A DNA stretch of 64,000 bases, taken from the NCBI RefSeq assembly GCF_000280925.3, contig NZ_CP012109.1, forward strand, positions 9,026,001 through 9,090,000. The letters run 5' to 3'. Below the pieces are notes generated by a model, which was not told the origin of the DNA, ran no database searches, and worked only from the letters and a program-made list of their open reading frames with translations. Of this stretch, positions 1 through 64,000 are shown one piece after another. The DNA is from Myxococcus hansupus. GTDB lineage: Bacteria; Myxococcota; Myxococcia; Myxococcales; Myxococcaceae. The stretch's first letter is position 1. Every line of letters starts with the position of its first letter. Both the position numbers and the translations under genes were made by a program.

Positions 1-264
1 GCCATAGATGGAGGCGAAGCCGCGCGAGAAGAGGAGCCGGTTGTTGTCCCGGTCCCGGACCTCGAAGAGGTACTTGCCGAGGTTCGTCTCGTCGATGGCG
101 CGTTCCGGGTGGCCGGGCCACGGCAGCGGTTCGATGACGACCTTGTCGAGACTGAAGCGCTCCTCGGTGGCGTTGCCGGTGTGGAAGTAGTCGACCCGAA
201 GGGTTCGCGGCGACGCCGCGGAGGCGCTGGTGGCCAGCAGCAGGACGAAAAGGGCTCGCATCAT
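1..264 (-). CDS. Peptidase M64 family, N-terminal part (truncated by window edge)
   Basis: The minus-strand reading frame opens at the ATG at 264 (a second ATG lies at 261) with a short hydrophobic signal peptide (MMRALFVLLLATSASA) followed by LRVDYFHTGNATEERF, EPLPWPGHP, DETNLGKYLFEV and SRGFASIYG. These blocks match what I know of the N-terminal domain of M64 (IgA peptidase-type) metallopeptidases, which precedes the zinc catalytic domain. Only about 88 codons are visible and the HEXXH catalytic region lies outside the window, so activity cannot be judged. The protein is expected to be secreted. No strong ribosome binding site is visible upstream. The downstream neighbour is unknown; the upstream neighbour on the same strand is a PEGA-domain protein, separated by a 140-base gap that holds a hairpin. 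Confidence 0.75.
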   Translation of the reverse strand, partial: MMRALFVLLLATSASAASPRTLRVDYFHTGNATEERFSLDKVVIEPLPWPGHPERAIDETNLGKYLFEVRDRDNNRLLFSRGFASIYG

Positions 265-343
265 GACCGGCACTCTACGCGCCCAATCGGGCGACGGCGC
301 GCACTCCGCACGCGTCCTATTCAACGCCAGACGTGCGTGGCCA

Positions 344-381
344 CGGCATTCCCCGGATACGCGAACACCCGAGGAATGCCG
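344..381 (-). terminator. 9-bp stem-loop between two minus-strand genes
   Basis: CGGCATTCC (344-352) and GGAATGCCG (373-381) form a perfect 9-bp inverted repeat around a 20-base loop that can itself pair CGG with CCG. It lies just after the stop of the PEGA-domain gene and 80 bases before the M64 peptidase start. There is no T-run on the minus strand, so it could be a Rho-assisted terminator, an mRNA-stabilising hairpin or an operator. Confidence 0.4.
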
Positions 382-404
382 CTCCCTTGGGGTGGCGGTT
401 CCGT

Positions 405-1901
405 TCAGAACGCGCCCGAAAAGGAGGCCGCGGCGCCGTGGCTGTCAGCGGAGACGCCGACCGTCACGGGAGGCGCCGAACGTGAATCTGGTGACAGCAG
501 ATAGAGCACGGCGCCCGTGGCGACGGCCGCGCCGCCTCCAATGAGCAGGCCGTTGAGGATGTTGCTCTTCTGCATCAATGCATTCCTGAGTCCGAGCGCC
601 TCCTTGTCCGTGGACAGAATCCGGCCGTTGTCGAGCCGCTTCTCCAGGGCATTCATGTCCTTCTGGGCCAGAAGCCGGACAATGCCCGCCCCTCCGAACG
701 CCGCGACACCTGTTCCGAGCGCCACGTAAGACGCCATGCGGAGCCCTGAGTTCGAGCGCGGCCTGGAGTCTCCCTCCGAGAGCATGTTGGGAGCGCTGAG
801 GTCCATTCCGCCCTGTTTCAATCCAGCGGGAGGATCCCAAGGCGCCTTGCCATTGGAGTTCATGACCACCAGGTTCGAGGGGGAGCGGCCGGTGGTGACG
901 AAGTCGACGAGGGCGGCGAGGGCTTCGTTTGAAGTTTCCGGGTCCTGCGTCTTGAATCCGCCCTCGCGGAGTTTCTGTCCGCCTTCGACATTGAGCACGG
1001 TGGCCGCGAACCACTTCGGGCCACTGCTCGGTCGCTCAAGGCGGACAACGATGACTTCCTCGACACCCAGCGTGCCGCCCAGACGGACGGCGTGGCTGAG
1101 GGTTCGTTCGTCGTTGCCATCGGTAGCCGCAAGGCAGGGGAAGGGGCTGGCGGAAACAGAGCCTTCGTAGGCCACGTCGACGAGCAACGGTGTTTCAGTG
1201 CCTTGCACCTGGACGTTTCGCGGGAAGCTGGTGGTGTCGCCCTTGACGAGGGTGAGGTGATAGGTGCCTGGGACCGCATCGAGCGCGAGCGGCGTCTGGC
1301 CCAGCTTGAGGCCGTCCAGGTACACGTCGGCGGTGGGCAGCGTGGACTTCACGGACAGCTTCACCTTGCGCGTCTGGTCGAGTTCGCGACGGAGCTTGTC
1401 GAAGTTCTGCCGTACGGACGGGGCAAAGTAATCCGCGTCGAGTTCGTGCTTGGGCTGGAGCCGCAGCACGTTGCGGAACGCGGCATCGCTCTCTTTCGCC
1501 TTGCCCATGGCGCGGTAGTTGAGGCCATGGAGAAGCTGCGCATCGACGTAGAGTTTCCAGCGTGCATCACCCACGGGGAGCCGGGTGATTTGTTGCAGGG
1601 CTTCATCGACGGCTTGGAGGGTCCTGGCGTTGCGGCCCTCGTAGAACTGGTCCTGGGCAGCTTCGAGTTGACGCTGGAGGTCCTCGAAGCTCTTGGTCGG
1701 CTGGGGGAAGAGCCGCTCACTGAATTGCGCTGCGCTGAGCGTGTCCTGCTCTGGCCGGGAGGCGAGGGCGCTCAGGAATGCCTTGGCCTGCCCGCTCAGT
1801 TCCGCGTCCTTGCAGTCGCCACTGGCAACGACTGTGCGGAGAGGGGCTGAGTAAGCGTGGGTTGATAGACAAAACGCCAAGATGGCTGGTGCGATCCTCA
1901 T
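405..1901 (-). CDS. Secreted PEGA-domain protein with two C-terminal membrane segments
   Basis: The protein has 498 residues when started at the ATG at 1901, where a signal peptide (MRIAPAILAFCLSTHAYSA) begins; the frame is open further upstream but that part overlaps the end of the preceding gene. Residues of about 60-190 look helical and repeat-like (TPR-type spacing). A PEGA-type beta domain follows (VYLDGLKLGQTPLAL with a TYHLTLVKGD strand, about residues 205-240), then a domain rich in beta strands. Two hydrophobic stretches lie near the C-terminus (VALGTGVAAFGGAGIVRLL and LLIGGGAAVATGAVLYLL), separated by a short helical linker. PEGA modules are common in myxobacterial envelope proteins. 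It lies 35 bases downstream of the Ig-like lipoprotein gene on the same strand, so the two are probably cotranscribed. The exact function is unknown. Confidence 0.75.
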   Translation of the reverse strand: MRIAPAILAFCLSTHAYSAPLRTVVASGDCKDAELSGQAKAFLSALASRPEQDTLSAAQFSERLFPQPTKSFEDLQRQLEAAQDQFYEGRNARTLQAVDEALQQITRLPVGDARWKLYVDAQLLHGLNYRAMGKAKESDAAFRNVLRLQPKHELDADYFAPSVRQNFDKLRRELDQTRKVKLSVKSTLPTADVYLDGLKLGQTPLALDAVPGTYHLTLVKGDTTSFPRNVQVQGTETPLLVDVAYEGSVSASPFPCLAATDGNDERTLSHAVRLGGTLGVEEVIVVRLERPSSGPKWFAATVLNVEGGQKLREGGFKTQDPETSNEALAALVDFVTTGRSPSNLVVMNSNGKAPWDPPAGLKQGGMDLSAPNMLSEGDSRPRSNSGLRMASYVALGTGVAAFGGAGIVRLLAQKDMNALEKRLDNGRILSTDKEALGLRNALMQKSNILNGLLIGGGAAVATGAVLYLLSPDSRSAPPVTVGVSADSHGAAASFSGAF

Positions 1902-1935
1902 CTTCAACTCTCTTTGATACGTAAGGTCGGCGGGA

Positions 1936-3747
1936 CTAGGGTTGTTGATTTTTTCTGTATACGAGAATTTCGTCTTGATGGTCGTTGTGCCTCTCGGTCC
2001 AGGAGAGAACAATGTTTCCCTGAGCATCTGAGGCCATGCTGGAGTTGTGGAATTTGAAGTTCGTTTCGCGAAATGCGTCGTCTGAACTCCAGATTTTCTC
2101 CCATGTTTCGTTGGTGCGGTGGCTTAGTGTCAGAGAAGAAATACCTGCATTGTTTTCCACGAACGAGACAATTAGCGTTTCGTCAGGACTGCAGTAGGCT
2201 CCATGGACACTCCTGTCGTTCTCCGCTGAGAGTTTGGGTGGTGTGCCAAGCCAGACCCATTGGTTGTTGACCCAGTGGCTGGAAAAGAAATCGTTTGTTG
2301 TTGAGCCGGTGGTGGCTTGGCCTGACCAGGTTATTATGGGCTGGTTGTGCTGATTGAATGAGATGATTTGCTTGGGAAATGTGGATGAGGTGCCGCTGGG
2401 GTTGACTGTGTTGCCTAGTGATTCGAAGTCAGTCCCATTCCATCTTTGTGCGAAGAGTTTGGTTGACTCGCCTGAGTGGTAGAACGCGACGACAGGGCGA
2501 TCGAGGAGATCAAGGGCGAGAGTCGGGGTGCTTGTCTCGGATGTAGGAGCGGCACGGACCGGAGAACCGAGTCTCGTCCAGTTGCTCCCCTGAAATTGGT
2601 ATACATGGATGGTTCCACCCTCGATATCTTCCCAGTCCATGTTAATGGCAACTACAGGTTGCCCTTGACGGGTCAGTTGTAGCGAAACGCTCCGTGCGTG
2701 AGGCCGGTCGGGAATGATTCCTTGCTCTCCGCCAAGGCGTTTCCAGTCTTCCCCCGTCCATTGGGCGACATGCACATAGTTGTTGAACTCAGCGCCCATG
2801 TCTTCTTGCCATGCGACAATTGGATTTCCATCTGGCGACAGCTGGAGATTGGGGTGGTGGAGTTCATACTCGTCAGGGCTTGTTTTGAGGTTGGAGCCCA
2901 GTTGCTGCCACGCCTCACCTGTCCATCGACTGACGGACAGGTGGCCGCCTTGCGCATTCTCATAATGTGTCATGACGACGGGGTTCCCATTTGGGTCCAG
3001 TCTGACCTGAGCTCGCGCTGCACCACTCCATGGCCTACGGGGCACTGGGTGGAATGGATACGGCACGAACTCCGGAACCACCCACCCCCACGCCGCCCCC
3101 AGGTCGACAGCGGCGTTCCCAGCCAGGTCCGTGAGCGCCCCCGTGACACTCAACTCCACGGTGCTGGGCGCGGTCAGCGCCGTGACGGGTGTCACCGTCA
3201 CGGTCCTCCCGTCCTCCGACAGGGACACCGTGTGGGCCACGGCGAGTTCGCCGACGCGGAGGTGTACGGACTCGGTGGTCACGGTGCTGCGCTTCATGGG
3301 TTCGGAGAACTCGGCGCGGATGGGGCTCTGGACCCAGACCTCCTGGGCACCCGGTTCCGGAACACGCGACACCACCTGCGGTGGCGTCCGGTCCACGACC
3401 ACGTCGCGGCTCGCGCTCACGAACGCGGTGTCGCCCAGCACCGCGCGGGCCTCCAGCCGGTAGGTCCCCTCGGCTTCACCCGCCGTGTCCCACGTGTACA
3501 CGTACGGCGGCGCCAGCTCCGCCAGGACCTCGCCGTTCTTCAGCAGCTCCACCCGCTCCGGCGCGTGGCCCGTGACAGCGAGCCGGAACTCCAGCACACC
3601 GTTCGTATAAGCCGTCTCCACGGGCGAGGTGATTCGCACCTCCGTTTCGGCGGACTCGATGGCCGGCACGTTGATGCACGCCGAGGCACACAGCAGGACG
3701 ACAGCCGCCGTCCAAGGCGGCGGGAAGAAGCGTTCGGGAAGGTTCAT
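1936..3747 (-). CDS. Lipoprotein with Ig-like and Big_5-type domains and a beta-repeat C-terminus
   Basis: This protein of 603 residues starts at the ATG at 3747 with a lipoprotein signal peptide (VVLLCASACINVP; the lipobox Cys is about residue 24). Residues of about 38-115 form an Ig-like domain, and about 120-215 a Big_5/SbsA-like domain (EPGAQEVWVQSPIRAEFSEP, VTVTPVTAL). From about residue 225 to the end there are repeated strands of the form RWTGEAWQQLG, QWTGEDWKRLG, QFQGSNWTRLG and RWNGTDFESLG, each preceded by a PDGNPIVAW-like motif. That suggests a beta-propeller or similar repeat fold. The last two thirds of the gene are visibly poorer in GC than the rest of the window. The likely role is a cell-surface binding or adhesion lipoprotein. 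No enzyme motif is visible. Confidence 0.8.
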   Translation of the reverse strand: MNLPERFFPPPWTAAVVLLCASACINVPAIESAETEVRITSPVETAYTNGVLEFRLAVTGHAPERVELLKNGEVLAELAPPYVYTWDTAGEAEGTYRLEARAVLGDTAFVSASRDVVVDRTPPQVVSRVPEPGAQEVWVQSPIRAEFSEPMKRSTVTTESVHLRVGELAVAHTVSLSEDGRTVTVTPVTALTAPSTVELSVTGALTDLAGNAAVDLGAAWGWVVPEFVPYPFHPVPRRPWSGAARAQVRLDPNGNPVVMTHYENAQGGHLSVSRWTGEAWQQLGSNLKTSPDEYELHHPNLQLSPDGNPIVAWQEDMGAEFNNYVHVAQWTGEDWKRLGGEQGIIPDRPHARSVSLQLTRQGQPVVAINMDWEDIEGGTIHVYQFQGSNWTRLGSPVRAAPTSETSTPTLALDLLDRPVVAFYHSGESTKLFAQRWNGTDFESLGNTVNPSGTSSTFPKQIISFNQHNQPIITWSGQATTGSTTNDFFSSHWVNNQWVWLGTPPKLSAENDRSVHGAYCSPDETLIVSFVENNAGISSLTLSHRTNETWEKIWSSDDAFRETNFKFHNSSMASDAQGNIVLSWTERHNDHQDEILVYRKNQQP

Positions 3748-4110
3748 GGCGCGGGTGCCGGGTGCAGGTTGCGTTCCGTTGCCTGCCCGACAGTCGCTCG
3801 CACATACCAAGCCGGTTCCGGTTCCTCCAACTCACCGTTCCCGCACGAAAACCCGAGCCATCTCCACCCTTTACCCGCGTGGGACCGAGTCTCCACCCGC
3901 CGTGCGGACACACCCCTCCGCGAACCGGCGCCCGTCCCGGCGCTGGACCCCCATCCCCGACGACGGCCTGCCTCCGCAGCCCGAGCCCTCGCCCCTCCGG
4001 CTGCCCTTCAGCCGAGTGTGCGATGACCCGGTGCGTCGCTGTGTGCAGTCGCCATCTTCGCGAGGGGGACGGGGTGCCGTGCGCCGAGGCACGCGAAGGA
4101 GACCGCGGAC
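3748..4110. promoter_or_regulatory. Divergent intergenic region, no gene seen
   Basis: This 363-base stretch lies between the divergent lipoprotein and dehydrogenase genes and presumably carries both promoters. I saw no RNA gene, repeat or clear -35/-10 pair. The only clear signal is a Shine-Dalgarno AAGGAGA at 4096-4102 that fixes the start of the dehydrogenase. Confidence 0.35.
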
Positions 4111-5115
4111 ATGAAGCGAGCCTGGAAGAACCGAGTCGTCGTCGTCACCGGTGCGTCGAGCGGAATCGGCCGCGCCACCGCATTGGCCCTGGCGAAGAAG
4201 GGGGCCCACGTCGTCCTGGCTGCTCGCCGTGAGGAGCCCCTGGAGGACCTCGCTCGGGAGTGCGAGGCGCTCGGCGTCCGGGCCATCGTGGTCCCCACGG
4301 ACGTGTCGGATGCCGCCGCCGTCCAACGACTCGCCGAGGAGGCACGCACCGCCTTCGGCCACTTCGATGCGTGGATCAACAACGCGGGTGTCTACCTCAT
4401 GGGCCGCTTGGAGGAGACGCCCGACGACGCCTTCCGCCAGGTGATGGAGACGAATTTCTTCGGCACCGTCAGCGGCGCCCGCGCCGCCGTGGCGCAGTTC
4501 CGCCGGCAGGGCTACGGCACCCTGGTCAACGTCTCCTCGACCTTCGGTACGGTGGCCGCGCCCTATGTCAGCGCGTACGTGGCCTCCAAGCACGCGGTGC
4601 GCGGCTTCTCCGCCTCCGTCCGCCAGGAGCTGCTCGATACGGGCATCGACGTGTGCACCATCCTCCCCGCCGCCATCGACACGCCGCTGTGGCAGCACAC
4701 GGCCAACTACACCGGCTGGCGCATCCGTCCCGTGGAGCCCGTGTACACCCCGGAGCGGGTCGCTCGGGCCATCCTCCGGGTGCTGCGCAGCCCCCGGCAC
4801 GAAGTCTTCGTGGGACCCGTGGCCCGCAGCTTCGCGGCCCTGCATGGTCTGCTGCCGCGCACCTTCGAGCGCACCATGCACGGTGTCACCGAGGCCCAAC
4901 ACTTCGAGCAGGAGCGCCAGGGCCACACCTCCGGCACGCTGTTCCGGCCCATGGCCGAGGGGACCGGGACCTCGGGCGGCTACCATGCGGCGGGCAAGCA
5001 GTGGTTGCGCCGGCTGCTCCTGGCGGGAGGGGTGGCCACGGCGGCGTTCTCCCTGCGCCGGCGGCGGGAAACACGGGGGCTGAGGGCCCGTGTTGCTCAG
5101 GTACTCGGAGCGTGA
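4111..5115 (+). CDS. Short-chain dehydrogenase/reductase (SDR) with C-terminal membrane-proximal extension
   Basis: This NAD(P)-dependent oxidoreductase of 334 residues has a classical SDR fold. TGASSGIG (residues 13-20) is the cofactor-binding loop and NNAG (90-93) the structural motif. Asn115, Ser143, Tyr156 and Lys160 (YVASK) give an intact catalytic tetrad. An Arg at 39-40 after the second strand favours NADPH, by inference. The C-terminus is about 80 residues longer than the usual 250-residue SDR. It contains a hydrophobic stretch (LLLAGGVATAAFSL) flanked by arginines, consistent with a membrane-associated form. The start is fixed by AAGGAGA 8 bases upstream. A lipid kinase gene follows 82 bases downstream. 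The substrate is not predictable. Confidence 0.88.
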   Translation: MKRAWKNRVVVVTGASSGIGRATALALAKKGAHVVLAARREEPLEDLARECEALGVRAIVVPTDVSDAAAVQRLAEEARTAFGHFDAWINNAGVYLMGRLEETPDDAFRQVMETNFFGTVSGARAAVAQFRRQGYGTLVNVSSTFGTVAAPYVSAYVASKHAVRGFSASVRQELLDTGIDVCTILPAAIDTPLWQHTANYTGWRIRPVEPVYTPERVARAILRVLRSPRHEVFVGPVARSFAALHGLLPRTFERTMHGVTEAQHFEQERQGHTSGTLFRPMAEGTGTSGGYHAAGKQWLRRLLLAGGVATAAFSLRRRRETRGLRARVAQVLGA

Positions 5116-5197
5116 AGTCATTTTTGCGTCACGCCGTGTCACGCGTTGCGACGCCATGACAGGGCCATGACAAAGCGTGGGGAGAGTCCCGCCCGCC

Positions 5198-6205
5198 ATG
5201 AACGACATCGCCGTCCTCGTCAACCTGCGTGCACGCCGGGGCTCCGAAGGCATGGGAGGGCTGGTTCAGCGCTTCCTTCCGCGGGCTCGCGTGGCGCTCA
5301 CCCGTTCGCTCGAGGAGGCCCGAGCGTGGATTTCGGACACGCTCCGGCCCAACCCGCCCGCCCTGCTGCTCGCGGGCGGTGGAGACGGGACGATTACGGG
5401 GCTGCTCAACGAGCTGCGGACCGCGGGCGTCGCCCTGCCGGCCATCGGCGTGCTCCCCATGGGCACGGGCAACGCCTGGGCCCGAGTCACCGGCGCGCCC
5501 CGGCCCGCCGTGGCCCTGAAGCAGATTGCCGCGGTGGGCGAGCGCCTGCCCCCCCTGCGTCCCTTCTCCCTGGTTCGCGTCGAGGGCAAGGTGGCCCCCT
5601 TCGCGGGCACCGGCTGGGACGCGGAGATGATTCAGGACTTCAAGAACCAGCTCGCCGCCTCCGGTCCCCTGCGCAGCACCCAGGCGGGCCTCCGCGGGTA
5701 TCTGGGCGCCATGTTCACCCGGACGGTGCCGCGCCACGTCTTCGGCGAGGGCAACCCCATGGTGTCCGTCTACAACCTGGGGGAGCCCGCGCTCACGGTG
5801 GACGCGAGCGGTTCCGTGCAGCCCGTGCCCCACGGAGACAAGGGCGCGCTCCTGTACCGGGGCCCCGCGGGCGTCGCGGGCGCGGCGACCACGACCGAGT
5901 GGGGCTTCGGCTTCAAGGCGTTCCCCTTCGCACAAGCGGTGCCCCACCGGCTGTCCGTGCGCGTCTACGGCGGGGGTGTGCTGGAGGCCACCCGGAACAT
6001 GTTCCGGCTCTGGCGGGGCGAGCACCCGATGCCCCACATGCATGACTGGTTCGTCCAGCGCCTGCGCATGGACTTCGATCGCGAGGTGCCGTTCCAGATG
6101 GGCGGGGACGTGATTGGCATGCGCCGCTCGCTGGAGTTCGACCTGGCCGAGGAGAGCGTCCAGCTCGTGGATTGGCGCCAGTTGTCGCGCATGGTCCACC
6201 TGTAG
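5198..6205 (+). CDS. Diacylglycerol-kinase-like lipid kinase (DAGK catalytic domain)
   Basis: This protein of 335 residues begins at the ATG at 5198, with GGGGAG about a dozen bases upstream; an in-frame GTG at 5177 overlaps that signal and is less likely. The N-terminal strand (IAVLVNLRARRGS), the nucleotide loop LLAGGGDGTITGLL and the GVLPMGTGNAWAR block are hallmarks of the DAGK/YegS/sphingosine-kinase superfamily, which phosphorylates lipid hydroxyl groups with ATP. The C-terminal half is the beta-sandwich lid typical of the family (FAGTGWDAEMIQDFK). The likely substrate is a membrane diacylglycerol or ceramide-like lipid; which one is not determined by the sequence. The preceding dehydrogenase and this kinase may act on related lipids, which is inference from adjacency only. 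Confidence 0.85.
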   Translation: MNDIAVLVNLRARRGSEGMGGLVQRFLPRARVALTRSLEEARAWISDTLRPNPPALLLAGGGDGTITGLLNELRTAGVALPAIGVLPMGTGNAWARVTGAPRPAVALKQIAAVGERLPPLRPFSLVRVEGKVAPFAGTGWDAEMIQDFKNQLAASGPLRSTQAGLRGYLGAMFTRTVPRHVFGEGNPMVSVYNLGEPALTVDASGSVQPVPHGDKGALLYRGPAGVAGAATTTEWGFGFKAFPFAQAVPHRLSVRVYGGGVLEATRNMFRLWRGEHPMPHMHDWFVQRLRMDFDREVPFQMGGDVIGMRRSLEFDLAEESVQLVDWRQLSRMVHL

Positions 6206-6225
6206 GCCGACCCGTCGCCCATGGC

Positions 6226-6255
6226 TTGACCCGGGTGTGTTCCGGACACTATGCG
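6226..6255 (+). promoter_or_regulatory. Promoter with embedded operator-like inverted repeat (nudix gene)
   Basis: TTGACC (6226-6231) and TATGCG (6250-6255), spaced 18 bases, form a plausible sigma-70 type promoter. The spacer holds GTGTG-TTCCG-GACAC (6235-6249), one base off a perfect 5-5-5 inverted repeat. GACAC directly abuts the TATG of the -10, exactly as in the promoter at 7024-7052. This arrangement suggests autoregulation by the encoded Nudix regulator. The putative start site near 6262 leaves a leader of about 28 bases before the GTG at 6290 and argues against using the ATG at 6251. Confidence 0.6.
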
Positions 6256-6289
6256 AGGAGCCCCCTCGCAGCCCGGAACGGATGGACCC

Positions 6290-6979
6290 GTGAGCTACAC
6301 CTATGAGTACCCGAGGCCGGCGCTGACGGTGGACTGCGTCGTCTTCGGTCTGGATGACGACGACCTGAAGGTGTTGCTCATCCGCCGGGGCGTGGAGCCC
6401 TTCGCCGGCAGGTGGGCGCTGCCGGGTGGCTTCGTGCGGATGGAGGAGTCGCTCGACGACGCGGCCCGCCGTGAGCTGGAGGAGGAGTCCGGCGTCCGTC
6501 CCGGCCACCTGGAGCAGCTCTACACGTTCGGCACGCCGGGGAGAGACCCTCGGGGCCGCGTCGTCACCGTGGCGTACTTCGCGCTCGTGAAGCTCAGTGA
6601 CCACGTGCCGCATGCCTCGACGGACGCGCGCGAGGCGGCGTGGTTCTCCGTCTGGGACACGCCGAAGCTGGCGTTCGACCACGCGGACGTGCTCGGCACC
6701 GCGCTGCAGCGGCTCAAGGGGAAGGTCCGCTATCAGCCCATCGGCTTCGAGCTGCTGCCGCCCAAGTTCACGCTGACGCAGTTGCAGCGGCTGTACGAGG
6801 TCGTCCTGGAGCGGGAGCTCGACAAGCGGAACTTCCGCAAGAAGATCCTCGCCATGGACCTGCTCGAGGAGCTGGATGAGGTGGAGCAGGACGTCTCCCA
6901 CCGCGCCGCGCGCCTCTACCGGTTCGACCACAAGAAGTACAAGCAGTTGGAAAAGGCCGGCTTCAACTTCGAGCTCTGA
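6290..6979 (+). CDS. Nudix-domain regulator, NrtR-like (Nudix plus winged helix)
   Basis: This protein of 229 residues starts at the GTG at 6290. An upstream in-frame ATG at 6251 lies inside the predicted -10 and is rejected. Residues of about 10-140 are a Nudix fold with a complete Nudix box, G-x5-E-x7-REL-x-EE-x-G-V within [20 protein letters not shown], so metal-dependent hydrolysis is possible. Residues of about 160-229 ([26 protein letters not shown]) match the winged-helix DNA-binding domain of the NrtR/COG4111 family. NrtR proteins are ADP-ribose-responsive repressors of NAD-metabolism genes in many bacteria. Operator-like repeats occur at its own promoter and in front of the next operon, which includes a nicotinamidase-like gene. 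The assignment as their cognate regulator is inference. Confidence 0.85.
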
Positions 6980-7023
6980 GTCCTGAACAACGTCCCTCCC
7001 CTGGGACAGGGCCCCTCTGCGGA

Positions 7024-7052
7024 TTGACATTGTGTCATTCGGACACTATGTT
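7024..7052 (+). promoter_or_regulatory. Promoter of the PP2C-kinase-nicotinamidase-vWA operon
   Basis: TTGACA (7024-7029, perfect -35) is followed after 17 bases by TATGTT (7047-7052, four of six). The spacer is filled by a perfect inverted repeat that abuts the -10. The transcript would carry a leader of about 130 bases before the phosphatase start at 7190. Confidence 0.6.
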
Positions 7053-7068
7053 GGTGTCATTGAGACAC
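7032..7068. promoter_or_regulatory. Tandem operator, two perfect GTGTC-N5-GACAC repeats 22 bp apart
   Basis: GTGTC-ATTCG-GACAC occupies 7032-7046 and GTGTC-ATTGA-GACAC occupies 7054-7068. Each is a perfect 5-bp inverted repeat with the same 5-base spacing. The centres are 22 bases apart, about two helical turns, so two dimers could bind on one face. The first copy lies between -35 and -10 and the second covers the start site, as expected for a repressor. A third, one-mismatch copy precedes the Nudix regulator gene. Confidence 0.7.
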
Positions 7069-7189
7069 GAACTTGGGTGGACCCAGGTTCGTGAGGGGCC
7101 GCTGCCCACGGGGTGTCCGTGGGGCTCGTCGTGCCGCCCAGTGACTGTCCGTCCCGCTGTACGTGCTCCGCCGGAGCCACGGGAGAGCC

Positions 7190-7993
7190 ATGTCCGCGCT
7201 GCCATTCGACATCGCCGCTGCCTCGGTGCTGGGGCGGGAGCACGCCCGGGCGGGACGCAACAACCAGGATGCGCTGTGTGTCCGCGCCAGTGAGCACGGG
7301 CTGGTGGCCGTGGTGGCGGACGGGTGTGGCAGCCAGGCGTGCAGTGAGTTGGGAGCGCAGCTCGGTGTTCGTGGGTTGGTGAGGGCGGCGCTGGCTCGGC
7401 TCGCGGCGGGCGAGTCCGTGGACGCGCCCGACTTTCTTCCCGCGCTCCGGCAGGACGTGTTGCTGCTCCTGGCGCGGCTCCGCGAGGACCTGGGCCGGGA
7501 GGCGGTGAAGGACTTCCTCTTCACGGTGGTCGGCGCGGTCATGACGCCCGCCTCGACGCTGGTCTTCTCTGCGGGGGATGGCGTGTGGGCGCTCAATGGG
7601 GAGGTGCGTTCGCTCGGACCGTTTCCGGGGAACGCGCCGCCGTACCTCGCCTACGCGCTGGTGGGCGGAGATGACGTGCCATTGATTCAGCAAGCCTTGC
7701 TGCCCACCGAGGACGTCCACGCGCTGCTGTTGGGCACCGATGGGGTGGTGGACCTCGAGCAACTGGCCACCACGCGAATGCCGGAGCGTGAGGAGTGTGT
7801 CGGTCCGCTGTCCCGGCTCTGGACCGAGGACCGCTACTTCGCCAACCCGGACGCGCTGCGACGGCGGCTGGCCTTGCTCAACCGCGAATCCGTCCGCGCT
7901 GACTTCGCCACGCAGTGCGTGGTGCGCACGCCGGGCTTGCTGCCGGACGACACCACGCTGGTGGTGCTGCGCCGTCGCATGGGGAGGGCGTGA
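7190..7993 (+). CDS. PP2C-type protein phosphatase
   Basis: The gene encodes 267 residues from the ATG at 7190, with GGGAGAG just upstream. The PP2C (PPM) metal-binding motifs are present in order: RNNQDAL, VVADGCGS (the DG of motif 2), LLGTDGVVDL and DDTTLVVL near the C-terminus. The enzyme should remove phosphate from Ser/Thr (or other) residues with two metal ions. It is the first gene of an operon and ends 4 bases before the kinase start. The pairing of a stand-alone PP2C with a divergent kinase and a vWA protein recalls the TerY-P triad described for tellurium-resistance-type stress systems. The natural partner is therefore probably the adjacent kinase or its substrate. Confidence 0.85.
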   Translation: MSALPFDIAAASVLGREHARAGRNNQDALCVRASEHGLVAVVADGCGSQACSELGAQLGVRGLVRAALARLAAGESVDAPDFLPALRQDVLLLLARLREDLGREAVKDFLFTVVGAVMTPASTLVFSAGDGVWALNGEVRSLGPFPGNAPPYLAYALVGGDDVPLIQQALLPTEDVHALLLGTDGVVDLEQLATTRMPEREECVGPLSRLWTEDRYFANPDALRRRLALLNRESVRADFATQCVVRTPGLLPDDTTLVVLRRRMGRA

Positions 7994-7997
7994 GGCC

Positions 7998-9875
7998 ATG
8001 GACATCTGGCTCGAAGGAAAGCGGTTCCGGTTGAATCCCGCGAAGGCGCTGGGCAAGGGCGGCGAGGCGGATGTGTTCGACCTGGGGGATGGCCGTGCCC
8101 TCAAGGTGTTCAAGCCCCCTGAGCATCCCGATTACATGGGCCTGCCCACCGAGCAGGCCGCGGCCCGCGTCCGTTTGGACGAACACCAGCACAAGCTGCG
8201 CGCCTTTCCCGTGGGACTCCCTGGCCGGGTGGTGTCGCCCCAGGCCCTGGCGACGGACAAATCAGGGCGGGCGGTGCTGGGCTACGCCATGCGCAAGCTG
8301 GACGGCGTGGAGCCGCTGCGGCGCTTCAGTGAGCCATCATTCCGCAGGGCCGGCGCCACGGCGGGGCGTGTCGTCGAGGTGCTGAGCGGGCTCCACCGGA
8401 CGCTGGGTGCGGTGCATGCCGCGGGTGTGGTGGTGGGGGACTTCAATGACCTGAACGTGCTGGTCGAGGGGACGTCGGATGCCTACGTCATCGACGCGGA
8501 CAGCTTCCAGTTCGGCGCGTTCCTGTGTCCGGTGTTCACCGAGCGGTTCCTCGACCCGCTGCGGTTGGGGAAGAACGGTGCGCAGGGCCTGGTGCCCTCG
8601 CGGCCCGCGTCGCCTGAGAGTGATTGGTATGCCTATACCCTCGCGGTGATGCAGTCCCTGTTGTGCGTGGGGCCGCATGGCGGCGTCCACAAACCCAAGA
8701 GCCTCACGGCGCGGACCACGCCCGCGGGACGGCTGCTCCAACGCATCACCGTCTTCCACCCGGAGGTGCAGTACCCGAAGCCCGCGCTGCCCCTGGCGAC
8801 ATTGCCAGACACGGTGCTGCACCACCTGTACGGCGTCTTCGTGGAGGACCGGCGCGGTGCCTTTCCGCTTCCGTTGTTGGACTCGCTGCGCTTCGCGCCG
8901 TGCACGTCGTGTGGTGTCGAGCACGCCCGCGCGGCATGCCCCATGTGCCGCCCGCACGCGACGGCGGCCACGACGCCCGTATCGTCCGCTCGAGGGCAGG
9001 TGACGGCGACGCGCTTGTTCTCCACGCGAGGCGTGCTGGTGCACGCGAGCAACGAAGAGGGCGTCCTCCGTTGGCTGTACCACGCGGACGGGGCGTACCG
9101 GCGCGAGGATGGGCGGGTTGTCCTGAGAGGACTGCTGGACCCGTCGCTGCGTTGGGCCCTGCAAGGTGAGGTCACGCTGGTGGGGCGAGGGGGCGAGGTC
9201 GCGGTGCTGGCACCGGGCCGGCCACCCGAGCGCGTGGGGGTGGACGCGCCCGAGGGGACACCGGCCTTCGCCACCAATGCCCGGCATCGCTACTGGGCCG
9301 TGGGGGGCGGCCTGTGGCGGGACGGGCCGCATGGTCCGGAGCGCATCGGAGATGTGCTCGAAGGACAGACGCGGCTCTTCGTGGGGCCTCGCTTCGGGTT
9401 GGGCTTTCACCGGGCGGCTGGACTGCGCGGCGCTTTCGTCTTCGACGCGGAGCGCTTGGGGTTGAAGGACGGCCTCGTGTTGCCGTGGCCCTCGGGGAAG
9501 CTCGTGGATGCGGAGTGCGTCTTCGACGGTGACCAGGCCTGGTTGTTCCTGGTGGAGGAAGCCGGCGGACGCACGCTGAACCACTGCGTGGTGGTGGGCG
9601 CGGACGGTGGCGTGCGCGCGAGCGCGGTGGCGGTCGCCGGGGATGGCTCGTGGTTGGGCAACGTCCCTCGAGGACGGTGCGCGGTGGGGCATGCGTTGTT
9701 CTGTGCCACCGACACCGGGCTCGCGCGGGTGGAGTTGCGGCAGGGGCAGTTGGAGATGGTGCGCGAGTTCCCCGACACCGAGCCCTTCGTGGATTCGGGC
9801 AGCCCGCTCTTTCTCGTGGAGCAAGGGCTGGCGGTGGTGGGGCGGCAGGACATCACCGCGCTGCGGATGGCGTGA
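7998..9875 (+). CDS. Divergent protein kinase with zinc ribbon and beta-propeller-like C-terminus
   Basis: This protein of 625 residues starts at the ATG at 7998, just after the phosphatase stop; the frame is open upstream but that part is a shadow of the phosphatase gene. The kinase core spans about residues 10-290. It has a glycine loop GKGGEA (19-24), Lys36 in RALKVFK, a catalytic loop GDFNDLN (Asp148, Asn153) that replaces HRD by VGD, and a metal-binding DAD at 166-168, so catalysis looks possible. A CxxC...CxxC zinc ribbon (CTSCG and CPMC) follows near residue 300. The last 300 residues show repeated beta-strand blocks suggesting a propeller-like sensor. Kinases of this kind (COG4248-like, TerY-P associated) sit beside PP2C and vWA genes. 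The substrate is unknown; the vWA protein is a candidate. Confidence 0.8.
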   Translation: MDIWLEGKRFRLNPAKALGKGGEADVFDLGDGRALKVFKPPEHPDYMGLPTEQAAARVRLDEHQHKLRAFPVGLPGRVVSPQALATDKSGRAVLGYAMRKLDGVEPLRRFSEPSFRRAGATAGRVVEVLSGLHRTLGAVHAAGVVVGDFNDLNVLVEGTSDAYVIDADSFQFGAFLCPVFTERFLDPLRLGKNGAQGLVPSRPASPESDWYAYTLAVMQSLLCVGPHGGVHKPKSLTARTTPAGRLLQRITVFHPEVQYPKPALPLATLPDTVLHHLYGVFVEDRRGAFPLPLLDSLRFAPCTSCGVEHARAACPMCRPHATAATTPVSSARGQVTATRLFSTRGVLVHASNEEGVLRWLYHADGAYRREDGRVVLRGLLDPSLRWALQGEVTLVGRGGEVAVLAPGRPPERVGVDAPEGTPAFATNARHRYWAVGGGLWRDGPHGPERIGDVLEGQTRLFVGPRFGLGFHRAAGLRGAFVFDAERLGLKDGLVLPWPSGKLVDAECVFDGDQAWLFLVEEAGGRTLNHCVVVGADGGVRASAVAVAGDGSWLGNVPRGRCAVGHALFCATDTGLARVELRQGQLEMVREFPDTEPFVDSGSPLFLVEQGLAVVGRQDITALRMA

Positions 9876-9934
9876 ATGGATGTGTTTCGACCGCGTGGAG
9901 CAGGCGTCTCCACGCCAGACAGGAGGGTAGGACG

Positions 9935-10999
9935 ATGAAGACGCAAGTGAAGTCGCTTCCGCTTCCGGGGTTCTACGATGCGGCCCATGCCGGGCAGTAC
10001 GCGTATGGCCCCAATGCCGGGACGCTGCAGATGGAGGCCTGGCGCTGGCGCGCGGCGAACAACCTGACGGTGTCCGCGACGGACAGCTTCAACCTGCACC
10101 TGCTCCTCATCGACGTGCAGAAGGACTTCTGCTTCCCGGAGGGTTCGCTCTACGTCGCGGGGCGCAGCGGGCGCGGCGCCGTGGATGACAGCCGCCGCAT
10201 CGCGGAGTTCATCTACCGGAACCTCGGCGCGCTGACGAACGTGACGACGACGCTGGACACCCACTTCGCGTACCAGATTTTCTTCCCGGCCTTCTGGGTG
10301 GACCAGGATGACCAGCCGCTGACGCCGTATCGCGAAGTCACGCGCGAGCAGATTGAGCGCGGGCAGGCGCGGCCCAATCCTGCGATGGCGAAGTGGCTGT
10401 GCGGCGGCAACTACCCCTGGCTGCTCAAGCAGGTGAAGCACTACTGCGAGGAACTGGAGCGGGCCGGGAAGTACACGTTGTACCTGTGGCCGCCGCACTG
10501 CTTGCTCGGCAGCGATGGGCACGCACTGGCCGGTGTGGTGCAGGAGGCGCGGCTGTTCCACGCGTTCGCTCGCGGCGTGCAGTCGTGGGCGGAGGTGAAG
10601 GGGGGCAATCCGCTGACGGAGAACTACTCGGTGCTGCGGCCGGAGGTGCTGGGTCGGCATGACGGCCAGCCGCTGGCACAGCGCAACACGCAGTTCCTCA
10701 AGACGCTGCTGACCGCCGACGCGGTGGTGATTGGTGGCCAGGCGGCGAGCCACTGCGTGAAGAGCTCCATCGATGACCTGCTCGGGGAGATTGTCGCGCA
10801 GGACGCGGCGCTGGCGCGCAAGGTGTACCTGCTGACGGACTGCATGTCGTCGGTGACGGTGCCGGATGGGAAGGGCGGTTTCGCGGCGGATTTCACGCCA
10901 CAGGCGGATGCGGCGCTCCAGCGCTTCGCTGACGCGGGCATGCACCTGGTGAAGTCCACGGACCCGCTGGTGAGCTGGCCGGACCTGCGCATCGCCTGA
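9935..10999 (+). CDS. Nicotinamidase/isochorismatase-family cysteine hydrolase
   Basis: The gene encodes 354 residues; AGGAGGG at 9921-9927 fixes the ATG at 9935. Every nicotinamidase (PncA) signature is recognisable. The strand LLLIDVQKDF carries the catalytic Asp60 and LDTHF (Asp108, His110) is the metal site. LWPPHCLLGSDGH matches the WP-HC-G signature, VKGGNPLTENYS carries the catalytic Lys222, and GGQAASHCV carries the nucleophile Cys274. It is longer than a typical PncA (about 210 residues), mainly through an N-terminal extension of 50 residues and inserts around residues 110-180. It should hydrolyse nicotinamide or a related amide. Its place in an operon behind NrtR-like operators supports a role in NAD turnover. 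The exact substrate is inferred. Confidence 0.78.
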   Translation: MKTQVKSLPLPGFYDAAHAGQYAYGPNAGTLQMEAWRWRAANNLTVSATDSFNLHLLLIDVQKDFCFPEGSLYVAGRSGRGAVDDSRRIAEFIYRNLGALTNVTTTLDTHFAYQIFFPAFWVDQDDQPLTPYREVTREQIERGQARPNPAMAKWLCGGNYPWLLKQVKHYCEELERAGKYTLYLWPPHCLLGSDGHALAGVVQEARLFHAFARGVQSWAEVKGGNPLTENYSVLRPEVLGRHDGQPLAQRNTQFLKTLLTADAVVIGGQAASHCVKSSIDDLLGEIVAQDAALARKVYLLTDCMSSVTVPDGKGGFAADFTPQADAALQRFADAGMHLVKSTDPLVSWPDLRIA

Positions 11000-11108
11000 T
11001 TCTTCCGGCGCACGCAAAGACACTCATTCAATGACGGGCTTTGACAAGTCTCGCCAGCGCGGGATGGGCGGAGCCCTGCCCTCGGAAGAGGGAAAAGGAG
11101 CGTGGGAC

Positions 11109-11906
11109 ATGGGCAGCAAGGCGAATGGCACGGGCATCCAGAAGCTCTTCGATGACGCGCATGCGGAGGGCGTGCTGAGCCCGGCGGGGTTGCAGGCGCT
11201 GTCGGTGGTCGACCTGGGCGCGCAGATTCAGGCGGGCCTGGGCGTCAACGTGGACGACGTGCAGGCCAGTGAGGTGGTGCTGGTGACGGTGATGCCGGAT
11301 GACTCGGGGAGCATCGACTACGCGGGGCACTCTAAGACGGTGTGTGATGGGCACAACCTGGTGCTCGACGCGCTGCTGGCGAGCAAGCAGAAGGATGGCG
11401 TCCTCTTCCACACGCGCTACCTCAATGGGTTCGTGCTGAACCCGTTCCGGCCCGTGGAAGACGTGGTGCGGATGCATGGCAAGAACTACCGGGCGGACCA
11501 GGGCACGCCCCTGTATGACCAAGCGGTGGTGCTGCTGGGCACGGTGCTGGCGAAGGCGCAGGAGTTCAGCGCCAACGGCGTTCCGGTGCGGACGGTGACG
11601 CTGCTGATTACGGACGGCGGCGACGCGCATTCGATGAACGCGAAGGCGCGGGACGTGGCGGCGGTGGTGAAGGACCTGAAGCGCGCGGAGAACCACATCG
11701 TCGCGGGCATGGGCATCAGCGATGGGAGCACGGACTTCCGCCGCGTGTTCCGGGACATGGGCATCGATGACAAGTGGATTCTCACGCCAGGGCAGAGCGC
11801 TCAGGAGATACGCGCGGCGTTCCAGGTGTTCAGCCAGTCCGCCGCGCGCGTGAGTCAGGGGGCCGCGAGCTTCAGCCGTACGGCGCTGGGGGGCTTCGGG
11901 CAGTGA
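11109..11906 (+). CDS. von Willebrand factor A (vWA) domain protein, TerY-like
   Basis: The gene encodes 265 residues; AAAAGGAG at 11093-11100 favours the ATG at 11109 over an in-frame ATG at 11031. A MIDAS-type metal site is visible: DDSGSI (the DxSxS motif), the Thr of DQGTPLYD and the Asp of LLITDGGD. The rest fits a single vWA fold in the cytoplasm; no signal peptide or membrane segment is seen. vWA proteins bind partner proteins through the metal site. In TerY-P-type systems the vWA protein is encoded with a kinase and a PP2C phosphatase, as here. It is the last gene of the operon and is followed by a strong hairpin. Its partner or target is unknown. Confidence 0.8.
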   Translation: MGSKANGTGIQKLFDDAHAEGVLSPAGLQALSVVDLGAQIQAGLGVNVDDVQASEVVLVTVMPDDSGSIDYAGHSKTVCDGHNLVLDALLASKQKDGVLFHTRYLNGFVLNPFRPVEDVVRMHGKNYRADQGTPLYDQAVVLLGTVLAKAQEFSANGVPVRTVTLLITDGGDAHSMNAKARDVAAVVKDLKRAENHIVAGMGISDGSTDFRRVFRDMGIDDKWILTPGQSAQEIRAAFQVFSQSAARVSQGAASFSRTALGGFGQ

Positions 11907-11918
11907 CGGTGGGTGGGA

Positions 11919-11950
11919 AGTGGCCTCCGTTGGGGCGGAGGCCACTGCTT
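11919..11950. terminator. Bidirectional terminator between convergent operons
   Basis: AGTGGCCTCCG (11919-11929), a 6-base loop and CGGAGGCCACT (11936-11946) form an uninterrupted 11-bp stem, flanked by AA upstream and GCTT downstream. It lies between the stop of the vWA gene and the stop of the convergent TetR gene and can serve both strands. Confidence 0.75.
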
Positions 11951-12630
11951 CAAGTCGTACGGCGGCGGCGAGGCGGGCTCCGCTGAGCCGCCGGTGCGCG
12001 CCGTACACCCAGGTAGCCGGCCATCAGTGCACGCAGCTCACGCTCGAAGCGCGGGCTGTCGAGCAGCTCCGGCTGGAAGAGCAAGGCATGGTCGGTGAGC
12101 GCGTCGATCGAGGTGATCAGGATGTGCGCGGTGAGTGATGGGTCGGCGACGTCGAGCTCGTCGCGCCGAACCACCAGCCAGTCGGCCAGTGCGTCCGCGA
12201 GCCGTCGATTGACACGTGCGAAGAGTTCCAGTGTGCCCTGGCGAGGCAGTTCGATGAGCACTGCCCGGTAAAGCGGGGCGTCGCGCCGGGAGAGGTCGAG
12301 GGCCGCGCGCACGAACGTCGTGATGCCCTCGTCGACCGTCGCGTCGCCCAACGCCGTGCCCACCTCAATCAACCGCGCCGTCATCTCATCGGCGATTCGC
12401 TCGACCAGCGCGAGCAGCAGTGCCTCCTTGTTCGGGAAGTACTGGTACAGGCTGCCCACGCTCACGCCTGCCTCGCGGGCAATCTGATTGGTGGTCATCG
12501 CCTGCCAGCCATCTCGGAGCAAAACGCGAGCTGTCGTTTGAATCAGGGCATCGACCAGCGCTTTGCTGCGGACCTGCGAGGGCTGCTTGCGGGCGCCATC
12601 TCGCCTGGGGCTACGGGTTTTCGTGCGCAT
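11950..12630 (-). CDS. TetR family transcriptional regulator
   Basis: The gene encodes 226 residues from the ATG at 12630; a second ATG at 12639 would add three residues. The N-terminal helix-turn-helix is classical for TetR: a helix with TTARVLLRDG, then MTTNQIAREAGVSVGSLYQYF followed by PNKEALL. The C-terminal ligand domain has a TetR_C-like layout, with the dimer helices around TLELFARVNRRLADAL and HILITSIDALTDHALL. It is divergent from a DUF418 membrane protein and probably controls that gene and itself. A direct repeat of 11 bases lies between the two genes. The ligand is unknown. Confidence 0.87.
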   Translation of the reverse strand: MRTKTRSPRRDGARKQPSQVRSKALVDALIQTTARVLLRDGWQAMTTNQIAREAGVSVGSLYQYFPNKEALLLALVERIADEMTARLIEVGTALGDATVDEGITTFVRAALDLSRRDAPLYRAVLIELPRQGTLELFARVNRRLADALADWLVVRRDELDVADPSLTAHILITSIDALTDHALLFQPELLDSPRFERELRALMAGYLGVRRAPAAQRSPPRRRRTT

Positions 12631-12654
12631 CGCCGCCATCCTGGGCAGGGGTTC

Positions 12655-12689
12655 TCGAACGCGAGTCCGCTGCGAGTATCGAACGCGAG
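12655..12689. promoter_or_regulatory. Candidate TetR operator, direct repeat TCGAACGCGAG
   Basis: TCGAACGCGAG occurs at 12655-12665 and 12679-12689, 24 bases apart. The first copy, with its flanking C, also forms the inverted repeat CTCG-AACG-CGAG. The repeats lie between the TetR start and the DUF418 gene start, where the divergent promoters must be. An AT-rich patch (ATTCATTCATAATTTTC) directly downstream may hold the -10 of the membrane protein gene. Confidence 0.5.
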
Positions 12690-12712
12690 CATTCATTCAT
12701 AATTTTCAGTGC

Positions 12713-13894
12713 ATGAGCCAGCGTTCTCGTCTTGCCCCTATCGATGTCCTGCGAGGCTTCTGCCTGCTCGGCATCCTCGTGATGAACATCCAGACCTTCT
12801 CGATGCCCTTCGCGGCCTATCTGAATCCCACGGTGTTCGGTTCGCTCGAAGGCGCGGACGGTCTTGCCTGGGCGCTCGGGCGTCTTCTCTTCGACTGCAA
12901 GTTCCTCAATCTGTTCGCCATGCTCTTCGGCGCGTCCCTGGTGCTGGGCGGCGATGAAGTCCGTCCCCGCAAACGGCTCGCGTGGCTGGTCGTCTTCGGG
13001 CTCGTGCATGCCTATGGCGTCTGGTACGGCGACATCCTGTTCACCTACGGCGTCGTCGGCATGCTGATTGTCGGTGCGCGCACCTGGTCTCCCGGGCGGC
13101 AGTTGCGTCTGGGGCTCGCGCTCGTTTCCGTCGGGCCCGCGCTCTCCCTGGCGGTTGCCCTGGGGTTCGAACACCTTCCGCCCTCGGTGGTCGGCGGGAT
13201 CCGCGAGGTCCTTGGTGGAGGCTCGGTCCCGGGAGAACTCGCGGCCTTCGGTGGGGACTGGATGGCGCAGTTGCCCGTTCGGGCGAAGCTGGCCTTCTCG
13301 GCCCAGACCTTCCACCTCGTCTTTGAAACGGGCTGGAGGGCGGCGGGGTGCATGTTGCTCGGCATGGCGGGGCTTCAGTTCGGGGTGTTCGAAGGACGCT
13401 TCGTGTCACCCCGAGGCGCGTTGCTGCTCGGTGGGCTTGGCCTTGCGGTGACCTCCGCGGGTCTGGCGGTGCAGATTGTCTGGGGCTTCGCACCGCGTGC
13501 CTGGTTGGTCGCCCAGGCGCTGCACGAGTTGGGCGCGGTCCCGCTGGCCATCGCGATTGGCGTCACGGTGGTGGGGCTGGCCCGGCGCTTCGCGGAGGCT
13601 TCGCCCACGCGTGCCATCGCGTCCCTCGGCAAGGTCGCGTTCACCGCCTACCTGATGCAGTCCATCGTCGGAACGCTGGTGTTCGGAGGTCACGGCCTGG
13701 GCGCCTTTGGAACGTGGAGCCGTTTGGCGCTCCTGCTGGCTCCGTTCGTCTTCTGGGGACTGCAGGTGATGCTCGCGAACGTCTGGTTGCGGCACTTCGG
13801 GCGCGGCCCGCTCGAGGCGCTCTGGCGAGGTCTCACGCGCAAGGACTTCTCGCTCCGCCCCCGCGTGCCACAGGCCAGGCAGCCGGTCGTGTGA
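12713..13894 (+). CDS. DUF418/YeiB-type multipass membrane protein
   Basis: The protein has 393 residues from the ATG at 12713. The start RLAPIDVLRGFCLLGILVMNI is the typical N-terminal signature of the YeiB/DUF418 family (heparan-alpha-glucosaminide acetyltransferase-like). About ten hydrophobic segments follow, including FKFLNLFAMLFGA-type and GWRAAGCMLLGMAG-type helices, and the C-terminal DUF418 domain has GKVAFTAYLMQSI. It is an inner-membrane protein of unknown transport or acyl-transfer function. Divergent from a TetR gene only 82 bases away, it is probably a drug- or stress-inducible membrane protein, which is inference. Confidence 0.82.
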   Translation: MSQRSRLAPIDVLRGFCLLGILVMNIQTFSMPFAAYLNPTVFGSLEGADGLAWALGRLLFDCKFLNLFAMLFGASLVLGGDEVRPRKRLAWLVVFGLVHAYGVWYGDILFTYGVVGMLIVGARTWSPGRQLRLGLALVSVGPALSLAVALGFEHLPPSVVGGIREVLGGGSVPGELAAFGGDWMAQLPVRAKLAFSAQTFHLVFETGWRAAGCMLLGMAGLQFGVFEGRFVSPRGALLLGGLGLAVTSAGLAVQIVWGFAPRAWLVAQALHELGAVPLAIAIGVTVVGLARRFAEASPTRAIASLGKVAFTAYLMQSIVGTLVFGGHGLGAFGTWSRLALLLAPFVFWGLQVMLANVWLRHFGRGPLEALWRGLTRKDFSLRPRVPQARQPVV

Positions 13895-13944
13895 TTCAGG
13901 TTGCGCGTGGAGCGGGCTCGCGACGGAGGTAGGGTGCACGGGCC

Positions 13945-15138
13945 ATGTCCGACAGCCCGCGTGTCCTCCTCCTCGCTGAACGCTTCCCGCCCGATATCGG
14001 AGGCCTGGCTCGCAGTGGGGCGCGCACGGCGGGCTCGCTGGTGAAGCTGGGCGCCAAGGTGGACGTGCTGGCGTGGACACGCACCGCCGCGCCGGGTGCG
14101 TTGCAGACCGTGGACGACGCGGGAGACATCTCCCCGTTCGCTCGCGGCGTGACGCTCCACCGGCTGGGGCTCTTCGGCAGCACGGACCTGTCCATGCAGC
14201 ACACGCTCGACGTGCTCGGCTACCTGCACGCGAAGCAGCGGTATGACCTCGTGTGGGGGCACTACCTGTTCCCGCCCGGGTTCCTCGCCGTCGCCTTCGC
14301 CGAGTCCGTGGGCATCGCCTCCGTCGTCAGCGCCCGGGGCAATGACGTGGACCAGCTCATGTTCCCTCCGGGCGACTTCGCGCGCCTGCTGTGGACCCTG
14401 CAGCGGGCCCGTATTCTCACGGCTGCGTCCGCGGACCTCGGCCGGAAGATGTGCATGCTCCTGGGCCGAGAAGAGACGGTCGAGGTCGTCCCCAACGCCG
14501 TGGACACCGCCATTTTCTCGCCCGGTCCGGCGGACCCCGCGCTCCGGGAGCGGCTGGGCATCGCTCCCGATGAAGCCGTGCTCGGCTTCTCCGGCGAGCT
14601 TCGTCACAAGAAGGGCCTGCCCTTCCTGCTCTCCGCCCTCACCGAGGTGCGCCGCGTACGGCCCGCGTGCCTGCTCGTCATCGGTGAGGTGCGGCCGCGC
14701 GACGCCGAGCACCTGGTCGCCTTCCGCGCCGAGCATCCCGAGGACGCCGCGCGCATCCTCATCTCCGGGCCGCTCGACACACCGGAGTCCATCGCCGCGC
14801 ACCTGCGCCTGTGTGACGTGTACCTCCAGCCGTCCCTGTGGGAAGGCATGCCCAACGCCCTGCTGGAGGCCATGGCCTGCGCCCGGCCCGTCGTCGCCAG
14901 TGACGCGGGCGGCATCCCCGAGGCCGTGGACGCGGGCCGCAATGGCTTCATCGTCCCCAAGGCCTTGCTCAATCACCTGGGGCAGGCGTGTCTCGACGTG
15001 CTCTCCCTGCCTCCCGAGCAGCGCGCCGCGCTCGGCGTCGCGGCCCGTCAGCGCATCGAAGCGCGCTTTCAGGCCGAGGCCGAAGCCGAGGTGCTCCGGC
15101 GCATCCTGGCCCGCGCCATCCCGAGCCGCTCTTCGTAG
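13945..15138 (+). CDS. Glycosyltransferase family 4 (GT-B fold)
   Basis: This protein of 397 residues is a GT4-like retaining glycosyltransferase. The N-terminal Rossmann domain starts VLLLAERFPPDIGGLARS (glycine-rich acceptor loop). The C-terminal donor domain has FSGELRHKKGLPFLL and the E-x7-E motif in SLWEGMPNALLEAMACARPVVASDAGGIPE. It should transfer a sugar from a nucleotide donor to a glycan or lipid at the cytoplasmic face. Its 3' end overlaps the convergent second glycosyltransferase gene by 70 bases. Both may belong to one polysaccharide or glycolipid pathway, although they are read from opposite strands. Confidence 0.88.
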   Translation: MSDSPRVLLLAERFPPDIGGLARSGARTAGSLVKLGAKVDVLAWTRTAAPGALQTVDDAGDISPFARGVTLHRLGLFGSTDLSMQHTLDVLGYLHAKQRYDLVWGHYLFPPGFLAVAFAESVGIASVVSARGNDVDQLMFPPGDFARLLWTLQRARILTAASADLGRKMCMLLGREETVEVVPNAVDTAIFSPGPADPALRERLGIAPDEAVLGFSGELRHKKGLPFLLSALTEVRRVRPACLLVIGEVRPRDAEHLVAFRAEHPEDAARILISGPLDTPESIAAHLRLCDVYLQPSLWEGMPNALLEAMACARPVVASDAGGIPEAVDAGRNGFIVPKALLNHLGQACLDVLSLPPEQRAALGVAARQRIEARFQAEAEAEVLRRILARAIPSRSS

Positions 15139-16331
15139 ACGCGCACCAGCGCCTCCCCCGCGCGGCTCCAAGGGAAGTCCCGTTCCACCCGCGCCCGGGC
15201 CTTGGCGCTCAGCGCGGGGCCCAGGGTCGGGTCCGCGAGCAAGGCCTTCACCGCCTCGGCGATGGCCTTCGCGGAGCCCGGCCGTATCAACATCACCTCG
15301 TCGGGCTCGGCCAAGGTGCGCACCACGGGGAGGTTGCTCGCCACCACCGGTGTCCCCGTGGCCATCGCCTCCAACAGCTTCAGCGGACAGCAGCCCTGCA
15401 CGCAGTTGCGGTCATTCACGGGCAGGGGCACCAGCACCACGTCACACGCGTGGTGCAGCGCCGCCAGCTCTACCTGGGGCAGGGGCTCCAGCAGCTCCAC
15501 CGCGCCCTCCAGCAGCAGGTCGCCGCACCGGTCCAACAGCGCCCGCTTCGCGTGCCTGCGCAGCGGCCCCACCAGCGTCAGCACCGTGGGCACCTCCCGC
15601 CGCAGCAGCCGGCACGCCTCGATGGCGTGATGCACGCCCTGCCACGACGTCATGGTGCCGCTGTACAGCAGCCGCACGGGACGCCCCGGCTCGGGAGCGC
15701 GCGGGGGCGCGTAGCGGAACACCTCCAGGTCGGCGCCATTCGGAATCACCTTCACCCGTGAGGCCTCCACGCCTCGCGCCGTCACGAGGTACTCCGCCGT
15801 CACCTCGCTCGGTGTCAGCAGCAGGTCCGCGCGCGACAGGCACACGTCCTCCTGGGCCACCAGCTTGCGCAGCAGCTCCGCGTCGTCCGCGACGTCCGGG
15901 TAGTGGTACTTCAGCTCGATGGAAGGCAGCCCGTTCACCTCGAAGACGAGCGCCTCCGTGAGGGCCTCCTTGCGGCAGGCGACGGGGTAGCCCTCGAAGA
16001 TGGAGCGCACGTGCACCACGGCGGCGCGCGGACGTCCTCGCCACCACTCCGCCAGGTGCGAGCGGAATGACAGCGCCTGCGCCACCAGGTCTTTCCCCCG
16101 GGATTCCAGCGGGTGATACGTCACGCCCTCCGTGAGGGCGAGCGGGCCGGTGGGCGATGTGCTGCTGTCCCGGAGCGCGACCAGGTCCACGTGGCCAAAC
16201 GCCGCGCCCAGGGCCTCGACGAAGGCGCGGATGTGCACCGCCGCGCCCTTGGGCGAAGGGAAGCGGTCGAACGACGCGTAGACAATGCCGGTGTCGGGAA
16301 TGGGAGACACATCGGCGTTGCTATCGCGCAT
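15069..16331 (-). CDS. Glycosyltransferase family 4
   Basis: The protein has 420 residues from the ATG at 16331; a TTG five codons upstream is the alternative. The N-terminal domain contains YASFDRFPSPKGAAVHIRAF, the usual acceptor-side glycine-rich loop. The C-terminal domain has VIPNGADLEVFRY, LLYSGTMTSWQGVHHAI and CCPLKLLEAMATGTPVVASN, the donor-binding E-motif region of GT4 enzymes. The final 70 bases overlap the convergent GT4 gene at 13945-15138, so the two coding sequences share DNA on opposite strands. The substrate sugar is not predictable. Confidence 0.87.
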   Translation of the reverse strand: MRDSNADVSPIPDTGIVYASFDRFPSPKGAAVHIRAFVEALGAAFGHVDLVALRDSSTSPTGPLALTEGVTYHPLESRGKDLVAQALSFRSHLAEWWRGRPRAAVVHVRSIFEGYPVACRKEALTEALVFEVNGLPSIELKYHYPDVADDAELLRKLVAQEDVCLSRADLLLTPSEVTAEYLVTARGVEASRVKVIPNGADLEVFRYAPPRAPEPGRPVRLLYSGTMTSWQGVHHAIEACRLLRREVPTVLTLVGPLRRHAKRALLDRCGDLLLEGAVELLEPLPQVELAALHHACDVVLVPLPVNDRNCVQGCCPLKLLEAMATGTPVVASNLPVVRTLAEPDEVMLIRPGSAKAIAEAVKALLADPTLGPALSAKARARVERDFPWSRAGEALVRVYEERLGMARARMRRSTSASASA

Positions 16332-16423
16332 TGGCCGGTCCAGCAAACACGAGGGTTTGACCCTGCTGGAGGGGACCCGTACGCTCCGAATACTTCCGAG
16401 ACGCCGAGGGGGCGAAACTCACC

Positions 16424-17338
16424 GTGGCTTTCAACATCGACCGGTTCCGCAAGGAGCAAGTCTACAGATGCGCCGGCCCCATCGCCGAGCTGCGGGCCGA
16501 CCTCGAGCAGCTTGGCCTCTTCGACACGGATGTGGAGCGGTTGAGGAAGGCGTGGGGGCAGGCGACCCTGCTGTGTCTGGCCGCCGCCTTCGTGGCCTTC
16601 ATCACCTGGGTGATGACGGTGGCGGGGCCGGAGGAGGACCCCCTGGGAATGCTCACCCTGGGCGCGTTGGGGTTGCTGCTCGTGGGCACGGTGGGCTGCC
16701 TCGTGCGATACCTCGGCTACCGCCGTCTCGACCTGGACAACCGCCGCTACACGCTGGCCGGCCAGGTGATTCACCGGCTGCGCCGGGACATTGGCCCCAC
16801 CGCGCCCGTGACGCTGTCGATGGACTTCCGCCGGGTGGACCTGCCGGAGAAGAAGCTGGGCAATCGCGTCACGCCGAGCGGCTGGAAGGCCGAGGACTTC
16901 GCTGACCCCTGGCTGACGCTCCAGACGCGGCTGCTGGATGGAACGCACCTGAGCATCGGCATGGTGCAGCGCCTCCAGAAGCGCTCGCGCACGCGTCGCA
17001 GCATCAGCGGCAAGTACAAGACGAAGTTCCGCAAGAAGGGCTGGGTCGTCATCCAGATTCAGCTTCGCGTGAAGGCGGAGCGGTATCCGGACCTCGCGCT
17101 GCTGGAGCCGGAGGCCCGGAAGTACCTGAAGTTGCCAGAGGGGGTCTCCGTCGCGCGGCTCCAACTGAGCGAGGACCGGCTGCTCCTGAGCGCGCGGCTG
17201 GACGAGAACTGGACGGCGGGCACGCTCGCCCAGGATGCCGCCCCGGACGCGTCGAAGGCGGTGGTGATGATGTTGCTGAGCCTCTACCAGGTACTCAACT
17301 ACTCCAAGCACCTGCACAAGCAGGCGAAGGCTTCGTGA
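16424..17338 (+). CDS. Membrane protein of unknown family with two central helices
   Basis: The protein has 304 residues and a GTG start at 16424. Two hydrophobic helices (ATLLCLAAAFVAFITWVMTV and LTLGALGLLLVGTVGCLV) lie at about residues 48-95. A basic cytoplasmic domain follows with strands such as LQTRLLDGTHLSIGM, a Lys/Arg cluster (KRSRTRRSISGKYKTKFRKK) and a C-terminal helix. I do not recognise a family. It is the first gene of a four-gene operon with 1- to 4-base overlaps (lipoprotein, zinc-binding protein, MurG-like glycosyltransferase), so its role is probably tied to a surface or glycan process. Confidence 0.7.
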   Translation: MAFNIDRFRKEQVYRCAGPIAELRADLEQLGLFDTDVERLRKAWGQATLLCLAAAFVAFITWVMTVAGPEEDPLGMLTLGALGLLLVGTVGCLVRYLGYRRLDLDNRRYTLAGQVIHRLRRDIGPTAPVTLSMDFRRVDLPEKKLGNRVTPSGWKAEDFADPWLTLQTRLLDGTHLSIGMVQRLQKRSRTRRSISGKYKTKFRKKGWVVIQIQLRVKAERYPDLALLEPEARKYLKLPEGVSVARLQLSEDRLLLSARLDENWTAGTLAQDAAPDASKAVVMMLLSLYQVLNYSKHLHKQAKAS

Positions 17339-18024
17339 TGATGGGCATGGGCCGTTTGTTCCTCATGGGTTCGCTCGTGGTGCTCACGGGTGCCACCGCG
17401 TGCACGCGCCAGGGCGAGGCCGAGGCGCCGCGAGAAGCCGCTGCGAAGGCGGGCCCTGGCTCGGCCTCGGCCGCGGTGGGGCTCCAAGGCACGGTCAAGT
17501 TCAAGGAGGACGGTGGCCGCGAGCGCTTCTCCCTCAAGCCCAAGGAGGATGGCGCCAAGCTGGTGGACGCGGACGACCGTGAAATCGCGCGCCTCAAGTG
17601 GAAGGGCGCGGCGCTGAAGGTCTCCGGCCCGGATGACGTGGCGTTGGGCTACGTCGTGGGGTCCGCGGGCGGGGCGCTCACCGTGCGGGATGGCGAGCAG
17701 CAGCAGGTGCTCTTCACGCTCGCCCGGCAGGGCGCGGGCTGGCGGCTCAACGACATGAAGGGCCAGCTCCTGTATTCGATGTGGCCGGAGGATGAAGGCG
17801 CTCGCATCCAGGACGGCGCGGGCGCGGAGGTGGGGCGCGTGAAGATTCGCGAGGGCAAGGTGTCGCTGCGCGACGCCGAGGGCCGTACGCAGCTCTCCAC
17901 CAAGTCGCTGCTGGACGCCGAGGCGGTCGCGTGTCTCGCGTTCGAGGCGATGGACCTGCCCCTGCGCGTGGCGTTGCTCTTCCACCTCCAGGCTCCGCGT
18001 TCGACGGAGCCGTCCTCCCCATGA
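17335..18024 (+). CDS. Putative lipoprotein, repeat-rich
   Basis: The gene encodes 229 residues from the GTG at 17335, which overlaps the previous stop in GTGA. The signal segment LFLMGSLVVLTGATACTRQ has a lipobox ending at Cys23. Residues of about 48-200 carry repeated short strands such as FKEDGGRERFSLKPKEDGAKL and ARLKWKGAALKVSG, which look like a beta-repeat domain. No enzymatic motif is seen. Its stop overlaps the start of the next gene in ATGA, indicating translational coupling. Confidence 0.7.
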   Translation: MMMGMGRLFLMGSLVVLTGATACTRQGEAEAPREAAAKAGPGSASAAVGLQGTVKFKEDGGRERFSLKPKEDGAKLVDADDREIARLKWKGAALKVSGPDDVALGYVVGSAGGALTVRDGEQQQVLFTLARQGAGWRLNDMKGQLLYSMWPEDEGARIQDGAGAEVGRVKIREGKVSLRDAEGRTQLSTKSLLDAEAVACLAFEAMDLPLRVALLFHLQAPRSTEPSSP

Positions 18025-18389
18025 GCGCCTTCGTCTGTCAGGAGAACGTGGGCTTCTTGTTCTCCCATGCCTGTGGGGGCGACGCGGCCATGGCGTGCAT
18101 GCGGTGCGCGAAGCCGCTGTGTGATGCGCACCTGACGTCCGTGGGCGGGGAGTCGCTCTGCGCCCAGTGCGCCCGGGAGCATGAGGACTCCACGGAGGAC
18201 TCGCACGCCGCCGACGAGGACGACCCGAGCTACTACTACAACAACTACGGGTACTACGGCGCCGCCTCGGCCGGCTCCTCGTGGGGCCGGGGTTCGTCTC
18301 ACGACGCCAACGATTTCACCGAAGCCGACGGTGAGAGCCTCCGCCGTGAGGACGACGCCTCCTTCGAGGAGGACATGGGCGGGAGCTGA
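18021..18389 (+). CDS. Small zinc-binding (B-box-like) protein
   Basis: The protein has 122 residues from the ATG at 18021, overlapping the lipoprotein stop. The N-terminal half carries a treble-clef-like Cys/His pattern: HACGG, CMRCAKPLCDAHL and CAQCAREH, spaced like a B-box or similar zinc finger. The C-terminal half is acidic and low complexity with a tyrosine run (SYYYNNYGYYG). The same Cys/His block occurs in the YIP1-type protein at 29764-30645, so this is a reusable module in this genome. It is probably a cytoplasmic adaptor for neighbouring membrane proteins. Function unknown. Confidence 0.7.
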   Translation: MSAFVCQENVGFLFSHACGGDAAMACMRCAKPLCDAHLTSVGGESLCAQCAREHEDSTEDSHAADEDDPSYYYNNYGYYGAASAGSSWGRGSSHDANDFTEADGESLRREDDASFEEDMGGS

Positions 18390-19414
18390 TGGTGGGCCGC
18401 TGGCTCATCTACGCGCTGGGAGGCGGCATGGGGCACCTCACCCGTGCTTCCGCGCTCGCGCGTGCGGCGGCCCGAAGGGGCCACGGCGTGGTCCTGCTCA
18501 TCAACACGCCCTTCGCGCCCGGGCTGCCCTTGGAGGACGTGCTGGGGCCGCGCGTCCAGGTGCTTCGCCTGAGTCCCGCGTTGGGCAAGGCGGGCGTGGG
18601 CGAAGTGGTGGCGCGGTGTCTCGAGGACGTGCGCCCGGACCTGTTCGTCGTGGACACCTTCCCCCGAGGGCTCGGCGGTGAGCTGGTGCCGCTGCTGGCC
18701 CGGATGCGCGCGCGCAAGGTGCTGGTCCACCGCGACGTGAACCCCGTGTACGTGAAGAAGTACGGCCTGGCGCGGGCGGTGGACGCGTTCGACCTGCTGC
18801 TCGTCCCGGGCGAGGACGCGCCCTTCGGCAGACATCCCCGCGCCGTGCGGACCGCGCCCTGGCTGCTGCTGCGCGCCGGGGAGCTGCTGTCCCGAGGCGC
18901 CGCGCGGGCCCGGCTGGACGTGCGGGCCGGTGACGCGCGCCCCCTGGTGGCGGTGATGGGGTGTGGCACGCCGGAGGAGGTGGAGGAGGCGGGGGGCATC
19001 GCGTCGCGGCTGGAGGCGACGCTGGGCGCTCACGCGGTGGTGCGGTGGCTGGTGCCTCCCGGCTTGGACGTGGACTTGGAGGGAGCGCCTGGGTCGAGCC
19101 GCGCCGAGAGGGCCGTCGTGTGGCCCGCGCTGGCGGTGCTCCCGGGCGTGGACGTGCTGGTGGGGGCGGGCGGCTACAACACCGTGCAGGAGGCGCGCGC
19201 CACGGGAACGCCTTTCGTGGCGCTGGCGCGGTCTCGGCTCTACGACAGGCAGGCCGTGCGGCTGCGTCCCGAGGAGCTGGCGGGCTCCGTGGACGAACTG
19301 GTGGCCCGGGCCGCGGAGCTCGCGTCCAGCCGTCCCGTCAGAGGTCCGTGCCTCTACCTCAGCGGGACGGAAGACGCGGTGACGCTCATCGAGCGCACCG
19401 TGCTCAGTGCTTGA
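18389..19414 (+). CDS. MurG/GT28-like glycosyltransferase
   Basis: This protein of 341 residues starts with LIYALGGGMGHLTRASAL, the glycine-rich N-terminal loop of GT-B enzymes of the MurG/UDP-GlcNAc family. A C-terminal block VLVGAGGYNTVQEARATGTPFVAL matches the GGxxT donor-binding motif. It probably transfers a sugar from a UDP donor to a lipid or glycan at the inner face of the membrane. Its ATG overlaps the stop of the zinc-protein gene by one base and it is the last gene of the operon. Its 3' end overlaps the convergent gene at 19404-19787 by 11 bases. Confidence 0.8.
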   Translation: MVGRWLIYALGGGMGHLTRASALARAAARRGHGVVLLINTPFAPGLPLEDVLGPRVQVLRLSPALGKAGVGEVVARCLEDVRPDLFVVDTFPRGLGGELVPLLARMRARKVLVHRDVNPVYVKKYGLARAVDAFDLLLVPGEDAPFGRHPRAVRTAPWLLLRAGELLSRGAARARLDVRAGDARPLVAVMGCGTPEEVEEAGGIASRLEATLGAHAVVRWLVPPGLDVDLEGAPGSSRAERAVVWPALAVLPGVDVLVGAGGYNTVQEARATGTPFVALARSRLYDRQAVRLRPEELAGSVDELVARAAELASSRPVRGPCLYLSGTEDAVTLIERTVLSA

Positions 19415-19787
19415 GGTCCTTGTGGCCCGGCGCCGGGTCGATGCCGTGCGCCATGATGAAGTGGTAGAGCGCCTGCGGGTCTTCCTTCGGTCCGCCCATG
19501 AGCTCGACCAGGAAGTGGCCCTGGGTGCCGGTGTCCGGGTCGGGGGCGACGTTCACCTCGGTCACCTCGCGGCCGGGGATGATGAGCTCGCCCACCAGCA
19601 CCTTGCCCTTGAGGACCTGGACGATGTGCTGACGCTCCTCCTCCAGGAGGGCCCAGTGGAAGTCGTCGTGGTCGTACAGCATGGCGTCGACGGAGCCGCA
19701 CCGCAGGATGCAGTGCGTGTGCTCCTGGAGCCAGCGCCAGAAGCCATCGAATTTCAGGGTGCGTACCGGCTGGGAGATGATGTCCAT
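19404..19787 (-). CDS. Conserved small protein, unknown function
   Basis: The protein has 127 residues. It lacks a signal peptide and membrane segments and is rich in acidic residues and histidines (YDHDDFHWALLEEERQHIV, HFLVELMGGPKEDP). I recognise no catalytic motif; it may be a small cytoplasmic beta-barrel type protein. It overlaps the end of the GT28-like gene by 11 bases on the opposite strand and is followed, across a 218-base gap, by the divergent sensor kinase gene. The gap shows no RNA gene or repeat. Confidence 0.6.
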   Translation of the reverse strand: MDIISQPVRTLKFDGFWRWLQEHTHCILRCGSVDAMLYDHDDFHWALLEEERQHIVQVLKGKVLVGELIIPGREVTEVNVAPDPDTGTQGHFLVELMGGPKEDPQALYHFIMAHGIDPAPGHKDLKH

Positions 19788-20005
19788 GGAGCCCTCTCGC
19801 TCGTCTACCGCCCCTCCCTAGCATGGCTGGCGGTGCCGGGGGCGGTCCCCTTTTCCGGGACTCCCGGGCCCATGCCCGCCTGCTGTCGGGTCCGCGAATC
19901 CCGCGGGCACCAGGCGTGTTCCTCCTCTCAGAAATCGGGGCGCTTCTCGCGTCCCGGAATGCCGGTGGGGGCGCATTGAAGGTTCCTTTTGGACAGGCGG
20001 GCTCC

Positions 20006-21466
20006 ATGAGCCTGCGGGCATGGTTGGGCGCGACCATGGGCATCCTGGCCCTGTTGACGCTGTCCGCCGCCGCCTTGCTCGTCATCCTGACGGCCGTGTT
20101 GGACCGCTCCGCCGCGACCTTGGGCGACGCCGTGGAAGGCATCCGCTTGTCCGAGGAGCTGGAGGTCGGGCTGCTGGCGCACGACCGGATGGTGCGCGAG
20201 GGCCCGACGAAGGTACCGCGTGGCCCCGGTGGACTCACTCGCATCGAGCTCGAGGCCTCGCTGTATCAACAAATCGGGTCGCTGCGCCGCATCGCTGCGA
20301 CCGAGGAGGAGCGCGGGCAGCTCGACGCGGTTCGTGGGGACGTGGACGTCTACTTCTCCTCGCAGTGGGACCCGGCGCGGGCGGAGAAGGACGCGGGGCC
20401 GGCGCTGGACGCCGCGTTGGGCGGGCTGGAGCATGTCATCGCCATCAACGTGGAAGGCGCGCGCGTGGCCCGGCTCCAGGCGGAGCGGTGGAACACCATG
20501 GCGGACTCCGCAGGGGTGGTGCTCTGCGTGTTGCTGCTGGTGGGCGTGCTCGTCGTGAGCCTGTTGCTCCGGCGCGTGGCGCTCCAGCCCTTGCGAGACA
20601 TCAGCCAGTCCATGCGCCGCTTCGGCGCGGGCAGCAAGCGCACCCGCGCGCCCGAGGCGGGGCCCACCGAGCTGCGCGACATGGCCCGGACGTTCAACGA
20701 GATGGCCAACAGCCTGACGCACCAGCAGGAGCAGCAACTGGCCTTCCTCGCGGGCGTGGCCCACGAGCTGCGCAACCCGCTGTCCGCCCTCAAGTTGTCC
20801 ACGGCCCTGACGGACCGGAGCCGCGCCCAGCTCACCCCCGAGCGCATGGACCGCACCCTGGCCCTGGTGGGCCGGCAGGTGGAGCGGTTGGACCGGATGG
20901 TGGGGGACCTGCTCGACGCCACCCGCATCGAGGCGGGCCGGCTGGAGCTGCGGCCGGAGGTTCGGGACGCGTGTGAGCTGGCGCGCGAGGTGGTGGAGCT
21001 CTACCGCTCCGGCGACACCGGCCATGTCCTCCGCCTGTCCCTGCCGGACGCGCCCGTGCTGGTGCGGGCCGACGCGGCCCGGCTGGAGCAGGTGCTGCAC
21101 AACCTCATCAGCAACGCGCTGAAGTACTCACCGGGGGGCAGCAGCGTGGAGGTGCTCGTCCGCCGGGAGCAGGGGGAGGCCGTCCTGTGCGTGACGGACC
21201 AGGGCATTGGCATCTCCGACGACGAGAAGCGCCTGCTCTTCGCGCCCTTCCAGCGCGCGGGCAACGCGCGTCAGCGCGCGCCGGGGGTGGGCCTGGGACT
21301 GTCGGTGGCCCGGCGCATCGTCGAGGCCCATGGTGGCAGCATCGACGTGGTGAGCGAGCCGGGCCATGGCTCCGTCTTCTCCGTGCGGCTGGCCCTGGCC
21401 TCCGAGGCGCCGCGGCATCCGGAAGAGGGCGGGGGGCTGACGCCTCCCCAGGACGCCTTGCACTGA
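20006..21466 (+). CDS. Orphan sensor histidine kinase (HAMP-HisKA-HATPase)
   Basis: The protein has 486 residues from the ATG at 20006, with GGACAGG upstream; upstream in-frame codons lack membrane character. It has a transmembrane helix (residues 5-32), a periplasmic helical sensor of about 135 residues and a second helix (VVLCVLLLVGVLVVSLLL). A HAMP linker follows, then a HisKA domain with the phospho-acceptor His253 in HELRNPLSALK, and a HATPase domain with NLISNALKYS (N box), DQGIGI (G1) and GVGLGLSV (G2). No response regulator is adjacent, so it is an orphan kinase. Confidence 0.9.
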   Translation: MSLRAWLGATMGILALLTLSAAALLVILTAVLDRSAATLGDAVEGIRLSEELEVGLLAHDRMVREGPTKVPRGPGGLTRIELEASLYQQIGSLRRIAATEEERGQLDAVRGDVDVYFSSQWDPARAEKDAGPALDAALGGLEHVIAINVEGARVARLQAERWNTMADSAGVVLCVLLLVGVLVVSLLLRRVALQPLRDISQSMRRFGAGSKRTRAPEAGPTELRDMARTFNEMANSLTHQQEQQLAFLAGVAHELRNPLSALKLSTALTDRSRAQLTPERMDRTLALVGRQVERLDRMVGDLLDATRIEAGRLELRPEVRDACELAREVVELYRSGDTGHVLRLSLPDAPVLVRADAARLEQVLHNLISNALKYSPGGSSVEVLVRREQGEAVLCVTDQGIGISDDEKRLLFAPFQRAGNARQRAPGVGLGLSVARRIVEAHGGSIDVVSEPGHGSVFSVRLALASEAPRHPEEGGGLTPPQDALH

Positions 21467-21583
21467 GGCACCCCTGGGTGGGGCGAAGCGTCGCATGCCG
21501 CGCGTCCCCGCGCAGAGGGCGGATGCGTTCCGGCAAGGCCCGACGTACCTTCGGGGCCCAACCATCAGGAGTCGCCTGCCCTT

Positions 21584-22177
21584 ATGAAAAACCTGCGCCG
21601 AGCCGCGCCGCTTGCCGCCCTCCTGGCCCTGGGAGGGCTGGGGGCGTGTGCCTCCCGTCAGCAGGCGCCGGCCGCCGCGAAGCCCGAGTCCTCCGAGCCT
21701 GTCGTCCAGTCCACGGAAGGGGGCTTCTCCGTCGCGATTCCCAGGCCGGTGAGCGAGGAGCGCCGTTCGCAGGAGACGGATGTCGGCGCGGTGACACTCC
21801 ACACCTTCATCTCCGTCCGTCCGGACGTGGACACCGCGTACTACGTCTCCTACACGGACTTCCCGCCCGCCGCCGTGGCCCAGGCCGACCCGCGCGACGT
21901 GGTGGCCCGCGCCAGCAACGGGGCGCTGGAGGCGCTGGGCGCCACCGGGCTGTCCTCGCGTCCGCTGATGCTGAGCGGCTTCCCGGGTTGGGAGATTGAA
22001 GGCATCTCCGGCCCGCGTCACCTGCGCGGGCGCTTCTTCCTGGTGGGGCCGCGCCTCTATCAGCAGTTGCTGCTGCACCCCGAGGGCAAGCCCCCGCAGG
22101 ACGCGGAGCGCTTCTTCGAATCGTTCCAGTTGGATCCGCAGGTGGCCGCGATGCTGACGGGCGAGCGGCGCTCCTGA
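21584..22177 (+). CDS. Putative lipoprotein
   Basis: The gene encodes 197 residues. The signal peptide with lipobox LGGLGACAS puts the lipidated Cys at about residue 22, and a Pro/Ala/Glu-rich linker follows. The mature domain contains HTFISVRPDVDTAYYVSYTDF and FFLVGPRLYQQLLLHPEGK, alternating strands and helices of a small beta-alpha protein. No catalytic motif is seen. AGGAG lies 12 bases upstream of the ATG. It follows the orphan kinase gene after 117 bases on the same strand and may share its promoter. Confidence 0.65.
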   Translation: MKNLRRAAPLAALLALGGLGACASRQQAPAAAKPESSEPVVQSTEGGFSVAIPRPVSEERRSQETDVGAVTLHTFISVRPDVDTAYYVSYTDFPPAAVAQADPRDVVARASNGALEALGATGLSSRPLMLSGFPGWEIEGISGPRHLRGRFFLVGPRLYQQLLLHPEGKPPQDAERFFESFQLDPQVAAMLTGERRS

Positions 22178-22193
22178 GCACCCGGCGCGGCGC

Positions 22194-22892
22194 TCACGGC
22201 TTCGCGCCGCCCCGGGCCTTGCGCAGCTTGCCGGTGAGCTGCGTCATCGTGTCCTGACGGCAGGTCAGCGTGTGCTCGAGTGGGCTGAATCCCCGGCGCG
22301 TGAGCTTCACCGCCACGGGGGTGCCCGCCAGACAGTCCAGCGTCACCGTCAGCGGGGTGGCGCCCTCGCTTCGGCCGTTCACGAACAGGGTCGCTCCCGG
22401 CGGGAGGGTGTCGACCATGAGCACGCTGACGCCTTCCATGAACGCGTGCTGCGCATGGACCTCGCCCTCGCGGACCTCGACGGGGGTGTCGAGTTGCGGC
22501 GCGAGCGTCGTCTCGGGGCGGGCCGTGGCCAGCTCCTCGCGCGTGGGCGGCGCCTCGCCTGCTTTCTGGAGCGCGGGCAGCGCGAAGATGCCCGCGGCCA
22601 CCACGGCGGCGGCGGCGCCGCACAGCCGGAGTGCCGCGGCCAGCGCGCTGGGCGGCGGAGGCGGTGGCGGGACGTTGACGAGCTTGCGCCGGGGCGCCGC
22701 GTTCCCCTCCACGGGCAGGTGCCGTCCCGGCGCGGTGGCCGCGTCGTCGTCGGACGCGGCCGTCTGGGCCTGCTGCGCCTGGAGGTGGGCCAGCTCCTCG
22801 GTGCGCCCCATCAGGGACTGAGACCAGGTGTCGGGCTCGGAGGACGCGTTGTGCGTGGGGCGGCCGTGGCTGGGCGTGGGAGAGGTGCTCAT
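22194..22892 (-). CDS. Single-pass membrane protein with C-terminal PEGA domain
   Basis: The protein has 232 residues from the ATG at 22892; the frame is open upstream but that part is a shadow of the ATPase gene. A hydrophilic N-terminus and a proline run (VPPPPPPPS) precede one transmembrane helix (ALRLCGAAAAVVAAGIFALPAL). The periplasmic C-terminal region has a PEGA domain (LPPGATLFVNGRSEGATPL, then VKLTRRGFSPLEHTL). Its start lies 26 bases downstream of the GspE-like ATPase stop on the same strand, so the two are probably cotranscribed and may act at the envelope together. Confidence 0.7.
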   Translation of the reverse strand: MSTSPTPSHGRPTHNASSEPDTWSQSLMGRTEELAHLQAQQAQTAASDDDAATAPGRHLPVEGNAAPRRKLVNVPPPPPPPSALAAALRLCGAAAAVVAAGIFALPALQKAGEAPPTREELATARPETTLAPQLDTPVEVREGEVHAQHAFMEGVSVLMVDTLPPGATLFVNGRSEGATPLTVTLDCLAGTPVAVKLTRRGFSPLEHTLTCRQDTMTQLTGKLRKARGGAKP

Positions 22893-22917
22893 GTCGGGGT
22901 GCTCCCTCGGAATGCGT

Positions 22918-24453
22918 TCATCCGCCCACCACCCGGAAGACTTCCCGCAGGGACGTGGTGCCGTCGCGCGCGCGTTCGACGCCCGCGGCGAGCAGGGTGA
23001 CCATGCCCTCCTGGACGGCGATCTCCTGGACGCGGGAGCTGGGCACCTTGGCGTTGATGGCGTCGCGGATGTTCTGGGAGATGACGAGCATCTCGTAGAT
23101 GGCGGTGCGGCCCAGGTAGCCGCTGCCCTCGCAGCGCTCGCAGCCCACGGGCCCGAAGAAGTTGCCACGGGGCAGGCCCGCGGCGTCCAACCGCACCGCC
23201 TCTTCCGGCGTGAGCGGCTGGGGCGCCCGGCAGTGGGGGCACAGGCTTCGCACCAGCCGCTGGGACAGCGTGGCGGCGGTCGCGGAGGCGAGCAGGAAGG
23301 GCTCGACGCCCATGTCGATGAGGCGGTTGAAGGCGCCCGCGGCCGAGTTCGCGTGGATGGTGCTCAGCAGCAGGTGACCGCTGAGGCCCGCCTGGATGGC
23401 CGTGCGGGCCGTCTCCGAGTCGCGAATCTCGCCCACCATGATGACGTTGGGGTCCTGCCGGAGCACCGCGCGCAGGCCCTGCGCGAAGGTGAAGCCCTGC
23501 GCGGCGTTGACCTGCGTCTGGGCGAAGAGCGGGACGTCGAACTCGATGGGGTCTTCGATGGTGGCGATGCGCGTGAGCTCGCCGCGCGACTGCTGGATGT
23601 GGCCCAGCGAGGCATACAGCGACGTCGTCTTGCCGCTGCCGGTGGCGCCCGCCACCAGGATGAGGCCCTGGGGAAGCGCGAGCCGCTCCTGGAACTTGGA
23701 GAGCAGGGCCTCGGGGAAGCCGAGCGCCGACAGTTGGGGCAGCCGCACGCCGGTGCGCGCGATGCGCAGGGCCACCGCCGCGCCGTGGTTGGTGGGGAGG
23801 ATGGAGACGCGGATGTCCGCGGGGCCCTCGTCCGTGGACAAGGGAAAGTGCCCGTCCAGCGGCTTGTCGAGGTCGTAGAGCGGCAGCTTGGCGAGCACCT
23901 TGACGCGGTTGATGAGCCGCGAATGGTGCTCACGCGGGAAGGTGAGCACTTCCTCCAGGACGCCGTGCATGCGGAAGGCGATGCGCGTTCCCGCCTCCAG
24001 CGGATGGATGTGGACGTCGCTGGCGCCCAGCCGGATGGCGCCGTCCATCAACTGGCCCATGAAGCCGATGATGTCCGGATCGGGCTTCGCGGCGATGCGG
24101 CGCAGTCGCTGGCCCAGCTCCGTCAGCAGGGTCCTGACGGCGGTGGCCGTGTCATGGGTGAGCACCTCCAGCGGAGACAGGCTCGGTCCCTTGGCCAGCG
24201 GCTTGGGCTTGGGCTCCCGGTGCCGCGCGCGGCGGGCCGCCACACCCGAGGCGTAGCTGAAGCCGAAGGCCAGGGCCACGCTCGCGGCGAAGAGCGGTGA
24301 CATCACATCGCGCAGGTAGTGGCCGCCGGCCTCGAGGGCGGGGCCCGTTCCCAGCGAGGCGTGCCGGTACACCCACACGCCGGTACCTCCCACCACGGCG
24401 AGGACCGCCAGGGTCCACAGCAGGTTGGCGGCTCGATTCATCAGCGGGGTCAT
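22918..24453 (-). CDS. GspE/PilB-family ATPase with N-terminal membrane anchor
   Basis: This protein of 511 residues belongs to the type II secretion/type IV pilus assembly ATPase family. Walker A GATGSGKTT begins at Gly269, with an Asp box (IEDPIEFDV), Walker B VIMVGEIRD and a His-box region GLSGHLLLSTIHAN. The zinc-binding tetracysteine loop has CPHC near residue 410 and CERC near 440. Unusually, the usual N-terminal domain is replaced by two hydrophobic segments (LLWTLAVLAVVGGTGVWV and VMSPLFAASVALAFGF), so this ATPase should be anchored in the membrane. The following PEGA gene has a single membrane helix. No pilin or secretin genes are nearby. Confidence 0.85.
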   Translation of the reverse strand: MTPLMNRAANLLWTLAVLAVVGGTGVWVYRHASLGTGPALEAGGHYLRDVMSPLFAASVALAFGFSYASGVAARRARHREPKPKPLAKGPSLSPLEVLTHDTATAVRTLLTELGQRLRRIAAKPDPDIIGFMGQLMDGAIRLGASDVHIHPLEAGTRIAFRMHGVLEEVLTFPREHHSRLINRVKVLAKLPLYDLDKPLDGHFPLSTDEGPADIRVSILPTNHGAAVALRIARTGVRLPQLSALGFPEALLSKFQERLALPQGLILVAGATGSGKTTSLYASLGHIQQSRGELTRIATIEDPIEFDVPLFAQTQVNAAQGFTFAQGLRAVLRQDPNVIMVGEIRDSETARTAIQAGLSGHLLLSTIHANSAAGAFNRLIDMGVEPFLLASATAATLSQRLVRSLCPHCRAPQPLTPEEAVRLDAAGLPRGNFFGPVGCERCEGSGYLGRTAIYEMLVISQNIRDAINAKVPSSRVQEIAVQEGMVTLLAAGVERARDGTTSLREVFRVVGG

Positions 24454-24508
24454 GTGAGGTCAAAGACTATCACCCTGGCCGAGCTCCCTCCAACGCGGCC
24501 AGAGACAG

Positions 24509-24541
24509 GGGGGCAGGTGCGGTGGGCGCATCCTGACCCCC
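24509..24541 (-). terminator. GC-rich hairpin after the Cys-rich peptide gene
   Basis: GGGGGCAGGTGC (24509-24520) pairs with GCATCCTGACCCCC (24528-24541) through two single-base bulges and a 7-base loop. It lies between the Cys-rich gene stop at 24562 and the ATPase start at 24453 on the minus strand and is the likely terminator of the small gene. No strong T-run follows. Confidence 0.5.
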
Positions 24542-24561
24542 TGGAAACCCCTGAGTCCGGC

Positions 24562-24861
24562 TCAGCTCTCGACTTCGGTCGAGGCCTTGTCGGCGTTCTG
24601 CTGCGTGTCACACGCCTTCTGGGCGTCGTCGGACGACGTCTGCGAATCCGCGGACGCCCGCGGGTCGGCCTTCGCGCAGTTGCCGACGCACGGCATGCCC
24701 GCCGAACCGCACCGGGAGCGCTCACCCATGTCCTGGCACGGCGTGTTGCAAGCCGACGTGCACGTGCAGACGTCTGCACAGGACTGCGCCTGGACGCCAG
24801 GGGCGAAGGTGAGCGCGAAGATGAAGGAGGCACCCGCGAAGAACTTCGTCAGCATGGTCAT
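24562..24861 (-). CDS. Small secreted cysteine-rich protein
   Basis: The gene encodes 99 residues with a clear signal peptide (MTMLTKFFAGASFIFALTFAPGVQAQ, cleaved near residue 26). Nine cysteines lie in the mature part, mostly between residues 28 and 62 (SCADVCTCTSACNTPC, RCGSAGMPC, VGNC), which suggests disulfide knots or metal binding. The tail is Asp/Ser/Ala-rich. AGGA lies a few bases upstream of the ATG. It is flanked on both sides by strong hairpins. The family is not recognised; small extracellular Cys-rich peptides of this kind occur in myxobacteria. Confidence 0.7.
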   Translation of the reverse strand: MTMLTKFFAGASFIFALTFAPGVQAQSCADVCTCTSACNTPCQDMGERSRCGSAGMPCVGNCAKADPRASADSQTSSDDAQKACDTQQNADKASTEVES

Positions 24862-24884
24862 GATGATTCCTGTGAGGAACAGCC

Positions 24885-24913
24885 ACGTCGCGGCCCTTCA
24901 TGAGCCGCGACGT
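24885..24913 (-). promoter_or_regulatory. Perfect 10-bp stem-loop upstream of the Cys-rich gene
   Basis: ACGTCGCGGC (24885-24894) and GCCGCGACGT (24904-24913) enclose a 9-base loop. On the minus strand this lies between the stop of the XRE gene (24953) and the ATG at 24861, 24 bases before that start. It could terminate the XRE transcript or act in the 5' leader of the small secreted-protein mRNA. No T-run is seen. Confidence 0.5.
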
Positions 24914-24952
24914 TGGGTGTACCGGCCACAGGGTGATGAAAGCGTGACGGGC

Positions 24953-25306
24953 TCAGCGCTCCTCGAACATCGCCTGGATGACGCGCCAGGCGAGGTCCAC
25001 CTCCCGCCCCGAGCGCAGGGACAGGAAGTCGCAGATTTCCGCCACGGCGTTGGAGCGCTCGCGCTCGAAGCCCTGGAAGAGCGTCTTCAAGGAGACGTCG
25101 AGCCCCTTGGAGAGCTTGCCGAGCGTGTCGAGGGAGGGAGAAAAGGAACCCCGCTCGATCCGCCGGATGGCATCGACAGACAAGTCGCTGCGTTCGGCCA
25201 GTGACTCCTGGGTGAGTTCCCGGGCCGTCCGGAGCTTGCGCACGTGGTCGCCGAACCGGCGATGCAAGCGCGTCCAGTTGGCGACCCTGTTGTTCCGTTT
25301 CTCCAT
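24953..25306 (-). CDS. XRE-family helix-turn-helix regulator
   Basis: The protein has 117 residues, starting at the ATG at 25306. The helix-turn-helix domain covers about residues 15-75: FGDHVRKLRTARELTQESLAE, then LSVDAIRRIERG and SPSLDTLGKLSKGL, the standard XRE/Cro layout. The C-terminal part (LKTLFQGFERERSNAVAEI, WRVIQAMFEER) is helical and may dimerise. No Shine-Dalgarno is visible, which leaves leaderless translation or a different start possible. It is divergent from the lipoprotein/serine hydrolase operon at 25541-29202 and may control it, which is inference from position only. Confidence 0.85.
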   Translation of the reverse strand: MEKRNNRVANWTRLHRRFGDHVRKLRTARELTQESLAERSDLSVDAIRRIERGSFSPSLDTLGKLSKGLDVSLKTLFQGFERERSNAVAEICDFLSLRSGREVDLAWRVIQAMFEER

Positions 25307-25540
25307 AAGAGGGAACGGATAATTTGGGGCATCCCGGTCCCAAGTGAAGGGAGGATGTTCGGGGCTTGACCCTGCATTTGCGCCGGGCCGTTTCTCCCGC
25401 AACTTCCAATGACTCAGAGGCACCACTTCACGGGGGCCAGGAACGCGGAGTGCGAGCCCCGGGCCCGCCCCTCCAGCAGGCGGGGAGACGGCGGCCGGGA
25501 ACATGCGCGGCCAGGGGCTTTCGTCTACGCTGCTGCCTAC

Positions 25541-26980
25541 ATGACGCATCTGGAAGTCGGGCGGGGCGGCCGGCGGACCTGGTTCCCGGTCCTGCTCGGT
25601 GGGCTGCTGACCGCCTGTGACATCGGGTCCCCGCCTCGCGCCGCCACCCCCCCGGCCCCCGCAGTGGAGAGTCCCGCCCCGAAACCGGCCCCCGAGCCCG
25701 TGTTCCGCCGGGTGATGCCCGTTCGGCCCGATCGCATCGGGGTGGTGCAGGCCCAGGCCGAGAAGCTGGGCGCACCCGGCGCCCGGGTCGAGGACCCGTG
25801 TGTGACGCCCTCGGGCGGTGGCTGCGCGCGCACGGCGCTGGCGCCCTTCTTCACCGCGCTGGACGCGCTGGCCGCTGGGACGGCTTCGGGCCCGGTCGTC
25901 ATCGAGGCGTTCGGGAACTCGTTGATCGCCGGCGATCGCATCGTGGACGTGCTGCGGGATGACCTGTCCACGGCCTACGGGAGCGCGGGGCGGGGGGTGT
26001 TGCTGGTGGACCGCATGGCGCCCTACGGCGGGCGGGGCCGCACCAGCGCGAGCAGCAGCGGATGGCAGCCGCGCACGCTGGGGGAGCTGCGCGCGCCGCC
26101 CCATGCCTTCGGCATCAGCGGCGTGTATCACGTGGCCACCCGCGCGAAGGCGCGCAGCCGCTTCAAGCTGGAGGGCGAGGCGCGCGGCACGTTGTGGTGG
26201 CTGGATGTGCCCGGCGGCGGGGCGCTCACGGTGATGAGCGAGGGCCAGGTGCTCGCGCGGACCGAGCCCACGGGTGACGGCGCGTCGCGCGCCACGGCCT
26301 TCGTGTTGCCCGAAGGCGGACGGACGCTGGACGTGGTGGCCGAGGGCCAGGGCGCGGTGGTGCAGGGCGTCGTGTTGCAGCACGCGCGGCCCGGCATCGT
26401 CCTGGACACGCTGGGCGTGCCGTCCTCGGACGCGGGGCTCTACGCGCGCATCGACGGCGCGGCGCTCACGTCCCAGCTCGCCGAGCGCGCCCCCAAGCTG
26501 CTGGTCTTCTTCCTGGGCGGCAATGAGTCCAAGCGCATCGAGTGGAAGCGCCTGGACATGGAGAAGCTGCGCGCGGACCTGAGCGCGTTGCTCCGCCGCA
26601 CGCGGGCCGCCGCGCCCCAGAGCGCCTGCCTGTTGGTGGGGCCCATGGACGCGGTGCGCGGGCCCGACGCGAAGGCCCAGTCGCTGACGCAGCGGCCCTC
26701 GCTGGAGGCCGTCAACGCGGCGGAGCGGGAGGTCGCGCTCGCTGAAGGGTGCGCCTTCTTCGACTTCTACGCCGCCATGGGCGGAAAGGGGGCCCTGGTG
26801 CGTTTCCATGAGGCGGGCTTCATGCACGAGGACCTGGTGCACCCGCGTGGCGCGGGGCTGGACGTGCTGGGGCACCTCGTCACCGACGCGCTACTGCGCG
26901 CCTATGTGGAGACGCCGCCGTTCGCGCCGGGCGTCGCGGTCGCCTCCCCGAACGAGACCAGCGTGGAGGTCACGCCATGA
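25541..26980 (+). CDS. Lipoprotein with SGNH/GDSL-hydrolase domain
   Basis: The gene encodes 479 residues from the ATG at 25541. The signal peptide ends in a lipobox (GGLLTACDI), followed by a proline-rich linker. The SGNH blocks are present: EAFGNSLIAGD with the nucleophilic Ser (block I), FFLGGNES (block III Asn) and HEDLVHPRG with the Asp-His pair (block V). An inserted beta domain lies between block I and block III, as in envelope esterases that act on peptidoglycan or polysaccharide acetyl groups. It is expected to sit in the outer membrane or periplasm. Its stop overlaps the start of the serine hydrolase gene in ATGA, so the two are translationally coupled. Confidence 0.8.
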   Translation: MTHLEVGRGGRRTWFPVLLGGLLTACDIGSPPRAATPPAPAVESPAPKPAPEPVFRRVMPVRPDRIGVVQAQAEKLGAPGARVEDPCVTPSGGGCARTALAPFFTALDALAAGTASGPVVIEAFGNSLIAGDRIVDVLRDDLSTAYGSAGRGVLLVDRMAPYGGRGRTSASSSGWQPRTLGELRAPPHAFGISGVYHVATRAKARSRFKLEGEARGTLWWLDVPGGGALTVMSEGQVLARTEPTGDGASRATAFVLPEGGRTLDVVAEGQGAVVQGVVLQHARPGIVLDTLGVPSSDAGLYARIDGAALTSQLAERAPKLLVFFLGGNESKRIEWKRLDMEKLRADLSALLRRTRAAAPQSACLLVGPMDAVRGPDAKAQSLTQRPSLEAVNAAEREVALAEGCAFFDFYAAMGGKGALVRFHEAGFMHEDLVHPRGAGLDVLGHLVTDALLRAYVETPPFAPGVAVASPNETSVEVTP

Positions 26981-29202
26981 GTGGAGGGTGGGTGAAGTTC
27001 AGCGCCGTGGCGCTGCTGGTGTTCTCGAGCCCCTCGGCCTGGGCCGCCGCGCCTCGCGCCGCGCTGGAGATGACGTGTGAGCCCGGTCCCGGCGACGACG
27101 AGGCCTCGCCGCGCGCGTTTCCCGAGGAGGTGCGCACCGCGCTGGACTCGATTGTCCGCGCCGAGTTGTCGCAAGGGCCCGTCGCGGGCCTGTCCGTGGG
27201 CGTCACGCGGGGGGCGTACCGCTGGGTGTGCGCCTACGGCCATCGGGATGTGGCCCGCCGCCTCCCCGCGACGCCGCGCACCACGTACCGCATGGCGTCC
27301 GTCACCAAGTCCTTCACCGCGGTGGCGGTGCTCCAGTTGGTGGAGCAGGGGAAGCTGGACCTGGACGCCAACGTCACCACGCTGGTGCCGGCATATCCGG
27401 GCAAGCAGTGGCCCGTCACCGTGAGGGATTTGCTGGGGCACCTGAGCGGTGTGCCCACGTACGACGGGCCCGCCGCCACCCGCAATTTGAAGGCGATGAA
27501 CTCCGCGGAGGCCATCGCCGTCTTCGCGAGCAAGCCGCTCGTCTTCGAGCCGCGCACCCGCTACCTGTACACGACGTGGGGCTTCAACCTGCTGGGCGGG
27601 GTGGTGGAGACCGCCTCCGGCCAGTCCTACCGGGACTACGTGCGCGAGCACCTCTTCAAGCCCGCGGACATGCCGTTCGCGGACCTGGACATCCTGGCCA
27701 CGCGGGATGAGCACCATGCCAAGGGCTACCGGGTGGTGGGCGGGAAGCTGAAGCCCTCGCGCTTGCTCGACGTGACCAGCCGCTTCGCGGGCGGTGGGAC
27801 GCGGGCCACGGTGGGGGACATGCTGGGCTTCGGCCGGGCCGTGCTGGCGCACACGTTGGTGTCCCGCGAGACCATGGGCCGGATGCAGACCTCCATGGCC
27901 ACCACCGACGGGCGCCTGACCGACTACGGCATGGGCTTCGCCACCTATCCGGTGCGAGGCCACTACGTGGTGGCGCACGCGGGAGGGCAGCCCGAAACGA
28001 GCACGATGTTGATGATGCTCCCCGCCGAGGACACGGTCATCGCGCTGGCCACCAACGTGGAGGGCGAAGCCCGGCGCATGCGCCGGCTCACCAACCGGTT
28101 GATGGAGCAGTTGGTCGATGACGCCCTCACGCGCCGCGACGCCTATGTCTCGGACCCGGTGGACGCGGTGGTGAACGAAGGGCTGAACCGCGTCGCCAGC
28201 TATGGACTGTCCTACTACCAGTGGGCCACGCGCGGTCCAGGCTCGCTGCCCGAGGTGGCGGACCTGCCAGGGGCCTTCGCGAGTGTCTCCGCGATGCTGA
28301 GCCGGAAGGAGATTGGCCGGGATACGCGCGTGGCGCTGGAGCGCGTCCGCGGTGGTCACGAGCCCCGTTCGGGCGCGGCCTTCATCCACGTGGGCGCGCA
28401 CATGGCGCGCACGTTGGAGAAGCTCCACGGCGCGGAGCGCCTGAGCGCGTATTCCGCCGAGGGGCCGCTGGCCTTCTTCGCGGACTACCTGGCCGCGTGT
28501 GGCGCGGAGAAGGTGCCCAGCGCGGAGTGCTTCGGTGAGCCGCTGCGGGGAGATGTGCTCCGGCTCTCCACGGTGTGGAGGCGCGCGCAGGTGGCTTCAC
28601 TGGACCGCGTGCGCCTGGACGAGGAGAAGAGCCCGGAGTCGCACTGGGCCGCGCTGCGCAAGTCCGTGGCGGCCTCGCCGGGCTTCCATCCGGACTACTC
28701 GGATGAGCTGCTGCGCATCGCGGACGGCTTCGCCTGGCGCAAGCAGCAGGTGCTCCGCCGGCGCTGGTTGGAGCGCGCCGTGGAGCTTCAGCCCCGGGGC
28801 TTGGATGCGCGCTGGGCGCTGTCCGAGGCGCTGCTGACGGCGAACCCGGAGGACGCGGTGCTGCCGCACCTTCGCGAGGCGGTGACGACGCCGCAGGGCG
28901 CCCTGGCGCTCGCGCCGAGGAACTTCCTGAAGCGCCTGGCGAACGTGGAGTCCGCCGCCGTGGCCGCGGGACTGCTGCGCGCGGGGGTGCTGCTGCATCC
29001 GGATGCGCCAGAGCTCTGGGATGCCCTGGCGCGGCGGGAGAAGTCGCTCGGGAGGAAGGCCGCGGCCACGACGGCGCAGCGCGAGGCCGAGCGCGCGCGG
29101 AAGGCGCCCAAGCCGGCGGTGGTGCCCGTCGCGCCCGTCAGCGACACGCCGGGCGGCGGAGCGGTGCCGGACGACCACGGCGTGGTGCCCGCCGGGAAGT
29201 GA
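26977..29202 (+). CDS. Beta-lactamase-family serine hydrolase with long C-terminal helical region
   Basis: This protein of 741 residues has a signal peptide (VKFSAVALLVFSSPSAWAA). The class C beta-lactamase/esterase fold spans about residues 45-380. SVTK (the SxxK nucleophile and base) is followed by YTTWGF in place of YxN, and HAGG in place of KTG. The third residue of YxN is Thr rather than Asn. The last 350 residues are a helical, TPR-like region, giving nearly twice the family's usual length. It probably acts on peptidoglycan peptides or esters in the periplasm, together with the upstream GDSL lipoprotein. Confidence 0.82.
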   Translation: MSGGWVKFSAVALLVFSSPSAWAAAPRAALEMTCEPGPGDDEASPRAFPEEVRTALDSIVRAELSQGPVAGLSVGVTRGAYRWVCAYGHRDVARRLPATPRTTYRMASVTKSFTAVAVLQLVEQGKLDLDANVTTLVPAYPGKQWPVTVRDLLGHLSGVPTYDGPAATRNLKAMNSAEAIAVFASKPLVFEPRTRYLYTTWGFNLLGGVVETASGQSYRDYVREHLFKPADMPFADLDILATRDEHHAKGYRVVGGKLKPSRLLDVTSRFAGGGTRATVGDMLGFGRAVLAHTLVSRETMGRMQTSMATTDGRLTDYGMGFATYPVRGHYVVAHAGGQPETSTMLMMLPAEDTVIALATNVEGEARRMRRLTNRLMEQLVDDALTRRDAYVSDPVDAVVNEGLNRVASYGLSYYQWATRGPGSLPEVADLPGAFASVSAMLSRKEIGRDTRVALERVRGGHEPRSGAAFIHVGAHMARTLEKLHGAERLSAYSAEGPLAFFADYLAACGAEKVPSAECFGEPLRGDVLRLSTVWRRAQVASLDRVRLDEEKSPESHWAALRKSVAASPGFHPDYSDELLRIADGFAWRKQQVLRRRWLERAVELQPRGLDARWALSEALLTANPEDAVLPHLREAVTTPQGALALAPRNFLKRLANVESAAVAAGLLRAGVLLHPDAPELWDALARREKSLGRKAAATTAQREAERARKAPKPAVVPVAPVSDTPGGGAVPDDHGVVPAGK

Positions 29203-29221
29203 CCGGGGGCGCCGTCTCCGC

Positions 29222-29671
29222 TCAGTTCTGCGGACGCGGCGTCAGCTTTCCCGACACAGTGCAGATGACCGCGTTGGGCTCGCCTTTGTACATGGCGGGC
29301 TTGAAGCGCCACTGCTTGATGCGCTCGCGGTTCTTGGCGTCCAGGCCCAGCGATGGCTCGTACATCAAGCAGCGCGTGGCCTTCCCGTCGAGCTTGAACG
29401 TGCACCTCAGTTGGTAGGTGGTCTGGTCCTCGTCGAGGCGCGCGAGTTGAGCGGGGGCGAAATCGAGGTCCTCGCCGCTGATGCGCTCGGGGCGCATCGG
29501 TGGTTGACCACAGGGGATGGGGAAGGTGCGGTCCCTGTTCTTCTCGATCGTCTCCATCGTGCGCTGGATGTCGGCTTCGAGGGCGGCCTTGTCCTGGGCC
29601 TGGGCGGCTGGCTCGGCGGCCAGGACAGGCGCGGACAGCAGGAGGACGGAGGCGAGGGCGGTCAGGTTCAT
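29222..29671 (-). CDS. Small secreted protein with TonB-C-like domain
   Basis: The protein has 149 residues, with a signal peptide (MNLTALASVLLLSAPVLAAEP) and a short helical linker. A C-terminal domain with the pattern YQLRCTFKLDGKATRCLMYEPS followed by IKQWRFKPAMYKGEP resembles the TonB C-terminal/energy-transducer fold. It has no N-terminal membrane anchor or proline-rich spanning region, so it is not a full TonB. It is probably a periplasmic TonB_C-like protein of unknown partner. It is convergent with the serine hydrolase gene and divergent from the zinc/YIP1 gene. Confidence 0.65.
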   Translation of the reverse strand: MNLTALASVLLLSAPVLAAEPAAQAQDKAALEADIQRTMETIEKNRDRTFPIPCGQPPMRPERISGEDLDFAPAQLARLDEDQTTYQLRCTFKLDGKATRCLMYEPSLGLDAKNRERIKQWRFKPAMYKGEPNAVICTVSGKLTPRPQN

Positions 29672-29763
29672 GGTCTGTCCTTGTAAGCGGCCCTGGGGGC
29701 GCGCGAAAACGAAAGGGAGACTCCGGCCTCACCGGGAGGACTCATGCGAGGATGGCGGCACGT

Positions 29764-30645
29764 ATGAGCATTCCGTGTCCCCGCTGTCAGGCCCTCGTCG
29801 TCCCCGGTGTGGAGCGCTGTGCCTGGTGCGGCAACTCACTCGTGATGGAGGCCACGCCCGGCTCCTCCGACCCGGTGTGCGCAGTCCACCCGGAGCTGCG
29901 CAGCCTGCACGCGTGCGCCCGGTGCGGCAGCTTCGCGTGCGCGAAGTGCTTGCGGAAGGGGTATCGGGACGAGCCCCTCTGCGCTTCGTGCCATGAGCGC
30001 GTGCCCGAGGATGCCCTGCCTTGGGACCAGCGCGCCGAGCTGGGGACGCTGAAGGCGTTCTGGCAGACGTGTCTGGCGGTGCTGTTTCGCCCGTCGGCCA
30101 CCCTGGAGCGCGCGCGGCCGGACGGCTCGGTGGGCAGCTCGCTGGGGTTCGCGGCGCTGAGCTACTTCGTGGGCTACTTCACCACGATTCTCCTCTACAT
30201 GACCCTCGTGTTCGCCATCCCTCGGGAGCTGGCGGAGAGCGACAACATCAATCCAGACGCGATGCGTTTGATGTGGCTGGGGTTGATGTGCGTGGGCCTC
30301 GTGATGGCGCCCGTCATGGGCGTCGCGACCACCATCGTGAACTCGGGCCTGGACCACCTGGTGTTCCGGCTGCAGGGCACCGGGCAGCCCTTCTCCGTCA
30401 CGCTGAGGGCCAACGCGCTGTCCCTGTCTCCGTTCCTGGTGGGCTTGATTCCCCTCTGTGGCGCGTACGTCTCGCCCCTCTGGTCCCTGGGCCTGCGCAT
30501 CTACGCGTACCGGGCCCTGCACCGCACGAACTGGGGAACCGCGGCGCTGGGCGCGCTGGCGGTGCCGCTCTTGTCCTGCGGCCTCGTCTTCGGCCTCTAC
30601 GCGGTGCTGCTCCTGGTGGGCCTGAGCATGGGCGGCGGCCGGTAG
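29764..30645 (+). CDS. Zinc-ribbon, B-box-like and YIP1-type membrane protein
   Basis: The protein has 293 residues from the ATG at 29764. The N-terminus carries a zinc ribbon (CPRCQALV, then CAWCGNSL) followed by a Cys/His block (CAVHPELRSLHACARCGSF, ACAKCLRKGY, LCASCHERV) like the one in the small protein at 18021. From about residue 120 there are five hydrophobic segments with a YIP1-type arrangement (SLGFAALSYFVGYFTTILLYM, LMWLGLMCVGLVMAPVMGV, ALSLSPFLVGLIPLCGAYV, ALGALAVPLLSCGLVFGLY). The zinc-binding part is cytoplasmic by prediction. Function is unknown; it may recruit partners to the membrane. Confidence 0.75.
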   Translation: MSIPCPRCQALVVPGVERCAWCGNSLVMEATPGSSDPVCAVHPELRSLHACARCGSFACAKCLRKGYRDEPLCASCHERVPEDALPWDQRAELGTLKAFWQTCLAVLFRPSATLERARPDGSVGSSLGFAALSYFVGYFTTILLYMTLVFAIPRELAESDNINPDAMRLMWLGLMCVGLVMAPVMGVATTIVNSGLDHLVFRLQGTGQPFSVTLRANALSLSPFLVGLIPLCGAYVSPLWSLGLRIYAYRALHRTNWGTAALGALAVPLLSCGLVFGLYAVLLLVGLSMGGGR

Positions 30646-30661
30646 CGCGCCACCCCGGGGG

Positions 30662-31759
30662 CTACGGCGCCGTCACCGCGCTGGCGGGCACCGCGGCGGT
30701 GACGGTGCGCTGCCGCGGCCAGAAGCTCGCGCCGCGGACGCTCTCCAGCGCGGCGAGGCGCTTCTTCGTCTTCGCGTCATAGACGCGGGCGGACTGCTCC
30801 GCCGAGACGAGCAGCAGGTGGTCGCGCATCCGCAGCTCCACGCTGGAGGTGGGGGCCAGCGCGAGCTGCTCCGGCTCCACCAGCTTGTCATTCACTTCCC
30901 AGCGGAGCGGAAGCATGAGCGTGGGCAGCTCGCTCGCGGCTTCCCAGGCGTAGAGCGGACCCTGGTGGGTCTCCATGGAAATCCACATGCCGTAGGCCGT
31001 GTGGCCCCGGTCCTTCACCACCGCGTCGAGCCGGGCCGCGTCTTCGCTGCCTTCCACCAGCTCGGACTCCACGAGCCGGTCGGGGTCTCGCATGAAGGTG
31101 GAGGACGTCAGCCGGCTCGCCGTGGCCAGGGCGTTGGTGCCCGCGGCGCCATCCATTTCGAAGAGGCTGACCACCGTCTCCAGGTGCTTCCACTGGCCCG
31201 CGTCATGGCGGTACGCGTGGGCCAGGCCCGGGGTGCCGTCGGCGTCCGGGACGAGGTAGCGCTTGCCTTCGTGCAGGAGGTACTCGCGGCCGCTGTCCAT
31301 CTTCCGCGGCAAGTCGTCCAACTGCGACACCAGCGCGACGACGTGGCCTTCCTCGTCGAAGCCCAGCGTGTCCGTGTGGCCGGACTCGGGGAGGAGGAGC
31401 CGGTTCGTCTGGGCGGATTCGAAGTCCACCTGCCACGCGCGGGGCGGCAGCTCGCCGTTGCCCCGGTCCACCATCAGCCCCTGCCGACCCCGGGGGCCCC
31501 AGGCGAGCTTGAGCCGCTCACACACCGCATCCACGGTGGCGAGCGGCTTGCGTGTGCCTGTCGATTCATGGCGCGTCCAGGTACAGCCCGAGGGGGACGC
31601 GGCTTCGAGGAAGGACAGCGTGTAGCTGGGGGCGGGCTCCGTGGGCGCCGGAGGCTTGGGGGCGGGCGCCTCGGGGGCGGGGTCCTCTGACTTCTTGCAG
31701 GCGCTGCCCAGGAGCAGTGCCGAGCCAAGGATGAGTGCGGGGCCGAGACGGCGATCCAT
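30662..31759 (-). CDS. Putative lipoprotein, unknown function
   Basis: The gene encodes 365 residues, with a lipoprotein signal (LILGSALLLGSACKKS; lipobox Cys about residue 21) and a Pro/Ala/Glu-rich linker. The mature region has repeated short beta strands (LLLPESGHTDTLGFDEEGHVV, YLLHEGKRYLVPDADG, RVYDAKTKKRLAALESV), suggesting a beta-propeller-like fold. No catalytic motif is recognised. It is convergent with the YIP1-type gene, and 146 bases separate its start from the nicotinate phosphoribosyltransferase stop upstream on the same strand. Confidence 0.65.
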   Translation of the reverse strand: MDRRLGPALILGSALLLGSACKKSEDPAPEAPAPKPPAPTEPAPSYTLSFLEAASPSGCTWTRHESTGTRKPLATVDAVCERLKLAWGPRGRQGLMVDRGNGELPPRAWQVDFESAQTNRLLLPESGHTDTLGFDEEGHVVALVSQLDDLPRKMDSGREYLLHEGKRYLVPDADGTPGLAHAYRHDAGQWKHLETVVSLFEMDGAAGTNALATASRLTSSTFMRDPDRLVESELVEGSEDAARLDAVVKDRGHTAYGMWISMETHQGPLYAWEAASELPTLMLPLRWEVNDKLVEPEQLALAPTSSVELRMRDHLLLVSAEQSARVYDAKTKKRLAALESVRGASFWPRQRTVTAAVPASAVTAP

Positions 31760-31820
31760 GTTGCGCTCCAGCGGAGAAACGGCCCTCCACCATGGCAGAT
31801 GCTTGGCCCTCAGAGGAAGT

Positions 31821-31855
31821 CACCCCAGGAGTACCTGGGAGGCGGCACCGGGGTG
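31821..31855 (-). terminator. Weak stem-loop after the pncB stop
   Basis: CACCCC (31821-31826) can pair with GGGGTG (31850-31855) around a loop that itself contains CCCAG-GAGTAC-CTGGG. It lies between the stop of the nicotinate phosphoribosyltransferase gene and the next minus-strand gene. No T-run is seen, so a terminator role is tentative. Confidence 0.3.
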
Positions 31856-31905
31856 GTTCGGACCTCCTCGCTTGCTGTCCTTCATGGCAGCGCGTGCGCC
31901 GCGTC

Positions 31906-33252
31906 TCACGGCGCCGCGGACCACAGCTCCACTTCATGCTCGCGGGCCCGTGCCAGCGCGCGTCCCAGCGTCACGGGATAGGGCGGGCGCGCGGGGGCCA
32001 GCGCGCGGAGCTCGGGTGGAAGCCGTGACACTTCGCGTCGCGCGTGCGCCTGGATGTCCGCGAGCGTGGGTGTGGCGCCAGGCAGGCGTTGACCCGCGCG
32101 CATCACGGGTTGAAGCAGCGGCCTTCCGGGCGCCACGTCGTCCCGGTTGGTGAGCACGTCGCCGCGCGCCACGCCGTCCACGTCGTGCCGGTAGATTTGC
32201 TTCGCGCCCGGCAGCAGCACCTTGCCCGAGGACAGCTTCACCCGGGGACGGCCCGCGTACGCCACCAGCTTGTAGGCCATGTCCAACGCGGGCGCGTCCG
32301 CCGACACGCCCATCGCCGTGCCCACGCCGAAGCTGTCGATGGGCGCGCCGTGTGTCACCAGCCGCGCCACCGTGTCCTCGTCGAGTCCACCGCTCGCGTA
32401 CACCCGCACCTGCGGGAGGCCCGCCTCGTCGAGCATCTCGCGCGCGGCGATGGACAACGAGAGCAGGTCGCCAGAGTCCAGCCGGATGGAGCGCACCTGG
32501 AAGTCCTCGCCCAGCTCGCGCGCGAGCCGGATGACGTGCTGCACGCCGCGCAGCGTGTCGTAGGTGTCCACCAGCAGCGTGGCGCTGGGGTAGACGCGCA
32601 CGAAGGCGCGGAACGCCTCCAGTTCGTCGTCGTGCGCCTGCACGTAGCTGTGCGCCATGGTGCCCGCGAGCGGAATCCCGTACCGCTTTCCCGCCAGCAC
32701 GTTGGAGGTGGAGCCCACGCCCGCGAGGTACGCGGCGCGCGCGACCTTCAGGCCCGCGTCCGTCCCGTGGTAGCGCCGCAGGCCGAACTCCATGACGTCG
32801 CGCCCCGCGGCGGCTTCCACCACCCGCCGGGCCTTCGAGGCCACCGCCGTCTGGAAGTGCACCTGGTTGAGGAGGTACGTCTCCACGAGCTGCGCCTCGG
32901 GCAGGGGCGCGCGGACCTCCAGCAGGGGCTCCTCGGCGAACACGGGCGTGCCTTCCGGCACCGCGTCCACGTCACCGCTGAAGCGGAAGCGTTCGAGCCA
33001 CCCGAGCAGCCGGTCCGAGAAGCGTCCCTGGGATGCCAGCCAGTCCAGCGTCTCCGCGTCGAAGCGCAGTTGCTCCAGGTAGGTCAGCGCATCGTCGAGC
33101 CCCGCCGCCAGCAAGTAGTTGCGCCGGGCCGGGAGCTTGCGCGCGAAGAGGCTGAAGACGGCCTCGTCCCACATTCCTTCCTCGAGATAGGCCTCCGTCA
33201 TCGTGAGTTCGTAGAGGTCCGTCAGCAGCGCGGTGTCGTCCGGACGATTCAT
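31906..33252 (-). CDS. pncB: Nicotinate phosphoribosyltransferase
   Basis: The gene encodes 448 residues from the ATG at 33252; the longer open frame upstream lacks homology-like sequence. The start LLTDLYELTMTEAYLEEGM is the characteristic N-terminus. The central motifs FGLRRYHGTDAGL, LAGTMAHSYVQAHDDEL (conserved His) and RLDSGDL, then YASGGLDE and SFGVGTAMG, match the family that makes nicotinate mononucleotide from nicotinate and PRPP, with ATP. This is the entry step of NAD salvage after nicotinamidase. A nicotinamidase-like gene lies in the operon at 7-12 kb and a PRPP synthetase at 42.7 kb. I see no copy of the GTGTC-N5-GACAC repeat in its upstream region. Confidence 0.92.
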   Translation of the reverse strand: MNRPDDTALLTDLYELTMTEAYLEEGMWDEAVFSLFARKLPARRNYLLAAGLDDALTYLEQLRFDAETLDWLASQGRFSDRLLGWLERFRFSGDVDAVPEGTPVFAEEPLLEVRAPLPEAQLVETYLLNQVHFQTAVASKARRVVEAAAGRDVMEFGLRRYHGTDAGLKVARAAYLAGVGSTSNVLAGKRYGIPLAGTMAHSYVQAHDDELEAFRAFVRVYPSATLLVDTYDTLRGVQHVIRLARELGEDFQVRSIRLDSGDLLSLSIAAREMLDEAGLPQVRVYASGGLDEDTVARLVTHGAPIDSFGVGTAMGVSADAPALDMAYKLVAYAGRPRVKLSSGKVLLPGAKQIYRHDVDGVARGDVLTNRDDVAPGRPLLQPVMRAGQRLPGATPTLADIQAHARREVSRLPPELRALAPARPPYPVTLGRALARAREHEVELWSAAP

Positions 33253-33492
33253 GTCGGGGGCTCCGCTCGAAGGGGGCTGGTGCCTGCGATTCAAGCTAGG
33301 CCCTGGACCGCGCGCGCGCTCACGCGGCCCGCCTTCGCCGCGCCCTCCAGTCCGCTGCCTGGCGAGCAGGCATCCGCCCACCGCGCAGGTTTTGCCGCCC
33401 CCACCCTCGCTGCGCATCTTTTGCACGGCTGTCGAGGACCGATGTCTTTGGGGGGCCGCATGGAGCAGGCCTTGCACTGAAGCGGGCCATAC

Positions 33493-33509
33493 CGGGCCGG
33501 AGGGGCCCG
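33493..33509 (+). promoter_or_regulatory. Hairpin in the 5' leader of the D-lactate dehydrogenase gene
   Basis: CGGGCC (33493-33498), GGAGG and GGCCCG (33504-33509) form a perfect 6-bp stem ending 19 bases before the ATG at 33529, just upstream of the GGGGAG ribosome binding site. The rest of the 276-base divergent gap (33253-33528) shows no RNA gene or other clear signal. Confidence 0.3.
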
Positions 33510-33528
33510 CCGAGCAGGGGAGCAGGCG

Positions 33529-34545
33529 ATGCGGGTGGCCGTCTTCGATACACACCGATACGACCGGGACGCGTTGGAGGCGGCGAACGTCCGTTTCGGA
33601 CACGCGCTCACCTACTTCGAGCCCCGGCTGACCTTGCAGACGGCGCCCCTGGCGGAGGGGTTCCCCGCCGTGTGCTCCTTCGTCAACGACACGGTGGACG
33701 CGGCCACGCTGGAGGTGCTGCACGCGGGTGGGGTGCGGCTCGTGGCGGCGCGCTCCGCGGGCTACAACCACGTGGACCTGGAGGCCGCGCGGCGGTGGGA
33801 CCTGCGCGTCACGCGCGTGCCGGAGTACTCACCGCACGCGGTGGCCGAGCACGCGGTGGCGCTGGTGCTGTCCCTCAACCGCCACATCCCGCGTGCCTTC
33901 TCCCGCGTGCGGGATTGGAACTTCTCGCTCGACGGGTTGGTGGGTTTCGACCTCGCCGGCAAGACGGTGGGCGTGGTGGGCACGGGCCGCATCGGCCGCG
34001 TGGCGGCGCGCATCTTCAAGGGCTTTGGCTGCGACGTCCTCTGCTACGACGTGGCGCCGGATGCGGCGTTCGAGCGTGAGCTGGGGGTGCGCTACGTCGC
34101 GCTCGACGCCTTGTTTTCTCAGGCCGACATCATCTCCTTTCACATCCCGCTCACGCCGGACACGCGGCACCTGGTGGACGCGGCGGCGCTGGCGCGGATG
34201 AAGCGGGGCGTGATGCTCATCAACACGGGACGCGGCGCGCTCATCGACAGCAAGGCGCTGGTCGCCGCGCTCAAGTCCGGCCACGTCGGCGGTGCCGGCT
34301 TGGATGTGTATGAAGAAGAGGAGGGGGTCTTCTTCCAGGACCTCTCCGGGCAGGTGCTCCAGGACGATGTGCTGGCGCGGCTGCTCACCTTTCCAAACGT
34401 GCTCGTCACGTCGCATCAGGCCTTCCTCACCCACGAGGCGCTCGCCAACATCGCGGAGACGACGCTGGCGGGCATCCAGGCCTTCGAGCGTGGCGAGCCC
34501 TTGCTGAACGAGGTTCGCGCCGAGCAGGTGCTTCGCGCGCGTTGA
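33529..34545 (+). CDS. D-lactate dehydrogenase / 2-hydroxyacid dehydrogenase
   Basis: This protein of 338 residues begins MRVAVFDTHRYDRDALEAAN, the typical start of fermentative D-lactate dehydrogenases. The NAD-binding loop GVVGTGRIGRVAARIF and a downstream Asp (CYDVAPD) indicate NAD. The catalytic Arg lies in INTGRGALID, the Glu in AGLDVYEEEEG and the His in SHQAFLTHEA. The enzyme interconverts pyruvate and D-lactate. GGGGAG upstream supports the ATG at 33529. It is followed after 42 bases by a triple universal-stress protein, a pairing suggestive of a low-oxygen or energy-stress response (inference). Confidence 0.88.
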   Translation: MRVAVFDTHRYDRDALEAANVRFGHALTYFEPRLTLQTAPLAEGFPAVCSFVNDTVDAATLEVLHAGGVRLVAARSAGYNHVDLEAARRWDLRVTRVPEYSPHAVAEHAVALVLSLNRHIPRAFSRVRDWNFSLDGLVGFDLAGKTVGVVGTGRIGRVAARIFKGFGCDVLCYDVAPDAAFERELGVRYVALDALFSQADIISFHIPLTPDTRHLVDAAALARMKRGVMLINTGRGALIDSKALVAALKSGHVGGAGLDVYEEEEGVFFQDLSGQVLQDDVLARLLTFPNVLVTSHQAFLTHEALANIAETTLAGIQAFERGEPLLNEVRAEQVLRAR

Positions 34546-34587
34546 GTGGATTCGAGGATTCAAGCCCCACCCTTACCTGGAGCTGCC

Positions 34588-35883
34588 ATGTCCATTGTCT
34601 GCGCCACCAACTTCTCCGACGACGCGCGGCGGGCCTCCACGCTTGCCGCGGAGCTCGCTCGCAAGGCCGGTACGCCCTTGTGGCTGGTTCATGTGCTCAA
34701 CCCCGACTCCGTGCGTGCCTTCGGCAAGGCGCTGATAGGCTCCGCCGAGGCGGTGCTGAGTGACGAGCAGAAGCGCTTGGAGAAGCTGGGCGCGAAGGTG
34801 GAGCCCGTGCTGCTCACCGGCGAGCCCGCGGTGAGGGTGGAGGAGTTCTGCCGCGAGCGGGGGGCCTCGCTGGTGGTGGCGTCCCGGCCTCCCGACGAAT
34901 CCCAGTTCGGTGGCGAGGGCGGCACGGTGGACCGGATGGCGCAGTCGTTGACGGTGCCGCTGCTCGTCGTGAGGGACCCCGCGCCGCTGGAGGCCTGGGC
35001 TCGCGGCGAGCGCCCGTTGAAGGTGCTGCTGGGCGTGGACCGCTCGCTGCCCTTCGAGGCCGCGCGGGATTGGGTGCTGGCGCTGGGCAAAGGCGGCCCG
35101 CTGGACGTGGTGGGCGGGCGCGTCTACTGGCCCGAGGAAGAGGCCCGCCGGCTGGGGCTGAACCAGCGCATGGACTACGGCGAGGCCTCGCCGGAGCTGC
35201 GGCAGGCGCTGGAGCGCGAGAGCGCGGACCTGGTGGCGCCGCTGGCCCAAGCGGGCGGGAGGTCCGTGCGCCTCCGCGTGGAGCCGGGTGTGGGGCGCAT
35301 CGCCGACCATCTGGTGGAGCTGGCCGACCAGGAGCATGTGGACCTCCTGGTGGTGGGCACGCACCACCGCAAGGCGCTGGGGCGGTTGTGGAGCGTGTCG
35401 CGGCATGCGCTGCGGCTGGCGCGGATGTCGGTGGTGTGCGTGCCCACGCAGGCGCTGTCGGTGGGCGCGGAGACGCCGCTGCCGGAGTACCGGGAGGTGA
35501 TGGTGACCACGGACTTCTCGGAGACGGGCAACCGCGCGGTGGCGCATGCCTTCGCCCTGGCGGCGCCGGGGGGCACCGTGCACCTGGTGCATGCCACCGA
35601 GTCGAAGCCGTCGCTGGAGGAGGAGGCGCGGCTTCGCGAGCAGCTCTCCACGCTGGTGCCCAAGGCCGCGCGGGACCGGAACGTGCGACTGGAGATTGTC
35701 CCGGGCGGCAAGGACGTGGTGGCAACGCTGGCGCAGACGGCCGAGCGGCTGGGCGTGGGCGCCATCGTCATGGGCACCCATGGCCGGTCGGGCTGGAAGC
35801 GCGCGGTGCTCGGCTCGGTGACGCAGTCCATGCTCGTGCACACGGACCGGCCGGTGCTGCTGGTGCGCGCTCCGGGGGCGTGA
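34588..35883 (+). CDS. Universal stress protein with three tandem Usp domains
   Basis: The gene encodes 431 residues from the ATG at 34588, with TGGAG 6 bases upstream. Three Usp-type alpha/beta domains follow in tandem, at about residues 1-130, 140-285 and 300-431. They begin with IVCATNFSDDARRAS, VLLGVDRSLPFEAARD and VMVTTDFSETGNRAV. The third keeps the ATP-binding pattern G-2x-G-9x-G(S) in MGTHGRSGWKRAVLGS. The second has the altered GTHHRKALG and the first lacks the motif. Most Usp proteins have one or two domains, so three is unusual. It probably binds ATP only in the last domain and acts in energy or redox stress. Confidence 0.85.
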   Translation: MSIVCATNFSDDARRASTLAAELARKAGTPLWLVHVLNPDSVRAFGKALIGSAEAVLSDEQKRLEKLGAKVEPVLLTGEPAVRVEEFCRERGASLVVASRPPDESQFGGEGGTVDRMAQSLTVPLLVVRDPAPLEAWARGERPLKVLLGVDRSLPFEAARDWVLALGKGGPLDVVGGRVYWPEEEARRLGLNQRMDYGEASPELRQALERESADLVAPLAQAGGRSVRLRVEPGVGRIADHLVELADQEHVDLLVVGTHHRKALGRLWSVSRHALRLARMSVVCVPTQALSVGAETPLPEYREVMVTTDFSETGNRAVAHAFALAAPGGTVHLVHATESKPSLEEEARLREQLSTLVPKAARDRNVRLEIVPGGKDVVATLAQTAERLGVGAIVMGTHGRSGWKRAVLGSVTQSMLVHTDRPVLLVRAPGA

Positions 35884-35907
35884 GCGTGGGCCGCGGTGGA
35901 CGCCTTG

Positions 35908-36573
35908 CTAGTGGGCGTCCACATCCACGTAGGCGCGCCGGGCCAGCACGGACACGAGGCGGCCCTCCGGCATCACGTAGGCGGTGAGCTTGCCGCCGTA
36001 CACGCAGCCGGAGTCCAACCCCACGGCGTGCGGATGGCGCTGGATGCCCCGCATGGCGTCGTGGCCGAAGATGACCAGCTCGGGGCCGGTCCAGAGGCTG
36101 GCCCAGGGCGCGCCCGCGTCCACGCGCTTCGAGGGCGTTCCGTCCGGCAGGATGCTGCGCAGGTTGAGCAGCTCGTCCTCCTTCTGGGCTTCCAACGGCA
36201 CGCCCGGCACCAGGCCGCCGTGGACCGCCACCACGTTCAGCTCCGGGAAGCAGCGGTAGAGCGGCTGGGCTTCCAGCCACGCCCAATCCTCGGGCGTCAG
36301 GGTGTCCAGCACCTGCTGATGCTCGGGCTTCAGCTTCTTGCCGCGCGGCGCCCGGCCCGCGTGCCAGCGCAGCACGTGGGCGTCATGGTTGCCCCTCACC
36401 GCGAGAAAGCCGCGCTCCCGCGCGCGACGCACCACGCCAGCGGAGTCCGGGCCCTTCGCCACCAGGTCGCCCACCAGCACCACGCGGTCGCCAGGCTGCC
36501 AGTCGCACCGGGCCAGCAGCGCGTCCAGTTCCTCCGCGCACCCGTGCACGTCCCCGATGAAGAGCGTTCGCAT
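35908..36573 (-). CDS. ApaH/PrpE-like metallophosphatase (PPP superfamily)
   Basis: The gene encodes 221 residues from the ATG at 36573. The metal-binding motifs of PPP phosphatases are intact: IGDVHG near the start, VGDLVAKGP and RGNHDAHVL, then HGGLVPG and a late FGHDA. Proteins of this subfamily hydrolyse diadenosine tetraphosphate or dephosphorylate Ser/Thr/Tyr in bacteria; the exact substrate cannot be read from the sequence. The length fits the family. It is convergent with the stress-protein gene (24 bases apart) and divergent from the alanine racemase gene. Confidence 0.85.
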   Translation of the reverse strand: MRTLFIGDVHGCAEELDALLARCDWQPGDRVVLVGDLVAKGPDSAGVVRRARERGFLAVRGNHDAHVLRWHAGRAPRGKKLKPEHQQVLDTLTPEDWAWLEAQPLYRCFPELNVVAVHGGLVPGVPLEAQKEDELLNLRSILPDGTPSKRVDAGAPWASLWTGPELVIFGHDAMRGIQRHPHAVGLDSGCVYGGKLTAYVMPEGRLVSVLARRAYVDVDAH

Positions 36574-36747
36574 CCACTCTTCCTTTAATGCGCTTTGCCC
36601 GCGTCCGGAAACCCTCTGTCGGCTGTCTGGCGCTCCAGGCGCTGGCGCGGCGGGGATGTGTGCGGGCCTGGGCAGGCCGGTCCGCCCAAGCCGCCGTCCG
36701 CCTGCTTCAGACGCGGGCGGGTGTGGCGTGCCGGCCGCGCCTGGCGC

Positions 36748-38004
36748 ATGGCCCGCGCATTGCTGGTATGGCTGGGGACCGTGGCGGAGGTGAATGTGGA
36801 GTCGATTGGCAGTGGCCCTGGAGACGCGGTCCATTCCTCGTGGCTGGAGGTGAGCGCGTCCGCGTTGCGGCACAACGTCGCCGTGTTCCGGGCCCTGGAG
36901 GGGCAGCAGGGCGCCACGCCGCGCGCGCTGGGTGTGGTTCTGAAGGGCAACGCCTACGGGCACGGGCTCGCGCAGGTGCTGCCCGCGGTCCACGGCGCGG
37001 TGGACCTCCTCTATGTGATTGCGCCGCAGGACGCCCTGAAGGTGCGCGAGTACGAGCGGGCCCAGGGGCTTTCGCCCCGGCAGGTGCTCGTCCTGGGGGC
37101 GGTGGCGCCCGAGGAAGCGGTGGTGCTGGCGCGCGAGGGCGTGGACGTGGTGGTGGCGGACCGTGGCTGGGCGGACGCGGTGCCGGTGTTGCGCGCGGCG
37201 AAGCTGGAGCGCCCCCTGCGGGCCCACGTCCACATCGACACGGGCCTGGGGCGCGAGGGGTTCACGCTGGAAGGGCTGCCCACCGAGTCCCGCTTCCTGG
37301 TGGAGGCGCGCGACGTGCTGGAGGTGGTGGGCGCGCTCAGTCACTTCGCCAACACGGAGGACGTGACGGAGCAGGGCTACGCGCTGGCGCAGGTGGAGGC
37401 CTTCGAGAAGGGCCTGGCCTTCCTGGCCTCTCAACTGGAGCCGGCCCAGCCTCTGCAACGCCACATCGCCGCGAGCGCCGCTACATTGGTGCTGCCGCGC
37501 GCGCGCTACGAGGCGTTGCGCGTGGGCATCTCGCTGTACGGCCTGTGGCCCTCCGCGGAGACGCGGCTGTCGGCGCGGCTGGTGCTGGGCGAGGTGCCAG
37601 TGCTCAAGCCGGCGTTGTCGTGGCGGTGCCGCAGCCAGGTGGTGAAGTGGCTGCCCGCGGGCAGCTACGTGGGCTACGGCTGTACGTACCGCTGCCCGGA
37701 GCCCACGCGCATCGCGGTGCTGCCGGTGGGGTACTACGACGGATATCCCCGGCTCGCGTCGGGGCAGGCGCACGTGCTGGTGAATGGCCGCCGGTGTCCG
37801 GTGCTGGGACGGGTGATGATGAATCACCTCATCGTGGACGTGACGCGCGCCACGTCCGACGAGCGCCCGGTGACGGCCACGCTGCTGGGCCGTGACGGCG
37901 AGGAGGCCGTGCCCGCCGAGTCATTGGCCGGCTGGGCCCAGACGATTCACTACGAGGTCGTCACCCGGCTGGGGGCGCATCTGAAGCGGGTGGTGGTGGC
38001 GTAG
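36748..38004 (+). CDS. alr: Alanine racemase
   Basis: The protein has 418 residues when started at the ATG at 36748; GTG codons at 36781 and 36790 are alternatives and the frame is open further upstream, so the N-terminus is uncertain. The PLP lysine is Lys66 in VVLKGNAYGHG (usually VKANAYGHG). HVHIDTGLGREGF, ALSHFANTED and VLPVGYYDGYPR with the second catalytic Tyr region are characteristic. The enzyme makes D-alanine for peptidoglycan. Its 3' end overlaps the convergent acyltransferase gene by 44 bases. Confidence 0.85.
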   Translation: MARALLVWLGTVAEVNVESIGSGPGDAVHSSWLEVSASALRHNVAVFRALEGQQGATPRALGVVLKGNAYGHGLAQVLPAVHGAVDLLYVIAPQDALKVREYERAQGLSPRQVLVLGAVAPEEAVVLAREGVDVVVADRGWADAVPVLRAAKLERPLRAHVHIDTGLGREGFTLEGLPTESRFLVEARDVLEVVGALSHFANTEDVTEQGYALAQVEAFEKGLAFLASQLEPAQPLQRHIAASAATLVLPRARYEALRVGISLYGLWPSAETRLSARLVLGEVPVLKPALSWRCRSQVVKWLPAGSYVGYGCTYRCPEPTRIAVLPVGYYDGYPRLASGQAHVLVNGRRCPVLGRVMMNHLIVDVTRATSDERPVTATLLGRDGEEAVPAESLAGWAQTIHYEVVTRLGAHLKRVVVA

Positions 38005-39019
38005 TCCCCGCGGGCAGGGCGGCCTCCGACGGAGGCTGCACCTTCCAGCGGCGGTGCAGCCACATCCACTGGTCCGGGTGCTTGCGGATGCAGCGCTCCA
38101 GCGCGGCCGTCACGCGCGCGGTGTGCTCCGTCATCGGGTCGGCGCACTCCCCCGGCGTGGGCGGGAGGATGGGGCCTTCCACTTCCATCCGGAAGCGCGC
38201 GCCGCCTCGGCCGTTGCGCACGGCCATCACCACGAACACCGGCGCCTTGGTCCGCGCCGCCGCCACCGCCATGGCGGGTGTCGTGGAGGCCAGCTTGCCG
38301 AAGAAGGGGACGAAGGCCGCGCTCTTCGCGGGCAGCGCCTGGTCCAGCAGCATGAGGGGCGACTCGCCGCGCTTCACGGCTTCGATGATTTCCTGGATGG
38401 CGCCACGTGGGTAGATGAGGCCGGCGCCCATGCGCACGCGGTTCTCCGCGATGCGCGTGTTGAGCGCGCCCTTCAGCGGGCGCACCAGCCCGTCCATGGG
38501 AACTCCGCGGCGGATGAGCATCTCCCCCAGCAGTTCCCAATTGCCGAAGTGCGCCGTCACCAGCAGCGCGCCTTTGCCCGTGTCCACGCGTGCCTTCAGG
38601 GCCCGCCACGCCTCTTCGCCCTCGAGGCCCTGCTCGGCCCAGTCCTTGGGCAACCGGTCGCCCGACGGCAGTGACTCCAGCACCACGCGTGTCATGTTGA
38701 TGTAGGCGCCGCGCGCGATGTCGCGCCGCTCCGCGTCACTCTTCTCCGGCATCGCCATGGCCAGGTTTTCCAGCGCTACGCGACGACGGATGCCCAGGCT
38801 GTAGGCCAGGTTGCCAAAGAAGCGGGCGAGCGCGTCACGCGACTCCGGAGACAGCCAGGTCAAGAAAGCCCAGACGAAGCGCGTCAGGAATCCCACCACC
38901 CGTCCGGGCGGCGTCCCGACGACGCGGAGCAGGTGCGCCGAGGAAGGCTTCAGCGTCACGGGAAGTGCGTCAGGGGGCGGGGAGGCAGGCTCGGTCACGG
39001 ACACGGGGGCGCACTCCAT
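37961..39019 (-). CDS. LpxL/HtrB-type lysophospholipid/lipid A acyltransferase
   Basis: The gene encodes 352 residues from the ATG at 39019. A hydrophobic membrane-binding segment (VVGFLTRFVWAFLTWL) is followed by the acyltransferase motif TAHFGNWELLGEML (the H-x4-E core). IYPRGAIQEIIEAVKRG and MLLDQALPAKSAAFVPFFGK are other blocks typical of lipid A late acyltransferases. A proline-rich C-terminal tail follows QWMWLHRRWK. It should transfer an acyl chain onto a lipid A precursor or related lipid at the inner membrane. It is divergent from the M1 aminopeptidase gene. Confidence 0.85.
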   Translation of the reverse strand: MECAPVSVTEPASPPPDALPVTLKPSSAHLLRVVGTPPGRVVGFLTRFVWAFLTWLSPESRDALARFFGNLAYSLGIRRRVALENLAMAMPEKSDAERRDIARGAYINMTRVVLESLPSGDRLPKDWAEQGLEGEEAWRALKARVDTGKGALLVTAHFGNWELLGEMLIRRGVPMDGLVRPLKGALNTRIAENRVRMGAGLIYPRGAIQEIIEAVKRGESPLMLLDQALPAKSAAFVPFFGKLASTTPAMAVAAARTKAPVFVVMAVRNGRGGARFRMEVEGPILPPTPGECADPMTEHTARVTAALERCIRKHPDQWMWLHRRWKVQPPSEAALPAGTTPPPPASDAPPAG

Positions 39020-39100
39020 CGTGAAGTGGAGATGACAGCAAGGCCACACGTGCTGGTTGCGCGCTACCTTGCCCGCCCGGCATGGGACACACTGCGCGCC

Positions 39101-41845
39101 ATGCCCAACCTGCTCCGTCCAGCGGCACTGGCCGCTGTCGCCCTCCTCAGTGCGTGCGGTGCCCGGCAGAATCCTCCCGCCACCGCCGAGCCGCCGCCTT
39201 CCTCACAAGCCGTCACCGCCACACCGCAGTCGCCGAAGCTGCGGCTCCCCACCGAGATGCGGCCCACGGGCTACACGGTGGAGCTCACCCTGGACCCGAA
39301 GGTGGCCACGTTCCAGGGCGTGGTGGACATCGACCTGGACGTCACGAAGTCCGTGTCCGTCGTGTGGTTGCACGCCAAGGGCCTGACGGTGAAGAAGGCC
39401 ACGCTCACGCAAGGCGCGTCCTCCTTCGACGTGACGGCGGTGCCGGGCGAAGAGGACTTCCTCGGCTTCCCGTTGGCGAAGGCGCTGGCCACCGGCCCCG
39501 CGAAGCTGCGCGTCGTCTATGACGGCCTCGCGTCGGAGAAGGAGACGAACGGTGCGTTCCGCGTCAACGAAGGCGACGACTGGTACATCTACACCCAGTT
39601 CGAGCCGGTGGCCGCGCGCCGCGTGTTCCCCTCGTTCGACGAGCCCGGCTTCAAGGTGCCGTGGCAGCTCACCTTCCACGTGCCCGCGGGCACGGTGGCC
39701 GTCACCAACACGCCGCAGGAGTCCGAGGAGGCCCGCCCGGACGGTGGCCGCACCTTCCGCTTCGCGCGCACGCAGCCGCTGCCCAGCTACCTCATCGCCT
39801 TTGGCGTGGGCCCCTTCGACTTCCTCCCCGCCGCCGACGCGGGCCAGAAGAAGGTGAAGACGCGCATCATCACCCCGCGCGGTCGCACCGAAGAGGGCGT
39901 CTACGCCGCGCAGGTGACGCCGGAAATCCTCGCCGCGCTGGAGGACTACTTCGGCATGCCGTACCCGTACGAGAAGCTGGACGTGCTGGCGGTGCCGCTG
40001 CTCGGCGGCGCCATGGAGCACCCCGGCCTGGTGACGTTCAACTCGCGCTTCATGCTGTCCAAGCCGGCGGAGGACTCGCTGGGCCGCCAGCGCGCCTTCT
40101 CCGAGACGCAGGTGCATGAGCTGGCGCACCAGTGGTTCGGCAACCTGGTCACCATGCAGTGGTGGGACGACCTGTGGCTCAACGAGGCCTTCGCCTCGTG
40201 GATGACCCCGCGCATCGTGGAGACCTGGCGCCCGGGCTGGGACGCGCCCGTCGAGCGCGTGCATGACCGCGCCCGGGCCCTGGACTCGGACAGCTTGCTG
40301 TCCGCGCGCCGCATCCGCCAGCCCATCGAGAGCGCCAACGACATCCACAACGCCTTCGACGGCATCACCTACGGCAAGGGCTCCGCGGTGCTGAGCATGA
40401 CGGAGGAGTGGCTGGGCCGGGACGTCTTCCGCCGCGGCATCCAGCGCTACTTCCGCAAGCACGCGGGCGGCAACGCCACCGCGAAGGACTTCCTGGACGC
40501 CGTGTCCGCCGAGTCTGGCAAGGACGTGACGGGCATGCTGGGGACCTTCCTGGACCAGAGCGGCGCGCCGCTCGTCACCGCGTCGCTCGCGTGCGGCGCG
40601 GACGGGGCGAAGGTGGTGCTCACGCAGAAGCGCTACCTGCGTCTGGGCACGCAGTCGCCGGGCGCACAGACGTGGAAGGTGCCGGTGTGCGTGAAGTACG
40701 CGAACGGCGCGAAGGAGGCCCGGACCTGCACCCTGCTGGAGGGCGAGCGCACCGAGGTGGCCCTGCGCGAGGCGAAGACGTGCCCCGCCTGGGTGTTCCC
40801 CAACGCCGAGGGCGCGGGCTACTTCCGGGTTCAACTGGACGCCGACGCGGCGGCGAAGCTGGCGAAGGCGGGCATGCAGAAGCTGTCGCGCACGGAGCGG
40901 GTGACGTTCCTGACGGACGTGCGCGCGTTGGCGCTGGCCGGGTCGATTCCCGCCGCCGACGCCCTGTCGCTGGCGCGCCGCATGTCGAACGACCCGGACC
41001 GCGTTGTCACCCTGGCCTCGCTGGACCTGCTGGAGCTGGTCAGCTCGCGGCTGCTCCCGGACGAGAAGCTGAAGGACCGGGCCCGCTTCCTGCGTGACAC
41101 GTATGGCCCCCGGGCGCGGCAGCTCGGCTTCACCCCGCGCAAGGGCGAGAACGAGGACACCCGCCTGCTCCGCCCCCGGCTGGTGCGGCTGGCGGGCCGT
41201 GACGGCAGGGACCCGAAGCTGCTCGCGGAGGCGCGCACCCTCGCGGACACGTGGCTGAAGGACAAGAGCGCGGTGGCGCCGGAGATGGTGGACGTGGTGC
41301 TCGCCATCGCCGCCACGGAGGGCGACGCGGCCTTCCGGGAGAAGCTCGCCGCCGCGGTGCGGGGTGAGAAGGACCGGCGCACGCGCCAGTACCTCATCGG
41401 CGCGCTGAGCAACTTCACGGACCCGGAGCTGGTGAAGAAGAACCTGGCCCTCGTCTTCGAGAAGGGCCTGGACCCGCGCGAGACGGTGTGGATGGCGTTC
41501 GCGGCGTCGCAGGGCCTGCGCACGCAGGACGTGGCCTTCGACTTCGTGACGACGAACTACGACCGGCTCGTGGGCGATTCTCCCGAGGCGCTGTTGCCCG
41601 AGGAGGCCGCCGGGCGCATGGCCTACGTCGGCAGCAACTTCTGCGACGCGGGCAAGCGCCAGCAGATGGCGGACTTCTTCACCGAGCGCAGCGCGAAGGC
41701 GAAGGGCGGCCCGCGGACGCTGGCGCAGGTGCTGGAAATCGTGGACCAGTGCATCGCGCTGAAGCAGGCGCAGGGGGCCAGCGTCGAGTCCTTCCTCGCG
41801 CAGGGCGCCACGCCGCGTCCGCCGCAGGCTCCGGCCGTGCGGTAG
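39101..41845 (+). CDS. M1-family zinc aminopeptidase (lipoprotein)
   Basis: This protein of 914 residues begins with a lipoprotein signal (LRPAALAAVALLSACGARQ; lipobox Cys about residue 20). The zinc site is intact: HELAH at residues 339-343 with Glu362 in WLNEAFASW. The exopeptidase motif is GAMEH (303-307) instead of the usual GAMEN, followed by PGLVTF. The C-terminal third is helical, as in other long M1 enzymes. It removes N-terminal residues from peptides in the periplasm or at the surface. The Asn-to-His change in the amino-terminus-recognition motif may alter specificity. An in-frame start further upstream would lose the lipobox position. Confidence 0.92.
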   Translation: MPNLLRPAALAAVALLSACGARQNPPATAEPPPSSQAVTATPQSPKLRLPTEMRPTGYTVELTLDPKVATFQGVVDIDLDVTKSVSVVWLHAKGLTVKKATLTQGASSFDVTAVPGEEDFLGFPLAKALATGPAKLRVVYDGLASEKETNGAFRVNEGDDWYIYTQFEPVAARRVFPSFDEPGFKVPWQLTFHVPAGTVAVTNTPQESEEARPDGGRTFRFARTQPLPSYLIAFGVGPFDFLPAADAGQKKVKTRIITPRGRTEEGVYAAQVTPEILAALEDYFGMPYPYEKLDVLAVPLLGGAMEHPGLVTFNSRFMLSKPAEDSLGRQRAFSETQVHELAHQWFGNLVTMQWWDDLWLNEAFASWMTPRIVETWRPGWDAPVERVHDRARALDSDSLLSARRIRQPIESANDIHNAFDGITYGKGSAVLSMTEEWLGRDVFRRGIQRYFRKHAGGNATAKDFLDAVSAESGKDVTGMLGTFLDQSGAPLVTASLACGADGAKVVLTQKRYLRLGTQSPGAQTWKVPVCVKYANGAKEARTCTLLEGERTEVALREAKTCPAWVFPNAEGAGYFRVQLDADAAAKLAKAGMQKLSRTERVTFLTDVRALALAGSIPAADALSLARRMSNDPDRVVTLASLDLLELVSSRLLPDEKLKDRARFLRDTYGPRARQLGFTPRKGENEDTRLLRPRLVRLAGRDGRDPKLLAEARTLADTWLKDKSAVAPEMVDVVLAIAATEGDAAFREKLAAAVRGEKDRRTRQYLIGALSNFTDPELVKKNLALVFEKGLDPRETVWMAFAASQGLRTQDVAFDFVTTNYDRLVGDSPEALLPEEAAGRMAYVGSNFCDAGKRQQMADFFTERSAKAKGGPRTLAQVLEIVDQCIALKQAQGASVESFLAQGATPRPPQAPAVR

Positions 41846-41908
41846 TCCGGGGTGCCATCCGGGCCCGGCGCGTGTCCTCGCGTCCGGGCCCGGTGTCCCG
41901 CCGGGGTG

Positions 41909-42661
41909 CTACTTCCGGCCGCGGGACATGAACGACATGAAGGCTTCCTGCGCCTCGGTGGACTGGAGGCGCTGGATGAACTCGGCGCCCTCGCGGGCCA
42001 GCGTCTCGCGAATCTGGGCGCGCAGCGGCTCGCGGACCAGCCGCTTCGTCACGCGCACCGCCTCCGCGGGGCGCGAGGCCAGGGTGGCGGCGCGCTCGGC
42101 GGCCACCTGCTGGAGGCTGCCTTCCGGCACCACCTTGTTGATGATGCCCGCGCGCAGCGCCGTGGCCGCGTCGAAGGGCTCGCCGAAGAGCAGCAGCTCG
42201 CTGGCCAGCGCGAGGCCCGCCGTCCTGGGGATGAGCAGGCTGCTGGCGCCCTCCGCGCACAGCCCCAGTTGGACGAAGGGCATGTGGAAGCGCGCGCGCT
42301 CCGTGGCCACCACGTAGTCACAGTGGAGCAGCAGCGTGGTGCCAATGCCCACCGCGGGGCCGTCCACCGCGGCCAGGATGGGCTTGTCGGCGTCCACCAG
42401 CGCGCGCAGGAAGCGGAACACGGCGCTGTCCTCGCCCGCGGGCGGGTGCTCCATGAAGTCGCCAATGTCGTTGCCGGCGGTGAAGACGCTGCCCGCGCCG
42501 GTGAGCAGCACCACGCGGACGTCCGCGTTGCCTTCCGCGTCCTTCAACGCGGCGGTGGCCGCCTCGTACATGGCATGCGTGAAGGCGTTCTTCTTCTCGG
42601 GCCGGTTGAAGGTGAGGGTGAGGACCCCCGAATCGAGCTTCGTGAGCAGCGTGTCGGACAT
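41909..42661 (-). CDS. Enoyl-CoA hydratase/isomerase family protein
   Basis: The gene encodes 250 residues of the crotonase fold. The CoA-binding segment LTFNRPEKKNAFTHAM and the oxyanion-hole block AGNDIGDF are present, followed by VDGPAVGIGTTLLLHCDYVVATERA and FVQLGLCAEGASSLLI. The second of the usual glutamates is represented by Glu in LCAEGAS. The role is hydration or isomerisation of an enoyl-CoA in fatty acid degradation or a related pathway. It is not obviously in an operon; 97 bases separate its start from the PRPP synthetase stop on the same strand. Confidence 0.87.
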   Translation of the reverse strand: MSDTLLTKLDSGVLTLTFNRPEKKNAFTHAMYEAATAALKDAEGNADVRVVLLTGAGSVFTAGNDIGDFMEHPPAGEDSAVFRFLRALVDADKPILAAVDGPAVGIGTTLLLHCDYVVATERARFHMPFVQLGLCAEGASSLLIPRTAGLALASELLLFGEPFDAATALRAGIINKVVPEGSLQQVAAERAATLASRPAEAVRVTKRLVREPLRAQIRETLAREGAEFIQRLQSTEAQEAFMSFMSRGRK

Positions 42662-42758
42662 GGCGCCGGAGCCTAACCGACTCCGTGTGTCAGGGCGGGA
42701 GAATGCCGCTTCGCGAGCGGCGCCCCTCGGTGGCTTACCCGGCCCCCGGCGCCCGAGG

Positions 42759-43655
42759 TCAGGGCCGCAGCGCCCGGGCCACCAGCGGCGCCAGCGTCAC
42801 CACCTGGTGGTGGAAGGGCAGGCCCTGGACGGGCTCCACGCTGTCGGTGCTGACCAGGCGGGTCAGCGGCAGGTTGCGCAGCCGCTCCACCGCGGTGCCC
42901 ACCAGCAGGGCGTGCGTCGTCACGACCGTGAAGTCCTCCGTGCAGCCCGCGTCGCGCAGGGTGCCCGCCGCCGCGGCCAGGGTGCCGCCCGTGGACACCA
43001 TGTCATCCACCAGGATGGGACGACGGCCGCGCACCTCGCCCATGAGGCCGCTGGCGTGGACCTCGTCGCCGCTCAGGCGCACCTTGTGGATGACGGCCCA
43101 CGGCCGGTTCAGCAGCCGGGCCAGCGCCTCCGCGCGCTTCACCGCGCCCAGGTCCGGGGCCACGACGACGGACGTGTCGGTGACGGACTCGCGCAGCGCG
43201 TCCGCCAGCAGGGGCAGCGCGGTGAGGTGCTCCAGGGGCGCGCCGAAGCAGCCCTCCAGCGCGGGGCTGTGCAGGTCCACCACCTGGACCTTCGCGAAGC
43301 GGCCCTGGGTGAGCAGGTCGGCAATCAACCGCCCGCCCAAAGGCTCGCCGGGCTTGGCGCGTCGGTCCTGCCGCGCGTAGCCGAGGTAGGGGACCACCGC
43401 CTCCAGCCGCGCGGCGCCCATGCGCCAGCACGCGTCCGCCATCAGCAGCAGCTCCAGCAGGTGCTCGCCCGCGGGCGGCGTCGTGGACTGCACCAGCACC
43501 ACGGTGCGGCCACGGACGCGCTCGGGCACCTCGACGTGCATCTCCCCGTCCGGGAAGCGCTCGAAGTGGCAGTCCGCGGGCGCCACGCCCAGGGCTTGCC
43601 CGAGCGCGCGTCCGAGGTGAGGGCTCGCCGTGCCAACAAGGAGGACAGGGTCCAT
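42759..43655 (-). CDS. Ribose-phosphate pyrophosphokinase (PRPP synthetase), divergent type
   Basis: The gene encodes 298 residues from the ATG at 43655. The N-terminal half begins PVLLVGTASPHLGRALGQAL and has FERFPDGEMHVEVPE, while the C-terminal half has the PRPP loop ILVDDMVSTGGTL. VVDLHSPALEGCFG corresponds to the family signature but has Ala for the usual Gln. The catalytic flexible-loop motif DKRR is replaced by HKVRLSGDEV, which resembles the shorter archaeal-type enzymes. It should make PRPP from ribose 5-phosphate and ATP, possibly a second, non-housekeeping form. PRPP feeds NAD salvage through pncB. Confidence 0.8.
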   Translation of the reverse strand: MDPVLLVGTASPHLGRALGQALGVAPADCHFERFPDGEMHVEVPERVRGRTVVLVQSTTPPAGEHLLELLLMADACWRMGAARLEAVVPYLGYARQDRRAKPGEPLGGRLIADLLTQGRFAKVQVVDLHSPALEGCFGAPLEHLTALPLLADALRESVTDTSVVVAPDLGAVKRAEALARLLNRPWAVIHKVRLSGDEVHASGLMGEVRGRRPILVDDMVSTGGTLAAAAGTLRDAGCTEDFTVVTTHALLVGTAVERLRNLPLTRLVSTDSVEPVQGLPFHHQVVTLAPLVARALRP

Positions 43656-43801
43656 GGGCCGCACCCTAGCGCGCCTGCCAGGCGGACGGCGCATTCAGCG
43701 AGGTCCCCCCGCGAGCATCCCGGCGGGACGGCCCCTGCCTGCCCCTTCGCCGCCAGTCGGGGGCCCCGTGACTTCCTTGTGTGAAGTGGAGGATGGACGC
43801 G

Positions 43802-44485
43802 ATGCGGTTCAGGGACCGAGCAGATGCGGGTCGCCGGCTGGCGACTCGGCTGTTGCCTTACCGGGGGGATGCGGTGCGCGTGCTGGGGTTGGCCCGGGGC
43901 GGGCTCCGCGTGGCGTACGAGGTGGCACATGCGCTGGAGGCGCCGCTGGACGTGTGGGTGTCGAGACGCATCGACGTGCCGGGCCGGATGACGGTGCTGG
44001 GCGCGGTGTCGGAAGGCGGCGGCATCTACCTGGACCACGACGCGCTCCGGAGCCTGGGCCTGCCGGAGGTGGAGGCCCGGAGCCTGGCGCGCGCCGAGGC
44101 TTCGGAAGTGGACAATCAGGTCCAGCGGCTGCGTGGGACGCCGGAGCCCGCCCTGGGCGGGTGCACGGTGCTGCTGGTGGATGACGGCCTGGTGTCGGGC
44201 GCCACGGCGCTGGCCGCGCTCCAGACGCTGCGCAAGCAACGCCCGGCCCGGCTGGTGCTGGGCATCCCCGTGGGCACGCCCCATGGCCTGGCGCGCGTGC
44301 GGTCCGCGGCGGACTCCGTGCAGTGCGTGGAGGTGCTGCCCGCGATGCGCACCGTGGGCGAGGCGTACGACGACTTCCGGCCGTTGCCGGACGTGGAGCT
44401 GCGGCAGTTGCTCGCGCGAGCCCGCGAGCCCGTTCAGCCGCGCGAGGTCCTCGAGTCCACGGACCTGAGTGGCTTCTGGATGTGA
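43802..44485 (+). CDS. Phosphoribosyltransferase family protein
   Basis: The gene encodes 227 residues; GGAGGA 9 bases upstream supports the ATG at 43802 rather than the GTG at 43781 or the ATG at 43793. FRDRADAGRRLATRLLPY and VLGLARGGLRVAYEVAHAL are characteristic of COG1926-type phosphoribosyltransferases. The PRPP-binding motif is VLLVDDGLVSGATALAAL (usually DDGIATGAT). The nucleobase substrate is unknown. It heads a four-gene operon with an alpha/beta hydrolase (24 bases downstream), an archease-like protein and a hydrolase-OsmC fusion. In many bacteria such a transferase is fused to a dienelactone-hydrolase-like domain, consistent with this gene order. Confidence 0.8.
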   Translation: MRFRDRADAGRRLATRLLPYRGDAVRVLGLARGGLRVAYEVAHALEAPLDVWVSRRIDVPGRMTVLGAVSEGGGIYLDHDALRSLGLPEVEARSLARAEASEVDNQVQRLRGTPEPALGGCTVLLVDDGLVSGATALAALQTLRKQRPARLVLGIPVGTPHGLARVRSAADSVQCVEVLPAMRTVGEAYDDFRPLPDVELRQLLARAREPVQPREVLESTDLSGFWM

Positions 44486-44509
44486 GCCAAGACAGGGAGG
44501 CAACGCGAC

Positions 44510-45202
44510 ATGCGGCAGGAAATCAGCATGGACCCGGACGTCCGGGAGGTGAGCGTTCAGGCCGGTGGGGTGACGCTGGGCGGCAGTCTGGGTGTTCCCA
44601 CGGGAGCCCGCGGCCTGGTCATCTTCGCCCATGGCAGCGGCAGCAGCCGCTTCAGTCCACGCAACCGCGCCGTGGCCCGGGTGCTGCGCGCGTACGGACT
44701 GGCCACGCTGTTGTTCGACCTGCTCGATGAGGCGGAGGAGGTGGAGGACGCGGGCTCGGGGGAGCTGCGCTTCGACATCCCCTTCCTCGCGCGGCGTCTG
44801 GCGGCGGTGACGGACTGGGCGCGGATGGAGCCGGAGCTGGCGTCGCTGCGCCTGGGCTACTTCGGCTCCAGCACCGGGGCCGCGGCGGCGCTCGTCGCGG
44901 CGGCGCTGCACCCGGACCTCATCCACGCCGTCGTGTCGCGCGGCGGACGCCCGGACCTGGCCGGCCCGGTGCTGCACCGGGTGCAGGCGCCCACGCTGCT
45001 GCTGGTGGGAGGCCAGGACGTGGGCGTGCTGGAGCTGAATGAGTCGTCGCTGGCGCGCCTGGAGGGATTGAAGGGCATCCAAATCATCCCGGGGGCCACG
45101 CACCTCTTCGAGGAGCCCGGCGCGCTGGAAGAGGTGGCGCGACTGGCGGGGGCGTGGTTCCGGCGCTTCCTGGGCCGCGCGGAGCTGGAGGCACGCGCGT
45201 GA
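44510..45202 (+). CDS. Alpha/beta hydrolase, dienelactone hydrolase-like
   Basis: The gene encodes 230 residues. The strand LVIFAHGSGSSRFSPRN carries the HG oxyanion region, GYFGSSTGAAAAL holds the nucleophilic Ser in G-S-S-T-G, LLLVGGQDVGVLE supplies the Asp, and ATHLFEEPG the His. It fits the dienelactone hydrolase/small esterase family, and its substrate is unknown. The C-terminal codons overlap the start of the archease-like gene in GTGA. It probably works with the upstream phosphoribosyltransferase. Confidence 0.82.
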   Translation: MRQEISMDPDVREVSVQAGGVTLGGSLGVPTGARGLVIFAHGSGSSRFSPRNRAVARVLRAYGLATLLFDLLDEAEEVEDAGSGELRFDIPFLARRLAAVTDWARMEPELASLRLGYFGSSTGAAAALVAAALHPDLIHAVVSRGGRPDLAGPVLHRVQAPTLLLVGGQDVGVLELNESSLARLEGLKGIQIIPGATHLFEEPGALEEVARLAGAWFRRFLGRAELEARA

Positions 45203-45675
45203 GCCTGGAGCCCGGACAGTCCAACGAAGGCGCGGGGCCCGCGGCGACACCGGGCACGCCCGCGTGCTGGGAGCACGTGACGCGCGGCTCGGAGCGGCTG
45301 GTGCGGGGGCGGGGCCGCTCGCTGGAGGTGGCCTTCGAGCAGGCCGCGGTGGCGCTGTGCGCGCTGGTGGAGGACCCCTCGACGGTGGAGGTTCGTGAGG
45401 AGGTGGAGTTGGTGTGCGAGTCGCCGGAGCTGGACCGGCTGCTGGCGGACTGGCTGCGCGCCGTCGTCCATAAAATGGCGTCGCGTCATCTGGCCTTCCG
45501 CTGCTTCGCGGTGCGCATGGATGGCACGCGCCTCTTCGGCCACGCCTTCGGAGAGCCCCTGGACCGGGAGCAGCACCCCTTCGCGGGGGACGTGCGCGGC
45601 GTGTCGCTGGTGGACGCCCACGTCTGGCAGGGCGCGGACGGGCTCTGGACGGCCGAGTGTGAAGTGGAGCTGTGA
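45199..45675 (+). CDS. Archease-like protein lacking the usual metal-binding motif
   Basis: The gene encodes 158 residues from the GTG at 45199, which overlaps the previous stop. The order of blocks (WEHVTRGSERLVRG, SLEVAFEQAAVALCALV, DWLRAVVHKMASRHLAF, VRGVSLVDAHVWQGADGLW) follows the archease fold. Archease normally activates the RNA ligase RtcB and binds metal through an HTAD motif. Here the equivalent stretch reads HVTRGSE, with no Asp. No rtcB gene is in the window. It may be a degenerate paralogue with a different role in this operon. Confidence 0.65.
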   Translation: MSLEPGQSNEGAGPAATPGTPACWEHVTRGSERLVRGRGRSLEVAFEQAAVALCALVEDPSTVEVREEVELVCESPELDRLLADWLRAVVHKMASRHLAFRCFAVRMDGTRLFGHAFGEPLDREQHPFAGDVRGVSLVDAHVWQGADGLWTAECEVEL

Positions 45676-46880
45676 GCATGGGCACGCGGGACGTGACGCT
45701 GCGGGGCGCGGAGGGCGAGGTGGCGACGGCGCGGTTGGACCTGCCGCCAGGGCGCGCCGTGGCCAGCGCCGTGCTGGTGGGCTGCTTCGCCTGCTTGGGG
45801 CCTTCCCCCGGGCCTTCGCGATTGGCCCACGCGCTGGTGGCGCGCGGCTTCGCGGTGCTGACGCTGGACTTCACCTCACCCCCTTCCACGGGGGCGAGCA
45901 ATCGGCCGGACACGGTGCCCTCGGTGGACGCGGTGGTGGCCGCCGCGGCGTGGCTGCGCGAGCGTCATCCTCCAGCCCGGCTCCTGGTGGGCCACAGCCT
46001 GGGCGGCACGGCGGCGGCGGCGGCGTTGCCCCGGCTGCCGGAGGTGGCGGCGTTGGCGCTCGTCAATGCGCCGGTGGGCGGCGCGCCCGTGCGCGAGCGG
46101 CTGCCCTCACCGGCGCGCGAGGCGGGCGAGGGGGACGTGGACTTCGGGCCCGGGCGGCTGCGCCTCACGCACGGCTTCATGCGGGACATCGACGAGGCGC
46201 GGTTGCGGCAGGCCCTGGGAGCCTTCCCTGGCGCGGTGCTGGCGATGCAGGCCCCGGAGGACCGGTACGTGTCGCTGGAGCACGCCCGGCGGTGGATGGC
46301 GATGGCGCGCCGCTCCGCGAGCCTGATGCTCCTGGAGGGCGCGGACCACTTCCTGTCGCATGACGCGGACGCGGGCTTCGCCTCGGACATCCTGGGCGCC
46401 TGGGCCACGCGGCAGGTGGCGCCGGTGCGGGAGCGCGAGGCGCCGCTGCCGCCAGGGGTGGTGGAGGTCCACGAGGCAAGGGAGGGCCGCTTCGCGCAGG
46501 ACATCCGCGTGGGCGCGCACCGGCTGCGCTCGGACGAGCCGATGTCCGTGGGGGGCGAGGACACCGGTCCCACGCCCTTCGGCCTGCTGACCGCCGCGCT
46601 GGGCGCGTGCACCGCGATGACGCTGCGCCTCTATGCCGCGCGCAAGGGCTGGCCGCTGGAGCACGTCCACGTGCGGCTGAGCCACCAGAAGGTGCACGTG
46701 AAGGCCTGCGAGGAGTGCGAGGAGAAGGACGGGAAGATGGACCAGCTCCGGCGCACGGTGAAGCTGGAGGGGCCGCTGACGGAGGAGCAGCGCGCGCGGC
46801 TGGTGGCCATCGCGGACCGTTGCCCGGTGCACCGGACGCTCGCCTCGGAGGTGAGCGTCCGCACGGACGAGGAGCAATGA
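45672..46880 (+). CDS. Alpha/beta hydrolase-OsmC fusion protein
   Basis: The gene encodes 402 residues from the GTG at 45672, which overlaps the archease-like stop in GTGA; an ATG at 45678 is an alternative. The N-terminal 250 residues form an alpha/beta hydrolase, with LLVGHSLGGTAAAA carrying the Ser, APEDRY the Asp and GADHFLS the His. The C-terminal 150 residues are OsmC-like, with the two peroxidatic cysteines in GACTAMTL and CPVHRTL. Such bifunctional proteins probably reduce organic hydroperoxides or cleave and reduce thiol-reactive substrates; the physiological substrate is unknown. It is the last gene of the operon. A small hairpin follows at 46886-46901. Confidence 0.85.
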   Translation: MSMGTRDVTLRGAEGEVATARLDLPPGRAVASAVLVGCFACLGPSPGPSRLAHALVARGFAVLTLDFTSPPSTGASNRPDTVPSVDAVVAAAAWLRERHPPARLLVGHSLGGTAAAAALPRLPEVAALALVNAPVGGAPVRERLPSPAREAGEGDVDFGPGRLRLTHGFMRDIDEARLRQALGAFPGAVLAMQAPEDRYVSLEHARRWMAMARRSASLMLLEGADHFLSHDADAGFASDILGAWATRQVAPVREREAPLPPGVVEVHEAREGRFAQDIRVGAHRLRSDEPMSVGGEDTGPTPFGLLTAALGACTAMTLRLYAARKGWPLEHVHVRLSHQKVHVKACEECEEKDGKMDQLRRTVKLEGPLTEEQRARLVAIADRCPVHRTLASEVSVRTDEEQ

Positions 46881-46885
46881 ACGCC

Positions 46886-46901
46886 CCCCGCTCACTCGGG
46901 G
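46886..46901 (+). terminator. Short hairpin at the end of the phosphoribosyltransferase operon
   Basis: CCCCG (46886-46890), CTCACT and CGGGG (46897-46901) form a 5-bp stem just after the stop at 46880 and before the oligoribonuclease start at 46920. It is weak and lacks a T-run. Confidence 0.3.
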
Positions 46902-46919
46902 ACTGCTAGGGTCCGCCGC

Positions 46920-47471
46920 ATGAGTTCGCGTGAGCAGCGCCTGGTCTGGCTGGACCTGGAGATGACCGGGCTGGACCCGGAGACGTGTTCCATCATCGAG
47001 GTTGGCGTCATCATCACGGGCCCGGACCTGCGGCCCCTCGCGGAGTTCGAGCGGGTCATCTGGCAGCCGGAGGAGTCGCTGCTGCGCATGGAGCCCGTCG
47101 TCCGGGAGATGCACACCCGCAACGGGCTGCTGGAGAAGGTGCGCGCCTCCACGACCTCGCTGCGCGTGGCGGAGCGGGAAGTGACGGCGCTCGTCGCGGA
47201 ACACTGCGCCCTGGGCGAGGGCATCCTCGCCGGCAACTCCATCCACACCGACCGGCGCTTCCTGATTCGCTACATGCCCCTGCTGGAGCGCTACCTGCAC
47301 TACCGCATGGTGGATGTGACGAGCCTCAAGGTGCTGACGCGCGCCTGGTACCCGAACCTGGTGGAGCCTCGCAAGGCGCCCAGCGGGCACACGGCGCTGG
47401 CGGACCTGCGCGCCAGCATCTCCGAGCTCCAGTACTACCGCGACACGCTCTTCCGCCCGACGCCGGCCTAG
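46920..47471 (+). CDS. orn: Oligoribonuclease
   Basis: This protein of 183 residues is a DEDDh 3'-5' exonuclease. The first metal motif is LDLEMTGLD (Asp12, Glu14). IIEVGVIITGPDL, EREVTALVAEH and GNSIHTDRRFLIRYMP carry the middle Asp, and GHTALADLRASI the final His and Asp. It degrades 2- to 5-nucleotide RNAs, including the linear product of cyclic-di-GMP breakdown. Length and motif order are standard. Its stop overlaps the stop of the convergent response regulator gene in the four bases CTAG. Confidence 0.93.
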   Translation: MSSREQRLVWLDLEMTGLDPETCSIIEVGVIITGPDLRPLAEFERVIWQPEESLLRMEPVVREMHTRNGLLEKVRASTTSLRVAEREVTALVAEHCALGEGILAGNSIHTDRRFLIRYMPLLERYLHYRMVDVTSLKVLTRAWYPNLVEPRKAPSGHTALADLRASISELQYYRDTLFRPTPA

Positions 47472-47836
47472 GCGTTGGGCTGGGGCTCGACGAGCAGCTC
47501 GGCGATGGTGTCGAGCAGCACGTCCAGCTCGAAGGGCTTGGCGAGGAAGCGCGCGCTGGAGCGGCGCTCCTCGTCGGAGATGCGGCCCGCGCTCATCACC
47601 ACCACGGGGATGCCCTGCAGCCCGGCGTCCTCGCGCATGCGGCGCAGCATCTCCCGGCCGTCCATGACGGGCATCATCAAGTCGAGCAGCACCAGGTCCG
47701 GCCTCGCGTCCGCCATGCGGTGCAGGCCCTCGGCGCCGTTGAAGGCGGTGACGATGTCGTAGCCCTCCACGGACAGGATGTCCTGGAGCGCCTCGACGAT
47801 GGCCAGCTCGTCGTCCACGATGAGAAGCCGCTTCAT
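47468..47836 (-). CDS. Response regulator receiver protein
   Basis: The protein has 122 residues, a single receiver domain with no output domain. MKRLLIVDDELAIVEAL carries the acidic pair, VLLDLMMPVMDG carries the phospho-acceptor Asp near residue 51, and the conserved Lys lies in FLAKPFE near residue 100. It probably acts through a partner protein. The ATG overlaps the stop of the KaiC-like gene by four bases (ATGA), so the two are coupled. Confidence 0.9.
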   Translation of the reverse strand: MKRLLIVDDELAIVEALQDILSVEGYDIVTAFNGAEGLHRMADARPDLVLLDLMMPVMDGREMLRRMREDAGLQGIPVVVMSAGRISDEERRSSARFLAKPFELDVLLDTIAELLVEPQPNA

Positions 47837-49380
47837 TCTCCGCGTCCCCCGCGCCGGGGCGGCTTGCCTCGCCGCGCCGGTTTCGCCCCTGTCTTCGATT
47901 TCGACCTCCGCGCCGGCTTCGCCCGGGCGGGTGCGCGCCCGCTGAAGATGGCCTCGGCGCTCTCGCTGTCCTTCGCCACGTCGATGCCCCGGGCCGTCAT
48001 CGTGAACTGCCGCCAGGCGGCATCATGCCCGCTCTCCCGGGCCTTCGGCACGGAGATGACATGGAAGCGCCGCGAGCGCAGGTCCACCTGGCGGAGCTCG
48101 AGGATGGTGTCGACGAGCACCTCCACCCCCTGGGGCAGCACATCCCCCGAGGGGGCGATGAGCGGGCGGGTCTGCTGGATGGCCAGCGGGGTGACTCCCA
48201 GGGAAAGCAGTTCGTGCATGAGCGCGGCGAGAAAGCGGGGTGTGCGTTCCGGGTCCGTGAGCTCCTGGCAGAAGGACGCCAGCCCGTCCAGTACGAGGCG
48301 CTGGGTGCCGTGTTGTTTCACATGGCGGAACAGCTCCTCGGCCATCGCATCCGGCAGGGACTCCGCCGCCGCGCGGGTGCGCAGGTGGATTCGCCCCGCC
48401 TCCACGTGCTCCCGCAGGCCCAGGCCCATCCGCTCCGCCTTGTCGATGAGCCGGGGCGGCGTCTCCACGAAGCCGAAGAACAGCCCGGGCTCGCCCTGGC
48501 GCGCGCCCTCCGCCAGGAAGTGCAGGCCCAGCAGCGTCTTCCCGCTGCCCGCGGAGCCTGCGACGAGCGTGGACGACTCGCGCACCAGGCCGCCCGTGAG
48601 CATCCCATCCAGCGCGGGGATGCCGAAGGCGAGCCGTTCATCCAGCGAGGGCACCCGGAGGGGTTGCGGGATGTGGAGTGTCTCGATGCGGGGATGGACG
48701 CACACGCCATCGTTGGTGATTTCGAAGCTGTGCCGGCCGGAGAGCTGCTCGCCGCCGCGGAACTTCGACACCTCGATGGAGCGCACCGCCTTCACGCCGA
48801 ACTGCTCCTGCGTCACGCCAATGATGCCGTCCACCATGGTGTAGCGCGGGTCGGCCGGGTCATTGTGCTGCCCGGTGAGCATCAGCGTGGTGCAGCCCGC
48901 GAGCGCGTTGTGGACGCACAAACCGTGGAGGAACTCCCGCAGGCCGGGCGCGTTCTCCGACCGCTCCTCCAGGGCCATCAGCCCGTCCACCACCAGCACC
49001 GTGGCGCCGTGCTCGCGCACCGCGCGGAAGATGAGCCGGCTGAGTCCTCCCAGCCCCTCGGACTTGAGGGCCGCGGAGCCGCTCTCGTAGTTCAGCGCGC
49101 GGCCAACGTCCTCCTGGCGGAAGAAGCGCTGGCTCTTGAGGTGCAGCATCATCCGCGAGTGGGATTCGCCCATCACCGTGAGGTAGATGGCCCGTCCTCC
49201 GCGCGCGACGGTGGTGAAGCAGAACTGGTTGCCCAGAATCGTCTTCCCCGTCCCCGGCGCGCCCGTGACGATGTACGTGCCCCCGCGAAGAAAGCCGCCG
49301 CGCAGGAGCGCGTCCAGCCCTGGCACGCCGCTGGGAACCCGCGCGTCGGGTTCGGCCGGCCGCTCAGAGGTGTCCGTCAC
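47833..49380 (-). CDS. KaiC-like RecA-family ATPase with two domains
   Basis: The gene encodes 515 residues. Two KaiC/RecA domains each have a Walker A: GAPGTGKT at 40-47 and GSAGSGKT at 275-282. TVLVVDGL (Asp132) is the first Walker B. The catalytic glutamate pair of KaiC (EE after a TF strand) is replaced by VMGES at 69-73 in the first domain and reduced to FVETP near 304-308 in the second. This suggests weak or altered hydrolysis. A basic tail rich in Arg, Lys and Pro (residues 475-515) follows. KaiA and KaiB genes are not nearby. It is coupled to the single-domain response regulator gene. Confidence 0.85.
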   Translation of the reverse strand: MTDTSERPAEPDARVPSGVPGLDALLRGGFLRGGTYIVTGAPGTGKTILGNQFCFTTVARGGRAIYLTVMGESHSRMMLHLKSQRFFRQEDVGRALNYESGSAALKSEGLGGLSRLIFRAVREHGATVLVVDGLMALEERSENAPGLREFLHGLCVHNALAGCTTLMLTGQHNDPADPRYTMVDGIIGVTQEQFGVKAVRSIEVSKFRGGEQLSGRHSFEITNDGVCVHPRIETLHIPQPLRVPSLDERLAFGIPALDGMLTGGLVRESSTLVAGSAGSGKTLLGLHFLAEGARQGEPGLFFGFVETPPRLIDKAERMGLGLREHVEAGRIHLRTRAAAESLPDAMAEELFRHVKQHGTQRLVLDGLASFCQELTDPERTPRFLAALMHELLSLGVTPLAIQQTRPLIAPSGDVLPQGVEVLVDTILELRQVDLRSRRFHVISVPKARESGHDAAWRQFTMTARGIDVAKDSESAEAIFSGRAPARAKPARRSKSKTGAKPARRGKPPRRGGRGE

Positions 49381-49481
49381 ACGATGCTCCTTCCATCTTG
49401 GGGCGCGAACCTAGGCCAGCACGGAGCGCGTGCCACGCATTTGCACAGCGTGTGTTCGGAACCGGGCGCTGGCGGCGGCGC

Positions 49482-51050
49482 TCACCGCGCGCCGGGCGTC
49501 CCGGCTGTCGACAGCGAGGCGCGGAGCAGGTGCTTCTGGACCTTGCCCAGCGCATTGCGCGGCAGCGCGTCCGTGAAGACGACCTGACGGGGCTTCTTGA
49601 AGCTGGCGAGCCGGTCCTTGCACCAGTCCACCAGGGCCTGTGGCTCCGGCGCGGAGGTGCCCGCGTGGGGCACCACCACGGCCACCACCTGCTCCCCCAG
49701 GTCCGCGTCTGGCAGGCCCAGCACGGCCACCTCGGCGACGGCGGGGTGCATGGCGAGCACCTCCTCCACCTCGCGCGGGTACACGTTGAAGCCGCCGCTG
49801 ATGATGAGCTCGCGCGCGCGTCCGGTGATGCGCAGGTAGCCTTGCGCGTCGAACTCCCCCAGGTCGCCCGTGCGGAACCAGCCGTCGGCGTCGAAGGACT
49901 CGGCGGTGGCGTCCTGACGGCGCCAGTAGCCCGCGAAGACGTGAGGCCCCCGCACTTCGATTTCCCCCGTCTCACCGGCGGGCAGGAGCTGACGCGAGCG
50001 CACGTCCACCACGCGCGCCTCCTGGCCCGGGTAGGGGACGCCCACCGTGCCCGGCCGGCGCTCGCCGTCGTAGGGGTTGGTGGTGTTCATGATGGTCTCC
50101 GTCATCCCGTAGCGCTCCAGGATGCGGGCGCCCAGCTCCGCCTCGATGTCCGTGAAGAGCTGGGGGCTGAGCGGCGCCGACCCGGACACCCACAGGCGCA
50201 GCGCGCGCGGCTTCACGCGGGACGCGCGGGCCTCCTCCAGCAGGCGGCTGTACATGGTGGGCACGCCGAAGAACATCGTGAGGGAGGCGTCGTCGCGCAG
50301 CGTGGCCAGCACCTCCGGCGCGGTGAAGCGACGGCGCAGGTCCACGCTGGCGCCGGTGAACAGCGTGCCATGCAAGCCCACCATGAGCCCGTGGGTGTGG
50401 AAGAGCGGCAGGGCGAGCAGGAGCCGGTCCTTTTGCGTCCACCGCCACGCCTCGGTGACGGCCCGCACGTTGGCCAGCAGGTTGCGGTGCAGCAGCATGG
50501 CGCCCTTGGAGCGGCCCGTGGTGCCGGACGTGTAGCCCAGCACCGCCAGGTCCTCCGGACGCGGCAGCGCCAGCGGCGCGGTGGACGCCGTGCCCTCCGC
50601 CAGCAGCGTGTCGAAGGGGACCATGGCCAGGGACTCCGGCAGCGCGGCGGTGGGCGGCTCCACCGTGACGAGCCACTGGAGCGAGGGGAGCTGCGGCCGC
50701 AGCGGGGCCAGCTCGGCGGCGCCCGCGGCACCGGTGACGCAGACGCACACCTCCGCGTCGGACAGGATGTGCGCCAGCTCCACCTGCCGGTAGGCGGTGT
50801 TCACCAGCACCACCACGCCGCCCGCGGACTGCACGCCCAGGTAGGCGATGGCGAAGCGGGCGCTGTTCTCCAGGAACAGGGCCACCCGCTCTCCGGGCTG
50901 GAGCCCGCGCTGCTTCAGGCCTCGCGCGAAGGCCGTGACGTGCGTGGCGAGCTGTCCGTACGTGAAGGACTCCCGCTCGAACGTCAGCAGGGGCTGTCCG
51001 GGGGCTCGGTGCGCGTGGTCCAGGAACACTTCGAGAAGGGAGGACGACAT
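49482..51050 (-). CDS. Malonyl-CoA-synthetase-like acyl-CoA ligase
   Basis: The gene encodes 522 residues of the AMP-forming acyl-CoA synthetase family. The P-loop YTSGTTGRSKGAML, A8-type motif GWFRTGDLG and C-terminal Lys in NALGKVQKHLL are present. RYGMTETIMNTTNPYDGERR is close to the malonyl/methylmalonyl-CoA synthetase (MatB, ACSF3) signature. The likely reaction is activation of malonate or methylmalonate to its CoA thioester, for fatty acid or polyketide synthesis. It is divergent from the HlyD-ABC operon across 182 bases that contain a sigma-54 promoter for that operon. Confidence 0.85.
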   Translation of the reverse strand: MSSSLLEVFLDHAHRAPGQPLLTFERESFTYGQLATHVTAFARGLKQRGLQPGERVALFLENSARFAIAYLGVQSAGGVVVLVNTAYRQVELAHILSDAEVCVCVTGAAGAAELAPLRPQLPSLQWLVTVEPPTAALPESLAMVPFDTLLAEGTASTAPLALPRPEDLAVLGYTSGTTGRSKGAMLLHRNLLANVRAVTEAWRWTQKDRLLLALPLFHTHGLMVGLHGTLFTGASVDLRRRFTAPEVLATLRDDASLTMFFGVPTMYSRLLEEARASRVKPRALRLWVSGSAPLSPQLFTDIEAELGARILERYGMTETIMNTTNPYDGERRPGTVGVPYPGQEARVVDVRSRQLLPAGETGEIEVRGPHVFAGYWRRQDATAESFDADGWFRTGDLGEFDAQGYLRITGRARELIISGGFNVYPREVEEVLAMHPAVAEVAVLGLPDADLGEQVVAVVVPHAGTSAPEPQALVDWCKDRLASFKKPRQVVFTDALPRNALGKVQKHLLRASLSTAGTPGAR

Positions 51051-51103
51051 GGGCGCGCACCTTAACGCCGCCGCACCCCAGGGCTTCCACCCCTTGAGGG
51101 GGC

Positions 51104-51140
51104 TGTCCGCTTCTGGGACGAAGCTTTTCGCAAGCGGGCA
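51104..51140 (+). promoter_or_regulatory. Candidate upstream activator site for the sigma-54 promoter
   Basis: TGTCCGCTT (51104-51112) and AAGCGGGCA (51132-51140) form an inverted repeat with 8 of 9 matches. It lies about 65-100 bases upstream of the -24 element, a usual distance for an NtrC-family activator site. A second palindrome, CCTGAATGGTTTCAGG (51166-51181), lies closer to the promoter. Confidence 0.4.
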
Positions 51141-51165
51141 CGGCCTCCCCGGGAGGTCCTCGGGT

Positions 51166-51181
51166 CCTGAATGGTTTCAGG
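51166..51181. promoter_or_regulatory. Perfect palindrome CCTGAA-TGGT-TTCAGG
   Basis: This is a 6-bp perfect inverted repeat with a 4-base centre, 22 bases upstream of the sigma-54 -24 element. It could be an operator or a small hairpin in the divergent ligase gene's leader. Confidence 0.4.
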
Positions 51182-51202
51182 GGGTTGGGTGACGAAAAGG
51201 CC

Positions 51203-51219
51203 TTGGCACGCGCCTCGCT
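51203..51219 (+). promoter_or_regulatory. Sigma-54 promoter (-24/-12) of the efflux-regulator operon
   Basis: TTGGCACGCGCCTCGCT matches the sigma-54 consensus (YTGGCACGrNNNTTGCW) at all but two informative positions, with GG at 51205-51206 and GC at 51217-51218 separated by exactly 10 bases. It lies directly before an operon whose last genes encode an NtrC-family activator and its kinase. The start site would fall near 51230, only about 3 bases before the GTG at 51233, so translation may be leaderless or a second promoter may exist. Confidence 0.65.
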
Positions 51220-51232
51220 CTAGGGAGGCCCC

Positions 51233-52477
51233 GTGGACATTCCCAAAGCCAAGAAGCCACGTCGCAAGCCCTGGATTCTCGCCATCGGTGGCGCCTGCGC
51301 GCTCCTGGCGGTGACGGTCGGGCTGTCGCGGCTGCGCCCCGCCGCGCCCTCCGTGGAGCGTGCCTCGGTGTGGCTGGACACGGTGAAGCGCGGGCCCATG
51401 GTGCGTCAGGTGAAGGGCGCGGGCACGCTGGTGCCGGAGTACATCCGCTGGCTCACCGCGGACACGGCGGGCCGGGTGGAGCGCATCCATGTGCGCGCGG
51501 GCGCCACGGTGACGGCGGACACGCTCCTCATCGAGCTGTCGAACCCGGACGTGCAGCTCCAGGCCCTGGAGGCGGAGCGGCAGCTCGCCAGCGTGGAGGC
51601 GGACCTCATCCAGGTGCGCATGGAGCTGGAGACGCAGCGGTTGGCGCAGGAGGCCACCGTGGCGACGCTGGTGAACGAGTCCGCCGAGGCCGGGCGTCGC
51701 GCGGAGGCGAACGAGGCCCTCCTCGGGAAGGAGCTCATCGGCGACCTGGAGGCGCGGCAGACGCGCGACAAGGCGGCCGAGCTGCGCCGCCGGCTGACCT
51801 TGGAGGAGAAGAAGCTCGTCGTCGTGGCCTCCAGCATGAAGGAGCAGCTCGCCGCGCAGCAGGGGCAGGTGGACCGCCTGAAGGCGGTGGCCCGCTTCCG
51901 CCGCGCGCAGGTGGAGTCCATGAAGGTGCTGGCGGGCGAGGACGGCGTGCTCCAGGACCTGCCGCTGGAGCTGGGGCAGTGGGTGACGCCCGGCGTGCTG
52001 TTGGCGAAGGTCGTCAAGCCGGATCGGCTGAAGGCGGAGCTGCGCATCGCGGAGACGCAGGCGCGCGACATCTTGCCGGGGCTGAAGGCGTTGGTGGACA
52101 CGCGCAACGGCGTGGTGGAGGGCGAGGTGGCGCGGGTGGCGCCCGCCGCGAGCCAGGGCACCGTGCGCGTGGAGGTGTCGCTGCCCGCGGAGCTGCCCCG
52201 GGGCGCCCGGCCCGACCTGACGGTGGAGGGCACGGTGGAGCTGGAGCGGCTGGGCAACGTGCTGTCGGTGGGGCGCCCGGCCGGCGCGCAGCCCAATGCC
52301 ACCATGGCCCTCTTCCGGTTGATGCCGGGCAGTGATGAAGCCGTCCGCGTGCCCGTGCAGCTCGGCCGGGGTTCGGTGAACGCCATGGAGGTGCTCCAGG
52401 GCCTCCAGGAAGGCGACCAGGTGGTGCTGTCGGACATGGCCGCGTGGGACGCGGTGGAGCGGGTGAGGCTGCGATGA
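51233..52477 (+). CDS. HlyD/RND-type periplasmic adaptor (membrane fusion protein)
   Basis: The gene encodes 414 residues; AGGGAGG at 51222-51228 supports the GTG at 51233. A single N-terminal transmembrane anchor ([18 protein letters not shown]) is followed by a lipoyl-like half ([19 protein letters not shown]), a long coiled-coil hairpin (about residues 100-230, many Gln/Glu/Arg/Leu), and barrel and membrane-proximal domains. It links an inner-membrane ABC transporter to an outer-membrane channel in MacA-like systems. Its stop overlaps the first permease start in ATGA. It is the first gene of a seven-gene operon ending in a sigma-54 regulator pair. Confidence 0.85.
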
Positions 52478-54903
52478 CGACCCTGGACACGTTGCGGCAG
52501 GACCTCCGCTACACGCTGCGCGCGTTGAAGAAGAGCCCGGGCTTCGCCGTGGTCGCGGTGCTGGCGCTGGCGCTGGGGATTGGCGCGAACAGCGCGGTCT
52601 TCAGCGTGGTGAACGGCGTGCTGCTCACGCCGCCCCCGTATGCCGAGCCCGACCGGTTGGCGCACCTGGGCGGGAACATGGCGGCGCTGGACCTGCTGAA
52701 CATCTCCGTGTCCGTGCCGGAGTACCAGGACCTGCGCTCGCGGCCTCACGTCTTCGAGTCGGTGGCGGCCTACCACCCGGCCAGCGCGACGTTGACGGGA
52801 GGGGAGACGCCCCAGCGACTGGGCGCGGCCGTGGCCACGGCGTCCTTCTTCTCCACGCTGGGGGTGAAGCCCGCGCTGGGACGCGGCTTCACCGAGGAGG
52901 AGGAGGTTCCGGGCCGTCATCACGTGGTGGTGCTCACCGACACGGCGTGGCGCGTGCACTTCGCCAGGGATCCGAACGTGCTGGGCCGTGACCTTCAGCT
53001 CAGTGGTGAATCCCATACGGTGGTGGGCGTGTTGCCGCCGGGCGTGGCCTATCCCTCCTGGGCGGAGGTGTACCTGCCCTTTGCGCCCACCGACGAGCAG
53101 CGCGAGGAGCGCCGCCGCGGCGCCCGGTTCTTGTCGGTGCTCGCGCGGCTGAAGCCCGGGGTGACGTTGGACGGTGTGCGGCAGGACCTGGCGCGCGTGA
53201 CGCGGGACCTGGAAGCAGACCACCCGGAGCGCTACCGGAAGGTGGGGTGGTCCTTCTCGGTGCTGTCGCTGGAGGAGGAGGTCGTCGGCGGTGTGCGAGG
53301 CACCCTGTGGCTGCTGCTGGGCGCGGTGGGGTTCGTGCTGCTGGTGGCGTGCAGCAGCGTGGCCAACCTGCTGCTGGCGCGGGCGGCGGCGCGGGGGCGC
53401 GAGGTCTCCATTCGCGCCGCGTTGGGCGCAGGCCGTGGCCGGCTGGCGGCCCAGTTCCTCACCGAGAGCCTGGTGTTGTCCGTGGCGGGCGGCGTGTTGG
53501 GCCTCTTGCTGGCGCTGTGGGGCACGGACGCGTTGCTGGCCCTGGTGGGGGACGCCCTGCCGCGTGCGAGTGAGGTGCGGCTGGATGCGCGTCCGCTGCT
53601 GTTCACCGCCGGGGTGAGCCTGCTGACGGGCCTGCTCTTCGGCCTGGGGCCGGCGGTGCAGGGCAGCCGGGCCGACTTGCGCGCCGCGATGCACGAGGGC
53701 GCGCGAGGCTCGGACGGGCGCGGCTCCGGCAGGCTGCGCGGGGGACTGGTGGTGGGCCAGGTCGCCCTGGCGCTGGTGCTGCTGGTGGGCGCGGGCCTCT
53801 TGTCGAAGAGCTTCCTCGCGCTGCGCTCGGTGGACGCGGGCTTCACGCCGGAAGGTGTCCTGACTGGCAACCTGGCCCTGCCCGAGTCGGCCTATCCCGA
53901 CGCGGCGCGGAAGCAGGCCTTCCAGCGCGAGCTGCTGGCGCGTCTCGAGTCCCTGCCGGGGGTGGAGTCCGCGGGCTTCACCACGCTGCTGCCGCTGGGC
54001 GGCCGGTCGGACCAGAGCTTTGAAATCGAAGGCCGCCCGAAAGAGCCCGACGCGCAGTGGCCCGCGGTGGAGTTTCGCGCCGTCAGCGCCGGTTACCTGC
54101 GCGCGCTGAAGGCCACCTTGCGCCAGGGCCAGCTCCCGGAAGGCGTGGAGGGACCGGAGTCCCCCTGGCAGGTGGTCATCAACAAGACCTTCGCGAACAC
54201 GTATTGGCCTCAAGGGGACGCGCTGGGCCAGCGGCTGAAGCCGCACGGAGCGACGGCGCAGTGGACCACGGTGGTGGGCATCATCGATGACGTGCGCGAG
54301 TGGGGGCTGGACACGCCGTCGCGTCCCACCGCGTATTACTCGGTGGCGCAGTATCCCTCCGCGTACCTGGGGTTGGCGGTGCGCGCGAAGCGCGGGGACC
54401 CGGAGGCGCTGCGTCCCAGCATCGAGGCGGAGCTGCGCGCGGTGGACGCGAGCCTGCCGTTGTTCGGCGTGGCGCCGCTGACGTCCATCGTGGATGGGTC
54501 CATCGCCTCGCGTCAGTTGGCGGCGCTGCTGATGGGGTTGTTCGCGGGCACGGCGCTGCTGCTGGCGGCGCTCGGCATCGCGGGCGTCATCGGTTACTCG
54601 GTCACGCAGCGCACGCGGGAGATGGGCATCCGCATGGCGCTGGGGGCCACGCGCACGAGCGTGCTGACGCTGGTGTTGAAGCAGGGCCTTCGGCTGACGG
54701 GACTGGGCGTGGCGGTGGGCCTGGCCTTGTCGCTGGGCCTCGCACGGCTCCTGGACGCAATGCTGTACGGGGTGGCGGCGTATGACGTGTGGACCTTCGC
54801 GGGCGTGGCGGCGCTGCTGAGCACGGTGGCGCTGGTGGCCACGTGGCTGCCAGCTCGCAGGGCCACACGCGTGGACCCCATCATCGCGTTGCGCGCGGAG
54901 TAG
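52474..54903 (+). CDS. ADOP/MacB-type ABC permease (copy 1)
   Basis: This protein of 809 residues starts at the ATG at 52474. An N-terminal cytoplasmic helix ([19 protein letters not shown]) is followed by a first membrane helix ([19 protein letters not shown]) and a periplasmic MacB_PCD-like domain. FtsX-type three-helix blocks lie at about residues 280-400 and 680-800, with one more helix near 430. This double-FtsX layout matches the acidobacterial-type duplicated permeases (ADOP). Long stretches are nearly identical to the second permease at 55747-58164. It works with the ABC ATPases at 54967 and 58183 and with the adaptor. Confidence 0.87.
53290..53520 (+). repeat. Near-identical segment shared by the two permease genes (copy 1)
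   Basis: The stretch coding for the first FtsX-like helix group of permease 1 matches 56540-56780 of permease 2 with only scattered differences. Examples are the blocks CTGCTGGTGGCGTGCAGCAG and CGCGAGGTCTCCATTCGCGC. A second such pair lies at about 54540-54700 and 57790-57970. The periplasmic parts do not match as closely. Confidence 0.65.
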
Positions 54904-54966
54904 CCAGGTGGCGTTTTCGAATTCAGACAGGGCCGCGGGGAACGCGGTGGAGCGGGTGAGGCAGCC

Positions 54967-54970
<4 letters not shown>
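54904..54970 (+). pseudogene. Remnant of the 3' end of a second adaptor gene
   Basis: Right after the permease stop the DNA resumes a copy of the last codons of the adaptor gene. Read in frame from 54926 it gives DRAAGNAVERVRQP and a stop at 54968-54970, against [14 protein letters not shown] and a stop in the intact gene. The match extends upstream through CCAGGTGG and a TCG codon, with a 6-base insertion. The stop overlaps the start of the ABC ATPase gene just as the adaptor stop overlaps permease 1. This is a fossil of a duplication. Confidence 0.75.
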
Positions 54971-55728
<758 letters not shown>

Positions 55729-55746
55729 CCGGCCGATAGGAACCTC

Positions 55747-58164
55747 ATGGACCCCCTCCTGCAGGATGTCCGCTACGCCCTGCGCTCGCTGCGCAAGAGC
55801 CCGGGCTTCGCCGTGGTCGCGGTGCTCGCGCTGGCGCTGGGGATTGGCGCCAACAGCGCCGTCTTCAGCGTGGTGAGTGGGGTGCTCCTCACGCCACCGC
55901 CGCTGTCCGAGCCGGACCGGCTGGTGGACCTGTCGAACACCTTCGCGAAGGCGGGCCGCAAGGGCCTCACCTCGTCGGTGGCGGAGTACCGCGACTACCG
56001 CGAGCTGCCGCGCGTCTTCGCGTCCGTGGCGGCCTTCACGGACGGGGACATGACGCTCACCGGCCTGGACACGCCGCAGCACCTGCGCGTCGTGGAGGCC
56101 ACCGCGTCCTTCCTGCCGACGCTGGGCGTGACACCGGCGCTGGGCCGTGGCTTCACCGAGGACGAGGAGACGCCCGGACAGCACCAGGTGGTGGTGCTCT
56201 CGCACGCGATGTGGCGGACCCACTTCTCCGAGGACCCGGGCGTGCTCGGGCGCACGCTCCAACTCGACGGCGAGCCCTACACGGTGGTGGGCGTGCTGCC
56301 CCGGGGCGTGGTGTTCCCGGCGGACTCCGACCTCTACCGGCCCTTCGCGCCCTCGCCGGAGCTGGCCTCCGAGGAGAAGCGGGAGACGCGCTTCCTGGAG
56401 GTGCTCGCGCGCTTGAAGCCCGGGGTGACGTTGGAGGCGGCGCGAAAGGACCTGGCGCGCGTGTCGTTGGCGCTGGCGGAGGCGCATCCCAAGTACGGGC
56501 TGGCGGAGCGCTCCATCGGCATGGACTCGCTGGAGGACACGTTGGTGGGCGAGGTGCGCGGCCCCTTGTGGCTGTTGCTGGGCGCGGTGGGCTTCGTGCT
56601 GCTGGTGGCGTGCAGCAGCGTGGCCAACCTGCTGCTGGCGCGGGCTGCGGCGCGGGGGCGCGAGGTCTCCATTCGCGCCGCGTTGGGCGCGGGCCGTGGC
56701 CGGCTGCTCGCGCAGTTCCTCACCGAGAGCCTGGTGCTCTCCGTGGCGGGCGGCGTGCTGGGGCTCTTGCTGGCGCTGTGGGGGACGGACGCGCTGCTGG
56801 CCCTGGTGGGCGACGGGCTGCCGCGCGCGGCCGAGGTCCGGCTGGACGGGCGCTCGCTGCTCTTCACCACGGGGGTGAGCCTGCTGGCGGGCCTGCTCTT
56901 CGGCATGGCACCGGCGCTCCAGGCGAGCCGCGCGGACCTGGGCGCGGCGATGCGCGAGGGGGCGCGAGGAACGGCGGGGGGCAGGTCGAGCCGGGTGCGC
57001 TCGGCGCTGGTGGTGGCGCAGGTGGCGCTGGCGTTGGTGTTGCTGGTGGGCGCGGGGTTGATTGGCAAGAGCCTGGTCGCGTTGCTGTCGGTGGACACCG
57101 GCTTCACGCCGGAGGGACTGCTCACCGGCCAGTTCTCGCTCCCGGACACGGCCTATGCCGAGCCGGAGCGGAAGGTGGCGTTCCAGCGGGAGTTGCTGCG
57201 GCGGCTCCAAGGCGTTCCGGGAGTGGAGTCCGTGGGGCTCACCAACGCGCTGCCCCTGGGGCGCTCCATCACCTTCGGCTTCGCCATCGACGGCCGGACG
57301 CGGGAGCCCGGTGAGGTGTGGCCCGCGGTGCAGTTCCGCACCGTCAGCGCGGACTACCACCGGACGTTGCGCGTGCGGCTGCGGGAGGGCCGCCTGCTGG
57401 AGGCGACGGATGGGCCCCAGGCGCCCTGGGCGGTGGTCATCAACAAGACCTTCGCGGACACGTACTGGCCCCAGGGCGACGCGCTGGGGCAGCGGCTGAA
57501 GCTCAACCGCCCCGACGCGGAGTGGACCACGGTGGTGGGCATCGTGGAGGACGTGCGCGAGTGGGCGTTGGACCGGCCCACGCCGCCCATGGCGTACTAC
57601 GCCGTCGACCAGCTCCCCAACAGCGGCCTGGCGCTCGTGGTTCGCGCCCGGGCTGGCAATCCGGAGTCACTGCGTCCCGGCATCGAGGCGGAGCTGCGCG
57701 CCGTGGACCGGAACGTGCCGCTCCACGGTGTGGCGCCCATGGTCCGGCTGGTGGATGCGTCCATCGGGTTCCGGCGGCTGTCGGCGCTGCTGATGGGGCT
57801 GTTCGCGGGGACGGCGCTGCTGCTGGCGGCGCTCGGCATCTCCGGCGTCATCGGTTACTCGGTGGCGCAGCGCACGCGGGAGATGGGCATCCGCATGGCG
57901 CTGGGGGCCACGCGCACGAGCGTGCTGGCGCTGGTGCTGAAGCAGGGCCTGCGGCTGACGGGCCTGGGCGTGGCCGTGGGCCTGGCCCTATCGCTGGCCT
58001 TGGCGCGGTTTCTGGATGCAATGCTTTACGGGGTGGCCGCGTATGACGCGGGGACCTTCGCGGGCGTGGCGGCGGTGCTGGCCCTGGTCGCCCTGGTGGC
58101 CACGTGGCTGCCAGCACGCAGGGCCACCCGTGTGGACCCCATCATCGCCCTGCGGGCGGACTGA
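55747..58164 (+). CDS. ADOP/MacB-type ABC permease (copy 2)
   Basis: This protein of 805 residues has the same layout as the first permease: the N-terminal block [13 protein letters not shown], the helix [19 protein letters not shown], a periplasmic domain, and two FtsX-like helix groups ending in [14 protein letters not shown]. The membrane-spanning parts are nearly identical at the DNA level to copy 1 (for example the [20 protein letters not shown] region), while the periplasmic parts differ more. Such a pattern suggests recent duplication or gene conversion restricted to the membrane core. Confidence 0.87.
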
Positions 58165-58182
58165 CCCTTCGAGACGACTCCC

Positions 58183-58860
58183 ATGACATCACCGCTCATC
58201 TCCCTGAGGAACGTCGAGAAGTCCTACCCCCTGGCGGGAGGCCGGGCCTGGGTGCTGCGCCGCATCGACCTGGACATCCAGCCGGGCGAGTTCGTCACGC
58301 TCATGGGCCCCTCCGGCGCGGGCAAGTCCACGCTGCTGTCCATCCTGGGCATGCTGGACGTGGACTGGACGGGCGAGTACCTGCTGGACGGTCAGGCCGT
58401 CCACGCCATGAAGCCCAAGGCGCGCGGCGAGCTCTCCCGAAGCACCATCGGCTTCGTGTTCCAGCAGTACCACCTGTTGGACAACCTGACGGTGGCGGAG
58501 AACCTGGAGGTGCCGCTGTCCTACCGCGACCTCAAGCGCGGCGAGCGCGAAGCCCTGGTGGGCGACATGCTGGACCGCTTCCAGCTCGTGGGGAAGAAGG
58601 ACCTGTTCCCCTCGCAGCTCTCTGGCGGGCAGCAGCAGCTCGTGGGCATCGCCCGGGCGCTCATCGCCAGCCCCAAGGTGCTGCTGGCGGACGAGCCCAC
58701 GGGCAACCTCCACTCGCAGCAGGCGAAGCACATCATGGAGGTCTTCCAGCGGCTCAACCAGGAGGGCACCACCATCATCCAGGTGACGCACTCGGACGCC
58801 AACGCCGCCTACGGCCACCGCGTCATCCAGCTCACGGACGGCTGGTTGCAGAAAGCGTGA
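58183..58860 (+). CDS. ABC transporter ATP-binding protein
   Basis: The gene encodes 225 residues. Walker A GPSGAGKST, Q-loop FQQYHLLDNL, signature LSGGQQQLVGIARALI and Walker B LLADEPTGNLHS are intact, with the His in VTHSD. The signature has Leu-Val-Gly where copies usually have Arg-Val-Ala. It sits after the second permease and may serve either permease or both. It is followed by the regulator gene. Confidence 0.9.
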   Translation: MTSPLISLRNVEKSYPLAGGRAWVLRRIDLDIQPGEFVTLMGPSGAGKSTLLSILGMLDVDWTGEYLLDGQAVHAMKPKARGELSRSTIGFVFQQYHLLDNLTVAENLEVPLSYRDLKRGEREALVGDMLDRFQLVGKKDLFPSQLSGGQQQLVGIARALIASPKVLLADEPTGNLHSQQAKHIMEVFQRLNQEGTTIIQVTHSDANAAYGHRVIQLTDGWLQKA

Positions 58861-58963
58861 ATCCTCACTGACGCCCATGGCCCGGCTCCCTCAATGGGCG
58901 AGCGGGCCATCGGCGCGTGGTTGTCCCCAAGTCCTTCTGGCACATTCCACCCCCGGTACCCCC

Positions 58964-60385
58964 GTGTCCGAACCCGCCCTGTCCCTCCCGAATCCCCCCG
59001 GCGCCGTCGCGCGCCCTCCCTGTGTCCTCATCGCCGATGACCAGGCCGATGTCCTGGAAGCCCTGCGGCTGCTCCTCAAGCGGGACGGCCTCACCGTCGT
59101 CACCGCGCAGTCGCCCGCGGGCGCGCTCGCCACGCTCGAGGCCGAGGACGTGGACCTGGTCTTGATGGACCTGAACTACGCGCGTGACACAACGTCCGGG
59201 CAGGAGGGCATCGACCTGCTCGGCCGCATCCGTGCCCAGGACGCCTCCTTGCCCGTGGTGGTGATGACGGCGTGGGGCAGCGTGGAGGGCGCGGTGGAGG
59301 CCATGCGCGCCGGTGCCCGCGACTACGTGCAGAAGCCCTGGGACAACACGCGCCTGCTGGCGACGCTGCGCACCCAGTTGGAGCTGCGCCGCGCGCTGAA
59401 GCGCAGCCGCCGGCTGGAGGAGGAGAACCAGCGCCTGCGCCAGGGCCAAGGAGGCCTGCCCTCCATGGTGTCCGAGTCCCGCGCCATGGTGCCGGTGCGG
59501 CGCCTCATCGAGCGCGTCGCGCCGTCGGGCGCCAACGTGCTGGTGACGGGCGAACACGGCACGGGCAAGGAGGTGGTGGCGCGGCTGCTCCACGCGGCCT
59601 CCACGCGTTCGGAGCGGGCCTTCGTCGCGGTGAACTCGGGTGGCCTGTCCGAGGGCGTCTTCGAGAGCGAGCTCTTCGGCCACGTGAAGGGCGCCTTCAC
59701 CGACGCCAAGGCGGACCGCATCGGTTGCTTCGAGCTGGCGGACGGCGGCACGCTGTTCCTGGATGAGATTGGCAACATGCCGCTGTCGCAGCAGGCGAAG
59801 CTGCTGCGGGTGCTCCAGACGGGCGAGCTGCACCCCGTGGGCTCGTCGAAGACGCGCCGGGTGGACGTGCGCGTGGTGAGCGCCACCAACGTGGACCTGG
59901 CGAAAGCGGTGTCGGAAGGGCGCTTCCGGGAGGACCTGCTCTACCGCCTGAACACGGTGGAGGTGCAGTTGCCGTCCCTGCGCGAGCGGCGCGAGGACAT
60001 CCCGCTGCTCGCCGCGCACTTCCTGGCCGAACAGGGCCGCCGCTACGGCAGGCCCGGCGTCCGGCTGTCCCCGGAGGCGCTGGAGGCCCTGCTGACCTAT
60101 TCGTGGCCGGGCAACGTGCGCGAGCTGGAGCACGCGGTGGAGCGCGCGATGCTGATGTCCTCGGGGGATGAGGTGACGCAGGAGGACCTGCTGCTCAAGC
60201 GCGCCGGACGGGAAGGCATGGCGCGGCTGGAGGAGATGACGCTGGAAGAGGTGGAGCGCTACCTTATCGAGCGCGCGCTGGCGCGGCACGAAGGCAACGT
60301 GAGCGAGGCGGCCAAGGGCCTGGGCCTGTCCCGCAGTGCGCTGTACCGGCGGCTCCAGTACTACGGCATCAAGGGCGCTCGGTGA
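58964..60385 (+). CDS. NtrC-family sigma-54-dependent response regulator
   Basis: The gene encodes 473 residues from the GTG at 58964; an ATG at 58877 is a possible alternative, and neither has a clear ribosome site. The receiver domain has Asp25-Asp26 and the phospho-acceptor Asp69 in LVLMDLNYARDTT, with a longer loop than usual. The AAA+ domain has Walker A GEHGTGKE, and the sigma-54 contact loop reads GAFTDA (243-248) rather than GAFTGA. Walker B is GTLFLDEIG. A C-terminal Fis-type helix-turn-helix (EGNVSEAAKGLGLSRSALYRR) follows. It is the likely activator of the sigma-54 promoter at 51203. Confidence 0.88.
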   Translation: MSEPALSLPNPPGAVARPPCVLIADDQADVLEALRLLLKRDGLTVVTAQSPAGALATLEAEDVDLVLMDLNYARDTTSGQEGIDLLGRIRAQDASLPVVVMTAWGSVEGAVEAMRAGARDYVQKPWDNTRLLATLRTQLELRRALKRSRRLEEENQRLRQGQGGLPSMVSESRAMVPVRRLIERVAPSGANVLVTGEHGTGKEVVARLLHAASTRSERAFVAVNSGGLSEGVFESELFGHVKGAFTDAKADRIGCFELADGGTLFLDEIGNMPLSQQAKLLRVLQTGELHPVGSSKTRRVDVRVVSATNVDLAKAVSEGRFREDLLYRLNTVEVQLPSLRERREDIPLLAAHFLAEQGRRYGRPGVRLSPEALEALLTYSWPGNVRELEHAVERAMLMSSGDEVTQEDLLLKRAGREGMARLEEMTLEEVERYLIERALARHEGNVSEAAKGLGLSRSALYRRLQYYGIKGAR

Positions 60386-61725
60386 AAGAGCGGCGGCCGC
60401 CACCACCGCATGACTTGCAGGTGCTGGGGCTCGCGTGGCTCGCGGGCCTGCCGGGCTCGGTGGCCGCGCTCGTGCTGGTGTGGCTGGGGGACTTCTCCAC
60501 CAAGGTGCAGTGGACGCTGACCTCGCTGGTGGTGGGCACCTTCCTGGGCGTGGGTCTGCTGGTGCGCGAACGGGTGATGCGGCCGTTGCACGCGGTGGCG
60601 AATCTATTGTCCGCGCTGCGGGAAGGGGACTACTCCGTGCGAGGCCGGGGCGCGCGCGCGGGCGACGCCCTGGGCGAGGTGCTGCTGGAGGTGAACGCGC
60701 TGGGCGACACCTTGCGCGAGCAGCGGCTGGGCGCGCTGGAGGCGGACGCGCTCCTGGAACAGGTGATGGAGGAGATTGACGTCGGGGTGCTCGCCTTCGA
60801 TGTGGCGGGCACGCTGCGCCTGGTGAACCGCGCGGGTGAGCGGCTCCTGGGGCTGTCCCGCTTGCAGTTGATGGGCAAGGGCGCCGGAGCCCTGGGCCTG
60901 TTGGACCTGCTGGAAGGCCCCGTGCCCCGGCGGTTGACGCGCACCTTCGCGGAGGAGGGCGGGCCCTACGAGCTGCGGCGCGGCAGCTTCCGGCAAGGCG
61001 GGCTGCCCCACCAACTGGTGGTGCTCGCGGACCTGCGGCTGGCGCTGCGCGAGCAGGAGCGCGAGGCCTGGCGACGGCTGGTGCGGGTGCTGAGCCACGA
61101 AATCAACAACTCGCTGGCGCCCATCGGCTCCATCGCGGAGGCGCTGCGGGACACGCTGCTGCTCCAGCCGCGCCCGTCCGACTGGGAAGACGACGCGAAG
61201 AGCGGCCTGGGCATCGTCGCGCGGCGCTCCCAGTCCCTGGCGCGCTTCATGTCCGCGTACGCGAACCTGGCGAAGCTGCCGCCGCCCACGCTAGGCCAGG
61301 TGGAGGTGGACGCCTGGGTGCGCCGGGTGGCCGCGCTGGAGAAGCGCCGGAGCGTGGGCGTGCGCGCGGGGCCCGGGCTGGTGGTGCGCGCCGACTCGGA
61401 CCAGTTGGAGCAACTGCTCATCAACCTGGTGCGCAACGCCGTGGATGCGGTGCTGTCGGAGCCGGGGACCCCGGGCGAGGTCTGGGTGTCCTGGGCCGTG
61501 TTGTCACCCGGCGCGGTGGAGGTCTGGGTGGAGGACGAAGGCCCGGGGATGACGGACTCCGGCAACCTCTTCGTCCCCTTCTTCACCACCAAGCCGCAAG
61601 GCAGCGGCATTGGCCTGGCGCTCAGCCGTCAAATCGCCGAGGCCCACGGAGGCAGCCTCCGTCTGGAGAACCGCCCCGAGGGCAAGGGCTGCCGCGCGCG
61701 CCTCAAGCTGCCACAAGGCGCATGA
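60382..61725 (+). CDS. NtrY-like sensor histidine kinase
   Basis: The gene encodes 447 residues from the GTG at 60382, which overlaps the regulator stop in GTGA. Two N-terminal membrane helices (LAGLPGSVAALVLVWLG and TLTSLVVGTFLGVGLLV) precede a HAMP-like linker and a PAS-like domain (DVGVLAFDVAGTLRLVNRAG). The phospho-acceptor is His239 in LSHEINNSLAPIGS. The ATPase domain has NLVRNAVDAV and DEGPGM, then GSGIGLALS. It has almost no periplasmic loop, so it may sense the membrane or a cytoplasmic signal. It is the cognate kinase of the adjacent regulator. Confidence 0.9.
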   Translation: MKERRPPPPHDLQVLGLAWLAGLPGSVAALVLVWLGDFSTKVQWTLTSLVVGTFLGVGLLVRERVMRPLHAVANLLSALREGDYSVRGRGARAGDALGEVLLEVNALGDTLREQRLGALEADALLEQVMEEIDVGVLAFDVAGTLRLVNRAGERLLGLSRLQLMGKGAGALGLLDLLEGPVPRRLTRTFAEEGGPYELRRGSFRQGGLPHQLVVLADLRLALREQEREAWRRLVRVLSHEINNSLAPIGSIAEALRDTLLLQPRPSDWEDDAKSGLGIVARRSQSLARFMSAYANLAKLPPPTLGQVEVDAWVRRVAALEKRRSVGVRAGPGLVVRADSDQLEQLLINLVRNAVDAVLSEPGTPGEVWVSWAVLSPGAVEVWVEDEGPGMTDSGNLFVPFFTTKPQGSGIGLALSRQIAEAHGGSLRLENRPEGKGCRARLKLPQGA

Positions 61726-61740
61726 GGCTTCGCGAGGACT

Positions 61741-62274
61741 TCAGGCCACCTGCGCGTGCGCGCGGCTGGTGGCGGGAGGCGCGTCGTAGTCCGGCGTGAG
61801 GTCCACCACGTCGATGGTCAGCAGGTGGTAGACGATGCAGTTGCTCACCCAGAAGAAGAGCGCGCTGTAGTGCACGTAGACGAGCGGCGACGTGGGCCAC
61901 ACCTGGAGCGGGTGGTTGAAGACGTTGGCGGCGATGTACCCGCCAATCCACTCGCCCACCCAGCAGACCACGGCGCCAATGGCCAGCCGGGGCCAGACCT
62001 TGACGCGGCGCGGGTAGAACCAGAAGTAGTGCAGGCTCCACAGCAGCGCCACGCAGCCGGCCCACAGGATGAGGCTCCCGAAGGAGAACCAGTGGTACGG
62101 GGACTTGGGATACATCCAGCCCCATTCACCGTTCATCCACCGCCAGGCCACGTTCTGCGCCAGCTCCATGAACCAGAAGAGCGGCGCGACGTAGAGCACC
62201 TGGGTCAGCAGGATGCGGAGGAAGGGTCCGGAGTTCTTCCAGGTCAGCCTCGCGGGCCGGGCGAGTGAAGTCAT
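61741..62274 (-). CDS. Multipass membrane protein, unknown family
   Basis: The gene encodes 177 residues with five hydrophobic segments (FLRILLTQVLYVAPLFWFM, FSFGSLILWAGCVALLWSL, LAIGAVVCWVGEWIGGYIA and others) and many Trp and His residues between them. I do not recognise the family. It ends convergently 16 bases after the sensor kinase gene and is divergent from the GH15-like gene. It could be an enzyme-like membrane protein or a small carrier; the sequence does not decide. Confidence 0.6.
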   Translation of the reverse strand: MTSLARPARLTWKNSGPFLRILLTQVLYVAPLFWFMELAQNVAWRWMNGEWGWMYPKSPYHWFSFGSLILWAGCVALLWSLHYFWFYPRRVKVWPRLAIGAVVCWVGEWIGGYIAANVFNHPLQVWPTSPLVYVHYSALFFWVSNCIVYHLLTIDVVDLTPDYDAPPATSRAHAQVA

Positions 62275-62492
62275 GGTGTCCCCTGCGGCGGCAATGGGTC
62301 GTCCGGTGCCGCGTCAAAGTCAGTACGCGATGAGTCCCATTTCTTGAGCGGAAGATGGCGACAGGTGCTTACGCGGAGGCGCCAGAATCCAGTAGTGACG
62401 GCCGCTTGAAACGGCCATTCCTGGAAATGACAGGGAGAAAGGTGGTTTCACACCCGTTGGTTTGAGGCGGGAAGGGCCCCAGAATCCGCCGG
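62275..62492. promoter_or_regulatory. Divergent gap with a small hairpin, no gene seen
   Basis: This 218-base region holds the divergent promoters of the membrane protein and the hydrolase gene. GGCCG (around 62401) and CGGCC form a 5-bp hairpin around CTTGAAA, and no other feature is recognised. Confidence 0.3.
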
Positions 62493-64000
62493 ATGATTCC
62501 CACCCCCCGCCTGTCTCATCACCTCGGCCGGCCGCCCGTGCTGCTCGTCGCGCTCCTCTGCGCGGTGTCCACGGGCGCCCGCGCGGAAGTCCCCATCCAG
62601 CGCTCCTTCCTGCGCATGCCGTCCTCCAACGGCCATGGCGCGGTGATGCTGGACGTGGAGCAGCGCAAGGTGACGCACTTCCGCGAGCACCTCTTCGCCA
62701 CCGAGGAGCCCGTGATTGACGCGGCGGGCAATGACGTCTTCTCGCATGGCCATCCCCAGGTGATTCATTCGCGGGACCTGCTCTACGACGCCTTCTTTGG
62801 CCTGCGCTCCGGCGGCACGCAGCGCTGGCTCAGCACGCTGGAGGCGGACCGGGACGCCAGCAACTACGCGGCCTGGACGACGGAGAAGACGGGCGGCACG
62901 AGCGTGGCGTCGCTGGTGCAGCGGGTGGGCACGCTGGAGGCGACGACGTACGTGTTCGCGCCCCAGGGGTTGCCGCACGCGTCCTTCGTGATGGCGCTGC
63001 GCGTGCGCAACACCGGCGCGGCGGCGGTGACGGGCGTGAGCGCCTTCTCGCTCCACAACTTCCACCTGGGCTTTGGCCGTCCGGGCGTGATGGCGGACCT
63101 GGAGGAGAATGGCGAGACGGTGGAGCTCAGCGGCAACGACTTCGTGGAGAAGGGCTTCGCGGGCGTGGTCGTGGCCCATCCGCTGGGCGCGGTGGCGCGC
63201 AAGTCGGCGTGGCTGTCCAGCACCACGGGTTCGCAGAACGCGTACACGGTGGTGAACGGGGGCGGCGGACAGGACCTGCAGGAGTTCACCGCGCAGCCCT
63301 CGCCCGGCACGGGTTGGGCGACGGCGTACCAGTTCAACCTGGGCGACATCCCGGCGGGCGCGGAGCGGTGGGTGGGCGTGGCCTTCGCGCACCACGGCAA
63401 TCCCGAGGCGGCGACCACCGCGCGGCAGTGGCTGACGGAGTACGCGGGCGCGTCCGGCGCGAAGGCCCTGGTGGACGCGGAGGTCGCGCGGTGGGCCGCG
63501 TTCCAGACGGACACGGTGAAGGTGCCCGCGGGCATGTCGGCGGACGAGGAGTCGCTGCTGCGGCACTCGGCGGTGGTGTTGCACATGGCGCAGGTGCGTT
63601 CGCGTGACGCGTTCCTGCGCGAGTCGCTGTCCCGGGATGGGGAGCCGCGCCGCACGCGCTTCCGGGCGCCGGACGGCTCACCCGCGACGTTGCCGGGGAT
63701 GGTGCGGCACGCGGGGTATGGCGCGGTGCTGGCGAGCCTGCCGCCCGGGCAGTGGACGTATGCCTGGATTCGCGACGGCGCCTACGCGGTGGCGGGCATG
63801 GCCACGCTGGGCATGCGGAGCGAGGCCCGCGACGCGCTGGCCTACTACCTCAACGCGGACAGCGGCCGGTTCCAGAACTGGCGTGAACTGGAGCCGTACT
63901 CGATGCCGCCGTACATCATCACGCTCACGCGCTACCACGGCTTCGGCGTGGAGGAGACGGACTTCAACGAGGCGGGGCCGAACATCGAGTTCGACGGCTT
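62493..64000 (+). CDS. Glycoside hydrolase family 15-like protein (runs off the window)
   Basis: The frame opens at the ATG at 62493, has a signal peptide (about residues 1-32, including RPPVLLVALLCAVSTGARA) and continues beyond 64000. About 500 residues are visible. An N-terminal beta domain (ASNYAAWTTEKTGGTSVASLV, RVRNTGAAAVTGVSAFSLHN) precedes a helical region with GQWTYAWIRDGAYAVAGMATLGM, the WxRDG signature of GH15 glucoamylase/glucodextranase enzymes. The general acid and base (Glu) lie beyond the window. It probably hydrolyses an alpha-glucan or related polymer outside the cytoplasm. Confidence 0.75.
   Translation, partial: MIPTPRLSHHLGRPPVLLVALLCAVSTGARAEVPIQRSFLRMPSSNGHGAVMLDVEQRKVTHFREHLFATEEPVIDAAGNDVFSHGHPQVIHSRDLLYDAFFGLRSGGTQRWLSTLEADRDASNYAAWTTEKTGGTSVASLVQRVGTLEATTYVFAPQGLPHASFVMALRVRNTGAAAVTGVSAFSLHNFHLGFGRPGVMADLEENGETVELSGNDFVEKGFAGVVVAHPLGAVARKSAWLSSTTGSQNAYTVVNGGGGQDLQEFTAQPSPGTGWATAYQFNLGDIPAGAERWVGVAFAHHGNPEAATTARQWLTEYAGASGAKALVDAEVARWAAFQTDTVKVPAGMSADEESLLRHSAVVLHMAQVRSRDAFLRESLSRDGEPRRTRFRAPDGSPATLPGMVRHAGYGAVLASLPPGQWTYAWIRDGAYAVAGMATLGMRSEARDALAYYLNADSGRFQNWRELEPYSMPPYIITLTRYHGFGVEETDFNEAGPNIEFDG

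Follow-up and report, generated by a model that had tools for sequence, protein, structure and literature searches.

The window analysed here, a stretch of 64,000 nucleotides of the Myxococcus hansupus genome, carries a gene for a GspE/PilB-type ATPase of 511 aa with two N-terminal predicted membrane helices (22918..24453, ATG start; ORF call and Pfam) and, beginning 25 nt past the ATPase stop, a gene for a single-pass membrane protein of 232 aa with a C-terminal PEGA domain (22194..22892; Pfam and helix prediction). Both genes, and all features within them described below, lie on the minus strand. The same strand also encodes a small cysteine-rich, secreted-looking protein of 99 aa without a Pfam match, located upstream of the ATPase (24562-24861), and a further PEGA-domain protein of 540 aa without other Pfam matches (405-2027).

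T2SSE (PF00437) spans ATPase residues 128-507 (E 7e-108; 360.9 bits vs a gathering threshold of 24.9) and matches all 21 ATPase members of our alignment A3, from which L130, L143, and L148 were left out; residues 109-509 are alignable to Vibrio GspE. Alignment to GspE structures places the N2 domain at about residues 125-235 (23749..24081). It is followed by Walker A (GATGSGKT; 23626..23649), the Asp box (ATIEDPIE; 23542..23565), Walker B (VIMVGEIRD; 23419..23445), the His box (23341..23376), which has HANS vs mostly HTND in the canonical set, and a four-cysteine zinc motif (C405, C408, C438, and C441; 23131..23241). The key residues of the two Walker motifs and of the Asp and His boxes are invariant in A3 (21 rows) and in A1 (22 rows, for 22 of the 30 ATPase proteins), among them E300, D301, P302, and E304 of the Asp box and GEIRD of Walker B, and so are the four cysteines; the exception is a GAGKT Walker A in some Archangium. 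Two proteins with a Walker A variant (L114 and L118) were read individually and counted among the family. The modelled core is closest by fold to PilF/PilB (TM-score by target of up to 0.89) and EpsE. Invariant catalytic and zinc residues, together with this resemblance of the core to PilF, PilB, and EpsE, lead us to expect that the ATPase forms a working hexamer.

The initial annotation, made from the window sequence, held that two hydrophobic segments replace the soluble N-terminal domain of a GspE-type ATPase, and the comparison with relatives bears this out. Both segments were identified in 39 of the 42 family ATPases of Myxococcota vs none of the 48 canonical ATPase ORFs that served as a control in the interval tested; a single segment occurs in a few canonical ATPases. 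Two of the three remaining family members are cut by contig ends (G159 and G161), and the third (G138, locus L091) has an in-frame TAG, which reflects either gene decay or a sequencing error. In the window protein, the first predicted membrane helix comprises residues 11-30 (24364..24423) and the second residues 53-73 (24235..24297), as judged from hydropathy and AlphaFold2, and P53 is invariant in A1 and conserved in at least 90% of A3. Hydropathy places the segments near residues 4-22 and 50-68, and the AlphaFold2 helices extend over residues 2-31 and 53-79, with a block pLDDT of only 52-73. A basic linker accompanies the two segments where the N1 domain would stand, and MshEN (PF05157), the N1 marker, is absent from the Pfam matches of 21/21 family members at E 0.01 and found in all three other assembly ATPases tested from the M. 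hansupus genome. The mean number of K+R residues is 4.3 after helix 2 vs 1.7 in the loop, and low (1.1) before helix 1; the charge pattern after helix 2 fits a C-in orientation and predicts that the ATPase domain lies inside. The ATPase is a predicted membrane-anchored protein.

We rejected the reading that the hydrophobic segments are an artefact, with the true start lying downstream of them, and give it next to no credence. The initial annotation had named such downstream starts in homologues as what would refute it; instead, a start codon was detected in 30/30 proteins, the window's included (28 ATG and 2 GTG), although this placement is partly dictated by the script because the search was confined to an interval of 22 codons ahead of Walker A. 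GC3 is at least 0.89 starting at codon 1 of the ATPase, and upstream sequence (150 nt) shows 29-57% identity when compared position by position, unaligned. In nine equal-length pairs that were not realigned, dN/dS was 0.19-0.77 for codons 1-80 vs 0.12-0.34 for the catalytic part; the helix region is thus under constraint, if weaker than that on the catalytic part. In relatives as distant as 40% identity, both segments are kept, and their spacing from Walker A is similar. The point favouring a later start is the existence of further downstream GTG codons in the ATPase ORF.

Proceeding from its N-terminus, the partner protein has a helix, a region rich in prolines, a single membrane-spanning helix, and the PEGA domain. 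The conserved N-terminal helix (WSQSLMGRTEELAHLQAQ; 22758..22829) was delineated from A4, the alignment of 21 partner proteins (L130 and the kinase of L141 were left out), and is modelled by AlphaFold2 at residues 22-45 (block pLDDT 57-70); it is presumed to be cytoplasmic. The membrane helix comprises residues 84-109 (22566..22643). The PEGA domain (PF08308; 22215..22427) is matched with E 9e-9 (35.6 bits vs a gathering threshold of 20.8), and residues 141-220 are modelled with a block pLDDT of 93-98. Pfam alone detects PEGA in 21/21 A4 members, including the window protein, with matches at E up to 0.01. The cysteine pair within the domain (C187 and C211 in the window protein) is present in all 21 A4 rows, two of which have the first cysteine displaced by one or two residues, and its conservation is consistent with an oxidising periplasm. 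In a fold search, the nearest PDB matches of the PEGA protein were transthyretin-like domains, and these matches were weak (best E 1e-3). PEGA has been termed peptidoglycan-associating, and in other systems a membrane segment typically precedes it (PMC7159879). Partner sequences also include short forms (about 130-145 aa) that lack the N-terminal helix, which would otherwise be the obvious candidate for an ATPase contact. In one genome (G021, L048), the partner frame is apparently shifted near its start by gene decay or a sequencing error.

The pair is not an oddity of M. hansupus: many myxobacteria possess the two-gene ATPase-PEGA unit, which forms a family. Among 195 Myxococcota genomes, 43 have an ATPase match at E 1e-96 or better, and 42 of these represent the family; G170 was dropped from the family counts since its match is a canonical ATPase with a soluble N-terminal domain. 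The co-occurrence with a membrane PEGA protein suggested by the initial annotation holds across the family: the partner gene lies directly downstream in 42/42 members, and the PEGA domain is visible in 41 of them, as detected with a model built from A4, which overlaps many of the counted sequences. In the last case (G016), the contig ends after the N-terminal part of the partner, and the PEGA part is probably a match located on another contig. The end of the ATPase gene shares 4 nt with the start of the partner gene at 10 of 30 loci, most of them divergent. A scan of named genomes located the pair in M. xanthus AM003, Pyxidicoccus fallax, Hyalangium versicolor, Archangium species, and others; in M. 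vastator the ATPase is present and the partner is cut by a contig end, and the pair was also found in one Kofleriaceae MAG. Within Myxococcus, 14 of 27 genomes do not have the family ATPase. In the MAG RH-23may17-1049, the gene that overlaps the 3' end of the family ATPase gene by 4 nt encodes, instead of the PEGA protein, a Ser/Thr kinase that has a membrane helix at its C-terminus (L141:5650-8405), and no PEGA was found there. Outside myxobacteria, the two segments were found in none of the loci with a legible ATPase ORF in a 50-locus scan that relied on two peptide patterns, which distant relatives may escape, and on plasmids the annotated ATPases among the 10 listed of 596 matching records were canonical gspE. 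One locus labelled Comamonas sp. KCTC 72670 (L139, BNCN01000005.1) encodes a 98% identical myxobacterial ATPase and probably belongs to a mislabelled Myxococcus genome. In the literature searched (titles and abstract openings, with few subscription journals covered), we found no description of an assembly ATPase paired with a PEGA protein.

The genomic surroundings of the pair vary. Across 30 regions from nine genera, 31 of the 36 genus pairs have no common ORF besides the core (E 1e-15, within 8 kb); the other five do have a common non-core ORF, and g33 and g34 have a collinear downstream block. Even within Myxococcus the pair is located at different places. A search for an empty insertion site yielded no clean one: the flanking gene duo is present in 19/19 Myxococcus genomes searched, the flanking genes are ~8 to 24 kb apart in the 14 Myxococcus genomes without the ATPase, and in G019, G020, and G026 the pair and these flanking genes are on separate contigs. 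The whole 9.49-Mb M. hansupus genome contains just 41 PEGA domain matches, yet the partner stands beside every family member, which makes chance adjacency unlikely. Given this genome-wide count, the 42/42 linkage, and the differing flanks, we rejected a chance neighbourhood of PEGA.

The statement of the initial annotation that no pilin or secretin genes lie nearby also stands, and it extends to the platform: the window contains none of the genome's 4 secretin, 14 N_methyl pilin, and 6 T2SSF platform matches. The T2SSF sites of the genome include one at 5.67 Mb, beside a T2SS-like ATPase and a secretin, and one at 1.32 Mb, beside PilB/PilT-type ATPases; two further single-domain T2SSF ORFs at 2.65 Mb look like TadB/TadC. 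Another assembly ATPase of the same genome (L003, G000:C1:5477231-5478385) has MshEN, and the nearest T2SSF match is more than about 190 kb away from it. T2SSF proteins were found in 50/50 genomes tested. The count is 6 in all 18 Myxococcus genomes tested, 10 with the ATPase and 8 without it, and ranges from 6 to 12 outside the genus. The presence of the ATPase thus leaves the T2SSF count unchanged; therefore, within Myxococcus the pair brings no platform of its own, and a dedicated platform gene was rejected for this genus. The pair could be borrowing a resident platform.

Such borrowing leads to an alternative that we consider possible but rather unlikely, namely, that the pair serves the type IV pilus or type II secretion system already present in the cell as an additional or substitute motor, held near PilC or GspF by the membrane anchor and positioned at the wall by the PEGA protein. 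The assembly-type core, with its fold nearest to PilF/PilB and EpsE, and the T2SSF proteins in every genome tested would suit this role, and a platform plus an ATPase alone has been suggested as a minimal membrane assembly complex (PMC10191384). Against it stands the loss of the N1 domain together with the preferential alteration of N2: positions conserved in canonical ATPases are lost at 12/40 sites in N2 vs 12/102 elsewhere (Fisher p 0.013, post hoc). The loss of N2 residues would agree with a platform partner that is new or absent. Furthermore, the platform count is identical in the 8 genomes tested among the Myxococcus genomes that do without the family. Finally, in a tree from which six near-identical genomes were left out, a 100/100-supported branch separates the family (26 rows) from canonical ATPases (29 rows); a long-branch warning applies, and the other three assembly ATPases of M. 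hansupus fall across this long branch from the family.

The neighbouring genes raise a different alternative, in which the ATPase would report its nucleotide state, rather than exert force, across the membrane, with PEGA as an envelope sensor. Six of the 30 regions (L044, L045, L047, L048, L049, and L050, from G018, G023, G006, G021, G001, and G007) have a receiver-domain gene after the pair, PF00072 being identified in L047, and the membrane Ser/Thr kinase occupies the position of the partner in one MAG. Past the 3' end of the pair, the opposite strand of the window itself encodes a histidine kinase with HAMP, HisKA, and HATPase_c domains (19823-21466, plus strand), which may formerly have been linked with the receiver gene. 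There is also a precedent in M. xanthus, where a hydrolysis-deficient PilB variant supports exopolysaccharide (EPS) production without pili (PMC5544727). However, the six regions are those of close relatives, all Myxococcus, and the receiver gene was not found within 8 kb in the other 24 regions, the window included. The strict conservation of the catalytic and zinc residues also speaks against signalling, and we regard this alternative as improbable.

The reading that we prefer, while according it somewhat less than an even chance, is a two-gene ATPase module of the inner membrane in which motion or conformation driven by ATP is handed on to the PEGA subunit and no pilus is built. In such a module, each subunit of a GspE/PilB-type hexamer would be anchored by its own two helices, and not through the docking of an N1 domain to GspL or PilM. 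The partner would cross the membrane once, with its N-terminus in the cytoplasm and its PEGA domain, probably stabilised by a disulphide, in the periplasm. The ATP-driven movement of the hexamer would be transmitted through the helices to the PEGA subunits, and these could contact the cell wall or another part of the envelope, a step proposed because PEGA is described as peptidoglycan-associating (PMC7159879). The pair might then act as an envelope-spanning motor or switch, without pilin polymerisation. We infer the topology, the hexamer, the contact between ATPase and partner, the wall contact, and the direction of force. More tentatively, this module could be a minimal two-protein envelope motor, in which a self-anchored pilus-type ATPase hexamer has shed the platform-pilin machinery and drives PEGA against the wall. 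Several observations count against the module, namely, the T2SSF platforms available in all 50 genomes, the short partners without the N-terminal helix, the MAG with a kinase in place of PEGA, the modest AlphaFold2 confidence and weaker constraint in the helices, the low K+R content ahead of helix 1, and the lack of the family in about half of the Myxococcus genomes. Of the "separate assembly motor" envisaged in the initial annotation, "separate" remains plausible, considering that the pair has no platform of its own in Myxococcus and that N2 is changed, and "assembly" is not borne out, nothing to be assembled being encoded alongside.

Assembly ATPases are usually described as cytoplasmic and as pushing on a platform protein; the way in which force is transferred across the membrane is unsettled (PMC10191384). 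The ATPase-PEGA pair, a putative motor with its own helices and without the remainder of the machine, would be a simple system for asking about action across the membrane without platform or pilin, and it offers a clean gene-deletion target in M. xanthus.

By its sequence, the ATPase belongs to a known family, of which it represents a variant form. Similarly to GspE (1p9r, 4pht, and 4kss), it has N2 and C-terminal ATPase domains, the Walker motifs, the Asp and His boxes, and the four-cysteine zinc motif; unlike GspE, the family has two hydrophobic helices in place of N1, and the window has no platform, pilin, or secretin matches. The closest fold matches are PilB/PilF, the type IVa pilus extension ATPases (5oiu and 5tsh), but the family differs from these in lacking MshEN/N1, in not being encoded beside platform or pilin genes, and in falling on the opposite side of the tree. 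The window protein reaches neither the cut-off of the GspE equivalog TIGR02533 (418.7 vs 630.25 bits) nor that of the PilB equivalog TIGR02538 (382.2 vs 675.65 bits). The N1 domain that is missing here is thought to contact the stator complex in assembly ATPases (PMC11656802), and an AlphaFold-based model, speculative according to its authors, has the N-terminal domain contacting the platform (PMC10191384). The partner resembles PEGA-domain membrane proteins in that a membrane helix precedes PEGA (21/21) and is unlike other such proteins in being tied to an assembly ATPase. In PilN/GspL-type coupling proteins, a single membrane helix joins an N-terminal part in the cytoplasm to a domain in the periplasm. 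The predicted layout of the partner is similar, with PEGA as the periplasmic domain.
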